A stretch of DNA of 64,000 bases from Aeoliella mucimassa (GTDB taxonomy: Bacteria; Planctomycetota; Planctomycetia; Pirellulales; Lacipirellulaceae). How positions within the stretch are numbered: position 1 is the stretch's first letter; the number at the start of each line of letters is the position of its first letter. A program made the translations under genes and the position numbers. Below are positions 1 to 64,000 of this stretch, piece by piece. The stretch covers positions 4,588,001 to 4,652,000 of the forward strand of contig NZ_CP036278.1 in NCBI RefSeq assembly GCF_007748035.1, in the 5' to 3' direction. Under the pieces are notes generated by a model that was not told the origin of the DNA, made no database searches, and was given only the letters and a program-made list of their open reading frames with translations.

Positions 1-394
1 CGAAAGGCCTGACGATCGACAGTACAGCAAGCGAAGAAACAGCAGGGTGACGTTGCGTTGCTTACTGAGAACCGAAGTGATCGGTCCACACCAGCAATCG
101 TAACTACTTCCGTCATTTGCTCCGAGTAAACTTGGCGCACCTTTTTCATCGTTTCGCGCAAACATCATTCATGTCTGTACAACCTGCGCGTTCAAGCACT
201 ATCGCATGGCTGGAGTACGCTCTACGCAAAACGGAGCAAACTTCCCGCAATATTAAATGCCATTCCAAGTACAACTTGGCTATGTTGGCTAATGGGGAGG
301 GGACTAGTTCCACCGCATCAACAGCCTTGTAGCACTAGTCACTTCTTGGTTATCGATTATTAGTCACCATCATCTTGTTTAGAGCTTCATTAGC
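1..394. other. Left-edge stretch without a confident gene
   Basis: I see no supported coding sequence here. One short open frame (117-332, plus strand) encodes a composition-biased 71-residue peptide with no recognisable domain, signal peptide or convincing ribosome binding site, so it is not called. The right part presumably holds the promoter of the PEP-CTERM gene starting at 407, but I could not pick out a clear -35/-10 pair. Confidence 0.5.
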
Positions 395-399
395 AGGAG
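395..399 (+). promoter_or_regulatory. Ribosome binding site of the interrupted PEP-CTERM gene
   Basis: AGGAG lies seven bases before the ATG at 407 and fixes that start. The upstream half of the disrupted gene therefore keeps its translation signal. Confidence 0.7.
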
Positions 400-986
400 T
401 AGCCTCATGAGATTACTGAGATTGACCCTACTCGCACTCGGTGCAGTTGCCTGCACTTCGGTGCTGATGCCGCGTTCGCTGAACGCTGCAACGATCGTTA
501 TGGAAGACTTCGAGACTTATGCCGATACGGCTGCCATGCAGGCGAATTGGGGCGTCAACGAAACCGCCACTCTCGATACAGTAACCGGCAATCCTGGCCA
601 ATCGGCTTCGCACACAGGTGGTGCCGTAAGCAGCTGGCAATCTGCTTTCTCGCTTACGCCAACTGCCGATGAATCGATCGTACTAACGGCCGACATCTAC
701 GACGATGGCACCAGCATCAACGAACGGATGACCGTTGGACTTCGCAATGGTGCCAATCCATTGTTTGAAATGGGCCACTACAATTCCGGTGCTCATTATT
801 CAGTTCGCATTCTGAACATGTATGGCAACGAAGGCTGGGTACCTATCTCGGACGGTCTTATCGCATCCTCCGGACAACCAGCTGGGTGGAACCGGTACGA
901 AGCTACTTTCACTGATACCAGCCTGACCGTGACGATCGACCTAGTACGTCTTTCCTGAAATCCATTCCGCTGCTATATGCTGCGGA

Positions 987-2086
987 ATGAAAAAGCACAT
1001 TGTTTGCCTGGACCACCAGGCCCGTGGAGGTTTGGAGCAGCTAGCACGCTCAGGCGCCCGCGCGGCGCAAGTGGTGCGTCGCTGCCAGATATTATTGAAA
1101 TCGGACTCGGGATGCACCGACGAAGAGATCGCCGAGCATGTGGGCTGCACGACGCGCAACGTCCGAGCCGTCCGAAAGCGGTTCTGCGAAGAGGGCGTCC
1201 AGCGGGCGGTGTACGATGCGCCTCGCTCGGGCCGCCCCCCAGAGTTCACCAAGCGGCAGCAGCAACAGGTAATCGCCCTGGCGTGCAGCGAGCCGCCCGA
1301 GGGACGGGCTCGCTGGACGCTGGAATTGTTGTGCGAGCACGCGGTGAAGGAAGGCTTCGTCGATTCGCTCAGCGTGACGGAGGTCTCGCTGTGGCTCAAG
1401 GAACACGACCTGAAGCCGTGGCGAAAAAAACTTGGTGCGTGCCCAAGCTGAACGACGAGTTCTGTGAGCGGATGGAGGACGTCCTCGAGCAGTACGAGAA
1501 GCCGCTCGACCCGAACGAGCCGGTCGTCTGCCTCGACGAGCAGCCCTATCAGAGGGTCGACGACGCGCGGCCGCCCGAGCCCGCGGCACCCGGCAAGATC
1601 GCGAAGCAGGACTACGAGTACCGCCGCTGCGGAACCTGCAGCGTGTTCGTGGCGGTCGAGCCGAAGGCGGGCAAGCGATTCGTTCAGGCCAAGCGTCACC
1701 GCAAGCGAGCCGACTTCGCCCGGTTCGTCCGCGACCTCTTGAAGCGCTATCCCGACGCAGAGCGGGTTCATCTGGTGATGGACAACCTCAACACGCACAA
1801 CGAGAAGTCGTTGATCGAAACCTTTGGCGAGGAGGCGGCTCGGCCAATGCTGGAGCGGATTGTGTGGCATTTTACCCCCAAGCATGCCAGTTGGCTCAAC
1901 ATGGCCGAGATCGAAATCTCGGCCATACAGCGACAATGCCTGGGACGTCGGTTGGCTTCGCTCGACAAGGTTCAAAGCGAACTCTCCCACTGTTCACGCG
2001 ACCGCAATCGGAAGAAAATCAAAATCAATTGGACCTTCCATCGAAAAGACGCCAAACGCGTCTTCCCTGAACTCTATAGGAAATGA
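987..2086 (+). CDS. IS630-family transposase, made by -1 frameshifting
   Basis: DDE transposase that cuts and pastes the surrounding element. The N-terminal frame (987-1451) holds a helix-turn-helix region with the CTDEEIAEHVGCTTRNVRAV signature. The C-terminal frame (-1 relative, to 2086) carries the catalytic core: VVCLDEQPYQ (first Asp), HLVMDNLNTHN (second Asp) and SWLNMAEIEIS (Glu). The frames overlap at A AAA AAA (1424-1430), a textbook slippery heptamer in the correct phase. Slippage joins WRKK to TWCVPKLN, the usual IS630 junction, giving about 366 residues. Without the shift the product is a 154-residue DNA-binding fragment. Programmed frameshifting is inferred from sequence; a sequencing or mutational indel in a homopolymer is the alternative. 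Confidence 0.88.
1424..1430 (+). promoter_or_regulatory. Slippery heptamer for -1 frameshift in the IS630 transposase
   Basis: Seven adenines in phase A AAA AAA relative to the upstream frame. Slipping back one base opens the frame that carries the catalytic core. I did not define a downstream stimulatory structure. Confidence 0.7.
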
Positions 2087-2367
2087 CTTCCGGGACGACG
2101 TACTAGGGGCCGACGGCACGATCGATGGTTCGATCACTTCCGTTGGTAGCCCTTCGGCAACTCCGTTCGTCGACCTCCGTTTCGGTGGTGCGTCGGGTCT
2201 GTCGTCCGCAGGTGGCGGGGCCTCGTTCGATAACATTTCGTTGGTGACCGCCCAGCCGGTTCCCGAGCCGAGCAGCGTTGCCCTGTTGCTCTTGGCTGGT
2301 GGCTCGGCCCTGGCCCTGGCTCGCTCGCGAAAGAGCTAGTTTTCAAGGGTTTCTGGCACATATCGCA

Positions 2368-2405
2368 CGTCCCGAGCACTCCCATTGAGTGTTCGGGACG
2401 TTTTT
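2368..2405 (+). terminator. Rho-independent terminator after the PEP-CTERM gene
   Basis: A 14-bp stem (2368-2381 with 2387-2400, one G-T pair) closes a five-base loop and is followed directly by TTTTT. It lies 28 bases after the stop of the interrupted PEP-CTERM gene. Confidence 0.85.
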
Positions 2406-2495
2406 GCTTTCTAGCGTTTATGTTGCGGACTAACAGGGTGCAAACCAAGAAGACAATTCGCGCCCGATGTTTCGACTCTTTGCGACTTTGAGATT

Positions 2496-4565
2496 TTGAT
2501 GATAGAGAAAGTTGTTGACCAGCTTGTTCGCGTACTTAGCAGTGATCGCGTCCGAGGTATTCTTCAGCAGTCGATGCCTCTTGGATTTCTCTTGCTGTTA
2601 CCGGCGTTCAACGCGCGAGCAGAGTTTTCGGACTTTCGCGGCTTGTGGGTATCGCGTTACGAATACAGCATGTCGGATCCATCAAGCGTCGAGCAGATCA
2701 TGGCCAACGCGGCCAGCGCCGGGTTCACCGATGTGATGTTTCAGGTGCGTGGGCAATCCGACGCTTACTACAACAGCAGTTTCGAGCCGCGCAGCGAGCG
2801 ACTCACTGGTCGCTGGGACCCACTAGATACAGCAGTCACTGCAGCTCATTCCAACGGGCTAAAGTTGCACGCCTGGGTCAACACGATGCCGCTCTGGCGA
2901 GGTTCCTCGCTGCCAGACTCTTCGAACCACCCCTACTACAATACGGATCCGAGTTTTCGTCGCCAGGACATCGATGGCAACTACGAGAGCCCAACCGATG
3001 GCACGGCCTATCCCACGAATGGTGAGTATGCCAGTGTCAACCCGATACTGCCGGAGGTCCATGATCACATCAACAACGTGATCACCGATATCGCTTCGAA
3101 CTACGAAGTGGATGGCGTTCACTTGGACTACATTCGCTGGATCGGTAGCCAAACGTTTGATACGCTTCCGCACGATGCCGAATCGCACCAGTTGTTCTTG
3201 GACTCGTCTGGTCTCGATGCCGGCAACTCGCGCAATTCCAGCACTTATCGCAACTTCATCAAAGATCGGATCACCGATCTGGTCGGTTCACTAAAGACTT
3301 CAATCGACTCAGTAGAAACCAATACCGGGCGGTCGATCGACCTGTCGGCCGCAGTGTGGCGTGATCCCGATGTTGCGGAATCGGATCGTTTGCAAGATTA
3401 TCGCACGTGGATGGAGAACGAGTTGCTCGACATCGTAATGCCGATGATCTATTTGACCGAATCGAACGACCACCTGTTTCTTCCCAACCTGCTCAATACG
3501 CTTGATATCAACAGCAACACGAGAGTGGCTCCGGGATTGGGCGTTTACCTTCACGACGATTCCAGCGGTGGTGTCCCGCTAACCATCTCGCAACTCCAAC
3601 GACTCTACGACAACGGGGCCGACGGGGCTTCGATGTTCTCCTACTCCTCGCTGTTTGGCAGCGATCCGCTGGCGAGTGAACGCCGCACGGCGATCTCGGT
3701 GTTCTACGACTCGCTAATCCCGGAGAGCCCCACTTCGCTCTCACCCAACACAACCATCCTGGTCGACTTTGAACTGGACGAAGGCACCTTTGACGCCTCG
3801 CCCACACTGTCGGGAAGCACTACCGGAGTGAACTCGGCGACCGCCGATCGCACCGACGCCGAAGCTCATCTCGGCCAATACTCGCAGCAACTCGTGATTG
3901 ATGGTGCTGGCTCGCAGAATTGGTTCGTGCGACATCTCTCAGGCGTGGGGTCTCCTGCGGCCAACACGCCAATTCCGACCGAGGGCTTCTTTGGCTTCTG
4001 GCTAAAGACCGACGCCCCCGGACTTACGGTCGCACCAGTATTCGATGATCCAGGAACCGGAGAGCGGGGCGTCGAGCAGGCGATTCTCTCCGACGGGGAA
4101 TGGCACCTTTACGAATGGGATCTCTCCGACGAAGAACAATGGACAGGATGGGTCGGAGGAGATGGCACGATCGATGGAACAACCGCCACGCTGGACTCCA
4201 TTCAGTTCTTTGGAACCGGCGACGCTGTGATCTATCTCGATACGATTGCGTTCAATCCATTTGGCAGTCTCGTGATCCCTGCCATCGAAGGCGACTACAA
4301 CGGCGATGGGTTGGTGAACCTGGCTGACTACGATGTCTGGAAGGAGTCGTTTGGATCGGCCACCGACTTGCGTGCAGACGGAAATGGAGATTCCGTGGTG
4401 AATCTCGCCGACTATGTCGTGTGGCGAGACCGCGCGGACGATGGCACCACGGCAATAGCAGGTGCCAATGTTCCTGAACCGCAAAGCTTAGCGCTGGCAA
4501 CCCTGCTGATTACGTTAGTAGCAATTGCCAGGCAAAGCCACTCAGACCACTCCGTTACCAAGTAG
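2496..4565 (+). CDS. Secreted GHL10-family glycosyl hydrolase with dockerin repeats and PEP-CTERM anchor
   Basis: Residues about 45-400 match the GHL10/DUF187 hydrolase family: FRGLWVSRYEY at the start, then VMFQVRGQSDAYY, LHAWVN and DGVHLDYIRW, which line the TIM-barrel site. E. coli DigH of this family cleaves denuded peptidoglycan glycans, so a cell-wall or other amino-sugar polymer substrate is plausible, but that is inference. A beta-sandwich-like region (about 425-590) follows. Next come two dockerin type I repeats (about 599-647, with DYNGDGLVNLADYDVW and DGNGDSVVNLADYVVW) and a PEP-CTERM tail beginning VPEPQS (about 659). A hydrophobic segment at residues 27-39 ending NARA suggests export. 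The start is uncertain, since the n-region is long. A second GHL10 gene without dockerin or PEP-CTERM sits at 28636. Confidence 0.85.
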   Translation: MMIEKVVDQLVRVLSSDRVRGILQQSMPLGFLLLLPAFNARAEFSDFRGLWVSRYEYSMSDPSSVEQIMANAASAGFTDVMFQVRGQSDAYYNSSFEPRSERLTGRWDPLDTAVTAAHSNGLKLHAWVNTMPLWRGSSLPDSSNHPYYNTDPSFRRQDIDGNYESPTDGTAYPTNGEYASVNPILPEVHDHINNVITDIASNYEVDGVHLDYIRWIGSQTFDTLPHDAESHQLFLDSSGLDAGNSRNSSTYRNFIKDRITDLVGSLKTSIDSVETNTGRSIDLSAAVWRDPDVAESDRLQDYRTWMENELLDIVMPMIYLTESNDHLFLPNLLNTLDINSNTRVAPGLGVYLHDDSSGGVPLTISQLQRLYDNGADGASMFSYSSLFGSDPLASERRTAISVFYDSLIPESPTSLSPNTTILVDFELDEGTFDASPTLSGSTTGVNSATADRTDAEAHLGQYSQQLVIDGAGSQNWFVRHLSGVGSPAANTPIPTEGFFGFWLKTDAPGLTVAPVFDDPGTGERGVEQAILSDGEWHLYEWDLSDEEQWTGWVGGDGTIDGTTATLDSIQFFGTGDAVIYLDTIAFNPFGSLVIPAIEGDYNGDGLVNLADYDVWKESFGSATDLRADGNGDSVVNLADYVVWRDRADDGTTAIAGANVPEPQSLALATLLITLVAIARQSHSDHSVTK

Positions 4566-4583
4566 CCTCCCCTGCCCTACTAC

Positions 4584-4973
4584 CTACTCTTCGTTGCGGG
4601 CGACCAATAAAACGACCACCGCGACACCAATCAATGCGATGGAACTGTAACGCATGATCGCCGAAATCGTTCCGGGCGAATCTCGTGCGCTCTCAAACTC
4701 CTCGTTCAACTGGTTATATTCTTCAAGCTTCTTCTCATACTGAGCCTGTAGATACTCAGGGCTTTGCCGAGGGTCACTAGTAGGGTTCTGCTTGGCCGCT
4801 TCGATTTGAAACTGCAGCATGTTTGTCTCTGCTCCGAGATCGGAGAGTTGCTGGCTTTTCTCTTCGGTCCAAGCACTACTGCCAGACGCCAGAGTGCCCC
4901 AGAGGAAACTCAGAACCAACAAAAGAATGCCTACGATCACTGCGATGGGAGGTAAGAGCGTCTTCATATACAC
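4584..4973 (-). CDS. Small membrane protein with two TM helices and a central coiled coil
   Basis: Unrecognised protein of 129 residues (ATG at 4973, or internal ATG at 4967). It has an N-terminal hydrophobic helix (about residues 5-27), a charged, Gln/Glu-rich helical middle (about 35-100) likely to form a coiled coil, and a second hydrophobic helix (about 105-123) before a short charged end. This predicts a hairpin anchored in the membrane with a helical extramembrane segment. It lies convergent to the GHL10 gene and downstream of a DUF1559 gene on the same strand, with only about 37 bp between them, so co-transcription is possible. Function unknown. Confidence 0.6.
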   Translation of the reverse strand: MYMKTLLPPIAVIVGILLLVLSFLWGTLASGSSAWTEEKSQQLSDLGAETNMLQFQIEAAKQNPTSDPRQSPEYLQAQYEKKLEEYNQLNEEFESARDSPGTISAIMRYSSIALIGVAVVVLLVARNEE

Positions 4974-5010
4974 CGAGAAGCAGGGGGAAATGAAATACAG
5001 AAGAAGTGAA

Positions 5011-6093
5011 CTAGTTGCTTTCGCTCACCACCAATCCATCGTTGATACAGACGCGGCTTCCTAGGGCCACCGCGTCGATTTCGTCGGCCAACCAGGTAAC
5101 ACTACCATCGACGTTCGCAGCGTTCACGCCACCGATGTGTTGGCTACGAGGAGCGGCCGTGGTATCGCCACGAGTCCAGCAAGGCATTCCCTCGAGATCG
5201 GCTTCGGCTGAACTTGGGCAAGCATACAAGTCGTCACGCGGAATATTAGGCGACACACCTGCGTTGGGAGGCAACGCAAACCTGGCCCAAATTGGATTCG
5301 GAAAGTAACTGGGGGGCGACGACCCCTGGTTGCAGATGCGAACGTTGGAATCGGTGCCATGCACGTCGGCTCCCAGGATGCTCGCCCCGACCCAGGCGAT
5401 GGCCCAGGCGCCACGCTGATCTTCCTGGTTCTCGCGAGTGCGAACCTCGGTGATCATCACCGTGTTCGAGGTGCCATCGTCGATCTTACTTAGCGGCTGC
5501 TGCTTATGGATCATCGCTCCCTTGGCGACATTCATGCACTCAGCATGCTCGGGACTCACGTAGGCTGCGTAATTGCCCTTTGCCAGCATGGCTACTGGAG
5601 TCGTCGATCCGCGAGGCCCGTTGATCACAAACGTCCGCCCACGTGCTTGATCGGAAGGGCACAGCAGCACTTCAGGCTGAGCCAACTGGGGGGCAGCTTC
5701 CGATTGCGAGAAAATTGGCAACTCCAAATCGAATTGATCGAACAAGGCTTGCTGTTCAAGATGGGGAAGAATCCTCACCATCCAGCTCGCCTGCGTACCG
5801 GAACGCAAAGTGACCCCTCGCCCGTTCTCTTCTGCGTCGGTCGCTTGGGGCATTCTTCCGGTGGCCGATTCGTAGCTCAACACCGCTAGCGCTAAATTAT
5901 GTAGCTGGCTTTGGCACTGCACACGCCTGGCTGCTTCGCGAGCCGACTGCACAGCGGGCAGGAGCAAAGCGACAAGAATGCCAATAATGGCAATCACTAC
6001 CAGCAGTTCAACCAACGTAAACGCTTGGCGTTGTGAAAGTCGATTTTTGGGATAAGATCGGTTCGTAGAACTGAGGCGAGGTCGTGCAGACAT
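5011..6093 (-). CDS. DUF1559 pseudopilin-like protein (H-X9-DG C-terminus)
   Basis: A type IV pilin-like N-terminus ([21 protein letters not shown]) with the prepilin peptidase/methylation site is followed by QSAREAARR, then a large DUF1559 globular domain. Near the end comes HIGGVNAANVDGSV, matching H-X9-DG. This family is greatly expanded in Planctomycetes and is thought to form surface or periplasmic fibre-like structures; individual roles are unknown. I prefer the ATG at 6093 (360 residues) over the longer frame from 6150 because GGAG lies eight bases upstream (CTCC at 6102-6105 on the plus strand). It is oriented away from the lipoprotein gene at 6365. Confidence 0.9.
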   Translation of the reverse strand: MSARPRLSSTNRSYPKNRLSQRQAFTLVELLVVIAIIGILVALLLPAVQSAREAARRVQCQSQLHNLALAVLSYESATGRMPQATDAEENGRGVTLRSGTQASWMVRILPHLEQQALFDQFDLELPIFSQSEAAPQLAQPEVLLCPSDQARGRTFVINGPRGSTTPVAMLAKGNYAAYVSPEHAECMNVAKGAMIHKQQPLSKIDDGTSNTVMITEVRTRENQEDQRGAWAIAWVGASILGADVHGTDSNVRICNQGSSPPSYFPNPIWARFALPPNAGVSPNIPRDDLYACPSSAEADLEGMPCWTRGDTTAAPRSQHIGGVNAANVDGSVTWLADEIDAVALGSRVCINDGLVVSESN

Positions 6094-6364
6094 CGACGCT
6101 ACTCCATTCAATAAGATGGCCGCGAATGGATTTGCCCGCCTCACATGCAAATCCCTGTCAGGTGTTCAGCATCCTAGCAAGGCCGCCACGACGATGCCAT
6201 GACATTTGCGCATACCTTCCACTCCCCTGCGCAGACGATTGGGAGAGATACAATCCAACACTTATAATTCCTGCGGACCTCGGCACTGGCCCTTGTTTTT
6301 CAGAACGATTCGCGTGAAATGGTGTATAAGGTAGTGCTTACCATTGTTTTTCAGGAGTATTCGA

Positions 6365-7003
6365 ATGTCGCTTAGGTTGCCCATTTCTTGCGTTTGCATT
6401 CTCTCAAGCTTAAGCCTCTCCGCGGGCTGCTGGTCGGGTAAAACCCAAATCGGACCGCCTAGCCTGAGTGCCTCTGGCGCCGCTTCACAAGCGATGGAAC
6501 TGTACGACAGCGATGGCAGCGGCAGTCTCGAAGCAGCGGAACTCGATAAAGCCTCCGGCATCAAAGCGGCGATGACCCAACTGGACAAGGATGGCGATGG
6601 GGCCGTAAGCAAGAGCGAGATCTCAAGTCGCGTCAGCGAGTGGACTAGCTCGAAGCTTGGTCTTTCGAGCCTTCGCTGTCGAGTCTCCCAAAATGGCCGA
6701 CCACTATCGGATGCAACCGTGACGTTTGAGCCCGAGCCGATCTTCGACGGGGCGATCAAAGCAGGCAGTGCGGTGACCGATGCCAATGGCATTGCCAATC
6801 CGTCGCTGCCGGAAGCCGATCTTCCCAACCCACTGTTTGGCGGTCTGCGAGTCGGTTTCTATAAAGTAAAAATCTCGAAAGTGGTGAATGGCAAAGAGAC
6901 GATTCCCGCGAAATACAACACCGAAACGACTTTGGGACAAGAAATCGGCCCTAACGCTGAGGGCCTGGGCAAAGACTTCTTGGACTACAAGCTCACGAAC
7001 TAA
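6365..7003 (+). CDS. Lipoprotein with two EF-hand-like loops and a carboxypeptidase-regulatory-like domain
   Basis: A signal sequence ends in LSAGC, a lipobox with Cys about residue 22. Two adjacent calcium-loop motifs follow: YDSDGSGSLEAAE and LDKDGDGAVSKSE. After these comes a beta-sandwich domain of the carboxypeptidase-regulatory type (VSQNGRPLSDATVTFEP through VGFYKVKI), a pattern common in small planctomycete lipoproteins. The ATG at 6365 is chosen over the frame-extending 6344 because AGGAG (6353-6357) lies seven bases before it. Transcription probably ends at the terminator at 7088. A calcium-responsive surface role is possible but not shown. Confidence 0.8.
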   Translation: MSLRLPISCVCILSSLSLSAGCWSGKTQIGPPSLSASGAASQAMELYDSDGSGSLEAAELDKASGIKAAMTQLDKDGDGAVSKSEISSRVSEWTSSKLGLSSLRCRVSQNGRPLSDATVTFEPEPIFDGAIKAGSAVTDANGIANPSLPEADLPNPLFGGLRVGFYKVKISKVVNGKETIPAKYNTETTLGQEIGPNAEGLGKDFLDYKLTN

Positions 7004-7087
7004 TTCGGTTCCCACTAGTTGAAACATTGGTCGACATCCAATTCGAGCCATGAGTGGCAAGTAGCCGCCCCTGGCTAAAACACAACC

Positions 7088-7127
7088 AGGCGGATCTGCT
7101 TCCTCCAGAAGCAGATCCGCCTTTCTT
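7088..7127 (+). terminator. Rho-independent terminator after the EF-hand lipoprotein gene
   Basis: A perfect 15-bp stem (7088-7102 with 7108-7122) and a five-base loop are followed by TTCTT. The gap 7004-7362 otherwise holds only the opposing terminator at 7269. Confidence 0.8.
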
Positions 7128-7268
7128 GTTGGTTGCTTGGCGTTCGAGTTAGCTCGAACGCGAATAGTAGGTACAAGCCCCTGACGGTGGCCTGCAATGA
7201 CGAGACCGCTACATGGGGCGACTCAATGCTTGCATCAATCAGCACTGAGGACTCCTAGAAGCGTCAAC

Positions 7269-7307
7269 AAAAAAACAGGACTCAGCTCCCGAAGAAGCTA
7301 AGCCCTG
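7269..7307 (-). terminator. Rho-independent terminator after the DUF1559 gene at 7363
   Basis: Read on the minus strand, a 14-bp stem with three G-T pairs (7294-7307 with 7276-7289) and a four-base loop is followed by seven T residues (7269-7275). It lies 56 bases past the stop of the leftward DUF1559 gene. Confidence 0.8.
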
Positions 7308-7362
7308 CTGGTCATGGATATCATTGAGGGTCAGCCAGCATTAGGCAACTGGCCTCGCCAAC

Positions 7363-8454
7363 TTAGGGCATTTCGACAGGATTACCATCGAATCGCTCCG
7401 CCAAGTTCGCGTGGATCACCGGCTCCACATCATACGCGATGGTTTGCACCGATCCATCGCACATCGACACGTTGAAGCCGCCAGGGTGAGCACTACCGAA
7501 CCGATACTGCGGGCTGTGTCGGCCGATCGCTGCATCCTGTGTTGGTTGGTAATTCGCAGCCGCAGCGGCGCTCACATTCTCTCGATAGGCGACTCGAATC
7601 GTGTCCCAGTCGAAGCCCACATAAAGCGATTGATTATCACCAAAGTCCAGCTGGGCAGTGTCGGTGCCTGATCCTTCGTAAGCATTGAGATCGAGGAACT
7701 TCTCGCCGATCAGGTAGGTATTAGAAGTACCATCGGTGATCTGAGCGGGCTTGATCTCGCTGGCGATGTGAATCACCCCGCGTTGGCAGTTAAGATAGTC
7801 GGACGCGTTACCATCTCGAGGCGAAGTAGGAGGGGTGCAGCGAGTGGTCGGCCGAATGGTCGGTTCGCCCCCACTACTGGTGTAAGACGTATAGGTTTGA
7901 CCATCCGTGTACCGGCTTGTGCCTGCATTCGCAGCGTAGTCGCTTTTGGCGACGCCTTGGGTTTGCGAGATGGAGGCCAACCAGTTCTGCTGGCGAACTG
8001 AAAGCCAAAGCGATGTGTAAAGGCGAGGGGTACGACGCGAAGGGCAGTTGAAAGTGCCCACAGGAGTTTGATGCAACTGAATGCTCATCGGCTGCCACTG
8101 ACCACTGTTGCCGGTGAGTCCTTTCCCCAAATCACGCAACGATTGTTGCTCGATGTAAGCAAGAATGCTGTAGGGCCAGCCACCGGGTTGCGACTCGCCA
8201 TAGCCACGGTCAGGGTCGCCGGTCCAGTCGTAGTCCCAACCACCCGAAGGGAGGGCGCCGTGGGTATCCATGTGCAACAAGCATCCGAGTGCTAGCTGCT
8301 TGACCTGATTCGAACATTGAATGCGCCGTGCTGCTTCGCGTGCCGACTGCACAGCGGGCAACAGCAGCGCGACCAAGATTCCAATGATCGCGATCACGAC
8401 CAACAGTTCCACCAAAGTGAAACCACGCAGGTCATTTCCCCGTCTTCTATCCAT
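7363..8454 (-). CDS. DUF1559 pseudopilin-like protein (H-X9-DG C-terminus)
   Basis: 363 residues. The N-terminus has a class III-type prepilin motif, [20 protein letters not shown], at residues 11-30 after a short basic leader, then QSAREAARR. The C-terminal part holds [14 protein letters not shown] (H-X9-DG). It lies 142 bases downstream of the dockerin/PEP-CTERM gene at 8597 on the same strand, so the two are probably co-transcribed and end at the terminator at 7269. Exact function unknown, as for the family. Confidence 0.9.
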
Positions 8455-8596
8455 TACGTTCCTCTACTATCACTCGCGGCACTTGCATCCGAGTTGCGCG
8501 GGGCTAAGCGTCGCCGCGATGCTTGAACACAAGTTAAAAAACGATAGAGCCGTGGGGGGTCGAGATGACCACCCACAACTCTCAAAACTTAAAGCA

Positions 8597-9928
8597 CTAC
8601 GACTTGGCTTGACGGGCCTTGCGAACCACAGCCAAACCGAGCAGCGAGAATCCACCCAAGACCAATACCGAAGCTGGCTCGGGCACATTGGCCGAAGCAA
8701 GGCCACCGGAGAGCTGCGTAACAACCATGTTGTCGAAAAGTCCAAACGAGTAGTACACGAGACTACCATTTGGCCCCACAGTCTCGGCAATCGAGTTGAA
8801 GGGATCCATATACGTGAGAGCAACGTTGCCGCTGAAGTCGGTAACGATCTTCTCCGTAATTGAATCTTGATTCACGTATGTGTTGTCGTAGGTGAAGGTA
8901 CCAATTTGAGCGGTCACACCGGTATCGGCATCCGTCACTTCGACCAATGCAGTACCCGCGTCGGTGTCGACGGTAAACTCAAAGGTGACCCAGCGGAATG
9001 CCAGTGTGCCATCCTTCGTGGTACCGGTTTGCTTGTCGGGAAACAAGTTGGTCTGTCCCGCTGGAGGACTTACACCGGGGAAGATCTCTTCGAGATAAGT
9101 ATTGGTGTCCGCATTGTCAGTCGATAGCTCTTCGTAGTAGAGATCATTCACCTGAGTATTGCCAAAGTTCTCTTTCCAGATGTCGTAATCTCCGGCATCG
9201 ACAACTCCACTCGAATCCAAATCGAATCCAGTACCGGCGGTTTCAACGACGGTGCCAAGATTATCACGCCAGAGGGTGTAATCCCCCAGGTCTACCTTGC
9301 GGTCACCGTTGAGGTCGCCTGTAAGAGTCAGTGGGAAGTTATGGGTTGTGTACCATTGTTGCTCATCATCGCCATACATTTGCCAGTCACGCGAACCACC
9401 ACCTTCGCCGCTAACCAGCAGACCAGCACCGTCGAGAGCGACAGGGTCGGTACCTACATCGTTGTCGTTGTCGTTATTGGGATCATAACCAATGAAACCA
9501 CCGGCGTACTCGGTCGATCCACCACCACCGGCGGGGAAAGGTCCAACAGTATTCATCCACAGATCAAACTGGAAGGAGAAATTACCCGAGAACGACTGCC
9601 CCAAGGGATACACTGAGATTGCGTTTGCTGCACCGAAGTCAAAGTTTGGGCTGTAGTTAGCATTCGCTTCGAGCATCAATCCAGTGGTAGGGGCGTCGCC
9701 AGGCTGGGTATTCGGTGCTTCGGGAATAAAGTAAGGGCTCGCGCTGTAATCGAGACCAAACGTGGCACCATTGTTCAACGGATCGGCAGTGCTGCTGGAA
9801 CGAATCAGATTGTTTTGACCAAAAGCTGCGTCGCTTTCCATATTCGAGCGAAACAGCACCTGTGCGTTCGCGACTTGAGATACACTCAATACTAAGAGTA
9901 TCGCACTAGCAAATGAGGCGAGTTTCAT
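8597..9928 (-). CDS. PEP-CTERM protein with an internal dockerin domain
   Basis: 443 residues. A signal peptide (1-22, VANAQ) precedes a PEP-CTERM-type beta domain. Two dockerin type I repeats (about 204-257: GDLNGDRKVDLGDYTLW and DLDSSGVVDAGDYDIW) are set inside it. The beta domain then resumes, and the protein ends with VPEPASV, a hydrophobic helix and RKARQAKS. The gene at 11988 encodes a paralogue with the same flanking blocks (EAPN, GGGGSTE, SGEGG, FPGVPPA-like, FAFGxFDNxVV-like) but no dockerin, so the dockerin is an insertion. Exosortase anchoring at the envelope is expected. The ligand of the dockerin is unknown. Confidence 0.88.
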   Translation of the reverse strand: MKLASFASAILLVLSVSQVANAQVLFRSNMESDAAFGQNNLIRSSSTADPLNNGATFGLDYSASPYFIPEAPNTQPGDAPTTGLMLEANANYSPNFDFGAANAISVYPLGQSFSGNFSFQFDLWMNTVGPFPAGGGGSTEYAGGFIGYDPNNDNDNDVGTDPVALDGAGLLVSGEGGGSRDWQMYGDDEQQWYTTHNFPLTLTGDLNGDRKVDLGDYTLWRDNLGTVVETAGTGFDLDSSGVVDAGDYDIWKENFGNTQVNDLYYEELSTDNADTNTYLEEIFPGVSPPAGQTNLFPDKQTGTTKDGTLAFRWVTFEFTVDTDAGTALVEVTDADTGVTAQIGTFTYDNTYVNQDSITEKIVTDFSGNVALTYMDPFNSIAETVGPNGSLVYYSFGLFDNMVVTQLSGGLASANVPEPASVLVLGGFSLLGLAVVRKARQAKS

Positions 9929-10102
9929 GACACATGACCTTTCCGATGTAAAACACTAAGACGAAAATCTATTTTTGTTGCCAGTTCAGCCTGTTTATCT
10001 GAACGCCGCCTCGAATTTCATTCAGAGCTATCTACACGCTCACTGAACATCCATTCCAATCACAAACAAACAAATGACTCTGCCAAGCATCTCGACCAAG
10101 CA

Positions 10103-10519
10103 CTACTGAGATGCAAGCTTCTTAATTTCGTATTCCAACTCTGTTTGCCGTCCGTCGACCACAATCTCGTAAGGAGTCGACTCGGCGTGCCGATATTCGG
10201 GAGCAATCAACCATTCACCTCCCATGGGGGAAGTCATTACGGTGAAGACCACTTTGTACTTCCCTTTAAACACCCCATCTCCTGGTCGGAGCGTGAACAT
10301 TTCGAAAGTTCCATCATCTTTTATCTCGCCAGTAGCCGGTTTGCGTATCTCCGCAGGCGAATCGTCCGTTGGCTCGAAGCGAACCATGCGGACTCCTCCC
10401 GTAATGGGCTCGCCGCTGGCGTACTTCACTTGCCCACTAACGGAGGCCATGGGGTTGTCGCTACACCCACCGAGGGCAGCAACTAGCGTCAGCATTAGTA
10501 GACAATTGATTGTTCGCAT
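10103..10519 (-). CDS. Small lipoprotein with carboxypeptidase-regulatory-like fold
   Basis: 138 residues. The signal peptide ends LGGC (Cys about residue 19), a lipobox. The mature part has one beta-sandwich domain: VSGQVKYASGEPITGG, then FKGKYKVVF, typical of the abundant planctomycete lipoproteins found beside DUF1559 genes. It follows the DUF1559 gene at 10575 on the same strand by 55 bases, so the two probably share a transcript. Role unknown; a scaffold or ligand-binding function at the outer membrane is possible. Confidence 0.75.
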   Translation of the reverse strand: MRTINCLLMLTLVAALGGCSDNPMASVSGQVKYASGEPITGGVRMVRFEPTDDSPAEIRKPATGEIKDDGTFEMFTLRPGDGVFKGKYKVVFTVMTSPMGGEWLIAPEYRHAESTPYEIVVDGRQTELEYEIKKLASQ

Positions 10520-10574
10520 AAGTTACAATTACCGCAATAAACTGGCGTTATCCAAAACAGTTCTGAGCATTCGC

Positions 10575-11750
10575 TTACCCGCCAGGGCGAGGACGAACCA
10601 CTACGGTTTGGGTATCGCTGGCTCCTCCATCGGCGCTGGCGACCATGTGATCCCAAGGCGAGCAACAACGCGAGCCAATGCCAGCCTTCGTTTCGATGGT
10701 GTCTTCGACGAATGATACTGAACCATCCACCATAGCTACAAAAACGCCGCCTGTGTGTAAGCTGCGGAAAGTCGCTTGATCGATGGCATCGGTGCTGCTC
10801 CCACCATAACAGGGCATGCACTCGTTCAAGGCCTCGGCGCTACTACAGTTGAAACCTTGGCCGGCAATGTCGTCGGCGTTTCCGCCACAGTAGTTTGGCC
10901 CTGAGTCGTCGCTATTGAATCCGTTGTGAGCTACCAGGTTGCCACCGGCGTGCCCGAAAGCCCAAGCACCTCGAGGATCGCGTTCGTTAATGCCGGCCCG
11001 AATTTCGCCAACCATGATCGTATTGGAGGTACCATCGGTCACCTGGCGCAATTTGATCGAAGCATTGGGTCCCATGACGCCTCGCACAAGGTGATGGATC
11101 GATTCTTCCGGTCCTTTGCCACTGTTGCGACCATTCCAGCCGGGACTATTGGGTCCTGTGATCAGCTGACCATTGGTCTGGGCGTTTACCGAGCCCTTAT
11201 AAAGCGGCCCCAGCCCGACACTGCCAGCGTAGTTGCCACGTGCCCAGTTACCTTCATGACCGATATAGAGCGTGCGGTTGTTGCCAGAGTCCGATGGACA
11301 AAGCATGACGGGAATCTCGGTACCCCGTTGTTGCAAATTCACCGCCGACTTCATCGGTACGACTTCACCCGTCGAATCGTCGCGAAGTGTGAGTGAGTCG
11401 AACAGCGGTTGATTCTCCATGTAGGGCAAGATTGAGATCACCCAACTCTCGCCGAAGTTTGTATTGGATTGAATGCTGGGTGAAATGAGACCGTCCACCA
11501 CGTTCGGAAACTCCATGGCGGCGGGAAGGTGGCCATTGGCTGACTCGTAGTTAAGCACAGCCAACGAGATATTCCGCAGATTACTCTGGCATTGAGCGCG
11601 GCGAGCCGCTTCGCGAGCCGACTGCACCGCAGGCAACAGCAATGCGACAAGAATGCCAATGATGGCGATGACGACAAGTAGTTCCACCAGCGTGAATCCG
11701 GCGGGCGATCCATTTCTACCGTCGTGCGAATCAAGCGTGTGTTTCGTCAT
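10575..11750 (-). CDS. DUF1559 pseudopilin-like protein (H-X9-DG C-terminus)
   Basis: 391 residues. Prepilin-like signal [20 protein letters not shown] (residues about 18-37), QSAREAARR, a long DUF1559 domain with a SNTIMVGEIRAG block and HTGGVFVAMVDGSV (H-X9-DG) near the end. It is the third such protein in the first 12 kb. It sits between the PEP-CTERM gene at 11988 upstream and the lipoprotein at 10103 downstream, all leftward. Confidence 0.9.
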   Translation of the reverse strand: MTKHTLDSHDGRNGSPAGFTLVELLVVIAIIGILVALLLPAVQSAREAARRAQCQSNLRNISLAVLNYESANGHLPAAMEFPNVVDGLISPSIQSNTNFGESWVISILPYMENQPLFDSLTLRDDSTGEVVPMKSAVNLQQRGTEIPVMLCPSDSGNNRTLYIGHEGNWARGNYAGSVGLGPLYKGSVNAQTNGQLITGPNSPGWNGRNSGKGPEESIHHLVRGVMGPNASIKLRQVTDGTSNTIMVGEIRAGINERDPRGAWAFGHAGGNLVAHNGFNSDDSGPNYCGGNADDIAGQGFNCSSAEALNECMPCYGGSSTDAIDQATFRSLHTGGVFVAMVDGSVSFVEDTIETKAGIGSRCCSPWDHMVASADGGASDTQTVVVRPRPGG

Positions 11751-11914
11751 AACTTCCTTCGCCTAGCTGGTTGAGAGCGGGCTGGTTGTAGCTATCGATT
11801 CAAAGCGCCTGTTTCAACTTCCAGTGTATCTTGTCCGTTCAAAAACCGCTCTCGTAAAATGCGTGATTATTTCTCGGCATTGCGCACACAAAATCTCACA
11901 TAGCTTTCTAAACC

Positions 11915-11952
11915 AGGGCCTGCAGCTAGGTTTTACCCAGGCCACAGGCCCT
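11915..11952 (-). terminator. Possible terminator after the PEP-CTERM gene at 11988
   Basis: A perfect 8-bp stem AGGGCCTG/CAGGCCCT (11915-11922 with 11945-11952) and a 22-base loop lie 35 bases past the stop of the leftward gene. The following minus-strand bases (GGTTTAG) are only weakly T-rich, so termination is uncertain. Confidence 0.4.
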
Positions 11953-11987
11953 TGGAATGAAAACATGCGGGTCTTATCACACGCGAA

Positions 11988-12953
11988 CTAGCAGCTGCGA
12001 CGGTAAGCCAGTACCGTACCAGCGGCAGCGGCCAACAGCATGACTACCGACGATGGCTCGGGCACCGTGTTGACCACTACGTTGTCGAACACGCCGAACG
12101 ACAAAGCGGCATTGTCCGACACCGAGCTGAACAGGTCAGCGTAAAGCAGGGCCAGATCGCCTTCAGTCGAAACGGTATCGCCGATGCTCGCATCGATCGT
12201 CCCCAGGGTTACCGAACCACCCAATTCGCTGGTGATATCGAACTTGGCAGTTCCCGCGTCAGCGTCAGCAGTGACCAGAACAGTAAGCCACTGGAAGCCT
12301 GCCGCACCGTCCTGAGTAGAACCAGTTTGCTGAGCGAAATTGGCTTGCTGCAACGCAGGAGGTGCAACGCCAGGGAACTCCGTTACAAAAGGATCGCTGG
12401 CGCTGTTATCGCCAGTGACCAAAGGACCGTAAGTAGCAGTAATTTCCGGAGAACTGGAGTCGTAATCGAGCCATGCGCCCTCTTTGTACAGACGCCAGTC
12501 GCTGCTCGAGCCACCTTCACCGGAGGCTAGGAACGAGGCACCATCCACACCGGCTGTCGTGCCATCGTGACCGACTGCACCACCGATGAACTCGGTCGAT
12601 CCGCCGCCACCGCCGGGGAAAGGACCATTCGCGTTGATCCACATATCGAACTGAACGGTGTACTTACCACTCAGCGAGAGACCAGGGCTGGCTGCAACGA
12701 TGTTAGCCGCACCAGCACTCATGTTTGCCTGAAGTTTCAAGCCCGTGGTAGCAGCTCCACCAACACTGTTGGGAGCTTCAGGAATGCCATCGGCACTATA
12801 GTCGTAGCCGAATTCGTAAGCGGTATCAGCAGTTCCATTAACAGTCCAACTACCCTCGGCATCGAGAGAGTCGGTAAAAATCACTTCCGCCGAGGCGGGC
12901 AAGTAACTAAGCACTGCAACCGACAGCGCAGAGAGAAAGTAACTCAATTTCAT
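11988..12953 (-). CDS. PEP-CTERM secreted protein
   Basis: 321 residues. It has a signal peptide (1-22, ending PASAE), a beta-rich domain with glycine-rich GPFPGGGGGSTEF, and a C-terminal NTVPEPSSVVM, hydrophobic helix and YRRSC tail, which is the PEP-CTERM signal. It is a paralogue of the protein at 8597 but without the dockerin insertion. The repeated EFPGVAPPA and GVFDNVVV blocks make the relationship clear by eye. The binding partner or role is unknown. It is the first gene of a leftward set with DUF1559 and a lipoprotein. Confidence 0.85.
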   Translation of the reverse strand: MKLSYFLSALSVAVLSYLPASAEVIFTDSLDAEGSWTVNGTADTAYEFGYDYSADGIPEAPNSVGGAATTGLKLQANMSAGAANIVAASPGLSLSGKYTVQFDMWINANGPFPGGGGGSTEFIGGAVGHDGTTAGVDGASFLASGEGGSSSDWRLYKEGAWLDYDSSSPEITATYGPLVTGDNSASDPFVTEFPGVAPPALQQANFAQQTGSTQDGAAGFQWLTVLVTADADAGTAKFDITSELGGSVTLGTIDASIGDTVSTEGDLALLYADLFSSVSDNAALSFGVFDNVVVNTVPEPSSVVMLLAAAAGTVLAYRRSC

Positions 12954-13475
12954 TGGGTCGTCCCTTCTAGATGATGGTCTAAGAATTGAGAAGTCGACAA
13001 GACAGAATCACGGAGGTTCAGCTATGCCTGTGTGTTCAGTAGCATCAGATAGCCGTGAACGACTAATAGGACGCCCGCCAACCGAACATGTAAATTAGAA
13101 TAATCGCAACGTTACAGAATAAGCACCACTTCTCACGCATTAGTTTATCTGTTTTGCGCAAAACATTAGGGCGGGCCTAGGTTGACCGCATTCCCCTGGT
13201 AAGCCTTAAGTAAAAACCGCATGCCAGACAACGAATAGTCACGGATTGCTGCAGTTCCTTGCGGGTTGCTGCCGTTGTGACTTTGGTGTTGATCGGTCGC
13301 TTTCCAGCCTCTTCAAGCAACACTTTATCTTGCGTCACAAGTCTTAAATACTTGGTGTTGCGCAGAGCAGCGAGAGTCACGTTTTGTGACAGTTTGTTGG
13401 TGGAATCACTCTTACAGCATGCGCTACACCGCATCCATGCAGCAGTGCGCACTTCGTGAGTTGCTGGTTGAAAGA
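12954..13475. other. Intergenic stretch with a GTTTTGCGCAAAAC palindrome
   Basis: No gene seen. The short frames at 13177-13459 on both strands have no domain features and cross each other. A perfect 14-bp palindrome GTTTTGCGCAAAAC lies at 13151-13164, about 200 bases upstream of the PEP-CTERM gene at 12953, and could be an operator. The right edge holds the possible terminator of the amidase gene. Confidence 0.4.
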
Positions 13476-13500
13476 GACACCGCCGGCCATGATCGGTGTC
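13470..13500 (-). terminator. Possible terminator of the leftward peptidoglycan operon
   Basis: On the minus strand, a 7-bp stem GACACCG/CGGTGTC (13494-13500 with 13476-13482) is followed by TCTTTC. It lies 55 bases past the amidase stop. The stem is short and the T tract is broken. Confidence 0.4.
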
Positions 13501-13554
13501 GAAACCATCGGGATTTCCAGGGAGGATTATCCGGGAAAAGCACCTCTACGCCGA

Positions 13555-16500
13555 CTACATAGAGAAGCGTTTCATCGCTGAAGTAAGCTGATTTTCTATT
13601 CTCCACGGGCTGGCAAGAGGTGAATCCACTGTAGCGTGCTCCGCTTCGATCTGTTTCCCTGAATCACTCTCCAATACGAGTTCGATGGAGTCGCGCTTTG
13701 TTGCCAAAGTGGAATAAACCGCGTCGAGCACCTCCAACCGAACCGCGGCACTCCGCGTTGATGCGACATCTTGCTCGGAATCCCCAGCCTGGGTGGAAGC
13801 GGAAAACAACCTGCGGCTTTTGACACCCGCGATAGAAGCCCATGCTGCTGCAGGCTGAGATGAGCTGTTGGTGGATTTGCTTGCGTTTGTACTCACCGCC
13901 AGGCTGGGAACTGGAGCCTCAGGCGCGGCATTGGCTGACAATGGTGCAACTGGTGTTTGCTGCGAGTCGCTATCCTCGGCGATGTCGACCACCGCTTGCT
14001 CTTCGTCTCCAGCCTGGGTTCCGCTAACTACAGGCGAAGCCACGCTGGCTGGCGGAGCGATGACCATGCCAATCTGACTCTTCCAGATTTCGTAGTCCTC
14101 GATGTCGATGATGGTGTTGCCGTTCGCATCGGCAACGTCGCCTCGTACCACGATGCTTCCAAGCTGGTCGCGCCACACGGTGTAATCGCCGAGTCCCACG
14201 GTACCATTGTCGTTGAAGTCGGCCAGCGAAGTCGTGGCTCCAGAGACGACCAACTTCACCGAATCGGCCGAGAGAGTCTTCCCCGACTCGGTCGAAGTCG
14301 CTGTTAGGGTGACTTCGTGTAGGCCCGCGGCAATCGGGAATGATCCCAGTGAGACCCACTGCCCACTTTGTATCGACTGATTGGCATAAAAAATCTGAGG
14401 GCCGAATCCCGTATCGATCGTGTAGACAGCCTGCGTCGTACTGGTGCTGGTGGTGACCCAACGGACCAACAGTTCCGCCTGCCCATAAGCGTCGAGATCG
14501 AATTGCCAGGTCGCCGCATTCGAAGGCTCTGCCGCGGCGGACTGGAAAGTCGCGTTGACTGCCTGCGACGAACGCACTGTCGACCAGCTTCCAGACGAAG
14601 TGAACTCGGGATTGGCACTCGAGTTATCGAGCGACTCCTCAAACTGCTGATCGGCCACGGTTGATAGCCCAAACGCAGCGAGAATTCGACGGATCGCTTC
14701 GGTGCGATCACTTGCCGACATCACGCTTTCGATCGGGAAGCCAAGCACGACAACGTCGCCGGAACCTCGGGAACCTGCTGCGTAGGTGCCAGCTCCCCCA
14801 CCAGTCGAGTAAGTGGCAATCAAGGTCGATCCACTGCTGGTGGTTAGCACGTCGGGGTAGTCGACATCGTAGAACTCCGAGCCATCGTCGAAGCTCAGGT
14901 CCAGACCGTCGAGCAATCCCCCGGCAACTCCAGAGGCGACGTACGTATTCGCATTGTCGGCCGCGTAGGAAGCTCTCAGCACGTTCTCGAAAAAGTCGCG
15001 TCCATTGTTGAGCCAATCGAGATCCCAAGCAATCTCGGAGCCTGAAGCGAAGAAGTTCCCACCACCAGCGATATATTGCGATACGAGGTTTTGCTCTGTC
15101 TGGTTGAAGGTATCGTCGGCACTCGATTCTTCGCCCGACATCCAGATCACCGCGTCATAATCGGTCAGATCGACTTGGCCAGAGATCACTGCTTCGTTAC
15201 TGGTCGAATCGATTGCCAGCGTACTTGCACTTTGCTGAATGGCTGAAGCTACGGTGACCAGGTAGTCGCCGGAGTTGCTCTCTTGGGGGCGTACACGCTG
15301 GACCGAGTCGGTGTACGGAGAGTCTTGTATGGGATTCTGCGATCTCCCCAGACGGTCGAATCCGTTGACGATGAGCACCCGCTCTTCTGCAGCCAGCGGT
15401 TTGGCAGCAACCACCTGTGAGCCAGGAGAGGCTCCACCTTCGTTTTCCGCTACGACTTGGAAGTAGTACGTTTGCTTGGGGTCGAGTCCCGTGAAGGTGT
15501 AGTCGAGCGTATTACCACCAGAAACATAGACTCCGCCATCGAAGCCATAACCGTTGCTCGAAGCATAGACACGATACCCGGTGGCTGCGTCGCCGAGGGC
15601 TTGCGATACTTCCGCGGCATTCCAATGCACTGTGACACTGCCTGCCTCGTCGCTGGTGGCCCATACTCCATCGACCGCTGCCGGCAACACGGTGGCGGAC
15701 GTGGAGTTACCATCGACCGTGCGGAAATACTCTACCAACCCCTGGTAAGTCGCCCGAGCAATCGCGTCACGAACATTCGGATCGCGCAATAACTCGATAT
15801 CTAATTCGTTGTCGTGGTATCCCGTTTCAACGATCGTCGCATCGAACTCATCGTCGATGTAGTTGTTGTTGATTTCGCCAAATTCAATGTCGGAACGATC
15901 GAGCGTTACGCTACGCCCACGATCGTACCAATCGTGTTCAAACTCTCCATCGAGCGACACGAGGTCGTCGTTGATTTCCGACGCCAGCGACAACGCTAAT
16001 TGATACTGGTTGGGAGTTTCTGAACTCGCACTGTTGTTGCCATTGTAGAGTCCGATGACTCCACGCGCGCTCCCTCCACCGGCGTTGGTATGGAAGCTTA
16101 CGAAGACACGATCGGATAATGTGCCAACATCCTCGTTGTTCATATACGCAGCGTAACGTGGTGCCAGCGATACACTGGCCGACCGATCGGAGGAAGACGC
16201 TCGATAAGCACTCTCTGGGATGCCCTGGCTGCGTTCGACGTGCCATTCCACCCAGTACAGTCCCGCTTCGTCTTCCCGTGATCGACCCGAAACACCATTC
16301 CCGCGGTCGATGTCCCCCATTCCATTGCCGAAGCGAATCATGTCGGCGACAACTACTTTTCCCTGCTCGCTCGACTGATTGCTGATTTCCACATGGCCGC
16401 TCGATCCCGCTTCGAAATAGTACGTGCCAAGATAAACTAAGCCACTCCCAACGCGACTGTGATCAACGGTAACTTCCGCTTCGCCGCCGGAGTAATGAAT

Positions 16501-17202
16501 GCGGTAGAGCTGATCGGTTGCGCGATTTGTCGAAGCGACCACCCAGGTGTAAATCGGATAATAACCAGACTCGGGAAGATCGGGCTGGTAGCGGGCGACG
16601 GAGGTCTCGAATTCACTGGTGTAGGCGTACCGATACGGCACGTCGCCAGCATCGCCGTAGTAGACAGATGAGTTGGAATCGGTCCAGGTGCCGATGAACG
16701 ACACGCCAGCGTCGTCGTTGTCGAGTACTGCCTCGTTCGGTTGGTTGCCGATTGGTCGCAGCGGTACGACGGTTGCTCCCGCATTGAACAGGTAGTTCGC
16801 AAACAGGGTCATCTGATCCTGATTGCCGAGGTCTTCGATCATCTCGGAATCGATGACCGTACCACCACCGATGCTAACTTCTTCAGGGCGCTGAAATCCC
16901 CAGCCGGATCCATCGTCGGTGTAACCGTGACCGCCGTGGATGTAGACAATCTTGCCATCGAGACCGCCGGTGGGAGTATAGGCAGTCTCTGTCACCCCGA
17001 GTGCAGAGAGAGCCAAACGCGACTCCAATGGTTCGATCGTTGGCTTTCGATCTCTCGACCCTGCAGCACTAGTAGTGGAACCAACGGTAAATAGAGAGGA
17101 AACCACAATTGCCATTGATTGGCAAATGGTCGTGAACAGCAATTGGGTTCGCCGCATTGCTTCCGCTATCAGGTTATGGGGACTCAGTGAATGGAACCGC
17201 AT
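13555..17202 (-). CDS. Giant secreted N-acetylmuramoyl-L-alanine amidase-like protein with golvesin-like, FN3, glutamine-amidotransferase-like and dockerin domains
   Basis: 1,215 residues. The N-terminus has a signal region (about 16-47; ATG at 17157 is an alternative start) and EPLESRLALSAL, an LExRxLxS-type planctomycete motif. An Amidase_3-like fold (about 80-495) shows IVYIHGGHGY (His92), VFVSFHTNAGG (His371) and ATIVETGYHDNELD (Glu459). It is split by a golvesin-type beta domain (about 166-292). I do not find the usual Zn-ligand Glu at its expected place; Gln128 lies there by eye alignment. A fibronectin III domain (about 512-600), a class I glutamine-amidotransferase-like region (about 608-850), a dockerin pair (about 993-1047) and a low-complexity tail follow. 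Predicted role: stripping peptides from peptidoglycan outside the cell. It is the last gene of the leftward unit, 27 bp after ggt. Confidence 0.78.
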   Translation of the reverse strand: MRFHSLSPHNLIAEAMRRTQLLFTTICQSMAIVVSSLFTVGSTTSAAGSRDRKPTIEPLESRLALSALGVTETAYTPTGGLDGKIVYIHGGHGYTDDGSGWGFQRPEEVSIGGGTVIDSEMIEDLGNQDQMTLFANYLFNAGATVVPLRPIGNQPNEAVLDNDDAGVSFIGTWTDSNSSVYYGDAGDVPYRYAYTSEFETSVARYQPDLPESGYYPIYTWVVASTNRATDQLYRIHYSGGEAEVTVDHSRVGSGLVYLGTYYFEAGSSGHVEISNQSSEQGKVVVADMIRFGNGMGDIDRGNGVSGRSREDEAGLYWVEWHVERSQGIPESAYRASSSDRSASVSLAPRYAAYMNNEDVGTLSDRVFVSFHTNAGGGSARGVIGLYNGNNSASSETPNQYQLALSLASEINDDLVSLDGEFEHDWYDRGRSVTLDRSDIEFGEINNNYIDDEFDATIVETGYHDNELDIELLRDPNVRDAIARATYQGLVEYFRTVDGNSTSATVLPAAVDGVWATSDEAGSVTVHWNAAEVSQALGDAATGYRVYASSNGYGFDGGVYVSGGNTLDYTFTGLDPKQTYYFQVVAENEGGASPGSQVVAAKPLAAEERVLIVNGFDRLGRSQNPIQDSPYTDSVQRVRPQESNSGDYLVTVASAIQQSASTLAIDSTSNEAVISGQVDLTDYDAVIWMSGEESSADDTFNQTEQNLVSQYIAGGGNFFASGSEIAWDLDWLNNGRDFFENVLRASYAADNANTYVASGVAGGLLDGLDLSFDDGSEFYDVDYPDVLTTSSGSTLIATYSTGGGAGTYAAGSRGSGDVVVLGFPIESVMSASDRTEAIRRILAAFGLSTVADQQFEESLDNSSANPEFTSSGSWSTVRSSQAVNATFQSAAAEPSNAATWQFDLDAYGQAELLVRWVTTSTSTTQAVYTIDTGFGPQIFYANQSIQSGQWVSLGSFPIAAGLHEVTLTATSTESGKTLSADSVKLVVSGATTSLADFNDNGTVGLGDYTVWRDQLGSIVVRGDVADANGNTIIDIEDYEIWKSQIGMVIAPPASVASPVVSGTQAGDEEQAVVDIAEDSDSQQTPVAPLSANAAPEAPVPSLAVSTNASKSTNSSSQPAAAWASIAGVKSRRLFSASTQAGDSEQDVASTRSAAVRLEVLDAVYSTLATKRDSIELVLESDSGKQIEAEHATVDSPLASPWRIENQLTSAMKRFSM

Positions 17203-17229
17203 TCTCGCCGCCTCTATCGCTGTTGCTCG

Positions 17230-18969
17230 TTACTTGCCCGCTGCCTTTCCAGGCACGCGTGGATCAGCAACTGCTGTAAGTTGTCCTCGACCGTTCTTGA
17301 TAATGGCCTGACTAACTCCCCCGCTGGGAAGTGTCCGGATTTCGTGACCACGGTTGGCAAGTTCCTCTACCAATTCACGTGGCATCGAGTCTTCCACTCC
17401 CAATTGGTTGGGACGCCATTGGTGGTGGTATCGAGGTTCGCTGAGTATTTCCTCGGCCGGGTACTGAAAATCGACAAAACGAATGATCCCCAAAACCACT
17501 TGGGTAATGATCTTCGGACCACCGGCCGCGCCGATCGTCATCACGGGCTCGTCTTTTTGGTTTAGCAGAATAGTCGGACTCATACTAGAAAGTGGTCGCT
17601 TGCCGGGTGCGATTGCGTTATTTTCTGAGCCAAGCAAGCCAAACGCGTTGGGCTCGCCTGGATGAATGGAAAAGTCATCCATCTCGTTATTCAGCACCAC
17701 ACCGGTACCGGGAATTACCACGCCAGAGCCGAACGACGTGTTCACGGTTGCGGTAATTGCGACCCAGTTTCCGTCGCTATCGGCCGCGGTGATATGAGTC
17801 GTGTGCCTGCCGAACAAATCCTGCCGCCACTGAGGGGGTGTGCCATGGCTCGGTACGGCTACCGCCTTGTCGAGATCAATCGTTTCACTCAATTCGCTGG
17901 CGTATTGCTTGTCGATCAGGCCTTTGGGTACGTTCACGTGGTCGGCATCACCGAGCCAATACGCGCGATCGGCAAACGCCCGGGAGAAGACCTCGGATAC
18001 CAGATGAATCTTCTCGACTTCCGAACGTGCTTCAATTGCCTTCAGGTCGTACTCCTCCAGCATATTTAGCGACTGAGCAACATGCACTCCACCGCTGCTC
18101 GGCGGCGGAAAACCGACGACCTTGTAGTCGCGATAGGTCGACATGACTGGCGGGCGACTCACCGCTTCGTAGCTGGCGAAGTCGGCCGCGGAGAGCATTC
18201 CACCGTTAGCGGCCATCCACTTTTCGACTTGTTCGGCATACTCTCCCTTGTAGAACCACTCGATTCCATGGTCGGCCACCGACTGCATGGTGTGAGCCAA
18301 CTGGGGCTGCTTGAAGTGATCGCCGGTAGTAACGACTCGGCCGTTTGGCTTGAAGTAGACTTGCCGAGTGCCTTCGAATAACTTGAGCTTGGCTTCTTTG
18401 GCTCGCAGCACTTCTCCCAGATGTTCGTCGATCACAAAGCCATCGGTGGCCGCAGCAATGCCTGGCTCGAGCAATCGCGACAGGGGCTTTGTGCCATGTA
18501 GCGAGCGGGCCTTGTCGTAGGCCGCCAGCGCGCCGGGCACGCCTGCTGCGAGCGGGCCTGTTTGACTCGCCTCGCCATTTGGGACTCCGTCGACCATGAA
18601 CATATCGGCCGAGGCCTTGCCGGGCGCGCGTTCGCGACCGTCGATCGCGACAAGCTTGCCATCGGCTGTGCGAATGAGGATTAAGCACCCGCCGCCGATG
18701 CCCGAGTTGTGACCATCGACCACGGCAAGTGTTAACGCGGCGGAAATCGCCGCATCGATGGCATTGCCACCTTCCTCGAACACCTCGGTCGCAGCATCGG
18801 TCGCGATGGGGTTCACCGTCGCAACCACGTATTTCGACCCCGTAAAGGTGTCGGCAAGTGCCTTGTCTGCTGCAATCCACGATCCGCCTAAAATCGCGAT
18901 TGCAAATACCAATGAAGTTGAGTTAGTCATCCAAGCTAAGAATCGAGTTTTCAAGTGCGAAAAAATCAC
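17230..18969 (-). CDS. ggt: Gamma-glutamyltransferase
   Basis: Exported Ntn-hydrolase that cleaves gamma-glutamyl bonds. It matures by self-cleavage before a Thr. Here HTTHITAADSDGN places that Thr about residue 390, matching the family's usual position, followed by VNTSFGSGVVIPGTG, NNEMDDF and PLSSMSPTI, all family signatures. I take the GTG at 18969 (579 residues). AAGG lies seven bases upstream and the resulting leader (MIFSHLKTRF then a hydrophobic run ending DKALA) has the basic n-region that the ATG at 18930 would lack. It follows the AmiE-NamZ-like gene by 16 bp and precedes the amidase by 27 bp. Substrates could be glutathione or the gamma-D-Glu-mDap bond of wall peptides; the context favours the latter but does not prove it. 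Confidence 0.92.
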   Translation of the reverse strand: MIFSHLKTRFLAWMTNSTSLVFAIAILGGSWIAADKALADTFTGSKYVVATVNPIATDAATEVFEEGGNAIDAAISAALTLAVVDGHNSGIGGGCLILIRTADGKLVAIDGRERAPGKASADMFMVDGVPNGEASQTGPLAAGVPGALAAYDKARSLHGTKPLSRLLEPGIAAATDGFVIDEHLGEVLRAKEAKLKLFEGTRQVYFKPNGRVVTTGDHFKQPQLAHTMQSVADHGIEWFYKGEYAEQVEKWMAANGGMLSAADFASYEAVSRPPVMSTYRDYKVVGFPPPSSGGVHVAQSLNMLEEYDLKAIEARSEVEKIHLVSEVFSRAFADRAYWLGDADHVNVPKGLIDKQYASELSETIDLDKAVAVPSHGTPPQWRQDLFGRHTTHITAADSDGNWVAITATVNTSFGSGVVIPGTGVVLNNEMDDFSIHPGEPNAFGLLGSENNAIAPGKRPLSSMSPTILLNQKDEPVMTIGAAGGPKIITQVVLGIIRFVDFQYPAEEILSEPRYHHQWRPNQLGVEDSMPRELVEELANRGHEIRTLPSGGVSQAIIKNGRGQLTAVADPRVPGKAAGK

Positions 18970-18985
18970 GGTTCGACCTTGCGAT

Positions 18986-21340
18986 TCAATAGGCGAGAAA
19001 TTGTGAACGTCGTTTTTGGAACTCGGCCAAATCGGCCTCATAAATACCCTTGAGCTCTTGTGGACCTGCGCCGCCGACGAGTGCATCGAGCACCGCCCGA
19101 TTGGAGAGCAGACGATTGAATCGCTTGGATTCCCAATCTTCCGAGTATAATTCAACAAGGCTCGATCCAATGGCCCAAGCCAGATCGACAGGGCGAAATT
19201 CGTCCCAATCGGTGATGACGAAGTTCACCCCGCCGCAGCTTTCTCCCTCGAACTTACTGGCCGTGGGAGTGAATTGCACCGGTAGTACCCGCACTCCGGC
19301 GAGTTGGTAAGCGTTGATTTTCTCGGCCAACTGATTGCCGTCGATCCAGGGAGCACCGAGCACTTCGAACGGCGTGTCAGTGCCTCGGCCAACTGAAACA
19401 TTCGTGGTTTCGAACAGCCCTACTCCGGGATACAGCACTGCTTCGGTGAGCGAACGCATGTTTGGCGAGGTATCGATCCACGGCAAACCGGTCGAGTATT
19501 GATAGTCCTCGCGGTGCCAGCCTTCGGTCTTTACGACGATGAGTTCTACGTCGATCGATTTTTCCGATTTTATCATTTGTGCCAGTTCGCCGAGGGTCAT
19601 CCCGTGACGCACGGGAATGGGATGAAACCCGACGAACGATTCGCTGCCAGAGTCGAGCACTGGCCCTTCGACCAACTTGCCTCCAATGGGATTCGGGCGA
19701 TCAAGCACGACTAACGTCTTGCCTTGTTCGGCTGCGGCCTCCATGGCCAGCCCCATGGTGGAGAGATAGGTGTAGAACCGGCAACCGATGTCCTGAATGT
19801 CGAACACGATGACATCGACTCCATCGAGCTGCTCCTTGGTCGGCTTTCGGGTTTCACCATATAAGCTGTAAACCGGCAACTTGGTCGCCTCGTGGGTGGT
19901 GTCGCCGATGTTGGCGTGATCTTCGACTCCCTTCAATCCATGCTCTGGGCTGAAGAGGGCGACCAGATTCACCTCGGGCGCTTCGGCCAGAATCTCGATG
20001 GTCGACTTCCGCTGCGAATCACAACTCGTGTGATTTGCGATCAATCCCACGCGTTTTCCTTCGAGCACGTCGAAATGGTTAGCGGCCAAGACCTCGATCC
20101 CGAGTTTTACCGGCCCCTGGGCCACTTTGCCCTCCGAAGACTCGGCCGGTGCTTCTGGGGTGGAGTTGAGGCAGGCCGAAGCGGCAATCGTTCCGATGCG
20201 TCCAGCCAGGTCGTTCACCTCGCCCTTGCCGTTGGGATGCACCCGGTTGGAAAGGAAGATGACGAACAAATCGAGTTCGGGGTCGATCCACATCGAGGTG
20301 CCAGTGAATCCGCCGTGGCCGAACGCTTTGGGGCTCATGGTTTCGCCACGATTGCGAGAGTAGACGCTGCCCATGTCCCACCCCAAGCCACGTTTGTTGC
20401 CAGCAATTTCGCGAGGGGTAGTCCACTCCCGTAAGGTCTGTGGCAACACGACACTCACGTTGTTACGTTGGCCGTTGTTAAGCAACGTTTGGGCGTAGAT
20501 GGCCAAGTCGTCGGCCGTGCTGAACAGCCCTGCATGGCCAGCGACTCCGCCGAGCTTGCGAGCCCGCGGATCGTGCACCACACCTTGCAACCAGGTGCCA
20601 TCGACTTGCTCGGTGATGGCCGCCCGCTGGCAGAGCTGCTCGTTCGGATTGAACATGGTTTCTTGCATGCCGAGCGGCAGAAACACTTGCTCTCGCGAGT
20701 ACTCGTCGAGCGGCTGGCCCGACGCCTTCTGGACAATTGCTCCTAGCATCAGGAACCCAAGATCAGAGTACTTGAAGACTTCGCCCGGTTCGGCGACTGG
20801 CTCCATCTCACAGATCTTGAGCATCGACTCCATGGTGTCGTCGGTGAACTTGTCGGTAGCAATCACCGGCGCCAGCCCACCAGCATGGATCAGCAATTGC
20901 TCGACCGTGATGTCATCCTTCCCGTGGGCTGCGAATTCGGGAAAGTACTTGGTGACCTTGTCACGAAGTCGCACATCGCCGCGCTCTACTAATCGCATGA
21001 TGCTAGTGCTGGTCGCAATTGGTTTGGTGAGCGACGCCATATCGAACACGGTGTCGAGCGTCATCGGCTCGACTTCAGGCTGCAGGCTGCGGTTACCGTA
21101 CGCCTGCTTGTGAACGATGCTGCCATGGCGGCCGACCACCACCACACAACCTGGCATCTTCTTCGCTTCTAGCTGCTCGGCGACGGCGCGATCGATGTCG
21201 GCCGAAAAGCCTGGTCGCATGGCCACGGCCGAAGCAGCCGCTTGCGGCAGCGGTTCGGCGCTGGCTTGGGAGCTTACGAGTAACAAGGCAGCAACTGCTG
21301 CCGCCCAATGTAGCGGGCGTCGTCTATATGATTGGTTCAT
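18986..21340 (-). CDS. Fusion of AmiE-like serine hydrolase and NamZ-type exo-N-acetylmuramidase (DUF1343)
   Basis: 784 residues with a signal peptide (1-28, ASAEP). Residues about 45-385 form a beta-lactamase/serine-hydrolase domain with SLTK (103-106), YSD (191-193) and HGG (342-344). B. subtilis AmiE (YbbE), a MurNAc-L-Ala amidase, has this fold. Residues about 411-784 are DUF1343, the NamZ family that releases MurNAc from the non-reducing end of glycans; VALFSPEHGLKG carries the conserved Glu466. In Bacillus these are separate neighbouring genes, while here one exported chain could remove peptide and then the sugar. The start overlaps the symporter stop by ATGA, indicating translational coupling. 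No biochemical evidence exists in the sequence itself. Confidence 0.9.
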   Translation of the reverse strand: MNQSYRRRPLHWAAAVAALLLVSSQASAEPLPQAAASAVAMRPGFSADIDRAVAEQLEAKKMPGCVVVVGRHGSIVHKQAYGNRSLQPEVEPMTLDTVFDMASLTKPIATSTSIMRLVERGDVRLRDKVTKYFPEFAAHGKDDITVEQLLIHAGGLAPVIATDKFTDDTMESMLKICEMEPVAEPGEVFKYSDLGFLMLGAIVQKASGQPLDEYSREQVFLPLGMQETMFNPNEQLCQRAAITEQVDGTWLQGVVHDPRARKLGGVAGHAGLFSTADDLAIYAQTLLNNGQRNNVSVVLPQTLREWTTPREIAGNKRGLGWDMGSVYSRNRGETMSPKAFGHGGFTGTSMWIDPELDLFVIFLSNRVHPNGKGEVNDLAGRIGTIAASACLNSTPEAPAESSEGKVAQGPVKLGIEVLAANHFDVLEGKRVGLIANHTSCDSQRKSTIEILAEAPEVNLVALFSPEHGLKGVEDHANIGDTTHEATKLPVYSLYGETRKPTKEQLDGVDVIVFDIQDIGCRFYTYLSTMGLAMEAAAEQGKTLVVLDRPNPIGGKLVEGPVLDSGSESFVGFHPIPVRHGMTLGELAQMIKSEKSIDVELIVVKTEGWHREDYQYSTGLPWIDTSPNMRSLTEAVLYPGVGLFETTNVSVGRGTDTPFEVLGAPWIDGNQLAEKINAYQLAGVRVLPVQFTPTASKFEGESCGGVNFVITDWDEFRPVDLAWAIGSSLVELYSEDWESKRFNRLLSNRAVLDALVGGAGPQELKGIYEADLAEFQKRRSQFLAY

Positions 21341-22794
21341 GATTGAACTGTCTCCGAAGATGAAGGCGAAAGCTTGATTAAAAGCACGCCCGTTAGCAGA
21401 GTGGTTCCACTGCCAATGACAGGAAACCAGAATCCGTTTACTCCATTAAACAGGGCTGTTCCGGTCACACAGCCCCCTACGGCCAGCGCTGCGATGGCTT
21501 GCCAACTCTTGGCCGTACCCATCGAAAGCCCCAAGAAATAAAGGCCTAAAAGCAATCCGGCCGAGAATCCGGCGATCGCCAACACTTGGTCGACAATCGC
21601 CATGTCGGTTACCCAAGAGTAAGCCAGCAGGGCCACTCCCGCTTGAGCGATCGTGAAGAACAGAGTCGTCACGCGAGCCGCCATGAGCCCTGCTGAGTCG
21701 GACATTCCGCGAGTCCAAGGCGCGGCTAGATCGTCGAGCAGAGAGCTGGCCGACGAGTTCACCGAACTCGAAAGAGTCGACATGGCAGCCGCAAACACCG
21801 CGGCCAGGATCACTCCACGCACACCGATGCCGACGTCGTTCACTACGAAGTTGGCAAGTGCCTGGTCGCCGGCAAGATTTAATCGCGCGGAATCGAAGTG
21901 CGAGAAGTAACAGGCCAGCCCGATACCGACGCAAAGGAACACCGCAAACTGTACCATCACCAAGGGACCACTGAGCGCTAGCGCCCAGCCAGCGGAGCGT
22001 TTATTTTTGGCGCAAAGATATCGCTGCACGATCAATTGGTCCGCCCCATGCGTAGCCAAGGTCAGAAAGGCTCCGCCGAACAACCCCGACCAGAACGTAA
22101 TATGGCTAGCATTCGGATCGAACGAAAAATCGAGCAGCCGAGAGCGGCCCGTCTCGTTGGCGAATTGGACGATCTCCGATAGACCGCCAGGAACTCGATT
22201 TACAATCATTCCGAGCACAATCAGTGCTCCGATCGTATAAACCACAAACTGCAGGCAATCGTTCCAGACCACGCTCTTCACCCCGCCGAACAAGGCGTAG
22301 CAGCCGGTGACCACCGCGATGACAGCAACACATACTTCTGCTGGCCAGCCGATGGTCTGCTGCAACGCCAAAGCGGTGAGGAACAGTCGCAGTCCATCAC
22401 CAGCGGTGCGGGCGAGCAGAAAAATCGCCGAGGCTGCCTGACGGGTGCGGACACCAAAGCGTTGTTCAAAAATCGCGTAGGCGGTGACCGGTCGTCCTGC
22501 AAAATGCAGAGGTAATAGGATGGCCACCACGATTAAACGGCCGACGATGTAGCCAACCGCCAACTGGAGGTAAAACAGGTTTCCCCCCGTTACAAACGAC
22601 TTTCCCGGAATACTCAGGAAAGTCACGGTGCTGGTTTCGGTTGCAACGATCGAGAGCAGCAAGGCAAACGCGGGTAACTCGCGTCCCCCGAGAAAGAAGT
22701 CGGTTTGCGAGGTTTGCCCTCGCCCGAGCCAAATCCCTAACCCCGTAGTCGAGAGCAGATAGAGAGCGATAACCCAGTAATCAATGGCATGCAT
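21337..22794 (-). CDS. Sodium:solute symporter, candidate importer of muramyl or amino sugars
   Basis: 485 residues, mostly hydrophobic with about 13 predicted membrane helices. It is of the solute:sodium symporter (SSS) type: ATETSTVTFLSIPGKSF near the start, FGVRTRQAASAIF, YALFGGVKSVVWNDCLQ and GAFLTLATHGADQLIVQRYL are recognisable family blocks. The partner is inferred only from context. It is the first gene of the leftward unit and overlaps the AmiE-NamZ-like gene by four bases, whose product would release MurNAc and GlcNAc-containing sugars outside the cytoplasm. Bacillus uses a PTS (MurP) for this step, and no PTS gene is seen here. Sialic acid, sugars or amino acids are alternative substrates. 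Confidence 0.85.
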   Translation of the reverse strand: MHAIDYWVIALYLLSTTGLGIWLGRGQTSQTDFFLGGRELPAFALLLSIVATETSTVTFLSIPGKSFVTGGNLFYLQLAVGYIVGRLIVVAILLPLHFAGRPVTAYAIFEQRFGVRTRQAASAIFLLARTAGDGLRLFLTALALQQTIGWPAEVCVAVIAVVTGCYALFGGVKSVVWNDCLQFVVYTIGALIVLGMIVNRVPGGLSEIVQFANETGRSRLLDFSFDPNASHITFWSGLFGGAFLTLATHGADQLIVQRYLCAKNKRSAGWALALSGPLVMVQFAVFLCVGIGLACYFSHFDSARLNLAGDQALANFVVNDVGIGVRGVILAAVFAAAMSTLSSSVNSSASSLLDDLAAPWTRGMSDSAGLMAARVTTLFFTIAQAGVALLAYSWVTDMAIVDQVLAIAGFSAGLLLGLYFLGLSMGTAKSWQAIAALAVGGCVTGTALFNGVNGFWFPVIGSGTTLLTGVLLIKLSPSSSETVQS

Positions 22795-23066
22795 GCGGCA
22801 AACAGCCCAGGAGATGGCAGTCGAGACTTTGGGTTAACATTCCTCGCAGTGTCGCCGGAACTCACTGCACCAAGGGACTCGCCCTATCCCTTTGGCTGAG
22901 TCCCACTTAGGACCAACATAAAAGGGTGCCAGAGCCGGGTCCATAGTTGAGCAAGCGCAAACGTATATCTGTTTTGCGCATTGGCAGTGAACGCTCTCGA
23001 TTATTTGTTTACACTGAGACACGTTCGACAGTTTTTACAATCTTCCAGGCGGAGAAATCGTTTGGC
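22795..23066. promoter_or_regulatory. Divergent promoter region between symporter unit and murQ
   Basis: The 272-bp spacer must drive both the leftward unit and murQ-murK. It holds an inverted repeat GGGACTC/GAGTCCC (about 22873-22903) and an AT-rich segment near 23000-23035. At 22966-22980 lies TATCTGTTTTGCGCA, also present at 13146-13160. No -35/-10 pair stands out enough to assign. Confidence 0.45.
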
Positions 23067-23987
23067 ATGCTGGATCATCTAACAACCGAGGCACGAAATC
23101 CTGCATCTGAGATGCTCGATTCTCTCTCGCCCCTAGAGATTGTGCAGCTCATTAGTTCCGAGGATGCCAAGGTTGCATCGGCGGTCGCAGAGCAAGCTAC
23201 GTCTATTGCTAAGGCGATCGAAATGGTCACCCCCCGTTTAGCAAACGGCGGGCGGTTGATCTATTTCGGCGCTGGCACCTCCGGCCGCTTGGGCGTGTTG
23301 GATGCTGCAGAGTGCCCACCGACGTTCAATGCCGATCCGTCGCAAGTGATCGGTCTCATCGCTGGCGGTAAGCAAGCCATCACCACTGCGGTGGAAGGTG
23401 CCGAAGACAACCCCGCGCTGGGAGCCAAGGACCTGGAGAATCTGAACCTGTCGAGCAACGATGCGGTAATCGGAATCGCTACCAGCGGACGCACTCCTTA
23501 CGTTTTAGGCGGTTTGGAGTACGCCCAAACCGTTGGTGCTTACTGCATCGGCCTGGCGTGCAACCGCGATGCGGAACTCACCACGCGATGCGACTTGAAC
23601 ATCATTCCGGTGGTCGGCCCCGAGATCATTAGCGGCTCTACCCGCATGAAGGCTGGCACCGCGACGAAGATGGTGCTCAACATGATCAGCACTGGAGTGA
23701 TGATCCGACTCGGTAAGACCTACGGGAACCTGATGGTCGACCTGCGAGCCACCAACTCAAAGCTACTGGCCCGCGCGAAACGAATCGTCGCGACTTCGAC
23801 CAATCTATCGGAGTCAGAAGCTGGTAAACTACTCGACGAGTGCAACGGCGAGGTGAAGACCGCCATCCTGGCCTCGTTGGCCAACCACTCTCCCGAAAAG
23901 GCGAGAGAACTGCTGGCTGCCAACGACGGACACCTGCAACACGCGATTAGCACCGCTTCGTCGACCAATGGTGTCGCTGTAAAGTAG
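23067..23987 (+). CDS. murQ: N-acetylmuramic acid 6-phosphate etherase
   Basis: Cytoplasmic lyase that converts MurNAc-6-phosphate to GlcNAc-6-phosphate and D-lactate, the defining step of muramic acid recycling. The SIS domain is plain: GRLIYFGAGTSGRLGVLDAAE, then PPTFNADP, GIATSGRTPYVLGGL and SGSTRMKAGTATKMVLNM, all MurQ signatures. The C-terminal segment has the usual helical end. I take ATG 23067 (306 residues, the family's normal length); GGAG ends 12 bases before it, and the 40-residue extension to 22947 looks non-coding. murK follows after 25 bp. Confidence 0.95.
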   Translation: MLDHLTTEARNPASEMLDSLSPLEIVQLISSEDAKVASAVAEQATSIAKAIEMVTPRLANGGRLIYFGAGTSGRLGVLDAAECPPTFNADPSQVIGLIAGGKQAITTAVEGAEDNPALGAKDLENLNLSSNDAVIGIATSGRTPYVLGGLEYAQTVGAYCIGLACNRDAELTTRCDLNIIPVVGPEIISGSTRMKAGTATKMVLNMISTGVMIRLGKTYGNLMVDLRATNSKLLARAKRIVATSTNLSESEAGKLLDECNGEVKTAILASLANHSPEKARELLAANDGHLQHAISTASSTNGVAVK

Positions 23988-24012
23988 GGCGAGCAACCAC
24001 AACGCTTTCTGC

Positions 24013-25020
24013 ATGGATTCTGCGAGTTTGAAAAACCCAACCGACGACACCTCTCGTGATTCGGAGAGCAGCCTCTGCTTGGTGGTAGATGGAGGGGGCA
24101 CGAAGACCAATTGCCAGATGCTTCGGCAACAGGGAGCGGAGTTCAAGGTGCTGGGAGTCGGCAGCACGACCGGATGCAATCCCGCCGAGTTAGGTATCGA
24201 AGCCGCGGGTCGGGCCATTCTGGCTGCGATTCGCCAGGCGACTGCCGAGGCAGGCATTAGCGATCTCTCAGCAATCGATCGAGCCGCCCTGGCTGTGGCC
24301 GGTACCCTGGACGACACCATCCGCAGTCAACTGGAAACGCAACTGGCCGCGCTCTTTCCGGCGAAGGCCTGCCGCGTGTTTCCCGATGTACTGCCTTACG
24401 CCCTTCACGGGCCAGATGTGGAGCAATCGGTTGCGGTCGTCGCCGGCACAGGCTCGGTAGCGATCGCTCGCCAGTCGCTTAACACCTACTCCCTGGTGGG
24501 GGGCTGGGGCTACCTGCTGGGTGATGAAGGCAGTGGCTACGCCATTGGGCGCGAAGCCTTGCGTCTGGCTCTCATGCAACTGGAGACGGGCGTGCCGATC
24601 TCGCCGCTCACCGATCGAGTGCTGGGGATGGTGCAGGCCAAATGTGCGGCCGACATCAAACGTTACGTCTACGGTGGCGAACCTCCCCGACGATCGATTG
24701 CCGCCGTGGCGCGTACGGTCATCGAGTTACAGGCGGCCGGAAGCCCCGAGTGCGATCACCTTCTCGACCGGGCTGCGACGTCGCTGGCCAGCCTGGCTCG
24801 GCGGGCGGCGTCGATGGTGGATACTCCTTGGGAGACGATCAGCATCTCCGGAACCGGCGGCATCCTCACCGCAGGCGAGGTGGTCTGGGGCAAGTTCGAA
24901 AAAGCCCTTCAAGTGCTAGGGCATCACGGTCCCGTCGAACAACTCGACTGCAGCATGACCGCTTGTCGCCAACTACTTGATCGCCAAGTATTTGCCGCCC
25001 CATTCAGTATTCAAAGTTAG
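24013..25020 (+). CDS. murK: BadF/BcrA-type sugar kinase, probable MurNAc/GlcNAc kinase
   Basis: 335 residues, an ASKHA-fold kinase. It has CLVVDGGGTKTNC (phosphate-1 loop, about residues 22-34), a second phosphate loop VVAGTGSVAIA, the GGWGYLLGDEGSGYAIG block typical of N-acetylglucosamine kinases, and ISGTGGILTAGEV near the end. Clostridium MurK of this family phosphorylates MurNAc and GlcNAc at C6. The position 25 bp after murQ fits supply of MurNAc-6-phosphate to the etherase. With no PTS nearby, a cytosolic kinase would be needed. Specificity is inferred; GlcNAc kinase is the alternative. Confidence 0.82.
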   Translation: MDSASLKNPTDDTSRDSESSLCLVVDGGGTKTNCQMLRQQGAEFKVLGVGSTTGCNPAELGIEAAGRAILAAIRQATAEAGISDLSAIDRAALAVAGTLDDTIRSQLETQLAALFPAKACRVFPDVLPYALHGPDVEQSVAVVAGTGSVAIARQSLNTYSLVGGWGYLLGDEGSGYAIGREALRLALMQLETGVPISPLTDRVLGMVQAKCAADIKRYVYGGEPPRRSIAAVARTVIELQAAGSPECDHLLDRAATSLASLARRAASMVDTPWETISISGTGGILTAGEVVWGKFEKALQVLGHHGPVEQLDCSMTACRQLLDRQVFAAPFSIQS

Positions 25021-25042
25021 CAAGGCATCGCCATTGCTTCGC

Positions 25043-26122
25043 TTAGCAAGCTAAGAGCCCACCCAACGCAGGTTGCTTGCAACCGGTTGTCTCGGGAATC
25101 GAAAGCGGCAGCTTCCTCAGATGGCGAATCGCCAACCAGGCAAAGCACTCGGCCTCCAGCGTATCAGGGTTGAAGCCCTGCTCATCGACCGACTTGACTA
25201 CTTTGAAGTACTCGGTGAACTGCTCCATCATCACGGGGTGATGAACACCGCCGCCGGTGACCCACACCTGCGTGGGGGGAGCTGGCATCAGAGCAACAGC
25301 CTTGGCAATGGCCTGCACGGTCACCGCACACAGCGTAGCTGCTCCATCCTCGACGCTCAGCCCCGAAACGTCGACATGATCAAAGTCGAAACGGTCGGCC
25401 GACTTCGGCAGTGGCTTCTGGAAGAACTCCGTCGAAAGTGCTTCGTCGACGAGTGACTGATGCACCTGGCCTTGCTTGGCCAGTTCGCCATCCTTGTCGT
25501 GTGGCAGCCCAGCCATTTCCTGCACCCATTCGTCGAGCAGACCACAGCCAGGACCGGTATCGCCAGCGATGATTTCGTTGTTCGGGCCGAGCCAGGTGAT
25601 GTTTGCCACCCCACCTAAGTTGAGCACCAAAGCCGGCAAATCGCCTTTGGCAAACAAGGCTTGGTGGAACATGCTCACTAACGGAGCCCCCTGACCGCCG
25701 AGCGCCATGTCGTGACGACGGAAGTCGAAGACCACAGGATAGCCGGTCATCTCTTTCAACAACCAGGGATTCCCGATTTGAAGAGTGATGTCTTCGCGTG
25801 GGATATGCCGCACGGTATGGCCGTGAAAACCAATGACATCCACATCAACGGCGGTTTCCCCCAGGTGGTCGACAAGGTCTTTCACTGCCTGAGCGTGATG
25901 CAGGGTCACTTCCTTTTCAACGCGCAACAGTTCATCGGTCGGCACGTTATGATGCGAGGCTTCCAGCAAGCGACTGCGAAGATCTTGCGAGTATGGCAAG
26001 GTAAGGCCGCCGTAAAATTCGACCTTATCTTCCCCGTCGGAAACAATCAGTGCGGCATCCACACCGTCGGCCGAAGTGCCGCTCATCAGTCCAATTGATT
26101 TGTAAGTCTTCTTGTTTGCCAC
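25043..26122 (-). CDS. anmK: Anhydro-N-acetylmuramic acid kinase
   Basis: 359 residues, near the usual AnmK length. The enzyme opens and phosphorylates 1,6-anhydroMurNAc to MurNAc-6-phosphate. Conserved blocks are SIGLMSGTSADGVDAALI, VIGFHGHTV, LQIGNPWLLKE, VFDFRRHDMALGGQGAPLV, LNLGGVANIT, DTGPGCGLLDEW and VWVTGGGVHHPVMM. It converges on murK with 22 bp between the stops. Its presence with murK means the cell can feed both free MurNAc (from NamZ) and anhydroMurNAc (from lytic transglycosylases) into MurQ. Confidence 0.95.
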   Translation of the reverse strand: MANKKTYKSIGLMSGTSADGVDAALIVSDGEDKVEFYGGLTLPYSQDLRSRLLEASHHNVPTDELLRVEKEVTLHHAQAVKDLVDHLGETAVDVDVIGFHGHTVRHIPREDITLQIGNPWLLKEMTGYPVVFDFRRHDMALGGQGAPLVSMFHQALFAKGDLPALVLNLGGVANITWLGPNNEIIAGDTGPGCGLLDEWVQEMAGLPHDKDGELAKQGQVHQSLVDEALSTEFFQKPLPKSADRFDFDHVDVSGLSVEDGAATLCAVTVQAIAKAVALMPAPPTQVWVTGGGVHHPVMMEQFTEYFKVVKSVDEQGFNPDTLEAECFAWLAIRHLRKLPLSIPETTGCKQPALGGLLAC

Positions 26123-26384
26123 TTTGATTGCTAATCAGTTCAGGGGGATCGAAATTGCCCAAGGGATGATACCAATCAGGCGAAAAATGCACATCTCGGG
26201 GCGATAAATATTACCAGACCCAATCGCCAGAGATGAAAAAAATCTCGTTTTAGCGCATACTGCTGGAGATTTCCAGAGTAAGATAAACTACTGGATCACA
26301 CGGGATGCTCCCGAATGGGGCCTGCCGCCGGCCTACCAAACGGTGGTTGATGCATTACCTTCCATTATAGACGACTGCCGAGTG
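26123..26384. promoter_or_regulatory. Divergent promoter region between anmK and the XylR-type regulator
   Basis: The 262-bp spacer is AT-rich in parts (26205-26260). It holds the imperfect palindrome CTGGAGATTTCCAG at about 26265-26278, which could be a regulator site, although AraC-type proteins usually bind direct repeats. No promoter hexamers are confidently assigned. Confidence 0.4.
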
Positions 26385-27569
26385 ATGAAGAAACTGGGCA
26401 ACGAGACCTCCAAACTTACTTTTCGGCAAATAGCGATCCTCATCGAGACGGAGTCGACGTGGGGCCGTAAGGTGATTCGTGGAATCGCTAACTATGTCGA
26501 GAAAGGGATGCCTTGGCATCTGCTGATCGATCCGCGCGACCACGAGCATCGCTCCGCGCTTCCCGACGGTTGGCGCGGCGATGGTGTGATTGCCCGCATC
26601 GCCAATCGCATTCAATGCAGCCAACTGCTGGCCACTGGTCTTCCGATTGTGGACGTCGACGACGTGTTTACCGACGCCCCTGGTGTTGCGCGAGTCAATA
26701 CCGACGAGGTGGCCTTGGCCGCACTTGCCTTGGAACATCTCACTTCGCGTGGGTTCACCGACTTCGCTTACTTTGCTCCTCCGAGTCATCGATATAGCAC
26801 CGCCCGCGGTGATGCGTTTGCCGAAGCGGTGAAAGAAGCTGGCTACGAGTGCCACCACTACCGCCCTGGCTACCGCGCGGGCCGAAAGATTAGCTGGGAC
26901 GAACAACAACGGCGCGTAAATCGCTGGCTCACCTCGCTTCCGCGCCCCGTAGCGGTGTTTGCGGTGGATGCGTATCACGCGCATCAACTTGCGGAGATCT
27001 GCCACTTCTCCGAAATCCGCATCCCCGACGAAATCGCCATTCTGGCAGGCGATACCGACGACCTGCTTTGCGATGTATCGAGCCCTCCCCTCTCCTCGGT
27101 GTCGATGGCGAGCGAGCGGATCGGCTACGAAGCGGCCGAGCTGCTTCATCAGATGCTAGAGGGCGAAGCGAATCCCAAAGAATCGCGTTTGGTACGACCG
27201 CATGGGGTGACAAGCCGCCATTCGACCGATGTGTTGTCGATCGACGACCCCTTAGTGGTGCAGGCGCTTCGTTACATTCAACAACACGCCCATCACGGCA
27301 TCGGGGTGCAGGACATCCTGCGCGAAGTCCCCATTTCGCGTCGCAGCCTTGAAATCCAATTGCGGTCTTACCTCGGTCGTTCGCCGGCTGAAGAGATACG
27401 CCGAGTCCGCTTGGAACGTGGACGCGAACTTCTGGGCAAACGCGAGATGTCGATTACCGAAATCGCACTCGCTTCGGGCTTCTCGGATGCCACACGATTT
27501 GGCATCGCGTTCCGCAAGCAATTTGGTTCGACCCCGCGTAGCTTCCGCAAAACGCTGTTTGCAGAATAA
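26385..27569 (+). CDS. XylR-type transcriptional regulator (LacI-like sensor plus AraC DNA-binding domain)
   Basis: About 394 residues. The N-terminal two thirds is a periplasmic-binding-protein-like sensor of the LacI type: RQIAILIETESTWGRKVIRGI, VNTDEVALAALALEHL, DEIAILAGDTDDLLCD and PLSSVSM. The C-terminal 100 residues form an AraC double helix-turn-helix (VQDILREVPISRRSLEIQL and ITEIALASGFSDATRFGIAF). The same layout as XylR suggests a sugar ligand. Its position inside the muramyl-sugar island, divergent from anmK, suggests it senses a MurNAc- or GlcNAc-type sugar and controls these genes. The ligand and sites are unknown. ATG 26385 is preferred to 26343, GTG 26382 being equally possible. 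Confidence 0.88.
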   Translation: MKKLGNETSKLTFRQIAILIETESTWGRKVIRGIANYVEKGMPWHLLIDPRDHEHRSALPDGWRGDGVIARIANRIQCSQLLATGLPIVDVDDVFTDAPGVARVNTDEVALAALALEHLTSRGFTDFAYFAPPSHRYSTARGDAFAEAVKEAGYECHHYRPGYRAGRKISWDEQQRRVNRWLTSLPRPVAVFAVDAYHAHQLAEICHFSEIRIPDEIAILAGDTDDLLCDVSSPPLSSVSMASERIGYEAAELLHQMLEGEANPKESRLVRPHGVTSRHSTDVLSIDDPLVVQALRYIQQHAHHGIGVQDILREVPISRRSLEIQLRSYLGRSPAEEIRRVRLERGRELLGKREMSITEIALASGFSDATRFGIAFRKQFGSTPRSFRKTLFAE

Positions 27570-27954
27570 CGCGAGCGCTTCCGCCAAGACGCTTCCTTGT
27601 GCATGCCACCGTTGCAGGAACTTCGCGCGATCATTCGGCTGCCGGCTGGCGGGCGAAACCATTTCTTGGATGCCCCATTTTTCGCTGGAAATTGGCCACC
27701 CGTAGTGTTCTAATGGACAGGTAGTGTTGGCTATCGGCTTTCAGCTATTGGCTGTTGGCTGTTGGCTTTTTGGTGAAAAGGAGGTGATTGAGAGATTTAA
27801 AGCTTGCTGTGAACTCGAACGTTTAACGACGCGCAGGCGAATGTTCGGTTGCGTGGGGGTTCGCTGCTGCGCGCGTTGGTAAAGCGGTGGTGGGGCTGCG
27901 TCGCTGGAAGCTCCTGGCCCCACCCTGCAGCCTCCTCCAACGTCCAACGTCCAG

Positions 27955-28200
27955 CCAAAATAGTTTCCCACCCGTGGGAATCTATTTTGGGCACATTTCG
28001 TGGAGGTGTTGATGCAACTCACGACTGGTAAACGACTTGCGATAAGTGCTCAGCGGGAAAATAGATTCCCACTCGATGCGTTTTGGGAAGTGGGAATCTA
28101 TTCGAGCGCGAAAACCACTGGTTTTATAGAGCGGGCGAAGATTCAATTTTCCCATCGGTGGGTAAATTGGGAATCTATTCCTCCGCTGTGGGAATCTATT
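27955..28200. repeat. Cluster of GTGGGAATCTATT repeats forming hairpins
   Basis: The 13-base unit GTGGGAATCTATT occurs at 27974-27986, 28090-28102, 28167-28179 (first base T) and 28188-28200, and inverted at 28060-28072. The first copy is the right arm of a near-perfect palindrome: arms of 17 bp (27955-27971 and 27974-27990) with one mismatch and a two-base loop. The inverted copy at 28060 pairs with the copy at 28090 over 13 bp. This could be a REP/MITE-like element family or a structured RNA region. It is not a CRISPR: spacing is irregular and orientation mixed. Confidence 0.75.
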
Positions 28201-28392
28201 CTGCCAAGGCGAGGAGCTTGGCTGCAGAATTGGACACCGACTGGTGAGCAACTGGCCCCAATGAATACCCATCGCCGACTGGTGATCTGCCGACTGTTGC
28301 GATGCCTAGCCGACGGGGCAACAAAGGCTCTACGGACTACTCGACTGGCTTAGTCGAATGGGGCTACTCGAATGAGGTGATGCGCTGGCCAT

Positions 28393-28430
28393 AAAAAAAC
28401 GCCACTCCGCCGCGATCGGCGGAGTGGCGT
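28393..28430 (-). terminator. Strong minus-strand terminator without an assigned gene
   Basis: A perfect 14-bp stem (28417-28430 with 28399-28412), loop of four, followed on the minus strand by seven T residues (28393-28399, overlapping the stem by one base). No minus-strand gene lies to its right, so it may end a small RNA or antisense transcript starting within about 28440-28640. Confidence 0.7.
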
Positions 28431-28635
28431 GCTGCCCAAACGGAGATGGATTACTCCTCTCCGATTTCCAATCTTAGTCACTCCGCTAGAACTAACAAAC
28501 GCTTACGCGCAATAGTCTCTCGATTTCACGCAGAGATACCAATTCGGGCGTGCAAGCATAAAGGGGTAGTCGCTATGCTTGAAACACGGCCATTTTGCCG
28601 ACTGATTCGCATCCCCCCAATGAATAGCCCCTGCC

Positions 28636-30144
28636 GTGAAATCACGCCTTGCCATCCTGCTGCTGGTCCTCTGCTCAATTCCTGGCCTGTGCCTGGCGGG
28701 TTCGCCGCCGCCGGTCGCCCGCGAGTTTCGGGCAGCCTGGATCGCGACCGTGGCCAACATCGACTGGCCCAGCAAACCTGGCTTGTCGCCCGAGACTCAA
28801 CGCAAGGAACTCATCGAACTGCTCGACCTCGCCCGCGATCTGAAGATGAACGCGGTAGTGTTCCAGGTACGCCCAGCCTGCGACGCCTTGTACGAGTCGC
28901 AACTCGAACCGTGGTCGGAATTCCTGACCGGCACCGCAGGCACCGCCCCCGAGGATGGATACGATCCGCTGGAGTTTGCAGTAACCGAAGCCCACGCGCG
29001 GGGACTCGAACTGCACGCCTGGTTCAACCCGTTCCGAGCTTCGCATCCCTCCGGCTCCAGCAAACTCGCGGCCGACCATATCAGCAAAACACAACCTGAC
29101 ATCGTCAAACAGTACGGCAAGTACCTGTGGCTCGATCCAGGCGAACCAGCGGCGATCGATCATAGCTGCAAAGTGGTGCTCGACGTGGTTCAGCGATACG
29201 ACATCGATGCCGTGCACTTCGACGACTACTTTTATCCTTACCCCATTACCGATGACGAAGGCAAAGAGATCTCATTCCCCGACGAAGAGAGTTGGGCGAA
29301 GTATCAAACGAGCACTCCCGCACGCAAACAACTCACCCGCGACGACTGGCGTCGGCAAAATGTGAATCACTTGCTGGAGCGACTCGCGAAAGAAATCAAA
29401 GCGGCCAAACCATGGGTTCGATTCGGCATTAGCCCCTTCGGCATCTATCGCCCAGGGCAGCCAGAATCGATTCGAGGTTTCGACGCTTACGACAAGCTGT
29501 ACGCGGATTCGCAGAAGTGGCTCGTCGACGGCACGGTCGACTACATGAGTCCTCAACTTTACTGGCCAATCGAGCAGAAGGCTCAGAGCTTCCCCGTACT
29601 GCTCGAGTGGTGGCAGCAACAGAATCCCCACGAGCGACACATCTGGCCCGGCTTGTTCACGTCCAAAGTGCTCGCCAACGGAGAGGGCTGGCCGACGAGT
29701 GAAATCGAGCAGCAAATCGAACTCGTCCGCAAGCAAAGCACCGCTGCGGGTCACATCCATTTCAGCATCAAAGCGATCAAGGAGAATCGCAGCGGATTGA
29801 AAGATCTTCTCGCGAGCCAAGTTTACACCGAACCATGCATTCCGCCCGCAACCACTTGGTGCGATGCACCCGACTCCGCAGTGAACAAGCCGCACGTAGT
29901 CGTCAAAAACCAAACGGAGGGTACGAGCCTGACCATGAGCGTCGACCAGGGGAATGTTCCTTGGCTATGGCTCGTGCAGGTCGAGACCGATGGCACATGG
30001 ATCACGAAAGTCGTTCCCGGCTCCGCAGCAACTTGTGTGCTGGAACAGGAATTAACTTCCGCGAATTCAATCGTCGTCTCCCCAGTCGACCGGCTCAATC
30101 GCATTGGCAAGCCCGTTCCCAAATCCGCCATCGAATACCGATAG
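28636..30144 (+). CDS. Exported GHL10-family glycosyl hydrolase
   Basis: 502 residues from a GTG start, with a signal peptide (1-21, ending LCLAG). The GHL10/DUF187 barrel runs from about 28 to 390: FRAAWIATVANIDWP, VVFQVRPACDALY, LELHAWFNPFRA, DAVHFDDYFYPYP and DYMSPQLYW. The last 100 residues look like a beta-sandwich accessory domain. E. coli DigH, a GHL10 enzyme, hydrolyses peptide-free (denuded) peptidoglycan strands. Because the leftward unit makes an amidase that would produce such strands, a matching role is likely but inferred. It opens the rightward operon, and the next gene starts seven bases after its stop. Compare the dockerin-bearing relative at 2496. Confidence 0.88.
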   Translation: MKSRLAILLLVLCSIPGLCLAGSPPPVAREFRAAWIATVANIDWPSKPGLSPETQRKELIELLDLARDLKMNAVVFQVRPACDALYESQLEPWSEFLTGTAGTAPEDGYDPLEFAVTEAHARGLELHAWFNPFRASHPSGSSKLAADHISKTQPDIVKQYGKYLWLDPGEPAAIDHSCKVVLDVVQRYDIDAVHFDDYFYPYPITDDEGKEISFPDEESWAKYQTSTPARKQLTRDDWRRQNVNHLLERLAKEIKAAKPWVRFGISPFGIYRPGQPESIRGFDAYDKLYADSQKWLVDGTVDYMSPQLYWPIEQKAQSFPVLLEWWQQQNPHERHIWPGLFTSKVLANGEGWPTSEIEQQIELVRKQSTAAGHIHFSIKAIKENRSGLKDLLASQVYTEPCIPPATTWCDAPDSAVNKPHVVVKNQTEGTSLTMSVDQGNVPWLWLVQVETDGTWITKVVPGSAATCVLEQELTSANSIVVSPVDRLNRIGKPVPKSAIEYR

Positions 30145-30151
30145 AAAACTC

Positions 30152-31537
30152 GTGACTGACAGTAATCCCACCGACGGTTCACAAGCTTCCGTTAACCAAG
30201 AAGCCAGCAACCCGTACGAATCTTCCGCGGTGTCCGCTACTTCGCCAGAACCGAACAGCACTCCGGTTGCAGAGAGTTCTGCTGGTGCGTGGTCATGGGT
30301 ACCTAGCTTGTACTTTGCCGAAGCGGTTCCCTTCGAATTGGTGATGACCGTCTCCCTGGTGTTTTACAAAGGGATGGAGGTCTCCAACACAGCGATCGCA
30401 GCTTACACGAGCCTGCTCTACTTGCCGTGGATGATTAAGCCGATCTGGAGTCCTTTGGTCGATGTGCTGTGGACCAAGCGAAGCTGGATTGTTGCCATGC
30501 AACTTACCATCACGCTTGGCATGGCCGGCATCGCCATGTGCTGCGGTAGTACGTCGTTCTTCATGCTGACGCTCGCTTGTTTCTGGGTCCTGGCCTTTGC
30601 TTCGGCGACGCACGATATTGCTGCTGATGGATTCTACATGATCGGCATGAGCGCCCATCAGCAGGCGATCTTCGTCGGCATTCGTAGCACGTTCTACCGA
30701 TTGGGCATCATTGCCAGTCGCGGATTGCTGGTGATGCTGGCTGGCAAGCTGATCGAAACCTCGATGCCGACGAGCGACGCCTGGTCGCGGACGTTCTATC
30801 TAGCCGCTGGAGCGTTCCTGATAGTCGCCGCCTACCATGCGATCATGCTCCCGCGACGCGAAAAAGCATCGTCCGACGAGTCGGCAGAGCCGATCCTCCA
30901 TCAACTGGTACACACCATCGATACGTTCGTCAGTAAACCTGGCGTCTTGATTGGCATTTGCTACATCTTGCTCTACCGTTTTGCGGAAGCACAACTTGCC
31001 AAAGTGGCTCCCCTGTTCATGCTCGATGATAGGGCATCGGGGGGGCTGGGGCTCACGGAAACCGATACCGGATTCATCTATGGCACTGCAGGCGTATTGA
31101 TGCTGGTAATCGGTGGCATCCTCGGAGGTCTCGTGGTTGCCAAGCAAGGTCTCGGCAAGTGGCTCTTACTGATGGCCGTGGCGATCAATCTGCCGAACCT
31201 TGTCTACATCGCTCTGGCTTATTGGCTACCCACCAACATCTGGGTGGTAACCGGCGCGGTCGCCATCGAGCAATTTGGCTACGGCTTTGGCTTCGCCGGA
31301 TACATGCTTTACATGCTCTATCTGGCGAAAGGGGCTCACCAAACCTCTCACTTCGCGCTGTGCACCGGCATCATGGCAACCGGCATGATGCTGCCCGGCA
31401 TGATCTCTGGCGCGATCCAAGAGTGGATTGGCTACCAGTGGTTCTTCGTGTGGGTCATGGTGGCCACGGTGCCGAGTTTCCTGGTGACCATGTTGGTTCC
31501 CATCGATCCGAACTTCGGCAAAGCCAGTGCAGAGTAG
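30152..31537 (+). CDS. ampG: AmpG-like MFS transporter, candidate muropeptide permease
   Basis: About 461 residues with 12 predicted membrane helices after a 45-residue polar N-terminus. AmpG-type signatures are YFAEAVPFELVMTVSLVFYK, YLPWMIKPIWSPLVD and ATHDIAADGFYM. In enterics AmpG brings GlcNAc-anhydroMurNAc peptides into the cytosol. The position between GHL10 and NagZ-like genes fits that role. I choose GTG 30152, seven bases after the preceding stop, over the ATG at 30104, which would overlap the GHL10 gene by 41 bases. Related MFS carriers of unknown substrate are the alternative. Confidence 0.8.
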   Translation: MTDSNPTDGSQASVNQEASNPYESSAVSATSPEPNSTPVAESSAGAWSWVPSLYFAEAVPFELVMTVSLVFYKGMEVSNTAIAAYTSLLYLPWMIKPIWSPLVDVLWTKRSWIVAMQLTITLGMAGIAMCCGSTSFFMLTLACFWVLAFASATHDIAADGFYMIGMSAHQQAIFVGIRSTFYRLGIIASRGLLVMLAGKLIETSMPTSDAWSRTFYLAAGAFLIVAAYHAIMLPRREKASSDESAEPILHQLVHTIDTFVSKPGVLIGICYILLYRFAEAQLAKVAPLFMLDDRASGGLGLTETDTGFIYGTAGVLMLVIGGILGGLVVAKQGLGKWLLLMAVAINLPNLVYIALAYWLPTNIWVVTGAVAIEQFGYGFGFAGYMLYMLYLAKGAHQTSHFALCTGIMATGMMLPGMISGAIQEWIGYQWFFVWVMVATVPSFLVTMLVPIDPNFGKASAE

Positions 31538-31550
31538 AGGTTGTCCCCCA

Positions 31551-32459
31551 ATGCGAACGATACAACCACTTCGCAAGGAGGATGCTCCCGCGCTGCTGAG
31601 CTTGTGGAACTCGGTAGCCGAATACGACCGGCTTACCCTGCCGTTGCTGAATGAAAAGATCTGGGGCGACGTCGATTTCGACGCCCAACTCTCCCTCGCC
31701 ATGTTCGAGGGGGAGCAACTCGCTGGCTTTGCCACTGCTGTTTGCCGACAGACCCCTCAGCAAACCACTGGCATCATTAAATTGCTCGCAGTCGATGCCG
31801 ACTTCCAACGCGATGGTGTTGCCAGCGAGCTTTGCCAGGCACTGGAAGAACGCTGCCAAGCGCAAGGTGCCATCGAAATGCGGGTCGGGGAGTCGGCTCC
31901 TAACTACCTGACTCCGGGAGTCGACACACGCTACAAGGCTGCTGCGGAGCTGTTCCATGCTCGACAATACGTCGTAAAAGGTCAGGCCTGCAACATGCAG
32001 GTCGATCTTGCGGAGTGGTCGCACCGCAACCTGCCGAGCCAAGTCCAAGTAAACAATACCGACAGCATTACCTATGCGAGGGCGACTCCCGCCGATGAGC
32101 CGGCCATTCGTGACTTCCTCGAACAACATTGGCCAAGCTGGTGGGGGGAGGTTTCCGTCGCGCTGAGCAACACTCCCTCGACCCTGCACCTTGCGATGGA
32201 TGGAGATCGCGTGATCGGGTTTGCTGCCCACAATGCGAATAACCGCGGAACCGGTTGGTTTGGTCCAATGGGCACCTGCCCACAGTACCGAGGTCGTGGC
32301 ATCGGTGCTAAGTTACTCGCTATCTGCCTGGACGACATGTACCAGGCGGGTTATCCGACGGCGACGATTCCGTGGGTTGGCCCTGTGGAGTTTTATCGCC
32401 AGCAATGCGGAGCGGTGGTCTCCCGCGAATTTGTTCGTTTTTCCAAAACACTCGTTTGA
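31551..32459 (+). CDS. Protein with two GNAT acetyltransferase domains
   Basis: About 302 residues. The first GNAT-like half (about 1-150) has IIKLLAVDADFQRDGVASEL. The second (about 165-300) has GWFGPMGTCPQYRGRGIGAKLL, the acetyl-CoA pyrophosphate-binding QxxGxG/A pattern as YRGRGIG. The acceptor is unknown. In this operon it could acetylate amino sugars (for instance de-N-acetylated muropeptides) or amino acids such as D-Glu or mDap. It starts 13 bases after ampG and ends eight bases before the GH3 gene, so co-transcription is very likely. ATG 31551 is preferred over 31527, which overlaps ampG. Confidence 0.8.
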   Translation: MRTIQPLRKEDAPALLSLWNSVAEYDRLTLPLLNEKIWGDVDFDAQLSLAMFEGEQLAGFATAVCRQTPQQTTGIIKLLAVDADFQRDGVASELCQALEERCQAQGAIEMRVGESAPNYLTPGVDTRYKAAAELFHARQYVVKGQACNMQVDLAEWSHRNLPSQVQVNNTDSITYARATPADEPAIRDFLEQHWPSWWGEVSVALSNTPSTLHLAMDGDRVIGFAAHNANNRGTGWFGPMGTCPQYRGRGIGAKLLAICLDDMYQAGYPTATIPWVGPVEFYRQQCGAVVSREFVRFSKTLV

Positions 32460-32467
32460 AATTGAAG

Positions 32468-34045
32468 ATGCCTAACAAGTCGATTGAAATGCCAACCTCG
32501 CTCGAAGAGAAAATCGGGCAATTAATCAATGTTCGCATCGGGTCGAACCTACCACCGGTTCGTACAGTGGATGCGGACGCCGAGCGCATTGCTCAGCTCA
32601 TCAAGAGCTGCCCCATCGGCGGCCTGACACTCTTCAACGGAGTCTGGCCGACGACCCGCGACGTGCTTGAGCATCTCCAATCGCTCGCGACAACACCGCT
32701 GCTTGTGGGTTCCGACATCGAGCGCGGATGCGGACAACAAGTGCATGGCGTGAGCGTGCTCCCGCACGCAGGCGCGTTTGGAGCTGCAAGTAGCGTGGCG
32801 GAGGAGACCAATCCTTCGCTAGCTTACGAATTCGGTAAGGCGACGGCCATCGAAGCTCGACTGGCTGGTATTCAAATCGCCTTTGGTCCGGTAGCCGACA
32901 CAAACACGAATCCCCGAAACCCGATTATCGCCACGCGGGCTTTTGGAACGGATCCTGGGCGAGTCTCGCGTCTAGTTGCCGACTATGTGCGAGGTTGCGA
33001 GTCGCAACAGGTCGCTACGAGCGCTAAGCACTTCCCTGGCCATGGCGATACCGAACAAGACTCGCATGATTCGCTGCCACAGTTAGGCCGCGATCAGGCG
33101 TCGATTCGCTCGACGGAGTTGCCCCCCTTCGTGGCGGCGATTGATGCAGGTTGTTCGATCGTGATGACCGCTCATGTCGCGTATCCCGCGTTTGATCCGA
33201 GTGGTCTGCCGGCCACGCTTTCCGCGCCGATCCTCAAAGGGCTCTTGCGCGAGTCGCTTGGCTTCGAAGGAATCATCTGTAGCGATAGCCTGCTAATGTC
33301 CGGAGTCCGCGATCGCTTCGATCACGAAGGCGAACTCTGTCTGGCCGCGCTGAACGCAGGCATCGATTGGCTGCTAGATGTTGCGGACCCCATCGGCGTG
33401 ATCGACTACTTAGTGAAATGCGTTCGCGACGGGCTACTCGATGAATCGACCGTCGACGAGTCGGCTTCCCGAATCATCGCACTCAAGCAACGTGTTTGCC
33501 AGCCGCTTCCCCCGCAAAGCGATTTCGAAATCCAACGAGAATCGATCCTTCAACTTGGCCAACGAGTGGCGACTCAAGCGATCGATTCCTTTCAGTCGAG
33601 TCCTACTGTTACACTAGACCGCACGAAACCAACCACCTGCTTGCTGGCCAAACCATTTGTCACCTCGATCGATCCACCGGAACAGCCGTTGGGCAAAATC
33701 GTCCGGCAACAGTTCGATCAAGCGGAGTACTTCGAGCTAACGCCCGAAGTCGATAGTTCGACCATCGAAGCCGCCCGGCAATCGGCCACTTCGAGCGAGC
33801 AGGTGATACTGGCGATGATCGTCAAACCGGCCGCCTGGCATAAATTTGGCCTGCTCGACGATCAACTGGCTCTGTTCCAAGAACTCGCGAAACTGCCGAA
33901 CACCGTAGTCGTGTCGCTCGGCGTCCCCGGTATCCTCGATAAGTTTTCCGAATCCGCCCCGCGGTTTTGTGCGTTCAGCGACGTGCCGGTTTCGCAAGCG
34001 GCCATCATCCAGCGGCTGCTAGGCATATCATGCCGCCCCGCGTGA
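32468..34045 (+). CDS. nagZ: GH3 beta-N-acetylhexosaminidase, NagZ-like
   Basis: 525 residues, no signal peptide, so cytosolic. The GH3 barrel (about 10-355) has LLVGSDIERGCGQQV, AFGPVADTNTNP and AKHFPGHGDTEQDSHDSLP with the NagZ-specific Asp198/His200 dyad, and GIICSDSLLMSGV with the likely nucleophile Asp273. NagZ removes GlcNAc from GlcNAc-(anhydro)MurNAc peptides. The extra C-terminal 170 residues, absent from short Gram-negative NagZ, resemble the second domain of Bacillus NagZ (YbbD). The ATG at 32468 lies eight bases after the GNAT stop; the 32-residue extension to 32372 would overlap that gene. Confidence 0.9.
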   Translation: MPNKSIEMPTSLEEKIGQLINVRIGSNLPPVRTVDADAERIAQLIKSCPIGGLTLFNGVWPTTRDVLEHLQSLATTPLLVGSDIERGCGQQVHGVSVLPHAGAFGAASSVAEETNPSLAYEFGKATAIEARLAGIQIAFGPVADTNTNPRNPIIATRAFGTDPGRVSRLVADYVRGCESQQVATSAKHFPGHGDTEQDSHDSLPQLGRDQASIRSTELPPFVAAIDAGCSIVMTAHVAYPAFDPSGLPATLSAPILKGLLRESLGFEGIICSDSLLMSGVRDRFDHEGELCLAALNAGIDWLLDVADPIGVIDYLVKCVRDGLLDESTVDESASRIIALKQRVCQPLPPQSDFEIQRESILQLGQRVATQAIDSFQSSPTVTLDRTKPTTCLLAKPFVTSIDPPEQPLGKIVRQQFDQAEYFELTPEVDSSTIEAARQSATSSEQVILAMIVKPAAWHKFGLLDDQLALFQELAKLPNTVVVSLGVPGILDKFSESAPRFCAFSDVPVSQAAIIQRLLGISCRPA

Positions 34046-34198
34046 CAACCGAACTTGCAGTCGCTACCCTGATGATTGCGCGATAAGGATAAAATGTTGC
34101 GCAGCTTTCGCTTCAACTCGCCCGCATCGGCCTTTACCATCAACTTGCTAGGCGCTCGGTACGGGCTCAGTCCCCCACAATAAGAAGAAGTGTAATCC

Positions 34199-35260
34199 AT
34201 GGAAGCTCGGCGAATCGTCATCCTGACCGAAGGCCATTCGAATCCCATCACGGCCAAGACGGCAGTTAGCGTGTTGCGTTACCGCCCCGAGGAGGTTGTC
34301 GCCCTGCTCGACTCGACCCAAGCGGGAAAGACGTCTGGCGAAGTGCTGGGCTTTGGTGGCGACACCCCCATCGTTGCGAGTCTAGACGACGCGGATGCCC
34401 CTAACACACTGCTCATCGGAATTGCTCCGATGGGTGGTAAGCTGCCGGCCGCATGGCGCGATATCATCCTCGACGCTCTTGGTCGCGGCATGTCGGTCGT
34501 CTCTGGCTTGCACGACTTCCTTTCCAACGATCAGGGATTAGTCGATCGCGCTGCCGAGAGTGGTGGCACGATCTTCGACGTGCGTAAGAACAACGAGCGC
34601 GATGTTTCGCATCGTCAAGGCTTGCGCGAAGACTGCCTGCGCATCCACACGGTGGGACACGACTGCTCCATCGGCAAGATGGTCGCCTCGATTGAAGTCG
34701 CCCGCGAACTGGAGCGGATGGGGCACGACGCCAAGTTTGTCGCGACTGGCCAGACTGGCATCATGATCGAAGGCGACGGCTGCCCGGTCGACTGCGTGGT
34801 CAGCGACTTCTTGAACGGAGCGGTAGAGAAACTCATTCTCGCGAATCAACATCACGACATCTTGTTGTTCGAGGGACAGGGTTCGTTGGCGCATCCTCGC
34901 TACTCGGCTGTTACCGCGGGCCTGCTGCATGGGTGCTTGCCACACGGTTTGATCATGGTCTACGAAGCAGGTCGCGAAACGATTAATGGCATGCCGCATG
35001 TGCCGCTTACTCCGCTACCGAAGTTGGTCGAGGTGTACGAAACATTGGCTTCGATTCATATGCCCACCAAATTGATCGGCGTTGCCGTGAACAGTCGCTT
35101 GCTAAGTCCCGAAGAGGCCGACGCAGAATGCCAGCGCGTCAGTGGTGAACTCGGCGTGGTCGCCTGCGATGTGTTCCGCCACGGCGCGGCGCCGCTCGCC
35201 AACGCGGTGCTCGAATTGCAGAAAGAGCTGATTGGCAGCTCGGTCGCATCTTCCAACTAA
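34199..35260 (+). CDS. dgcN: DUF1611 protein, DgcN-like D-glutamate N-acetyltransferase
   Basis: 353 residues. The N-terminal Rossmann-like part (IVILTEGHSNPITAKTA, then LLIGIAPMGGKLP) and a P-loop at 153-161 (GHDCSIGKM) followed by FVATGQTGIMI and ILLFEGQGSLAHPRYS define DUF1611. Members called DgcN acylate D-Glu, after which a DgcA epimerase inverts it, in a D-Glu catabolic route described in marine bacteria and haloarchaea. The next gene is an epimerase of the right family, and the operon would produce D-Glu from wall peptides, so the assignment is attractive. It is still family- and context-based. The 153-bp gap before it is the largest in the run and may hold an internal promoter. Confidence 0.75.
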   Translation: MEARRIVILTEGHSNPITAKTAVSVLRYRPEEVVALLDSTQAGKTSGEVLGFGGDTPIVASLDDADAPNTLLIGIAPMGGKLPAAWRDIILDALGRGMSVVSGLHDFLSNDQGLVDRAAESGGTIFDVRKNNERDVSHRQGLREDCLRIHTVGHDCSIGKMVASIEVARELERMGHDAKFVATGQTGIMIEGDGCPVDCVVSDFLNGAVEKLILANQHHDILLFEGQGSLAHPRYSAVTAGLLHGCLPHGLIMVYEAGRETINGMPHVPLTPLPKLVEVYETLASIHMPTKLIGVAVNSRLLSPEEADAECQRVSGELGVVACDVFRHGAAPLANAVLELQKELIGSSVASSN

Positions 35261-35289
35261 ACAGGCCTTAGCTACGAAAGCGCACACTC

Positions 35290-36318
35290 TTGGACCTTGC
35301 TTATCGAGTTTACGAACTTCCCTTACGCCATACGTTTACTATTGCGCGGGGATCGACGAACGTCCAACCCACCTTCATCGTGCAACTGCACGAATCGGGG
35401 GAATACGGCTACGGCGAAGCGACCACCAACTCGTACTACAATGCTTCGGCCGAGCAGATGGCCAGCGCTGTGGAACGCGTCCGCCCGCTGCTAGCCAGTA
35501 GTTCGGCACGTGATCCCGAACCCCTGCTGGCCGAACTAGCGTCTCAGTTGCCCGAGGACTCGTTCGCCTTGTCGGCCCTCGACCAGGCGCTGCACGACCT
35601 GTGGGGCAAACTGCTTGGCAAGCCGGTGTACGAACTCTGGGGGCTCGATCTGTCGACCGCTCCTCCGTCGGACTACACCATCGGCATCGATACGATCGAC
35701 ACGATGGTCGCCAAACTCGAAGAGATGCCAGGCTGGCCGGTTTACAAGATCAAGCTCGGCACCGACAACGACATCGAAATCGTTAAGGCACTTCGCGAGC
35801 ATACGGATGCGACGCTTCGAGTCGACGCCAACTGCGGATGGACAGCCGAGCAAACCATCGAGTACTCGCCGATCTTGAAAGAGCTGGGGGTCGAATTCAT
35901 CGAACAACCACTTCCAGCCGACGACCACGAAGGGGCGCGACTCGCCTACGAAGGGTCGGCGTTGCCTTTGATCGCGGATGAAAGCTGCGTGGTCGAGTCC
36001 GACGTCGAAAAGTGCGCCGGCAAGTTCCACGGCATCAACATCAAACTGGTGAAGTGCGGAGGCTTGGCTCCCGCTCGCCGCATGGTAGCAAAGGCTCGCG
36101 AATTAGGGCTGAAGCTCATGGCTGGCTGCATGACCGAATCGTCGGTCGGCATCTCGGCTCTGGCGCAACTGCTACCGATGCTTGACTACATCGACATGGA
36201 TGGAGCGGTGCTTCTGGCGGAAGACATTGCCGAGGGAGTCAAAGTGGAAAAGGGAATCTGCCACTTCTCCGATCGCAATGGCACCGGTGCTCAACTGCTG
36301 ACCGGACCGCTGACGTAA
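35290..36318 (+). CDS. Enolase-superfamily epimerase: L-Ala-D/L-Glu dipeptide or N-acyl-D-Glu epimerase
   Basis: 342 residues from an apparent TTG start. Catalytic residues of the dipeptide epimerase group are visible: KIK (Lys153 and Lys155), metal ligands Asp179 (RVDANCGW), Glu205 (FIEQPLP) and Asp230 (IADES), and Lys252 (NIKLVKCGG). YcjG/YkfB relatives turn L-Ala-D-Glu from peptidoglycan into L-Ala-L-Glu, while DgcA relatives act on N-acyl-D-Glu made by DgcN. The DgcN-like gene 29 bp upstream supports DgcA, and the M14 and M19 peptidases downstream support the dipeptide activity. Both may apply. I cannot separate them by eye. Confidence 0.88.
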   Translation: MDLAYRVYELPLRHTFTIARGSTNVQPTFIVQLHESGEYGYGEATTNSYYNASAEQMASAVERVRPLLASSSARDPEPLLAELASQLPEDSFALSALDQALHDLWGKLLGKPVYELWGLDLSTAPPSDYTIGIDTIDTMVAKLEEMPGWPVYKIKLGTDNDIEIVKALREHTDATLRVDANCGWTAEQTIEYSPILKELGVEFIEQPLPADDHEGARLAYEGSALPLIADESCVVESDVEKCAGKFHGINIKLVKCGGLAPARRMVAKARELGLKLMAGCMTESSVGISALAQLLPMLDYIDMDGAVLLAEDIAEGVKVEKGICHFSDRNGTGAQLLTGPLT

Positions 36319-36351
36319 TTCCACCAACCTACTCTCTACCAAGCCGAGACT

Positions 36352-38448
36352 ATGCTGCATCCACGATACACCCAGCACCTGATGCTGGCGGCTGCCCTGC
36401 TGCTTACGACCTGCTTCAGCACTTCGACCAAGGCAGAATCGCCGGAAGCCTCCAGGGACCAGAAGCCTGTGCCGTCGGAACTGGAGAAGTTGGTTCTTCC
36501 GCTTATCGAGAACCACCGCGGTGAAGTCGGGGTGATGATTCGATTCCTCCCGACCGGCGAGACGTTCGCCTACCGGGCGGATCAGGCGATGCCAACCGCC
36601 AGCCTGATCAAGTTCCCCATCATGATGGCCACCTACAAGGCCATTCATGAAGGCAAACTGAAGCTGGAACAACCGATCACGCTCAAAGAAGACGACCAGG
36701 TTCCCGGCTCAGGGGTACTGACGACACACTTCTCGCCAGGGCTGCAGCTCTCGTTGCGAGATGCGATTCAGCTGATGATCGCCTTCTCCGATAACACTGC
36801 CACGAACTTGGTGATCGACCAGGTTGGCATCGAGGAGACAAACCGCTTGATGGAATCGTTGGGCTGCGACGAAACGCGGCTCAACTCCAAAGTTTACCGC
36901 CGCGATACCTCGGTGAACCCTGAGCGAAGCCAGAAGTATGGCCTCGGCAGCACCAGCTGTCGCGACATGATTCAGTTGGCCGAGTTGGTGAGCAACGACG
37001 AGTTCCTTGGCAAGGAAGACTGCGAACAAATCCTCAAGCATCTTTACGACTGCACCGCCAAGTCAGGGGTACCGCGACTCCTCCCCGAGAGTATTCGAAT
37101 TGCCCACAAGACCGGCTCGGTCGGCGACTCGCGTACCGACGCGGGACTGATCGATACCCCCAAAGGCAAGATCGCCTTCTGTGTACTGACCACCAAGAAC
37201 GACGACCACAGTTGGGACGATAGCAACGAGGCCGAACTGCTGGCCGCCGAAATTGGCTTGATCGCCTACAACTACTTTGCCGGCGATGCCGAAGCGGCCC
37301 CTCCGGCGATTGCTCGCACGCTGAAAATCGGCGCAGCCGGCGACCTGGTCGAAGGCCTGCAACGCACGCTGAACGTGCGGCTGAAGCCGTCGCCGAATAT
37401 CTCGGTCGATGGCGACTTCGGCCCCAACACCGAGTCGGCAGTGATCGCCTTCCAGAAACAAGAGTCGCTGGAACCCAATGGAGTGGTTGATCGCCAGATG
37501 TGGAAAGCCCTCGGCCCACTCGTGGACGAATCGGAAGCCATCCCCACGGTTGCGGAAATCGCTGCGGTGAACGAAGAGAAACTACCCCGTGAACCACTCA
37601 CCGGTCCACCGATCGTCACCTGCCCTGCCTGGTGCTTTGTCGACGTGAAAACTGGCACCATGCTCGCTGGCGACAACGAACATATGATTCGCGACCCAGC
37701 GAGTACTACGAAAATCATGACCGCTTACTTGGTGCTCAAGTACGCCGAAGACCATCCTGAAGCACTTGAGAGCACCATCACCTTCTCGCAACGCGCCGAC
37801 GACACTTCGGGGTCGACCTCGGCCGTAAAGGCTGGCGAGCAGCTTACCGTTGGCGAATTGCTTTATGGATTACTGCTTCCCTCGGGCAACGACGCTTCGG
37901 TGGCCTTGGCCGAGAAGTTCGGTGAGTTGATTAACCCCGATGGCGAAGGGGATAGCTACGACCGCTTCATCGCGGCCATGAACGACACCGCCAAGGAGCT
38001 TGGCATGGTCGACACCGGCTATCGCAACTCTCACGGCCTGACCGCCCGCGGTCACGTGACCACGGTTGCCGACATGGCCATCCTCGGCCGCAAAGCATTG
38101 GAAAACGAGACCTTCCGCAAGATCGTGAGCACCCGACGATATCTCGTCGAGGTCGAATCGGTCGTTGGTTACAAACGACAGATCGTTTGGAAGAACACGA
38201 ACCAACTGCTACAGCGAGAAGGTTACCTAGGTGTAAAAACGGGCACCACCGGCCCGGCTGGGGCTTGCTTGGTGGCTGCCGGCGAACGCGATGGTGTAGA
38301 AATCGTAGGCGTGGTACTTGGCTCAAGCTCCACCCCCGCTCGCTACGCCGATATGCGGAATCTGTTTCGCTACGTCTGGTCGAACGAACTACACCTAGGC
38401 AACAAGAGCGAAGTTTCCACCACAGGCGCACCTTCAGCCGACGAGTAG
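36352..38448 (+). CDS. Fusion of class A beta-lactamase-like domain, peptidoglycan-binding domain and S11 D-Ala-D-Ala carboxypeptidase
   Basis: 698 residues with a signal peptide (about 1-28, STSTKAES). Domain 1 (about 43-312) has the class A triad SLIK (84-87), SDN (146-148) and KTG (253-255), but no clear ExxLN omega-loop Glu. It may therefore be a poor or absent beta-lactamase, perhaps an acylatable sensor or transpeptidase-like enzyme. Domain 2 (about 322-390, LKIGAAGDLVEGLQRTL to AVIAFQKQ) is PG_binding_1. Domain 3 (about 420-680) is PBP5-like S11: STTK (451-454), SGN (511-513), KTG (629-631), without the usual C-terminal amphipathic anchor. Two penicillin-recognising sites on one exported chain is unusual. 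It lies 33 bp after the epimerase gene and one base before the M19 gene. Confidence 0.88.
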   Translation: MLHPRYTQHLMLAAALLLTTCFSTSTKAESPEASRDQKPVPSELEKLVLPLIENHRGEVGVMIRFLPTGETFAYRADQAMPTASLIKFPIMMATYKAIHEGKLKLEQPITLKEDDQVPGSGVLTTHFSPGLQLSLRDAIQLMIAFSDNTATNLVIDQVGIEETNRLMESLGCDETRLNSKVYRRDTSVNPERSQKYGLGSTSCRDMIQLAELVSNDEFLGKEDCEQILKHLYDCTAKSGVPRLLPESIRIAHKTGSVGDSRTDAGLIDTPKGKIAFCVLTTKNDDHSWDDSNEAELLAAEIGLIAYNYFAGDAEAAPPAIARTLKIGAAGDLVEGLQRTLNVRLKPSPNISVDGDFGPNTESAVIAFQKQESLEPNGVVDRQMWKALGPLVDESEAIPTVAEIAAVNEEKLPREPLTGPPIVTCPAWCFVDVKTGTMLAGDNEHMIRDPASTTKIMTAYLVLKYAEDHPEALESTITFSQRADDTSGSTSAVKAGEQLTVGELLYGLLLPSGNDASVALAEKFGELINPDGEGDSYDRFIAAMNDTAKELGMVDTGYRNSHGLTARGHVTTVADMAILGRKALENETFRKIVSTRRYLVEVESVVGYKRQIVWKNTNQLLQREGYLGVKTGTTGPAGACLVAAGERDGVEIVGVVLGSSSTPARYADMRNLFRYVWSNELHLGNKSEVSTTGAPSADE

Positions 38449-38449
38449 G

Positions 38450-39736
38450 ATGATTATGCCGAAGCACAAATCCCCATCACCAACCACTCGTCTGTGGACG
38501 TGTGTGCTGGTCGCGGCCTGCTGCACGCTGGCTCCCTTCGCGTTAGCCGAAGACGAGCAAGACAGCACGCTCGACTATGGCAAGCCGATTGTCGTTTCCG
38601 AACGAGCAAAGAAACTACACGCAGAGTCGCTGCTCATCGACGGGCACAACGACATGCCGTGGGAGATTCGCGACAAAGCCAACGGCGACTTCGATCGGCT
38701 CGACATCTCCAAGTGGCAATCCACGCTTCAGACCGACATTCCTCGACTCCGCCAAGGTGGCGTCGGCGGTCAGTTTTGGTCGGTTTGGGTGCCTGCCGAC
38801 TACGCGTATCGCAACATCGCCCGCGACGAGACCATTCGCCAAATCGAATTGGTTCGGGCGATGATTCGTCGATACCCCGAAGCGTTTGAGCTAGCGCTCA
38901 CCTCCGAAGATATCACTCGCATTCACTCCGAAGGCAAGATCGCGTCGCTTATTGGTGTCGAAGGTGGCCACTGCATCGAGGGTTCGCTCACGAACCTCGA
39001 ACACCTCTATAGCCTGGGCGCGAGGTACATGACGCTCACCCACAGCGACACGATTCCCTGGGCCGATTCCGCGACCGACGATCCAAAACATGGTGGACTC
39101 ACTGATTTTGGCGTGCAAGTCATCGAGCGGATGAATGAAATCGGCATGATGGTCGACATCTCGCACGTGTCGCCCGAAACCATGCACGACGCCCTTGATG
39201 CCTCGAAGGCTCCGATCATCTTCTCCCATTCGTCGGCCAGAAGCGTAGCTGACTCGCCGCGCAACGTGCCCGACGAAGTACTGAAGCGGCTGAACACCAA
39301 CGACGAAGATGGCGTGGTCATGGTCAACTTTTTCTCTGGCTTTCTCGTTCCGGAAGCCATTGAAAATTACAAGGAGCTGTTCGAGTTCCGCAAACGGGTA
39401 AACGCGGAGATGACCGAACAGGAAGCCAAGGCCGCAGTGCGACAATGGCGTAAAGAAAACCCGATGCCGCGCGGCACGATCCATCACCTGCTCGACCATA
39501 TCGACCACATTGCCGAAGTTGCAGGCGCCGAACACATAGGAATTGGCTCTGACTACGATGGAGTCTCCACGCTCCCTGCCCAACTCGACGACGTGACTGC
39601 CTACCCTTATATCACTCAGGGTTTGATCGACCGGGGATATAGCGACGAAGAGATTCGCGGTATCCTCGGCGGAAACTTGCTGCGTGTCATGCGCAAAGCC
39701 GAGCAGGTTGCCGAGCAGTATAAGAGCGAACAGTAA
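38450..39736 (+). CDS. Exported M19 (membrane/renal) dipeptidase
   Basis: 428 residues with a signal peptide (about 13-33, ending ALAED). The binuclear zinc site is complete: HxD in DGHNDMP (His66, Asp68), Glu171 (GVEGGHC), His239 (VDISHVS), His260 (FSHSSARSV) and the later GSDYDGV Asp. M19 enzymes split dipeptides and accept D-residues at the C-terminal side, so L-Ala-D-Glu or D-Ala-D-Ala from the wall are plausible. The ATG at 38450 starts one base after the preceding stop; a second ATG at 38456 is possible. Confidence 0.9.
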   Translation: MIMPKHKSPSPTTRLWTCVLVAACCTLAPFALAEDEQDSTLDYGKPIVVSERAKKLHAESLLIDGHNDMPWEIRDKANGDFDRLDISKWQSTLQTDIPRLRQGGVGGQFWSVWVPADYAYRNIARDETIRQIELVRAMIRRYPEAFELALTSEDITRIHSEGKIASLIGVEGGHCIEGSLTNLEHLYSLGARYMTLTHSDTIPWADSATDDPKHGGLTDFGVQVIERMNEIGMMVDISHVSPETMHDALDASKAPIIFSHSSARSVADSPRNVPDEVLKRLNTNDEDGVVMVNFFSGFLVPEAIENYKELFEFRKRVNAEMTEQEAKAAVRQWRKENPMPRGTIHHLLDHIDHIAEVAGAEHIGIGSDYDGVSTLPAQLDDVTAYPYITQGLIDRGYSDEEIRGILGGNLLRVMRKAEQVAEQYKSEQ

Positions 39737-39765
39737 ACCACTCCTTTCCAACCAGATACCGATTG

Positions 39766-40722
39766 ATGCGTGAATTCCCCTTCGAAGACCTGAGTCCAAC
39801 CGATCGGCATTTGCTGGACCTCCACCACCGCTTTCGCATCTCGCCCGCGAATCCGGGAGAGTTGCGTCAAAAGGATGTCGCTACCTGGCTGAAGGGCTTC
39901 GAACAAACATCCGCATCGAATCGCGAGAAACATCCAGTCCAACTCCGCACAGTTGGCAAGTCGCACAATGGACAGGAAGTGTACCTGGCCACGATCGGCA
40001 CTGGTCCGAACAAAGTATTCATGTGGTCGCAAATGCATGGCGACGAGCCTACGCACACGGCCGTGCTGCTCGACCTGCTCAACACGCTAGTGAGTGGGCA
40101 GGAGGAAGTGAACGGCGAGCTAAAGCTCCTGGAAACTTGCACACTGCATTTGATGCCGATGCTTAATCCGGATGGGGCCGACCTCAACACCCGTGAGAAC
40201 GCCCAAGGCATCGACATCAATCGCGATGCGGTTGATCTGGCAACGCCAGAGGGACGAATCCTGCGGCAAGTAACTCTCGATTTAAAACCCAACTTTGGCT
40301 TCAACTTACATAACCAGCGGGCGAACAAGGTGGTAACCGGCACCGAACAGGTCGCGGCGATCAGCGTGCTTGCCCCGCCGATCAACGACGACGACACGGT
40401 AACTCCCAGTGTGAAGCTGGCACGTCAGCTCGCATTAGAGATGTTTGCTGTTGGCACGCGTCTGCTCAAAGGGCACGCCACCCGCTACGAAGCAGGATAC
40501 ATGCCGACCGCCTTTGGCGAGTGGGTGCAAAACCAGGGAGCTAGTACCGCGCTGCTGGAAGCGGGCGGCTGGCCCGACATCGACAGCCAGGCCAACGACC
40601 TGGTCGAGTTGCACTACGTTGCATTGATGACCGCATTGATTTCGATTTCGCAAAATCGCCTTCAGGAGATTGACGCCTCGCGGTACAAAGAATTGCCGCT
40701 GAACCAAGTACCCGAAGAGTAA
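39766..40722 (+). CDS. M14-family zinc peptidase, possible gamma-D-Glu-mDap amidase
   Basis: About 318 residues, no signal peptide. The zinc ligands are HGDE (His91, Glu94) and His182 (FNLHNQ), with Glu265 (LLEAGGW) as the likely catalytic Glu and NPDG at 134-137, DINRD at 150-154. MpaA-type M14 enzymes cut the D-Glu-mDap bond in recycled tripeptide, and the position between the dipeptidase and the SpmA gene suits this. General carboxypeptidases share the fold, so specificity is open. ATG 39766 is preferred over the adjacent TTG 39763. Confidence 0.85.
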   Translation: MREFPFEDLSPTDRHLLDLHHRFRISPANPGELRQKDVATWLKGFEQTSASNREKHPVQLRTVGKSHNGQEVYLATIGTGPNKVFMWSQMHGDEPTHTAVLLDLLNTLVSGQEEVNGELKLLETCTLHLMPMLNPDGADLNTRENAQGIDINRDAVDLATPEGRILRQVTLDLKPNFGFNLHNQRANKVVTGTEQVAAISVLAPPINDDDTVTPSVKLARQLALEMFAVGTRLLKGHATRYEAGYMPTAFGEWVQNQGASTALLEAGGWPDIDSQANDLVELHYVALMTALISISQNRLQEIDASRYKELPLNQVPEE

Positions 40723-40737
40723 GACCAAGAGTTTCGC

Positions 40738-41514
40738 ATGCTTAACAAAGTCTGGTTTTGGCTAGCCGTTATCGGTATCACGTACGGATTCGCAAAAGGC
40801 CTTTACGAAGAAGTCGTCGATTCGCGACAGCCAGAAACCGCTGTGGTGAGCGAGTCGAAAGATCCCGCCTCGGCCGATACAACCTCATCGACCACCGAGG
40901 AACAAAGCGAAGACGAGGTGCGAGAACGGGGGCTTCTGGCCAGTGGTCAACGACTAACCGAATCGGCTTTGAATTCCGCTAAAACAGCCGTCACACTCTG
41001 CATTGGTTTGATCGGCATCATGGCTCTCTGGCTAGGCCTGTTGCAGATTGCCAACGACGCAGGTCTGATCGAGTCGCTCGCCCGCCTGCTCCGCCCCGCG
41101 ATGCGATGGCTCTTTCCCGACATCCCTGATGGTCACCCAGCTCAAGGGGCCATCATCATGAACCTGTCGGCCAACATGCTGGGACTCGATAACGCAGCGA
41201 CGCCGATGGGTCTCAAGGCCATGCAAGAAATGCAGGATCTCAATCCTGAGCCCGATACAGCAACCAACTCGATGGCCATGTTCCTGGCGATCAACACGAG
41301 CAACGTCACGCTTATTCCGTTCGCGATCATTGGTTACCGCGTGCTCTACAACAGCAGCGAACCAACGCAACCCATTGCGGGGACGCTGATGGTTACCTCG
41401 CTGGCTACTATCGTGGCGATCTTTGCTGCTCGCATGCTCTCCAAGCTTCCGATGTATCAAACATCTCCGGTAGCCGCTGCAGCAGAACCTACTTCCGAAT
41501 CCACTGAAGAGTAA
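40738..41514 (+). CDS. spmA: SpmA-like membrane protein (Gate/nucleoside-recognition domain)
   Basis: 258 residues. An N-terminal membrane helix (about 4-21) is followed by a charged insert (about 28-70), then the Gate domain with several helices: AVTLCIGLIGIMALWLGLLQ, IIMNLSANMLGLDNAATPMG and MAMFLAINTSNVTLIPF, classic SpmA blocks. In Bacillus SpmA and SpmB act in spore core dehydration, next to dacB. No sporulation is known in planctomycetes, so a role in wall-fragment or small-molecule transport is inferred from position. spmB follows 14 bp later. Confidence 0.85.
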   Translation: MLNKVWFWLAVIGITYGFAKGLYEEVVDSRQPETAVVSESKDPASADTTSSTTEEQSEDEVRERGLLASGQRLTESALNSAKTAVTLCIGLIGIMALWLGLLQIANDAGLIESLARLLRPAMRWLFPDIPDGHPAQGAIIMNLSANMLGLDNAATPMGLKAMQEMQDLNPEPDTATNSMAMFLAINTSNVTLIPFAIIGYRVLYNSSEPTQPIAGTLMVTSLATIVAIFAARMLSKLPMYQTSPVAAAAEPTSESTEE

Positions 41515-41528
41515 CAGGAGAACGAATC

Positions 41529-42077
41529 ATGTGGACGATGGAAGTGGTCAATCAATGGGCCATCCCCTTTTTAATCCTGGGCATCCTGCTGGCTGCTGCA
41601 CGCCGTGGGGTACCGATGTACGAGTCGTTCGTCACCGGAGCCAAGGAAGGATTCAACGTCGCGGTCACCATCATCCCTTATCTTGTCGCCATGCTCTTTG
41701 TGATTGGGCTATTGGTCTCGAGCGGCTTTTTCGAAGACGTCAAGAACATCCTGGCTTATGGACTCACTGCAGTGGGCTTTGGTTCGCTTGCCGAATCGCT
41801 TGAGTTGTTACCGCTGGCATTTACCCGCCCGCTATCAGGCACCGGCGCCCGGTCGGTGTTGATTGAGATCTTCGAGGAGCACGGCCCGGATGGATTCCTG
41901 GGCAAAACGGCCTCGATCATGCAAGGCAGCACCGAAACCACGTTCTACATCCTCACCGTTTATTACGGCTCGGTTGGCATCAAGAAGATCCGCCACACGC
42001 TCCCCGCCTGCTTAATCGCTGACGTGGCCGCCATGATTGCCGCCCTTGCCTTAGGAATCGCACTCTACTCCAGCTGA
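41529..42077 (+). CDS. spmB: SpmB-like membrane protein (Gate/nucleoside-recognition domain)
   Basis: 182 residues, about five membrane helices. Family blocks are GVPMYESFVTGAKEGFNVAV, PLAFTRPLSGTGARSV and ASIMQGSTETTFYILTVYYG. SpmA and SpmB are expected to act as a pair in the inner membrane. The stop TGA shares its A with the ATG of ldcA (42077), which indicates translational coupling to an L,D-carboxypeptidase and ties this pair to wall metabolism. Confidence 0.88.
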   Translation: MWTMEVVNQWAIPFLILGILLAAARRGVPMYESFVTGAKEGFNVAVTIIPYLVAMLFVIGLLVSSGFFEDVKNILAYGLTAVGFGSLAESLELLPLAFTRPLSGTGARSVLIEIFEEHGPDGFLGKTASIMQGSTETTFYILTVYYGSVGIKKIRHTLPACLIADVAAMIAALALGIALYSS

Positions 42078-43033
42078 TGACCACACTTACTCCCCCACCC
42101 GTGCTATCTGCCGGTGACGCGATCAGCATTATCGCTCCCGCAGGCCCAATCAATCCGGACGCCCTGGAGCGTGCTGTGGCGATACTGCATGCACGCGGGC
42201 TGCGCACGAAAACATATCGCGACCTTACGAGTCGCTACAAATACCTGGCGGGCACTGATCGGGATCGCGCGGCCGAGTTCAACGCGGCCATCCACGATCC
42301 CGAGACCAAAGCCATTCTTCCTGTTCGTGGGGGATATGGCGTCGTTCGCATTCTCGAACATCTCGACCTCGGAGCATTGGCCAATACTCCCAAGCTGCTT
42401 TGTGGTTTTAGCGATATCACCGCTTTGCATACTTCGATCAACCGCCATGCAGGGGTTGCGACCATTCATGGGCCAAACCTTCAAGATGGAATCGGGCACG
42501 TCGACGGCCTCGATGAATGGGTGGCCAGCTACTACTGGAACGCCCTGATGGGCGAGCCCTGCACCACTCCACCGATGGCCGCCGAAATGCCACGGCCGCA
42601 CTTCATGCACTCCGGTAGCGCATCTGGCCCCTTGGTCGGTGGCAACCTAGCAGTGTTCACCGGTTTGATCGGCACTCCGTATCTTCCCAACACTTCAGGA
42701 GCCATCTTGCTGCTAGAGGATGTTGGCGAGGAGGCGTATCGTATCGATCGGTTGCTGTCACAGTGTCGACTTGCTGGGCTCTTTTCCGAACTAGCCGGCG
42801 TGGTGCTTGGTCAATTCACCGCGAATCCAAACGAAGAACCGATCGACGACGAGAGACTGAGTGAACTGTTCGAAGAGTGCTTCGCCCCCCTCGGCATCCC
42901 AGTGCTGGCGAACTATCCGGTTGGCCATATTCGCTGCAATCTGCCAGTACCACTCGGCACACGTGTCGAACTCTCTGAAACCGCGGGGCTGATGATTCCC
43001 AATCGACCCGACGTGCCACTAGTAAGCAGCTAA
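42077..43033 (+). CDS. ldcA: Cytosolic L,D-carboxypeptidase (S66)
   Basis: 318 residues, no signal peptide. S66 enzymes remove the terminal D-Ala from recycled murein tetrapeptide. The nucleophile region is CGFSDITALH (Ser112), the Glu is in LLLEDVGEEAYRIDR, and the His in NYPVGHI. SGPLVGGNLAVFTGLIGTP is also typical. It overlaps the spmB stop by one base. It acts between AmpG import and the M14 step in the proposed pathway. Confidence 0.93.
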   Translation: MTTLTPPPVLSAGDAISIIAPAGPINPDALERAVAILHARGLRTKTYRDLTSRYKYLAGTDRDRAAEFNAAIHDPETKAILPVRGGYGVVRILEHLDLGALANTPKLLCGFSDITALHTSINRHAGVATIHGPNLQDGIGHVDGLDEWVASYYWNALMGEPCTTPPMAAEMPRPHFMHSGSASGPLVGGNLAVFTGLIGTPYLPNTSGAILLLEDVGEEAYRIDRLLSQCRLAGLFSELAGVVLGQFTANPNEEPIDDERLSELFEECFAPLGIPVLANYPVGHIRCNLPVPLGTRVELSETAGLMIPNRPDVPLVSS

Positions 43034-43064
43034 CCCAACTTGCACCGCCCCACTTTAGAACGTT

Positions 43065-44150
43065 ATGAACCGATTACTGACGACTCTCCTGGTTACGACC
43101 TTGGTGCTTGCAAGTCTCGCTCTAAGCGTTCGCGCTGAGCAGCCGATCCAGTTCGCGAAGGCACTGCAACCGGGCGATACAATTGCCATCGTCGCCCCCG
43201 CAAGCCCCTTGGACCGTGAGCGACTGGTTCGCGCAAAACAGCGACTCACCGAGCTTGGCTTCAAGGTTCGCATGCCCGACGAGGTGTTCCGAGCGAACGA
43301 CTACCTGGCAGGTAGCGACCAGCGCCGTGCGGAGGAATTGATGGACGCGTTCACCGATCCGGAAATCGATGCCATCTTTCCCGGCACCGGTGGCTACGGC
43401 ACCACTCGAATTCTCGACCTGCTTGATTTTGAGGAGATTGGTAAACATCCAAAAATCATGATCGGCTTTTCCGATATCACCGCCCTGCACATCGCCATCC
43501 ATCAGCGAACCGGCCTCGTGACCTTCCATAGCCCAGTACCCGAATGGGGTTTGGGTTCGCCGGAAAAGCTTGCTCCTTTTGCCGATCATTACTTCTGGCG
43601 GGCGCTGCTTGCTGAGAAATACAGCGTGCCAGAGGATCCCAACATGTGGTCGAAAGGCTACGCGATCGAGGTAACCTCCGGTCACCCCGAAGTCCCTGCT
43701 CCCACTATTTTGGTAACGGGCAAAGGAACCGGTCGAGTCATTGGTGGCAACTTGTCGCTCGTGCATGCGTTGATGGGGACTCCATACGAGGTCGAAACCA
43801 AAGGTCGCATTCTGTTTCTCGAAGACGTCGGCGAAGCCCCCTACCGGGTGGATCGCATGCTGCAAACGCTGAAATCGGCCGGTAAACTCGACGATCTTGC
43901 CGGCGTGGTTCTCGGCTCGTTTACCCGTCGCAAAAACGAAGATACCGATGGCGAGGAGATTTCGATCGACGACGTGTTTCACGATTTCTTCTCCGACGCC
44001 GACTACCCGGTGCTCATGAACTTTCCTGCAGGCCACCAACGTAACAATGGCACGATTCCCATGGGAGTGTTGGCCGAACTCGACGCTACAAACAAGCGAC
44101 TGACATTGCTCGAGAACCCAGTAACTCGCCCAAGCAGCGATACTCCCTAG
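43065..44150 (+). CDS. Exported L,D-carboxypeptidase paralogue (S66)
   Basis: 361 residues with a signal peptide (1-24, SVRAEQ). It has the same S66 motifs as its upstream neighbour: IGFSDITALH (Ser136), LFLEDVGEAPYRVDR and NFPAGHQRNNG. It is clearly a paralogue, placed 31 bp downstream and ending the rightward run. Export would let it trim tetrapeptides before uptake, complementing the cytosolic copy. Confidence 0.9.
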   Translation: MNRLLTTLLVTTLVLASLALSVRAEQPIQFAKALQPGDTIAIVAPASPLDRERLVRAKQRLTELGFKVRMPDEVFRANDYLAGSDQRRAEELMDAFTDPEIDAIFPGTGGYGTTRILDLLDFEEIGKHPKIMIGFSDITALHIAIHQRTGLVTFHSPVPEWGLGSPEKLAPFADHYFWRALLAEKYSVPEDPNMWSKGYAIEVTSGHPEVPAPTILVTGKGTGRVIGGNLSLVHALMGTPYEVETKGRILFLEDVGEAPYRVDRMLQTLKSAGKLDDLAGVVLGSFTRRKNEDTDGEEISIDDVFHDFFSDADYPVLMNFPAGHQRNNGTIPMGVLAELDATNKRLTLLENPVTRPSSDTP

Positions 44151-44564
44151 CTACTCTGTTATGCATCACGCTGTTGCTTTCCGCTCTTCTCAATAACACT
44201 GACAACCTGAAACGAAGACACTGCTGATCCTTCGCGAAGGTGTTAAGTTCACGCAAACAGACAGCTGCCAGGTGTGCGATTCATCGGGCTTTGCTTCCGA
44301 TTGCGATCTTAAAAACCTTTGCGTCTCGCTATAGCTACGCGAGTCGATCCCGAGTACCATCTTCGTAGCTTGCTAGCACCAGTCACGACGGCGAGATATT
44401 TGTGGGGTCGTGTAATGGCTTTATTCTCTTGAGTTTTAACTCACAAATCGGATAGCACGCTGAGCAGTACGCATCGCTTCCAACGATTCATCTTGTGATC
44501 GCACATCTGAATGAATCGACTCTTTTCGTAAACCTAACTCGCAAGTCGAACACTCCCAATGGAC
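44151..44564. other. Intergenic region before the CheB-CheR-kinase gene
   Basis: No gene seen. It contains a CCTTCGCGAAGG palindrome (about 44230-44241) and a CACGAC/GTCGTG pair (about 44386-44413), either of which might act in transcription end or control, but no T tract follows. A promoter for the next gene is expected here; no hexamer pair is clear. Confidence 0.4.
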
Positions 44565-44571
44565 AAAGGAG
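44565..44571 (+). promoter_or_regulatory. Ribosome binding site fixing the CheB-CheR-kinase start
   Basis: AAAGGAG lies eight bases before ATG 44580 and inside any longer frame from 44559, so it supports 44580 as the start. Confidence 0.75.
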
Positions 44572-44579
44572 CCCGATCC

Positions 44580-47500
44580 ATGACGGAAGGTGATCGACAA
44601 ATGCCCGAACCAACCCATGTGGTTGGCATCGGAGCTTCCGCGGGAGGTCTCGAAGCCATCCAAGGAATTTTTCAAAACATGCCAATCAACACAGGCATGT
44701 CGTTTGTCGTCGTGCAACACCTGTCTCCAGACTTCAACAGTCTGATGAGAGAAGTGCTTTCTCGTTGGACTTCCTTACCGGTACTAGAAGCCGAAAGTGG
44801 AATGCGACTCGCAGCAAACATTATCTACTTAATGCCTCCCAAGTCGGAAATTGTCGTCGTCGAAAGTTGCTTACTACTGAAGGAACGAGATCCACAAGCT
44901 CCTTTTTCACTACCGATCGATCACTTTTTCCGTTCACTTGCTCAGGACCTAGGCGGGCGATCGATCGCCGTTGTCCTCTCTGGCACTGGCTCGGATGGCT
45001 CACGGGGAGTCGTCGATATCCATACCGCTGGCGGACTTGTCATCGCTCAGAATGAAGAAACGGCCAAGTTCTTTGGCATGCCTCGTAGTGCGATCGAAAC
45101 GGGCGTGGTCGACTTTGCCCTAGCTCCTGAGGATATCCCTCTAGCGATCGAGCAGTACGCTGCCGACCCTCCCATCGCCGACATTACCGACTCGTTGCAC
45201 GCTGCAACTTCGGAGCAGCCGAACCTGCAGCATATCCTCACTCGTTTGCGAGACGCTTACGGGCTCGATTTTGGCTATTACAAACTAAGCACAGTAGTTC
45301 GTCGTGTCGAGCGGCGGATGCTAATGCAGGAACTCACTCACATTGCCGATTACATTGCCCATATCGACTCTCATCCCGATGAGCTTGAATTGCTCTATCG
45401 CGACCTATTGATAGGGGTCACTACTTTCTTTCGCGATCGACATGCGTACGAACAACTGGCTACCAAGGGCATACGCTCGCTCATCGACAATGCCGAAGAG
45501 AATAGCGAAGTAAGAGTTTGGGTTGCCGGCTGCGCGACTGGCGAGGAAGCGTACTCTCTGGCCATACTATTCAAAGAGCAACTGGCGCTCTACGAAAAGC
45601 AAGTTCGTATTCGTCTATTTGCCACCGATGTGAACCAAGAGTTCCTCGATACAGCCAGTGCTGGAATCTATTCAGAAGAATCTCTATCGGAGGTAATCCC
45701 TTCGCGGATTGAACTTTACTTCCGCCGCGACGCACGAGGATTTCGCGTTAGCCCCGAACTTCGCGAGTCTATAGTCTTCGCGCGTCACAATCTCACTAAG
45801 GACCCTCCTTTCACCAAGATCGATCTCATCTCTTGTCGCAACTTACTGATCTATTTGCAGCCTCATATACAAACCAAAATACTTTCTTTATTTCACTTTG
45901 GGCTTCGCACCAACGGACTTCTGTTTTTGGGGGCTAGTGAATCTACGAGCGAATTGTCCGATGAATTCGAAACACTCGATACGCATTGGAAGCTCTACGA
46001 GAAAAAACGGGATGTACGTATCGCCGCCGACAAACGCTGGCGGTCCATGACACCGAATCGAAGCACGCAACCAAACGGACTACCGTCTGTCAGCAACAAA
46101 ACAACTCCATTCAACGACCCCTTGCTACTAAGCACGTACGATGTGCTACTCGAATCAGTAATGCCCCCCTCCCTGTTGATTTCGGAGGAAGGTTCGTTGC
46201 TTCATACTTTTGGCGACGCTGGCAAGTACCTTCAAACAGAGCATGGGCGAACGACGATTGACGTTTATCAGCGACTCGTCGGCGACCTTCGCATCTCGGT
46301 CGCCGCGGCAGTGCGAAAGGCTTTGAACAGTGAATCCCAAGTTACCTACACTGGAGTTGCGGTAGATCAGAGTGACTCCCAGGAATTGCTCGACATCTCA
46401 GCTTTGCCGATCCGCGACAATCGGCGTGGCGTGCATGGAGTACTCGTTCAATTCCAGCCTTCTCATGCAGCACAACACTCCCCCTCTCCTGCAACACTTC
46501 GTTCCGACAACCTTTCGGCCGAACAAGTGCTCGCCCTGGAAACAGAACTTCGATTCACCAAGGAAAACCTTCAAGCGACCATTGAGGAACTCGAATCCAG
46601 CAACGAAGAACTGCAAGCAGCCAATGAAGAACTGGTCGCTTCGAACGAAGAACTGCAGAGCACTAACGAAGAACTCCATTCGGTGAACGAGGAACTGTAT
46701 ACGGTAAACGCAGAACACCAGTCGAAAATCACCGAGCTCTCCGAACTCACACGCGACATGGACAACCTGCTGCACAGCACCGAAGTGCATACGGTGTTTC
46801 TTGATTCCGAAATGCGCATTCGCAAATTTACACCGAAAGTTGCCGATACGTTTAGTTTTCTGCCGCAAGATGTAGGTCGTCGTATCGATACGTTCAGTCA
46901 CTCAATTGAAGTTGCCGAGTTGGCGGATCGCATTGAGCATGTGATTTGCACCGGCGAACCCTTTGAACAAGAAGTCCGCATTCGCGACAACGGCTGGTTC
47001 CTGCTGCGGATACTCCCTTATCTCGATCCGGAGGATGTCACCACCACGCGGCGCAGCGTATTGCTCACGCTGGTCGACATCACTTCTTTGCGTCAGGCAC
47101 TCGAAGAACTGGAACAGTCCGTCAAGCAGCGAGATCGTTTCCTGGCCATGTTGTCGCACGAACTTCGCAACCCCCTTTCTACCATATTAAACGCCACGCA
47201 TGTGCTCTGTTCTAGCAACGATGACTCTTCCAATGAGCATGCGGCAAAAGTCATTCAAAGGCAGTCGACCCACATGTCGACGTTGCTCGACGACTTGCTC
47301 GACGTATCGCGCGTTAGCCAGGGAAAAATCCAACTTCAAAAACATCCTTTCGAATTGCAGCATGCAGTAAAAGTGGCCGTCGAAGCGGTAACGACTCGCT
47401 ATCAAAAGCGAAGGCAGCAGATCCACACGCACTTGCCGACTTCCTCGGTGTGGATTCATGGTAGTGAACCTCGCATCCTGCAAGTGATCACCAATCTATT

Positions 47501-48215
47501 GACGAATGCCTCGAAATACTCCCCTTATGATTCCTTCATTGACCTGAGTATGGAGACCGAGGACAACGAGGTGATCGTGAGTGTCAGAGATCATGGGGTG
47601 GGAATTGCCAAGGAACATCTCGAGAAAGTGTTTGAACTATTTGAACAAGCGGATCGCACCTTGGATCGGGCGGATGGTGGGCTCGGGGTTGGTTTGACAT
47701 TAGTAAAATCACTGGTTGGCTTGCATGGTGGGAGTGTTGCTGTTACTAGCGATGGCGAGGGCAAAGGCAGTGTATTCTCGTTTCGCTTACCGACGTGTGA
47801 ACCCGATGAATCAGCGGAAGTCAACGAATGCGAACCACCAACCAACGCTGGTATCCAGAAGATTGTACTTGTGGAAGACAGCGTAGATGCCAGTCGTATG
47901 CTGGCTTTTCTACTCGAAGACGCGGGCTTCGAAGTCTCCACTGCCCCCAACGGCGAACAGGGACTCGAACTAATTAAGCAGAACCAACCCGAAGCAGCCA
48001 TCATTGATATCGGACTCCCTGGTTTAAGCGGTTATGATGTCGCCAAACGGCTTCGCGCCGACTCTTCTCATCACCAACCTTTCCTCGTCGCACTTACAGG
48101 CTATGGTCAGCCAGCCGATCGCACGAATGCACTTTCTGCGGGTTTTGACGAACATCTTGTCAAACCAGTTGATCCTGATTTATTAACGCGAATCCTCGGT
48201 GGTCGTCCCACCTAA
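44580..48215 (+). CDS. Hybrid CheB methylesterase-CheR methyltransferase-PAS-histidine kinase-receiver protein
   Basis: About 1,211 residues, no membrane helix seen. Order: CheB domain (about 10-195; GIGASAGG Ser, VVQHLSP His, [10 protein letters not shown] Asp), CheR domain (about 215-480; [19 protein letters not shown] site, [10 protein letters not shown]), a heptad-rich coiled coil (about 655-725, repeating SNEELQ/TNEELH units), a PAS-like domain (about 730-850), HisKA with phosphoacceptor His in [13 protein letters not shown] (about 865), HATPase ([23 protein letters not shown]) and a C-terminal receiver ([14 protein letters not shown] Asp, LTGYG, VKPVD). Such proteins occur outside classical chemotaxis loci and their output is unknown. 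The CsrA-REC gene follows after 298 bp and is the obvious candidate partner. Confidence 0.92.
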
Positions 48216-48503
48216 CGCAATATACTTAAACTGCCCACACAGAAACTCCGACCAAGATTTTCGGCAACCCGAAAAACGGTATTGACTATATTTGCGAGAT
48301 CGATTGTAGTTAGCTCCATAGTCGATCATTGCCTATGTATCTCCTTAAGTCGGTGGTCGCCGTTCCGCAGGATGCGGCAAACGGCTTGAGCACGGAAGAG
48401 TAAGCCTCCCGGCATATACTTTGTTGGTTCGTCATCGTCCTTTCACAGCTAAGAGCGTTGAGCCGACTTTCCGGGTAGGTATTCCATTCAGCTGCATCGA
48501 CAT
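48216..48503 (+). promoter_or_regulatory. Leader region of the CsrA-REC gene
   Basis: No gene seen. TTGACT at about 48282-48287 followed 17 bases later by TGTAGT is a weak sigma-70-like promoter candidate. The preceding TTTTCGGCAACCCGAAAA hairpin (about 48259-48276) might be a weak terminator of the kinase gene, but lacks a T tract. The hexamer match is modest. Confidence 0.35.
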
Positions 48504-48511
48504 GGAGAAGG
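48504..48511 (+). promoter_or_regulatory. Ribosome binding site deciding the CsrA-REC start
   Basis: GGAGAAGG ends two bases before ATG 48514, with GGAG six bases away. Since CsrA proteins start MLILSR or similar, this supports 48514 rather than 48502 or 48421. GGA is also the core of CsrA binding sites, so self-control is possible. Confidence 0.65.
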
Positions 48512-48513
48512 CC

Positions 48514-49311
48514 ATGCTTATTCTCTCGCGACAAAAGGACGAGAAGATCAGGTTTCCTGACCTGGGCATTTCTGTCCAAGTGATCGACATCCGTGGCTCT
48601 CGAGTGCGTCTGGGGGTGCATGCTCCTCTCGAAGTGCGTGTATTGCGGGACGAATTAAAGGACCACAAGAAAGGTGCCGGAAGCAAGCAAACTGTTTTTC
48701 GCATCCCCCAGGAGCTGCGGCATGAGATGCGAAATGCACTCAACGAAGTCATGCTGATGCTCCATGTCTATCAGACCAAGCAGGAAGCCTGCCTGGCGGC
48801 GAAGGACTCTTCGGCGAAACAATTGGATGCGAATCTGGCTTTCGAAACAATCATCGATAAACTCAAGCAGTTTGCTGCTCACGACTCTTTAACTTCAGGC
48901 AAGTCGGAACCGCCCCCACAAGCCATCCAGCCTGCGAATGGTTCGCGGATGCTGCTGGTGGAAGACAACGCCAACGAACGTGAGCTACTTGCCGGTTTTC
49001 TTCGTATCAGCGGTCAAACGGTCGCCACGGCGGCCGACGGCACCGAGGCCATTGAGTACCTGGAACGCGAAACTGCTCCCGATCTCATGCTAGTCGATAT
49101 GCTCATGCCGAGATGCGATGGGCGGACGCTCATCAAGCACTTGCGTTCCAAGCAACGCTTCGACGAAATGCAGATCTATGTCACGAGTGGACGCTCGGCT
49201 AGCGAGGCGGGACTCGACCAGGAACAGCATCGCTTGAACGGTTGGTTCCTGAAACCGCTCGATCCTAAATTGCTGGCAGAAACTCTGATCGTTCAGAGTC
49301 GTAACGCCTAG
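48514..49311 (+). CDS. CsrA RNA-binding domain fused to a response-regulator receiver domain
   Basis: 265 residues. Residues 1-50 are a CsrA domain: MLILSRQKDEKI, VQVIDIRGSRVRLGVHAP, EVRVLRDEL. Arg6 and Arg45 match the RNA-contact residues known for CsrA (Arg6 and Arg44 in E. coli numbering). A helical linker (about 55-125) and a Pro-rich hinge lead to a complete receiver (about 144-262) with Glu150/Asp151, phosphoacceptor Asp195 (LMLVDMLMP), Thr224 (IYVTSG) and Lys247 (FLKPLD). CsrA works as a dimer that binds GGA motifs in mRNA leaders. The fusion suggests that phosphorylation controls RNA binding or dimer state. The upstream hybrid kinase is the likely phosphodonor. Both domains look functional. 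Confidence 0.92.
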   Translation: MLILSRQKDEKIRFPDLGISVQVIDIRGSRVRLGVHAPLEVRVLRDELKDHKKGAGSKQTVFRIPQELRHEMRNALNEVMLMLHVYQTKQEACLAAKDSSAKQLDANLAFETIIDKLKQFAAHDSLTSGKSEPPPQAIQPANGSRMLLVEDNANERELLAGFLRISGQTVATAADGTEAIEYLERETAPDLMLVDMLMPRCDGRTLIKHLRSKQRFDEMQIYVTSGRSASEAGLDQEQHRLNGWFLKPLDPKLLAETLIVQSRNA

Positions 49312-49349
49312 CTGCTGGCTATCTCTTTCAACCAGAGACGGCAGACTAG

Positions 49350-50195
49350 GTCGTGTTGACATTTATGTAGCGTAGATTTTGTCGAAATGGTATCACGGTG
49401 TCGTCCCCTACCTGCTCATGGAGGAGCGAATAGATGCGACGGCACGAACTGACAGACGAACAATGGTTGAAGATTCGAGGCCATTTGCCTGGCAAATCCG
49501 GCGATCCCGGTCGAACCGCGGCGAGCAATCGTCGGTTCGTGAACGCGGTGTTGTGGATCGCCCGCACAGGCGCGCCGTGGCGCGATCTTCCCACTCGCTT
49601 TGGCCCTTGGAATTCGGTATTTCAGCGTTTCAATCGATGGTGCAAGCGTGGCGTCTGGCGGCAAGTCTTGGAGACTCTGGGCGAAGAGCCCGACTTGGAG
49701 CACTTGCTACTCGACTCGACAACGGTCCGAGCCCATCAACACGCAGCGGGCGTAAAAGGGGGCTCGGTGGCGAAGCCATGGGCCGCTCGCGCGGAGGTTG
49801 GGGAACGAAAGTCCACGCCGCGGTAACGGGCGATGGCCGCCCGGTTCGTCTGACTTTGACGGGTGGCAACCGACACGACATGCACCAAGCAGAAACGCTG
49901 CTGGAAGGACTAACTCCCGAATACGTCGTCGCCGACAAAGGGTATGATTGCCATTGGTTTCGCGATCAGATTCGTCGCCAAGGCGCGAAGCCGGTGATTC
50001 CGACTCGCCGTGGGTTTCGACAGAAAAGGTACGATCGCACACGCTATAAACTCCGAAATGTCGTGGAGCGGTTCTTCAACCGGTTAAAACACTACCGTAG
50101 GGTCGCTACACGATACGATAAAACTGATCGAAACTACGATGGATTCCTCTGCCTGGCGTCACTCATGATCAGCTTGGCATGAATGTCAACACGAC
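49350..50195 (+). mobile_element. IS5-family insertion sequence, 846 bp
   Basis: Inverted ends both start GTCGTGTTGACATT read inward (49350-49363 and 50182-50195) and stay similar for about 18 bases. CTAG flanks both sides (49346-49349 and 50196-50199), giving a four-base target duplication; an equivalent reading is TA duplication at a CTAG site. The small size, the DDE motifs and a transposase in two frames suit the IS427-like group of IS5. It sits between two convergent genes and breaks neither. Confidence 0.92.
49434..50182 (+). CDS. IS5-family transposase in two frames, probable -1 frameshift
   Basis: Frame one (49434-49826) begins after GGAGGAG (49420-49426) and encodes LTDEQWLKIRGHLP, APWRDLPTRFGPWNSVF and LLLDSTTVRAH (first Asp). 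The -1 frame, ending at 50182, encodes GRSRGGWGTKVHAAV, EYVVADKGYDC (second Asp) and LRNVVERFFNRLKHYRR (Glu). They join near A AAA GGG (49754-49760), so a product of about 249 residues is expected if the ribosome slips there. The heptamer is less ideal than that of the IS630 element, since the second codon slips onto AGG; a one-base mutation in the element is the alternative. Confidence 0.82.
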
Positions 50196-50230
50196 CTAGT
50201 GTTCTATCGTTCGATAGTACCTCCCTTCGG

Positions 50231-51970
50231 TTATGGCTCTTCTTCAGCTGCTTGCTCATCCGCGGCGTAGATGAACTCCAGGTCTGTTCCATCGAGACCT
50301 AATGCGGCTGTGTAATCGGCCAGGGCTGTAAAGAACTCTAATTGCGACTCCACGAGTCCGCCGGCCGCTTCGGCTTGCTGCTGCTCTCGCAGGTTCAGAT
50401 TGAATAGGGTGCTCTGCCCTTCTTCGTAAAGGCGCTGTTCCGCCTCTCGCATTCTTGCTGCCAGCTCCAAGGCTTCACTATTCTGCTCCACCCGTTCGGC
50501 CGCAGCGACCAGTGCTGCCCGGGCGATTTGCACCTCGGTGGCGATTTTCTCTTCTGCAAACTGCAGCTTCGAACGGAATTGAGCGAACTTGCCGCGCAGT
50601 TGCCGCACTTTTCCCAGAGCCTTGCGGCGCTCGAGGGGAACGGAAACCGTGAGCGTGGCTTCGAGTTCCGTCTCCGACTTATCTCGCGACTTGGTGGCCG
50701 CTCCGATGTCCTGCCCCACGAACACGCCGGCGTCGATGTCGGCTCGCGTTTCGTTGAGTGCTTGCTGGTAGGCGACCGACAACTGCCGACGCACCACTTG
50801 CAACTCCTGCAGTTCAGGGCGGTTGTCCTGGGCCATCTGCACATCGGCATCAAAGGTTAGCTCATTAGGTGTGTCGACTTTTGGGAACCCTAGCCGCAGC
50901 GCCGGGTCATCGTACACCACCGGCGTGCCGCTGCTATCACGCAGGAATAGCGACAGCTTGTACCCAGCCTGGGCGAGCTTTCGGCGGGCGAGCGTGACTT
51001 TCGACTCCCGCGACACAATAATACGGCGATTGTCGACGATATCGATTTCCGCCTTCTCGCCTTCTTCAACCTGACGCTTCAAGTATTTCGCTCGGTCGAT
51101 ACCGAGCTGCAACACATCCTCGGCAATGCGAAGGTTTTCTCCGGCTGCGATCCAAGTCCAGTAGGAGTGCATGCCGTCGCGAATGGCCATTAGCAGCTGG
51201 GCCTGAATAAAAGGCTCTACGCGGTTGCGTTCGAGCTGGGCTCGCCATAGCTCGGCCCGATTCGCGTCGATCGCCCAGTCGCGACCGATCGGAGCGGTGA
51301 GCGAAACACCAAACTCGCCGAGGTCGTTTGTTTCCCGTTCCTTGTACCACGGCTCAAACGATCCGCGACCGAGCTTGTAACCCGCGGCGACTTGCCCGCC
51401 CCACATCGTATCGCGTTTGACTCCCCACTTGTGCCAGTTGTTCTCGTAATAGTCCATCGGCTGCGCATTGCTGTAGCCGTCGAGCTTATGATCGAACGCC
51501 CCGCTGGCCGACAGCGCCTCGCCCGAGGCGATCACGCGACTCGCTTCGGCTTGTTGCACCAAAGGGAAATGATTACGAACCGAGCGAATCACCGCAATGG
51601 CTGCGGGCGCTGCTGGAGGACCAAGTTCCACCACTTCGGGCGACTCCAGCTCGGTGGGCTCTTCCACCGTCAAATCAGGCTCCTGCGAATCTAATTCCAT
51701 CGGTTCTGGCAACGCGACCGGAATCGGTTCCGCGTTCACGACATCCTCGCCGTCGGTGGTCGACTCGTCGACCACCAGCGAAGCCGGTGTCACCAACTGG
51801 TTGGGTATCTCCGGGTTGCTGCCTTGCGTCTTTTGAAGGGTAGTTGGCTGAGATGTGGTTGCTAGCGACTTCGACACACTTGGCACAAACAAGTTGCGCG
51901 TGCTGCTGCAACCGACTGCTAGTGTCAGCAGTAGCGCGATGTAGGTCAGCTTTTCGATACGGTGATTCAA
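50231..51970 (-). CDS. TolC-family outer membrane lipoprotein (efflux channel)
   Basis: 579 residues. The signal ends LAVGC (Cys about 21), a lipobox. A low-complexity acidic stretch (about 30-125) precedes two helical OEP repeats (about 135-350 and 370-570) with long alanine/glutamate-rich helices, e.g. ALVAAAERVEQNSEALELA. Such proteins form the outer membrane duct of tripartite exporters. It is the last gene of the leftward set after HlyD-like and ABC genes, although 528 bp separate it from the HlyD-like gene, so it may have its own promoter. Confidence 0.85.
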   Translation of the reverse strand: MNHRIEKLTYIALLLTLAVGCSSTRNLFVPSVSKSLATTSQPTTLQKTQGSNPEIPNQLVTPASLVVDESTTDGEDVVNAEPIPVALPEPMELDSQEPDLTVEEPTELESPEVVELGPPAAPAAIAVIRSVRNHFPLVQQAEASRVIASGEALSASGAFDHKLDGYSNAQPMDYYENNWHKWGVKRDTMWGGQVAAGYKLGRGSFEPWYKERETNDLGEFGVSLTAPIGRDWAIDANRAELWRAQLERNRVEPFIQAQLLMAIRDGMHSYWTWIAAGENLRIAEDVLQLGIDRAKYLKRQVEEGEKAEIDIVDNRRIIVSRESKVTLARRKLAQAGYKLSLFLRDSSGTPVVYDDPALRLGFPKVDTPNELTFDADVQMAQDNRPELQELQVVRRQLSVAYQQALNETRADIDAGVFVGQDIGAATKSRDKSETELEATLTVSVPLERRKALGKVRQLRGKFAQFRSKLQFAEEKIATEVQIARAALVAAAERVEQNSEALELAARMREAEQRLYEEGQSTLFNLNLREQQQAEAAGGLVESQLEFFTALADYTAALGLDGTDLEFIYAADEQAAEEEP

Positions 51971-52498
51971 GTGTAATGCCCCACTGCTAGCACGCCGGTC
52001 CCCGAGTCCATCGTTAAAGAGGGCCTATCCGATACTATCGGTAGCCTAGATGCCCGAAAGTCACCAAAGTTTGACCAATCGGTAAACTTCCAAGCCGGCA
52101 CGAAACGGGACACGCACGCACGTTTATTTTGCCCCCAAAATCCCCAAATCGATTCGTGGGGGCAATTCTTACGTCGCGGCCCATCGCAATAACTCCTTTC
52201 CAGTTCTGAAGTTGTGACAATCGCTATCGACGTAACTCATTTCAATTGCCTCCAGGGTGGGGGCACAACAAAAAACCAGTGAACATAACGGTGCGGAATC
52301 ACGCCAGCCTCACAGGCAAAGCATGTTCATCCGAACACCTACTATTAGACCAAGTAGGGGCAGAGATTCAACCATTATTTTTGGCCACTTTGCCGCCAGC
52401 AGAACGACTGGAGCGTTGGCAAAGTTCCTATTCAGGCTACTTCTTCAGAACCGCGGGACGAACGGCCACCACGCAAGAACATAGCCATGCCACTTACC
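51971..52498. other. 528-bp gap between HlyD-like and TolC-like genes
   Basis: No supported gene; an 87-residue plus-strand frame at 52246 lacks domain features and runs into the HlyD-like gene. A 9-bp inverted repeat TTGCCCCCA/TGGGGGCAA (52129-52137 with 52157-52165) could be a transcript end or a regulatory stem, but no clear T tract follows on either strand. A promoter for the TolC-like gene is expected to its left. Confidence 0.4.
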
Positions 52499-53950
52499 CT
52501 AGATTTTGATCTTGGGGGCCTTCGGCTTTTCGGCGGCTTCCTTCGATTTTAGCGAAGGGGGGAATCCGTTCATGCGACGCCAAACCTCATAGCCCAGTGG
52601 CACCTTATCGAGAAGCACCCACCCGTTGGCTCGCACCCCCTGACGGAGATAGGGATACTTGGGCCACGGCTCATCCTCGGGATCAGGCAGAATAACGACA
52701 CGGAACTTACCCATTCCATCGTCGGTGGCATCAACCAAGGCCACCTCGCCACCGAAGGTTCCCACGGCCACCGAGGGCCACCCCGAGAACTGCACTGCTG
52801 GCCAGCCTTCGAATTGCAAACGCACCTTGCGTCCAGGCGTGATGAGCGGCGCGTCGTTACCCGCGACCCACACCTGCACTGCCGGTTGTTCGGTCCGTGG
52901 TACGATACGACAGAGTTGATCGCCAGGCTTTACGATCGAGGCTGTATCAAACACCGTGAGATTCATGATATATCCATCGCGCGGAGCGACTACTTCTTGC
53001 GTGCGTTGCACGGCCACCTTGCGTTCCTGGTCGAGAAGCTTCGAACGCTTCTGATTGATTTCTTCATTGGTCTTGTTGATATCGATCTCGGCTTTGGCGA
53101 CTTCGGCCCGCGACTTCTCGAGTTGCGAGAGCACCTTGTTGATCTTGGCTTGCCACTCTTGTCGCTTGGCTTCGCGTTCGTTCTTCTTGCCAGCGACCCC
53201 GTTGGTAGCGTTCTCGACCTCTTGCTCGGCCACTTTCACGTAGGCCATCGCATCGCGGTATTTCTGCTCGGCTTCCTGCTGCTTGAGTTGCGATTCGATC
53301 CCATCGTTAAACAGGGCGGTCTTCCGTTTGTAGTCGGCCTCGGCCTGAGCCAGCTTGGCCTGGGCGGCCACCAGCTTGTTGCGTTCGGCCTCGAGTTTAT
53401 TGACGGACTGATCGACGAAGTTATCGTACGCTTCCACCAGTTCATCGCGAGCAGTTCGCATGGCCAAAAGCTCTTCGGTGGTAACATCCACGATCCGCAG
53501 ATTGTTGTCGCGCAATTCCCGGGCGCGTTCCAGGCGATCTTCCGCTACGGTCACTTCGGTTTGAGCGTTGACCAGCTGTTGTTCGAGTCGCGAGAGGTAC
53601 AACGGATCCTGATCCTCGATGCGGAAGAGCAATTGCCCTTTGGTCACGTAGGCATTCTCCTGCACGCCTTCTCCACGCTCGGCAATCCGTCCCTTGATGG
53701 GAGCTTGCACCGGTTGCGGGCGTTCGAACGGGTCGAAGGCGATCACTTCGCCGTTGCCGCGGATCGATTGCTGCCAGGGTGCGAGCAACATGACGCCCAT
53801 CAGAATGAACATCATGGTGAGTAGCACGCGGCCTAAACGCCGGACAAACCGCGCAGCCCGTGCTAGTCGCAGAGCGGGAAAAGCCTGCTCGTCGTAGGCG
53901 GCGTCGCTGAACACGCGTTTCTTGGCGACTTTATTAGCAAGAGTACTCAT
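52499..53950 (-). CDS. HlyD-family membrane fusion protein
   Basis: 483 residues. One membrane helix (about 42-60) follows a basic cytosolic end. Two half-lipoyl motifs (QAPIKGRIAERGEGVQENAY about 85-104, and EVVAPRDGYIMNLTVFDTA in the second half) flank a long coiled-coil hairpin (about 115-320, rich in Lys/Glu/Ala/Gln). The C-terminal beta-barrel ends in a basic KAPKIKI tail. It links the ABC transporter to the outer membrane channel. It starts 17 bases after the ABC stop, so the two genes are co-transcribed. Substrate unknown. Confidence 0.9.
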   Translation of the reverse strand: MSTLANKVAKKRVFSDAAYDEQAFPALRLARAARFVRRLGRVLLTMMFILMGVMLLAPWQQSIRGNGEVIAFDPFERPQPVQAPIKGRIAERGEGVQENAYVTKGQLLFRIEDQDPLYLSRLEQQLVNAQTEVTVAEDRLERARELRDNNLRIVDVTTEELLAMRTARDELVEAYDNFVDQSVNKLEAERNKLVAAQAKLAQAEADYKRKTALFNDGIESQLKQQEAEQKYRDAMAYVKVAEQEVENATNGVAGKKNEREAKRQEWQAKINKVLSQLEKSRAEVAKAEIDINKTNEEINQKRSKLLDQERKVAVQRTQEVVAPRDGYIMNLTVFDTASIVKPGDQLCRIVPRTEQPAVQVWVAGNDAPLITPGRKVRLQFEGWPAVQFSGWPSVAVGTFGGEVALVDATDDGMGKFRVVILPDPEDEPWPKYPYLRQGVRANGWVLLDKVPLGYEVWRRMNGFPPSLKSKEAAEKPKAPKIKI

Positions 53951-53967
53951 GGTAGGCTCCCTGAAAA

Positions 53968-56103
53968 TCAGGCAATCGCTTTCGTGGCGTGAAGTTGTAG
54001 TCGACGATCAAACTGGGCTGCAATCTCGGGCCGGCTAGTCATGACCACCACGGTCCAGTTGGCCGCAGGCGATAGCAGCAGATCGATCGCCTGCGAGAGT
54101 TGCTCGTCGGGCAATGCGTCGAGCAATCCATCGACAATCAGCAGTTGAGGATTTCCGGAGATCGCCCGAGCGAGCATGAGCAACTTCTGCTGCACCGACG
54201 ATAGGGGCCGCCCGTTCGGTAGCAGATGGGTCTCCAGACCATCGGGCAACTTGTAGACACTCTCGAGCAGCCCGGTTGACTCAAGTACCTTATGTGCCTG
54301 GTTAACGGTAACGCCGGGCCTTCCGAGATGTAGGTTCTCAAGAATACTGGCCTCGAACAATTCGACCTCACCAGCCACCGCGACCACCGAGCGAAGCACG
54401 TCGGGACGCAGGTCGCGAGGTTCGCACCCTTTGATCTCCACCCGACCAGCGGCTGGCGATTCGAGTCCATACAGCATGCGTGCCAAAGTCGACTTGCCGC
54501 TGCCGGCTGCGCCAAGAATCGCGACTCGCTCGCCGGCGGCTATCTTGCCCGTTAGCGAGTGCTGAACGAGGAAGTCGCCCGCGTTGCCCCGCACCGAGTG
54601 AAACGCAACAGGCAAACCATGTTCGGTGTTCAGCGTGTCGACGATGCCCGAGTGACGCTCGACAGGCAGGTCGAACAGGACACCGAGCTTATCGACTGCG
54701 GCCACCAGGTCGTAGAATCCTTCGAGGTGCTTTCCAAGCTTGGCGAGCGAAGAAAGTATGGTAGTGACAATCAGCTCGGCCGCGACGAGTTGCCCCAGTG
54801 ATAGTTGCCCTTGAATCACCAGCCAGCCACCGACGCCGAGCAGAATGGTGCCTGCGACCGCCTGCAATCCGAGGGTGAACACGATTTGGCGGAACAGAAT
54901 GCTAAAGTGCGCTTGCCGAATCTTCAGGTACTGCGAAGTCAAACGATTCGCTCGATCGAACGCGTACTCGGCCCCTCCGTCGGACTTGAATCCGGTAGGA
55001 CAGCGAATCACGTCCTCGAACCAGGCGGTTAGTTTGTACTTGAGTTTCGACTCGTCGATTCCGGAGGCAATCGCCCCGCGACCGAGCACTACCAGCCCCA
55101 CGCCGACGATGATGATCAGCAGGAAATCAAAGCCCAAAAGCCATGGATGATAGAAGGCAAGCACCGCCATGCCGACGAGGGTAGCCAGCACGATGCTCAC
55201 CCCATCAAGCAGCAAGTTAGCAACTACTTTTTGCAGCGTGACGACATCGAGGAAGCGATTGACCAACTCGGGCCCGTAGTACTTGCCGTGCGTGGCTCCT
55301 TCGACTCGCGGCAAGCGATACGCCAAGTCGGCTGCGACGCGGGCGAAGAGTCGCCGTTGGATGATTTCGGCCACGTAGGTCTGCATGGCCTTCATCATCG
55401 CGGCAAATGCGAGAAAGCCGAACAGCAGGATTGCCAGTACCAGCACTGGTTGTAGCAACCGGCCAAAGGCAACCGTATTCACGAGTGCTTCGACACCAAT
55501 AGGGGTCGCCAGATTCAACACCCCCGCTACGGTGGCGAACACCAAAATCATCCAAATATCAGGCCACTCCGGACGCACGATGCGGAGCAACCGACGAATC
55601 GGACGATGCTTCAGTTCGCGAGCGCTATCGACATTGGATAGCTCGGGATGCTCGACCACCACCCAATGGGCGACTTCGCCATGCGCACCCGCTTCGTCCA
55701 CGAGTTGCTCGAACTGCGGCTTCGGCGTGAATCGCGAACCTTCGAACGGGCCTTCGGCCAGATAAATACCCTTGCTGTTCCCTCCGACGATCACCTGCAG
55801 ACCATGTGAGTCGGTAAATCCCCCCGCCAGCTTGGCTCCGTCGGTCGCGAGTTCTGCGATTTGATCGGTCGTAACTTCCAGAGTCTGAGCGCGTAGCGCA
55901 AGGCTGTTGCAGCACTCGACGAGCCACTTCCCCCACATCTGACGCGGCTCTCCCGGCCAGGCGGTTTGCACTTCGCTGAGTAATTGCTCGGCCCGCAACA
56001 ACTCGATGTCGACACCACACTCGCGACAGATGCGAACGAGCGTAGCGGAGAGCTTGGTCTTGGGTGAAGCTTCGAGTAAAGACGTCATGGTCGATGCGAT
56101 CAA
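53968..56103 (-). CDS. Type I secretion-like ABC transporter with a degenerate ATPase domain
   Basis: 711 residues. The N-terminal 155 residues resemble the cytosolic C39-like region of HlyB-type exporters but without a protease triad that I can see. About six membrane helices follow (about 180-480). In the nucleotide-binding domain, Walker A is intact (GAAGSGKST, 531-539). The Q-loop has Gly578 in place of Gln, the signature reads LSSVQ (634-638) rather than LSGGQ, Walker B reads LLIVDGLLD with Gly659 at the catalytic Glu, and the switch His is Ser690. ATP binding seems possible but hydrolysis is doubtful. A divergent family or a non-transport role is possible. HTH gene upstream, HlyD-like gene downstream. 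Confidence 0.88.
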   Translation of the reverse strand: MIASTMTSLLEASPKTKLSATLVRICRECGVDIELLRAEQLLSEVQTAWPGEPRQMWGKWLVECCNSLALRAQTLEVTTDQIAELATDGAKLAGGFTDSHGLQVIVGGNSKGIYLAEGPFEGSRFTPKPQFEQLVDEAGAHGEVAHWVVVEHPELSNVDSARELKHRPIRRLLRIVRPEWPDIWMILVFATVAGVLNLATPIGVEALVNTVAFGRLLQPVLVLAILLFGFLAFAAMMKAMQTYVAEIIQRRLFARVAADLAYRLPRVEGATHGKYYGPELVNRFLDVVTLQKVVANLLLDGVSIVLATLVGMAVLAFYHPWLLGFDFLLIIIVGVGLVVLGRGAIASGIDESKLKYKLTAWFEDVIRCPTGFKSDGGAEYAFDRANRLTSQYLKIRQAHFSILFRQIVFTLGLQAVAGTILLGVGGWLVIQGQLSLGQLVAAELIVTTILSSLAKLGKHLEGFYDLVAAVDKLGVLFDLPVERHSGIVDTLNTEHGLPVAFHSVRGNAGDFLVQHSLTGKIAAGERVAILGAAGSGKSTLARMLYGLESPAAGRVEIKGCEPRDLRPDVLRSVVAVAGEVELFEASILENLHLGRPGVTVNQAHKVLESTGLLESVYKLPDGLETHLLPNGRPLSSVQQKLLMLARAISGNPQLLIVDGLLDALPDEQLSQAIDLLLSPAANWTVVVMTSRPEIAAQFDRRLQLHATKAIA

Positions 56104-56139
56104 TGGGTTGAACGATTACGTTGCCAACTGGCGTGAAAG

Positions 56140-56478
56140 TTAGCTCTGGCTTACCTTGTTCGAATCATTTGCCACCAGACTCAGTAGCTCCGCGATGGTG
56201 CAATGCGATTCGATAGGATGCCGCAGGTGTTTGTCGAGCATTACTCGATACTGGTTACGCCGACCAACGCGTTGACGTTCGAGGAATCCCTCTTCCTCCA
56301 ACTCCTGCACAATCCGCTGCACCGCCCGCTCGGTGATGCCGACCCGAATCGCGACCTCGCGAAGCACCATATCGGGATGGGTCTTCAATTCCAAAAGCAC
56401 GTGGGCGTGATTGGTTAGAAACGTCCACCGCGGCCCAGGTGTTGTTTCAGCAGCAGGATGATTGGAGGGAGTATTCAC
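56140..56478 (-). CDS. Winged-helix transcriptional regulator (MarR/ArsR-like)
   Basis: 112 residues. The winged helix-turn-helix is clear: [20 protein letters not shown] (recognition helix) and [20 protein letters not shown] (wing), with [12 protein letters not shown] before it. No ligand domain is seen. It lies 36 bp upstream of the ABC gene in the same direction and is probably the local regulator of the export set. Planctomycete genomes hold many such small regulators; the signal is unknown. Confidence 0.85.
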
Positions 56479-56544
56479 GAGGATTCTTGCCGAACGAAAA
56501 AGGAAATGAACGCTTGCTAGCTAACAGCGACACTGTTTACATGA

Positions 56545-56572
56545 ATAATAATACACGATATTGTTTTCGCAA
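56545..56572 (-). promoter_or_regulatory. Possible promoter of the regulator-exporter operon
   Basis: On the minus strand TTGCGA (56567-56572) and TATTAT (56545-56550) are 16 bases apart in an AT-rich island upstream of the winged-helix gene. The match to sigma-70 hexamers is moderate. The rest of the gap 56479-56775 shows no gene. Confidence 0.35.
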
Positions 56573-56775
56573 TTATTACGTCGCACGATGAGTTGAAAAG
56601 CGGAAAACACGCGGTTTTTCGGTATCTCGAACTAGCCAGGATCGCCCAAGGAAAGCGGCTTTCCGCATCCCTGCAAGTTTGCGCAGCCAGAAAAGACGCT
56701 CCGGAGCCAGCGAATCGGCATGCTGGCCGAGAGTTTTGGATGGGGGGAGCGATAAGCTCTCGCGGCGAGTTTCGG

Positions 56776-57717
56776 CTACTGGAGCTTGGCGAACACGGAC
56801 TCGGGCAGGTGGGGAGTCGCCCCCGGCTGCGAGGCGACGAACGCCCCCATTTGATTGGCCAGCGCCACGCGGTCGGCGTACGACCAACTGAGCAACTGCG
56901 AAGCGAGCAGCCCCGCCCCACAGGCATCGCCCGCCCCCACGCTATCGGCGTTCGGGTGCCGCTCGAACTGCGGCACTTCGGACGTGTAGCACTCGCCTTC
57001 GGCGTACAACGCGGTACCTTGTCGGCCTCGCGTCACCGCGACCCAGGCCAGATCAAAGGTCTCGATCAACGCCTGAGCGGCGCGATCCATGCTTTCAGTT
57101 TCGTTGCCAGCGAGCCCGAGCAACTCCAGCACGATGGGCAGTTCCTCGTTGTTGAGCTTCGCCGCCGAGGCGAGTTCGAACGACCCGCGGAGCACTTCGG
57201 CCGAGTAGAAATCTTGCCGCAGGTTCACGTCGAACAGTTTGAACGCCTGCTCTGCGGTGGTGAGAAACTGCCTGATCGACTTCTGACTCGCTTCGCAGCG
57301 TTGTGCAAGCGTGCCGAAACAGACCGCACTCGCGCTGCTGGCCGCTTGTTGCCAGGCTTCGGTGAACGCAAGGTAATCCCACGCGACGTCCGATTGAAAC
57401 TCATAGGTCGGCTGACCATCGCCATCGACCTGCACGTCGACGCGCCCCGTGGGATGTTGCGAATCGATCTGCACCAGTTCATCGGAGACTTGATGCTCGT
57501 CGATGAGCGAGAGAAAAGTCTTGCCAAGTGCATCGTCGCCCACCGCGGTAGCGATCAGCCCCTGCCCACCAAGCCGAGAAACCAACGCCCCTGCGTGCAC
57601 GGCCAAGTTCACGGGGGCTCCGCCAAGCTGCTGGCGGTCAGGAAAACAGTCGAAGAGCGCCTCGCCCAAACCGATGATGATGGGGCCCGACAGATTTTCG
57701 TTTGCGGATGACATCAT
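56776..57717 (-). CDS. PfkB-family sugar kinase (fructokinase-like)
   Basis: 313 residues, a normal length for ribokinase/fructokinase relatives. GLGEALFDCFPD and LGGAPVNLAVHAGAL at the start and HPNADSVGAGDACGAGLLA near the end (catalytic Asp in GAGD, anion hole) are the two PfkB signatures. VNLRQDFY is also typical of fructokinases. The substrate cannot be fixed; the neighbouring GH2 glycosidase suggests a sugar released from a plant or algal polymer. Two ATGs in a row (57717 and 57714) are possible starts. Confidence 0.9.
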   Translation of the reverse strand: MMSSANENLSGPIIIGLGEALFDCFPDRQQLGGAPVNLAVHAGALVSRLGGQGLIATAVGDDALGKTFLSLIDEHQVSDELVQIDSQHPTGRVDVQVDGDGQPTYEFQSDVAWDYLAFTEAWQQAASSASAVCFGTLAQRCEASQKSIRQFLTTAEQAFKLFDVNLRQDFYSAEVLRGSFELASAAKLNNEELPIVLELLGLAGNETESMDRAAQALIETFDLAWVAVTRGRQGTALYAEGECYTSEVPQFERHPNADSVGAGDACGAGLLASQLLSWSYADRVALANQMGAFVASQPGATPHLPESVFAKLQ

Positions 57718-57883
57718 GTCCTCTAGCGTTCGTGTCCCTGGTCCTCAATGGCACCGCGGGACGCTTAATCGAATTTCTACGTGAATAGTACCGCCTTTCA
57801 TCATAACGGCTAGCCAGCAGACTGTCAGCTTGCAGCGCAGCAGACAGCCTGGCAATCATCGCGAGCGACTTGTGAAATCGCGA

Positions 57884-60829
57884 TCAAGGCTTCTTATTAC
57901 CGCCGGAACCGTCGTCGAGGTCAGGATCGAAAGTCCGCTCGCCCGGCGCTTCGGCCTCTGCAATATTCGCCGTCCACAGCGCATCGGCCTGCTGCGGCGT
58001 GAGCGTCGCCATTGGCAGCGCGGCTTCGCCAGCAGCGTACTGCAGCAGCGATTCGCGCAACTGCTCGGTCACCGGCGACTGGCGATCGAGTGGAATACTG
58101 CACACCAGCAGCCGCCCATGCTCGACGCGACATTCAAAGATCACGCCCAATCGCCAGTTGCGATTCCAATCGTCAATCGCATAGACAATCGGCTGAAGAT
58201 CTTGCGGGGCGTGGGTGAGATTCACGGATCGCACTCCGTTGACGATGGAAGTCCATTGCCAGTCGCAGTGACTCTCTGTCGGAAAACTCGCTAGCGCGGG
58301 ATGCTCGGCCTCGCACAACATCCCCAACATGGCGTCGAACCGCGGGAGCGGATTGCGAGGTGGGCGGACGGTCATCTGGATATTCCAGAAGACCGGCGTC
58401 CGCCGCATTCTCGGCGACTGCGACTCGGGCAAATCCCGCTCGCCGGGATTGAACAACACGGTCCCGCCTTGTGCTAGCTCCGCTTTCGCTTCCGACCAAC
58501 GACTGGTGAGCAACACCTCCTTTGACTCCGTTGTCGGTTGCGATTCGGGATACAACCAGAAATTCCAGTCGTTCTCGATCGAGGTCCCTTCGAGACCAAC
58601 CACCAATCGATAAGTGGCTGGGGCAGGCAGTGACTCAAGCTGGCACTTCACCTTCCCGAGCGGCTGACACTTCCCGCGGGCGATGTCTCTCGCTTCCCAT
58701 TGCCCAGCGGCGAGTACGTTGCCCCCAGCATCCATCACCTTCCAATAAGGCTGCGCACCGTTGAGCGTTTGCTCTCCGAAGTGGTAGAGCTCCGCATCGC
58801 ACTCCAGCGTGTCATTCGTCTGGAATATCCGCTGATGCAATCGCACTAATGGGACGGTCTGGCTGTGGAATCGCCGAAACTGTTCGGCGGTGACGTAGCT
58901 CTTTGGGTCCCAGAAGGCATCGAGCACTCCGATCAATGCGGTTCCTTGCCCCAGATAGTCGCGGATGTCGAGCATCTGGTGCCCTGCCAAACCGGGGGTC
59001 CGCAAGTTGGCCTCCAGTTCTTCCTTGTAGCAAGCCAATTGGAACTTGCCGGAAGCCTCGGCAAATGGCTTATTCAGATCGGCCACCCCGTTGCGTTCGG
59101 CGATGTAACGAAAGATGCGATAGTTCGACGGCTGCATATAGCCTGTGAACTTGTCGATCACGTCGAAGTCGGGATAAGCACACCATTGGCCAATCTCGTG
59201 GGCCAGCACGGGGATCTCCACCCCTTCAAGCGCGGTGCGAAAATCCTTACCGAACCATCCGGACTCGTTGCGAAGTTCCCCTTTGCCGAAGCGAACCAAC
59301 CCAGCAAACTGTGGCCCGCCGAACACTTGCTCGGGGCGATTCCAACCAGTGCCAGCAGCATAAAGTCGCCGGGGATCACGCTGATACCAACGACTCGCCC
59401 ACTCTGGCGTTACTTGCGTGTAGCGACCCGACGGTTCGTTCGAAGGCGAGAACATCACGAACGAAGGATGATTGCCATATGCGCGGAGCAACAAGGCGGT
59501 TTCTTCTTCGAGGAACTTCGTGAAGACTCCATCGGGATAGAACGGAGACCATAGCCCGCACTCTGGTTGCAGATAAAAACCCAACTCATCGGCCGCGGTA
59601 AACGCCGCTTCGGGAGGACAGCATGAATGGAAGCGAATGCCATTGAGCCCAAACTCCTGGCAGCGCCGAATGATCTGCTTCCACGACTCGACGTCGGTCG
59701 CCGGATACCCCGTCAGAGGAAAGTCGAGGCCAAAATGCGTCGTGCGAAAGTTCACCTCGCGCCCGTTGATTAGCGGAGTAGTGCCTTGCCAGGTAATCTC
59801 ACGAAAGCCGAACGTCACTTGCTGCGAGTCCGTCCCTACCGGTGACTCGAGCAGCACCTGCAATTGCTGCAAGTTGGGTGCGTACTCGCTCCAAGTCGAA
59901 GCGTTTGGTTTCAGCACGACTTCGACATTCGCCTGCCCGCCGTCGTGTTGCCAGTCCACCTGCTTCTGCACACCCGCTACGGATACAACTCCGGTGCCGG
60001 CTTCGCCGGTCAGATTGCCGATGGCGATGGCCAGACGCACGGTCTTGTCTTCTACGTTGGGAAACGCTTGCACATCGGCCAACCAAACCGGAGGAGTCGC
60101 CCGCAGTTCGATGCTTCCCGCGATTCCATTCCAGGTGGCTCCCAACGCGTCGGACACCGCGTGAGCATCGGGCGTGTGCCCGTTGTTACCTTTCGGATCG
60201 CTGACGATCATTCGATTGTCGAGGCGTACTGTTAAACGATGGCTACCCGGCGAGAGGATGCCCAGCTCGAATCGATGCGGAGCAACCAGGCTCCGCTGCG
60301 TATCGATCTCCTGATCGTCGATCCACACGGTCGATTGCCAGTGGGGCCGCTCCAGAAACAATTCAACACGCTGGCCTTGCCAGTCGCTGGGGGTGTGGAT
60401 CACACGCTGGTACCAGGCCGCCCCCAGATAATGACGAATCGGCTGAGATAGAAATGGCACCTCTACACGCCCTGGCTGTGAGAAGGCCTGGCGTAGTTCC
60501 GGTGACTGTAGCTTCCACCACTCCCCACCGAGACCGAGCACCCAAGGGGTGTCGGTGGTGATCTCGTTACCATACCCCTGCGATTGCAGGATGCCTGGCA
60601 AGTCGATTTGGTCGGGCAGCGTGCTTGCAAACCATCGCTCTGCGATCCCAATATCGTCGCGATCGATGGCAAAGTTCCATGTGCCTGCCAACTCAGCTTT
60701 CGCCGAGGAGCCATCGCTTGCATTCGTGGGCTCCATTTGCGAAAGCAACACGACTGCCATCAACGCAGCAAGACCAACAAACGATAAGCGAGCAGGTCGA
60801 ACACCTGTTTGAATCAAGAAGAGATGCAT
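57884..60829 (-). CDS. Exported family GH2-type glycoside hydrolase
   Basis: About 981 residues from ATG 60829 (the frame extends to 60892). A hydrophobic leader (about 13-33) ends near PTNAS. The sugar-binding beta-sandwich (about 50-210; YLGAAWYQRVIHTP, VELFLERPHWQSTVWIDDQE) is typical of GH2. A central immunoglobulin-like domain (about 220-345) precedes a TIM barrel with VMFSPSNEPSGRY (acid/base Glu) and PVLAHEIGQWCAYPDFD (nucleophile Glu). About 280 further residues may form accessory beta domains. Family activities include beta-galactosidase, glucuronidase and mannosidase; none is assigned. It is 166 bp upstream of the PfkB gene on the same strand. Confidence 0.88.
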   Translation of the reverse strand: MHLFLIQTGVRPARLSFVGLAALMAVVLLSQMEPTNASDGSSAKAELAGTWNFAIDRDDIGIAERWFASTLPDQIDLPGILQSQGYGNEITTDTPWVLGLGGEWWKLQSPELRQAFSQPGRVEVPFLSQPIRHYLGAAWYQRVIHTPSDWQGQRVELFLERPHWQSTVWIDDQEIDTQRSLVAPHRFELGILSPGSHRLTVRLDNRMIVSDPKGNNGHTPDAHAVSDALGATWNGIAGSIELRATPPVWLADVQAFPNVEDKTVRLAIAIGNLTGEAGTGVVSVAGVQKQVDWQHDGGQANVEVVLKPNASTWSEYAPNLQQLQVLLESPVGTDSQQVTFGFREITWQGTTPLINGREVNFRTTHFGLDFPLTGYPATDVESWKQIIRRCQEFGLNGIRFHSCCPPEAAFTAADELGFYLQPECGLWSPFYPDGVFTKFLEEETALLLRAYGNHPSFVMFSPSNEPSGRYTQVTPEWASRWYQRDPRRLYAAGTGWNRPEQVFGGPQFAGLVRFGKGELRNESGWFGKDFRTALEGVEIPVLAHEIGQWCAYPDFDVIDKFTGYMQPSNYRIFRYIAERNGVADLNKPFAEASGKFQLACYKEELEANLRTPGLAGHQMLDIRDYLGQGTALIGVLDAFWDPKSYVTAEQFRRFHSQTVPLVRLHQRIFQTNDTLECDAELYHFGEQTLNGAQPYWKVMDAGGNVLAAGQWEARDIARGKCQPLGKVKCQLESLPAPATYRLVVGLEGTSIENDWNFWLYPESQPTTESKEVLLTSRWSEAKAELAQGGTVLFNPGERDLPESQSPRMRRTPVFWNIQMTVRPPRNPLPRFDAMLGMLCEAEHPALASFPTESHCDWQWTSIVNGVRSVNLTHAPQDLQPIVYAIDDWNRNWRLGVIFECRVEHGRLLVCSIPLDRQSPVTEQLRESLLQYAAGEAALPMATLTPQQADALWTANIAEAEAPGERTFDPDLDDGSGGNKKP

Positions 60830-60974
60830 GCAAAACGCCTGGATTCTAGGGGTAATTTCGATGCCGTGGGCGACTCGCCTGACTTTCATCAAGGCGTGCC
60901 CACGCGAGAACCACTAGCAGCATTTTACCATGAACTCGGTCCAGGCCGGCTTGCACCGAGATTCGCCGAACGTG

Positions 60975-62762
60975 CTACGGGCGAACGTACATCACCAGAG
61001 TCGGCATCACCGGCTCGATCGCGACGAAGTCGGCATCCAGGGCCTCGGAACTAGCAATGGCTTCGAGATTCGAGGCCATCACGATATCGTCGAATACACA
61101 GGGCGATCCCCCTTCGCTCGTACGCAGCTGAATGCGATCGAAGAGAATGTTGTTATGCATGGTTTCGACAAACGGACGTGTTTCGCGAATGTTCGCAAAT
61201 GGTACGTCGCACCATACTGCCACTTTGTCGGACCGCTCGCCAAAGATGATTTGCACCACCCATTGTTTCACGGAGTTGTCGACCTTCAAGTGATCAATCG
61301 CAAACGTATTGGGATCGGCATCGAGTTCCATGTGATTGATTCGGCTGCCGATATTCACGACGGCCGACAAGGTATCGCGATTATCGGAATACCCAAAGAA
61401 CAACGGTTCCTGCACCAGACGCTGGTCGCCAAACATCAGAGCCAAACCAGCCTGACTACCGAGATGCTGTGGGTAGACGGTTCGCGATTTCCAGGCGAGC
61501 CAAAGCTCGCTGCCGGAACGTCCGACATGGCCTTGTTCCGTAAGCACCCCAGCCCTCGCAAGTGGCGAGTCGGCTGAAGTATCGAGATCGAGAAATACCT
61601 CTTCATCTTCGCCAACCACCAAAGAGCCAGAGGAATACAGGTGATGGTCGCTGAGATCGCCACCGAACACGAGGGATTGATCCGCTCGAATCGTTTGCTT
61701 GAACGAGAAAGCGTAACGTTCTCCTCGAGAGGGCATATCGAACGATTGGTACCCCAACAGTCCGGGAGTGCGCTGCAACGTGAAGAAACTGACTTGCTGG
61801 GTAGCCTCGGCCGAACCATGACGCGCCCGACGGATCGACTCAATTTCGTCAGGGCGGATGAACTCTCGGTCGTAGGGAAGCGTTTGCACGGTCCACATCA
61901 GCTCGCCATGGCTAGCCACGTACCCAGCCCGTCCGGCATTGATGCGTCGCGAAGCAGGAGCCGCCCCGTCGGTCGGTGCCGAACCATAAAGTTCGGCGAC
62001 TCCCTCATACACGGCAACGCGGGTATCTCGCTGCGGACCAACGGCTACGCCGAACTCAGTCCCTAAATCAATCACGCGGGCGGTGGGGGTCACGACCACG
62101 AGTCCGGTCTCTCCCCCTTCGACGCGTGCGGTTAACTTGCCGGAGTCGAGAAAAATCTGCCGCGCACTGCCGAACCGCAACTCCGCGGGAGCTTCGACCA
62201 CCATGCGACTTCCATCGTTCGTGGTAAAAGCGAGGATCCCCGACTCGACCACCAACTTGTCGTCGATCTGAATATGGGTACCACTATGAACGTCGCGATC
62301 TGGCACGCGAACTTCGAGCGCCTCGGTCACGGTGGCCACTACCACAGGCTCCGGAGCGAAATCCGCCTGAGGTTGAGTGCTGGAGCTCGCTGCGGCAATA
62401 GGAACGGGGTTATTCGTTGTATTCCAGGGATATCCGCGATACGCGACGACGGCCAGCATGAGGCTGGCTGCGAGCGCAAGGTACCAGTTGGCTATGCGAC
62501 GGGGTTTGTGGACTTTCGGCCGCGCGGGACAAGGCACCAACTCGGGTCCATCGATTCGATGAATCTTGGCTTCGCGATTACAGCCCAAAAATAAGCTAGG
62601 CACCGACATCCAGTGCTGAATGTGCGAATGGATGATCGCCAGCTCGACGATCGTCTTCGCGTTGTCTGGATCGTTAACCCACTGCGACAGTGCTTGCTCT
62701 TCAGCGGGCGATAGCTCTTTGCCATCGAGATAGGCGTTGAGAAGTTCGAGAGATCTACTCAT
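60975..62762 (-). CDS. FecR-domain membrane protein, probable anti-sigma partner
   Basis: 595 residues. The N-terminal 90 residues (LLNAYLDGKELSPAEEQALSQW) are cytosolic with an anti-sigma-like helical start. One membrane helix (about 92-108) follows, then a FecR domain (about 150-300; VRVPDRDVHSGTHIQID, VTPTARVIDLGTEFGV). The last 250 residues look like a beta-sandwich, LamG-like. Its ATG overlaps the sigma gene stop as ATGA. In Planctomycetes, ECF sigma and FecR-like pairs often sit beside carbohydrate genes, so control of the GH2 and PfkB genes downstream is likely but unproven. Confidence 0.85.
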   Translation of the reverse strand: MSRSLELLNAYLDGKELSPAEEQALSQWVNDPDNAKTIVELAIIHSHIQHWMSVPSLFLGCNREAKIHRIDGPELVPCPARPKVHKPRRIANWYLALAASLMLAVVAYRGYPWNTTNNPVPIAAASSSTQPQADFAPEPVVVATVTEALEVRVPDRDVHSGTHIQIDDKLVVESGILAFTTNDGSRMVVEAPAELRFGSARQIFLDSGKLTARVEGGETGLVVVTPTARVIDLGTEFGVAVGPQRDTRVAVYEGVAELYGSAPTDGAAPASRRINAGRAGYVASHGELMWTVQTLPYDREFIRPDEIESIRRARHGSAEATQQVSFFTLQRTPGLLGYQSFDMPSRGERYAFSFKQTIRADQSLVFGGDLSDHHLYSSGSLVVGEDEEVFLDLDTSADSPLARAGVLTEQGHVGRSGSELWLAWKSRTVYPQHLGSQAGLALMFGDQRLVQEPLFFGYSDNRDTLSAVVNIGSRINHMELDADPNTFAIDHLKVDNSVKQWVVQIIFGERSDKVAVWCDVPFANIRETRPFVETMHNNILFDRIQLRTSEGGSPCVFDDIVMASNLEAIASSEALDADFVAIEPVMPTLVMYVRP

Positions 62763-63310
62763 GTAGTCGGCTCCTCCGTTTTCTGCAGTCGCCGATGGAT
62801 GCAGTTGCGCAGCGCCATGCGAATTTGCGACAGACGGGAATAGACGGAGTTGATAGTCATTTTGAGTCGGTTGGCGATCTCGCCAGTACTCAAACTCTGC
62901 TTATAGCGCAACTCAAGCATCGAGTGCGACCGTTTCGGCAAAGAGTCCAAGCAATGCTCCAGCGATTCCAGGTAGTCGTCGACTTGTGTTTCTAACTCGA
63001 CAAGAGTGCTTTCGATCTTGTAGACGGTTTCGACATCGAAAAGCATTCGCCGATCACGTCCACAACGACGGTAGTATTCGTACACGCGGTTGCGTGCAAT
63101 TCCTACAGCCCATTCGAGAAAAGGTCGTTCCGGGTCGTACTTCTCGTAATCCTTGGCGATCGCCACCGCGGTCTCTTGAATCACGTCTTCCGCATCATGC
63201 CATGCGGGGACGAAAATTCGCACGTACGCGCGGATTCTGTCGTACGATTCTGCCCACTGCGTGGCAAAGTCGAGACGGCGCTCGGATGGGTTACGGTCGT
63301 CTACCGCCAT
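62759..63310 (-). CDS. ECF-type RNA polymerase sigma factor
   Basis: About 183 residues from ATG 63310; a longer frame reaches 63454 but its first 48 residues look non-coding. Region 2 has WHDAEDVIQETAVAIA and FLEWAVGIARNRVYEYYRR. Region 4 has SMLELRYKQSLSTGEIANRL and INSVYSRLSQIRMAL. This matches the planctomycete/Verrucomicrobium-type ECF family. It is translationally coupled to the FecR-like gene. Confidence 0.92.
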   Translation of the reverse strand: MAVDDRNPSERRLDFATQWAESYDRIRAYVRIFVPAWHDAEDVIQETAVAIAKDYEKYDPERPFLEWAVGIARNRVYEYYRRCGRDRRMLFDVETVYKIESTLVELETQVDDYLESLEHCLDSLPKRSHSMLELRYKQSLSTGEIANRLKMTINSVYSRLSQIRMALRNCIHRRLQKTEEPTT

Positions 63311-64000
63311 GTAAGCACTCCCATTACCTGTATGTGGAGTAACCCCCAGAAATCTTAATCGCAATCTATCAAAGAAACTCGACTTCCAGAGCACCTGCAC
63401 CGCCTTTGCAAAGACGGGAACAGCGGATGCAACAGCTTCTCGCCGCGGGAACAAGCGAGCGTATCGCGATCAGGAACTCCCACACCGAATCACGGAGTTC
63501 CTACCTAAGGAAGAGCTGTGGTTCTGGCACTCCCCAAGAGACACCATAACACGTCGCCTACTCATAAGATTGCAGGGGTTCGGCAGAGATTCAAGACGGA
63601 ACCGCCATAACTAGATGCGGATTAGTGCGGGTCTGACTTAAGATAACGATCTTTTTTTCAAATTTCGTGAAAGCGGATTAAGATTAAGAATTATTCCCAC
63701 CATAAACATACAGCCAGTGAGGGGTAGGTAGTTCGAGAAGCGGTAGCTTAGCTTCTCGAAATCCTCTTGCTTGGCCCCCTACTCATATTACTTTTTTCCG
63801 CACGTTTCGGCTTTTACGCGACTAACAAGGTGGTTTCTGAGTGTCGCACCACGGCTTGGTGCGCAACCGTTGAGGCTATTCAGCCGCAAGATAACGTGTA
63901 GCGTGCGTGAGTGATTTGGCGGGAGTTTACTAGGTGGCTTCTCTAGCGTCGTTCATACGACTGGCATGTGCTATTTGCTGCTTGGTTGCGGTTTCTACGG
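63311..64000. other. Right-edge non-coding stretch
   Basis: No supported gene in the last 690 bases. The part next to 63310 should carry the sigma gene promoter. A perfect 10-bp stem TTCGAGAAGC/GCTTCTCGAA (63732-63741 with 63751-63760) lies in the middle. T-rich runs at 63651-63661 and 63790-63797 are seen without matching stems. A rightward gene may begin past the window. Confidence 0.45.

Follow-up and report, generated by a model that had tools for sequence, protein, structure and literature searches.

A planctomycete CsrA protein with a DHp-like histidine hairpin and a receiver domain is a candidate mRNA-binding response regulator

In a 64,000-nucleotide stretch of the Aeoliella mucimassa genome (contig NZ_CP036278.1, positions 4,588,001 to 4,652,000; hereafter the window), one gene encodes a protein in which an N-terminal CsrA RNA-binding domain is joined to a complete receiver by a conserved hairpin related to the DHp domain of histidine kinases (Table 1). 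We consider it possible, at a little short of an even chance, that this protein works as a response regulator whose output domain is CsrA and which contains its own histidine module, fed by a hybrid kinase through His70 to Asp195. The sequence-only reading had proposed that the protein places mRNA binding under two-component control, and this proposal is supported at the level of anatomy by intact CsrA and receiver residues, by a kinase gene adjacent in 26 of 32 loci and by hairpins in the leaders of relatives.

Table 1 Features of the CsrA fusion gene and its surroundings (window positions)
Feature	Coordinates	Strand	Remarks
Hybrid histidine kinase, CheB-CheR-PAS-HisKA-HATPase-REC	44559..48215	+	1218 aa; 298 bp upstream of fusion, same strand
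Leader hairpin of the window copy (predicted)	48501..48516	+	Covers ribosome-binding site and start codon; 5 pairs, GGA in stem
CDS, CsrA - DHp-like histidine hairpin - receiver	48514..49311	+	265 aa, uninterrupted ORF
CsrA RNA-binding domain, residues 1-51	48514..48666	+	PF02599, 53.1 bits (cut-off 27); Arg6 and Arg45 kept
DHp (HisKA)-like hairpin, helices 66-95 and 100-121	48709..48876	+	AlphaFold2; profile match 96.8%; sub-threshold HisKA matches
His70 codon, H-box histidine	48721..48723	+	73/78 members; 55/60 clusters; in register with kinase H-box His
Asn74 codon, H+4 of H-box	48733..48735	+	67/78 members; 52/60 clusters
Receiver (REC), residues 147-257	48952..49284	+	PF00072 Response_reg, 67.4 bits (cut-off 30.2)
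Asp195 codon, phospho-acceptor	49096..49098	+	Asp in 78/78 aligned members
Ser225 codon, receiver conserved Ser/Thr (switch residue)	49186..49188	+	Ser 66/78, Thr 12/78
Lys247 codon	49252..49254	+	Lys in 78/78 aligned members

Both terminal domains exceed their Pfam cut-offs, confirming the earlier identification of CsrA and a complete receiver in a single ORF. The protein scores 45.5 bits against NCBIfam TIGR00202, the equivalog model for stand-alone CsrA, below the cut-off of 70.1, and thus it carries a CsrA domain rather than being a canonical CsrA protein. The start at 48514 matches the N terminus of the family (MLVLSR...); an in-frame ATG at 48502 would lengthen the protein by four residues. 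Because many other genomes hold near-full-length relatives, an assembly artefact can be dismissed as the source of the fusion.

Residues characteristic of both domains are retained across an alignment of 78 family sequences. Arg6 is present in 77 and Arg45 in 76 of these, and the set of RNA-contact positions L4, R6 and R45 is kept in 75 when position 4 is scored as kept for L, I, V or M. We take these positions to be the counterparts of Leu4, R6 and R44 of E. coli CsrA, in which R7 is presumably also an RNA-contact arginine. The claim that the RNA-contact arginines are present therefore holds for R6 and R45 and fails for the counterpart of E. coli R7, which is Gln in the window protein. In the receiver, Asp151, Asp195 and Lys247 are each found in all 78 sequences, and the complete residue set (acidic pair, phospho-Asp, Ser/Thr and Lys) is present in every member. 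Of the phosphorylation residues named previously, Asp195 and Lys247 are thus borne out, and Thr224 was a misreading of the switch residue: position 224 is Val in 56 sequences, Ile in 11, Met in 5, Leu in 3 and Thr in 3, and the conserved Ser/Thr is the adjacent Ser225.

The search for CsrA-Response_reg architectures that had been suggested was run, and it uncovered a family of such fusions, mostly planctomycete. With the window protein as query, matches at E≤1e-20 were found in 23 of 97 genomes, its own counted; in 21 of the 96 other genomes the match runs from residue 1-2 to at least residue 254 (its own genome and G057, matched in the receiver only, are left out). A genome-contig scan with alignment A1, which rests on a single receiver-derived pattern, placed the best 80 of 81 relatives at 79 loci. 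Among the matches listed, these comprise 74 family members (L054-L127), of which L116 and L119 match without the N terminus, and five receiver-only matches (L128-L132). Planctomycetes account for 72 of the 74 members listed, including Blastopirellula marina, Rhodopirellula europaea, Gimesia, Thalassoglobus, Gemmatales and Isosphaeraceae, and the other two (L061, L117) are titled only 'bacterium'. A phylum search with A1 found relatives in at least 16 of 392 genomes, a lower bound because only six candidates were scored per genome. Pfam matches both CsrA and the receiver in all 73 members of alignment A2, and additionally matches PDE8A_N in 10 of them (best E 0.0022). Eleven viral stretches fit the search pattern and none encoded a relative; plasmids yielded no relative at 1e-15.

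The A. mucimassa genome itself has eight CsrA-domain places, two of which are fusions; the other six are found in short ORFs (78-151 aa). One plain CsrA gene, beside FliW (G000:C1:4689502-4690323; L002, L143), coexists with the fusions. The second CsrA-hairpin-receiver gene (L139:7770-8546, minus strand) stands amid genes whose products, judged by eye, resemble a Ser/Thr kinase, an FHA protein and one receiver-diguanylate-cyclase-like protein, with no HisKA place nearby.

The stretch between the two terminal domains (residues 51-143), which the sequence-only reading left undescribed, is mostly a conserved DHp-like histidine hairpin. Its most conserved part is a motif H-x-x-R-N-x-L, with His70 in 73, Arg73 in 59, Asn74 in 67 and Leu76 in 70 of the 78 members (the clusters given in Table 1 are 60 groups at 70% identity). 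An AlphaFold2 model computed on the 73 sequences of A2 (mean pLDDT 87, pTM 0.52) contains two long helices at residues 66-95 and 100-121, with block-mean pLDDT values of 90-95 for residues 71-120 and 74 for residues 61-70. Segments 54-60 and 130-138 are flexible (pLDDT <50), and given these the predicted model has no obvious rigid path from the receiver to CsrA.

That the middle domain is DHp-related is the conclusion we draw from a comparison of profiles, the register of the H-box, sub-threshold HisKA matches and the predicted helical hairpin. A profile of the middle domain from the 78 sequences aligns with a kinase DHp profile, in which the window kinase is combined with 52 matches among neighbouring kinases, with a score of 46.5 and a probability of 96.8, and the H-box histidines fall in register. 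As controls, 100 column shuffles scored no higher than 15.8 and the reversed profile scored 9.5. Pfam HisKA (PF00512, cut-off 26.9 bits) gives matches below its cut-off in three of eight linkers (window 14.8, L013 19.6 and L020 13.3) and reaches the cut-off in none of the eight linkers tested; it also matches 14 of the 73 A2 members at E≤1, with a best value of 5e-4. The window match starts at residue 68, corresponding to profile position 9, and an ungapped alignment would set His70 at position 11, the place of His867 in the window kinase.

Searching the window's genome with A3, a middle-domain profile from 55 sequences, gave six places at E≤0.1. These are the two fusions, two true HisKA kinases (E 1.5e-4 and 0.033) and two places outside the HisKA list, namely a secreted-looking protein (E 0.0156), which ranks above the second true kinase, and one more (E 0.094). 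Against solved structures, the middle-domain profile produced 22 weak matches at E≤10, the best being an alpha solenoid protein (0.072), with sporulation kinase B seventh (E=1.0, over the H-box), a match that is not evidence by itself. The top 50 Foldseek matches of the whole model are almost all receiver domains, and this comparison is consequently silent on the hairpin.

The likeness to HisKA (PF00512) is one of profile-level relationship with His70 in register, and several features differ. The fusion remains below the Pfam cut-off, the H-box Pro is absent from all 78 members, and the acidic residue that follows the H-box His is kept in only 29 of the 73 His-bearing members and missing in 44. 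With the acid mostly missing and Pro found in no member, His70 might be something other than a regular phospho-acceptor. Pfam detects no HATPase in the window protein, nor does one appear for the 73 A2 members among the 25 families listed of 58. Another parallel is offered by Spo0B and ChpT, which are separate proteins that form DHp-like dimer hairpins with an H-box His, lack a working kinase and carry a degenerate ATPase-like domain. The fusion likewise has a DHp-like hairpin with an H-box His and no kinase, and phosphotransfer by its His70 is putative; unlike in those proteins, the hairpin is joined to CsrA and a receiver.

Family genes are commonly found near kinase genes. We sampled 55 non-redundant loci, 32 of which have 5 kb on both sides, and scored kinase linkage from tblastn matches to the window kinase at E≤1e-6. 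By this measure, 26 of the 32 full-flank loci have a kinase domain no farther than 5 kb away and 23 have one no farther than 2.5 kb away, with all four relative orientations of neighbour kinase and fusion occurring; none was found within 5 kb in the other six (L077, L078, L083, L097, L109 and L121). Chance linkage would be about 3.5%, an estimate based on one genome of 6.6 Mb with 23 HisKA places, and richer genomes would raise the figure. In 24 of the 32 loci a same-strand receiver comes after the kinase, and a CheR match occurs within 6 kb in 18. In the window's genome the six plain CsrA places and the paralogous fusion have no HisKA place closer than 5 kb, and CheB is found in two places, only one of which, the gene upstream of the fusion, is in a long hybrid frame. 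On this genomic arrangement, the CheB-CheR hybrid kinase is likely the cognate kinase of the fusion.

On the downstream side, a DDE transposase gene follows directly (49379-50182, plus strand); judged by eye, the N-terminal portion of this gene runs on in a different frame (49434-49826), an arrangement known from certain IS elements. Farther on, TolC-like, HlyD-like and ABC-transporter genes lie in a row (50231-56103, minus strand) that by eye resembles a type I export system.

The favoured model would operate as a His-Asp-His-Asp relay. The CheB-CheR-PAS hybrid kinase would autophosphorylate and pass phosphate on to its own receiver, from which His70 would take the phosphate and give it to Asp195. 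The hairpin would form a dimeric bundle that displays His70 without a kinase ATPase, the CsrA domain would dimerise and bind GGA hairpins overlapping ribosome-binding sites, and the state of the receiver would alter the hold of the CsrA dimer on mRNA. His70 is assigned the part of phosphate taker because the hybrid kinase has no HPt domain; the window's genome has five HPt places, none of them near the fusion locus. In relatives, the gene's own leader would be one target. Dimerisation, the phosphate route, the direction of the effect and the identity of the CsrA protein that binds the leader are all points that we infer.

A simpler route, which we judge somewhat unlikely, is that the kinase phosphorylates Asp195 directly and that the hairpin is no phosphate carrier, serving instead as a dimeriser and as an intramolecular dock or phosphatase, with Asn74 as the H+4 residue. 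HisKA proteins require the acid to act as kinases and the H+4 Asn/Thr to act as phosphatases, and the family retains Asn74 in 67 of 78 members and the acid beside His70 in only 29 of 73; a confidently predicted hairpin tethered by flexible linkers also suits this route. However, the near-invariance of His70 (55 of 60 clusters) exceeds what docking would need, and the neighbouring kinases mostly bring their own receiver (24 of 32 loci) with no HPt near the window locus. Relay and direct phosphorylation alike leave mRNA binding under two-component control.

This would not be so if the receiver instead steers protein partners or stability, as in RssB and single-domain receivers, with RNA binding by CsrA either constitutive or lost. 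The disordered stretch that joins the middle domain and the receiver in the AlphaFold2 model is compatible with such a role, and RssB, the RpoS regulator, is the solved structure that the receiver matches best in sequence. We nevertheless consider this improbable, since 75 of 78 members retain the RNA-contact residues and the leaders of the family hold CsrA-type hairpins.

The leader evidence derives from the sequences upstream of 58 non-redundant family genes, of which 53 carry a GGA at -22 to -6. Taking the GGA nearest -12 as the anchor, and a register picked after seeing the sequences in which ANGGAN forms the loop, the first three stem positions are Watson-Crick in 45, 79 and 74% of leaders, and a one-base slide lowers pairing. 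The observed 105 of 159 paired cells exceed all of 2,000 permutations of the right flank (mean 69, maximum 85), and contiguous stems of at least three pairs in 23 of 53 leaders (permuted mean 15.1) were matched once in the 2,000. Stem pairs 4 to 6 outward give no signal in the 53 leaders. At least two of the three pairs form in 41 of 53 family leaders versus 30 of 188 other genes from the same loci; because the start codons of this background are uncertain, a control was added in which both sets carry ANGGA, and the difference persists (39 of 48 versus 16 of 72, Fisher p 1.7e-10).

Alignment A4, with 49 of the 53 leaders, has 62.8% of cells paired versus 52.0% after shuffling (sd 2.2) and a covariation score of 0.310 versus 0.163 (sd 0.026), with slid structures at or below 0.132; relatedness survives the shuffles, and it is also present in the slid controls, which in turn favour a structure drawn from these very sequences. 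Further pair types in A4 (13) were reached by 70 of 500 shuffles and double-side changes (4 pairs) by 321 of 500. Nine chosen leaders were folded. The GGA hairpin formed in four of them (L107 and L126, and with an eight-base loop also L074 and L114), and the remaining five (L118, L087, L109, L120 and L105) took a different fold. The window leader has its own predicted hairpin (Table 1), and the canonical ANGGAN-loop hairpin of relatives was not found there. A -24/-12 scan of 73 leaders for sigma-54 promoters, an idea prompted by the accessible part of PMC12316311, scored about the same as its reverse-complement and shuffled controls, and this candidate was rejected.

An ANGGAN hairpin over a ribosome-binding site is the textbook CsrA/RsmE site. 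Together, these comparisons support the view that family leaders hold a predicted CsrA-type target over the ribosome-binding site, A(N)GGA in a hairpin being described as a CsrA-type site in the part of PMC10729762 available to us. In these leaders, and in the key arginine and hydrophobic residues of the fusion, the family resembles CsrA/RsmA (PF02599), from which it departs by the added DHp-like hairpin and receiver. The leader hairpin is a feature of the family, which is not the same as proof of binding by the fusion protein. It could be bound by the plain CsrA proteins of the cell, making the fusion more a CsrA target than a CsrA. The six short CsrA frames among the eight CsrA places, one beside FliW, would supply such proteins, but this leaves the kept RNA-contact residues of the fusion unexplained, and we consider it very unlikely.

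Some members lack the proposed phosphate carrier. His70 is missing in five of the 78 aligned sequences (L076, L104, L108, L115 and L116) and also in L035, and for five of these six copies a His-bearing sister is present in the same genome (L104/L122, L115/L124, L108/L111, L076, which is gene L033, with L017, and L035/L013). In K23_9, L104 and L122 flank a run of CheB-CheR genes. The pairing of His-less with His-bearing copies, as read from these genomes, fits a division of labour. It enters a wider picture that we put forward tentatively and would sooner expect to need revision than to stand whole: a planctomycete phosphorelay ending on mRNA rather than DNA, in which a hybrid kinase would feed a phosphotransfer His and a receiver within one CsrA dimer that in many relatives would also repress its own translation via a GGA hairpin, and in which His-less copies, mostly from genomes that also have a His-bearing sister, may form two-protein relays.

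Among known systems, ANTAR response regulators also combine a receiver with an RNA-binding domain, which is C-terminal and acts on terminators; in the fusion, by contrast, CsrA is N-terminal and a histidine hairpin lies in between. We know of no experiment on a CsrA-hairpin-receiver protein. E. coli CsrA is a short protein with no receiver. For this reason, an entry in a table of a 2025 review (PMC12471899) that places E. coli CsrA among the orphan response regulators looks like an error. The pairing of CsrA with a receiver is already known, since the catalogued output domains of response regulators include CsrA (Galperin 2006, cited in the accessible part of PMC2222644); the likeness of the fusion to that class is one of domain pair by name, as compared by class name only. 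The suggestion that this route of regulation is undescribed accordingly does not hold for the domain pair; for the histidine hairpin, the kinase linkage and the leader hairpin, no report was found in the literature searched. That literature, which misses most subscription papers, contains no title or abstract on a CsrA-hairpin-receiver protein, and no such protein appears in the accessible parts of PMC7366521, PMC10729762, PMC4682653, PMC12471899 and PMC12316311, or by a term search of PMC7652899.

If CsrA, the phosphotransfer-like His and the receiver work together, a sensor kinase would set translation directly in the several planctomycete lineages in which the fusion is present. This would contrast with ordinary CsrA proteins of about 60-70 aa, whose activity is usually controlled indirectly, through sponge RNAs or through FliW. 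Given the linked kinase and the leader hairpin found in relatives, one kinase, one protein and one RNA would make up a ready in vitro system.
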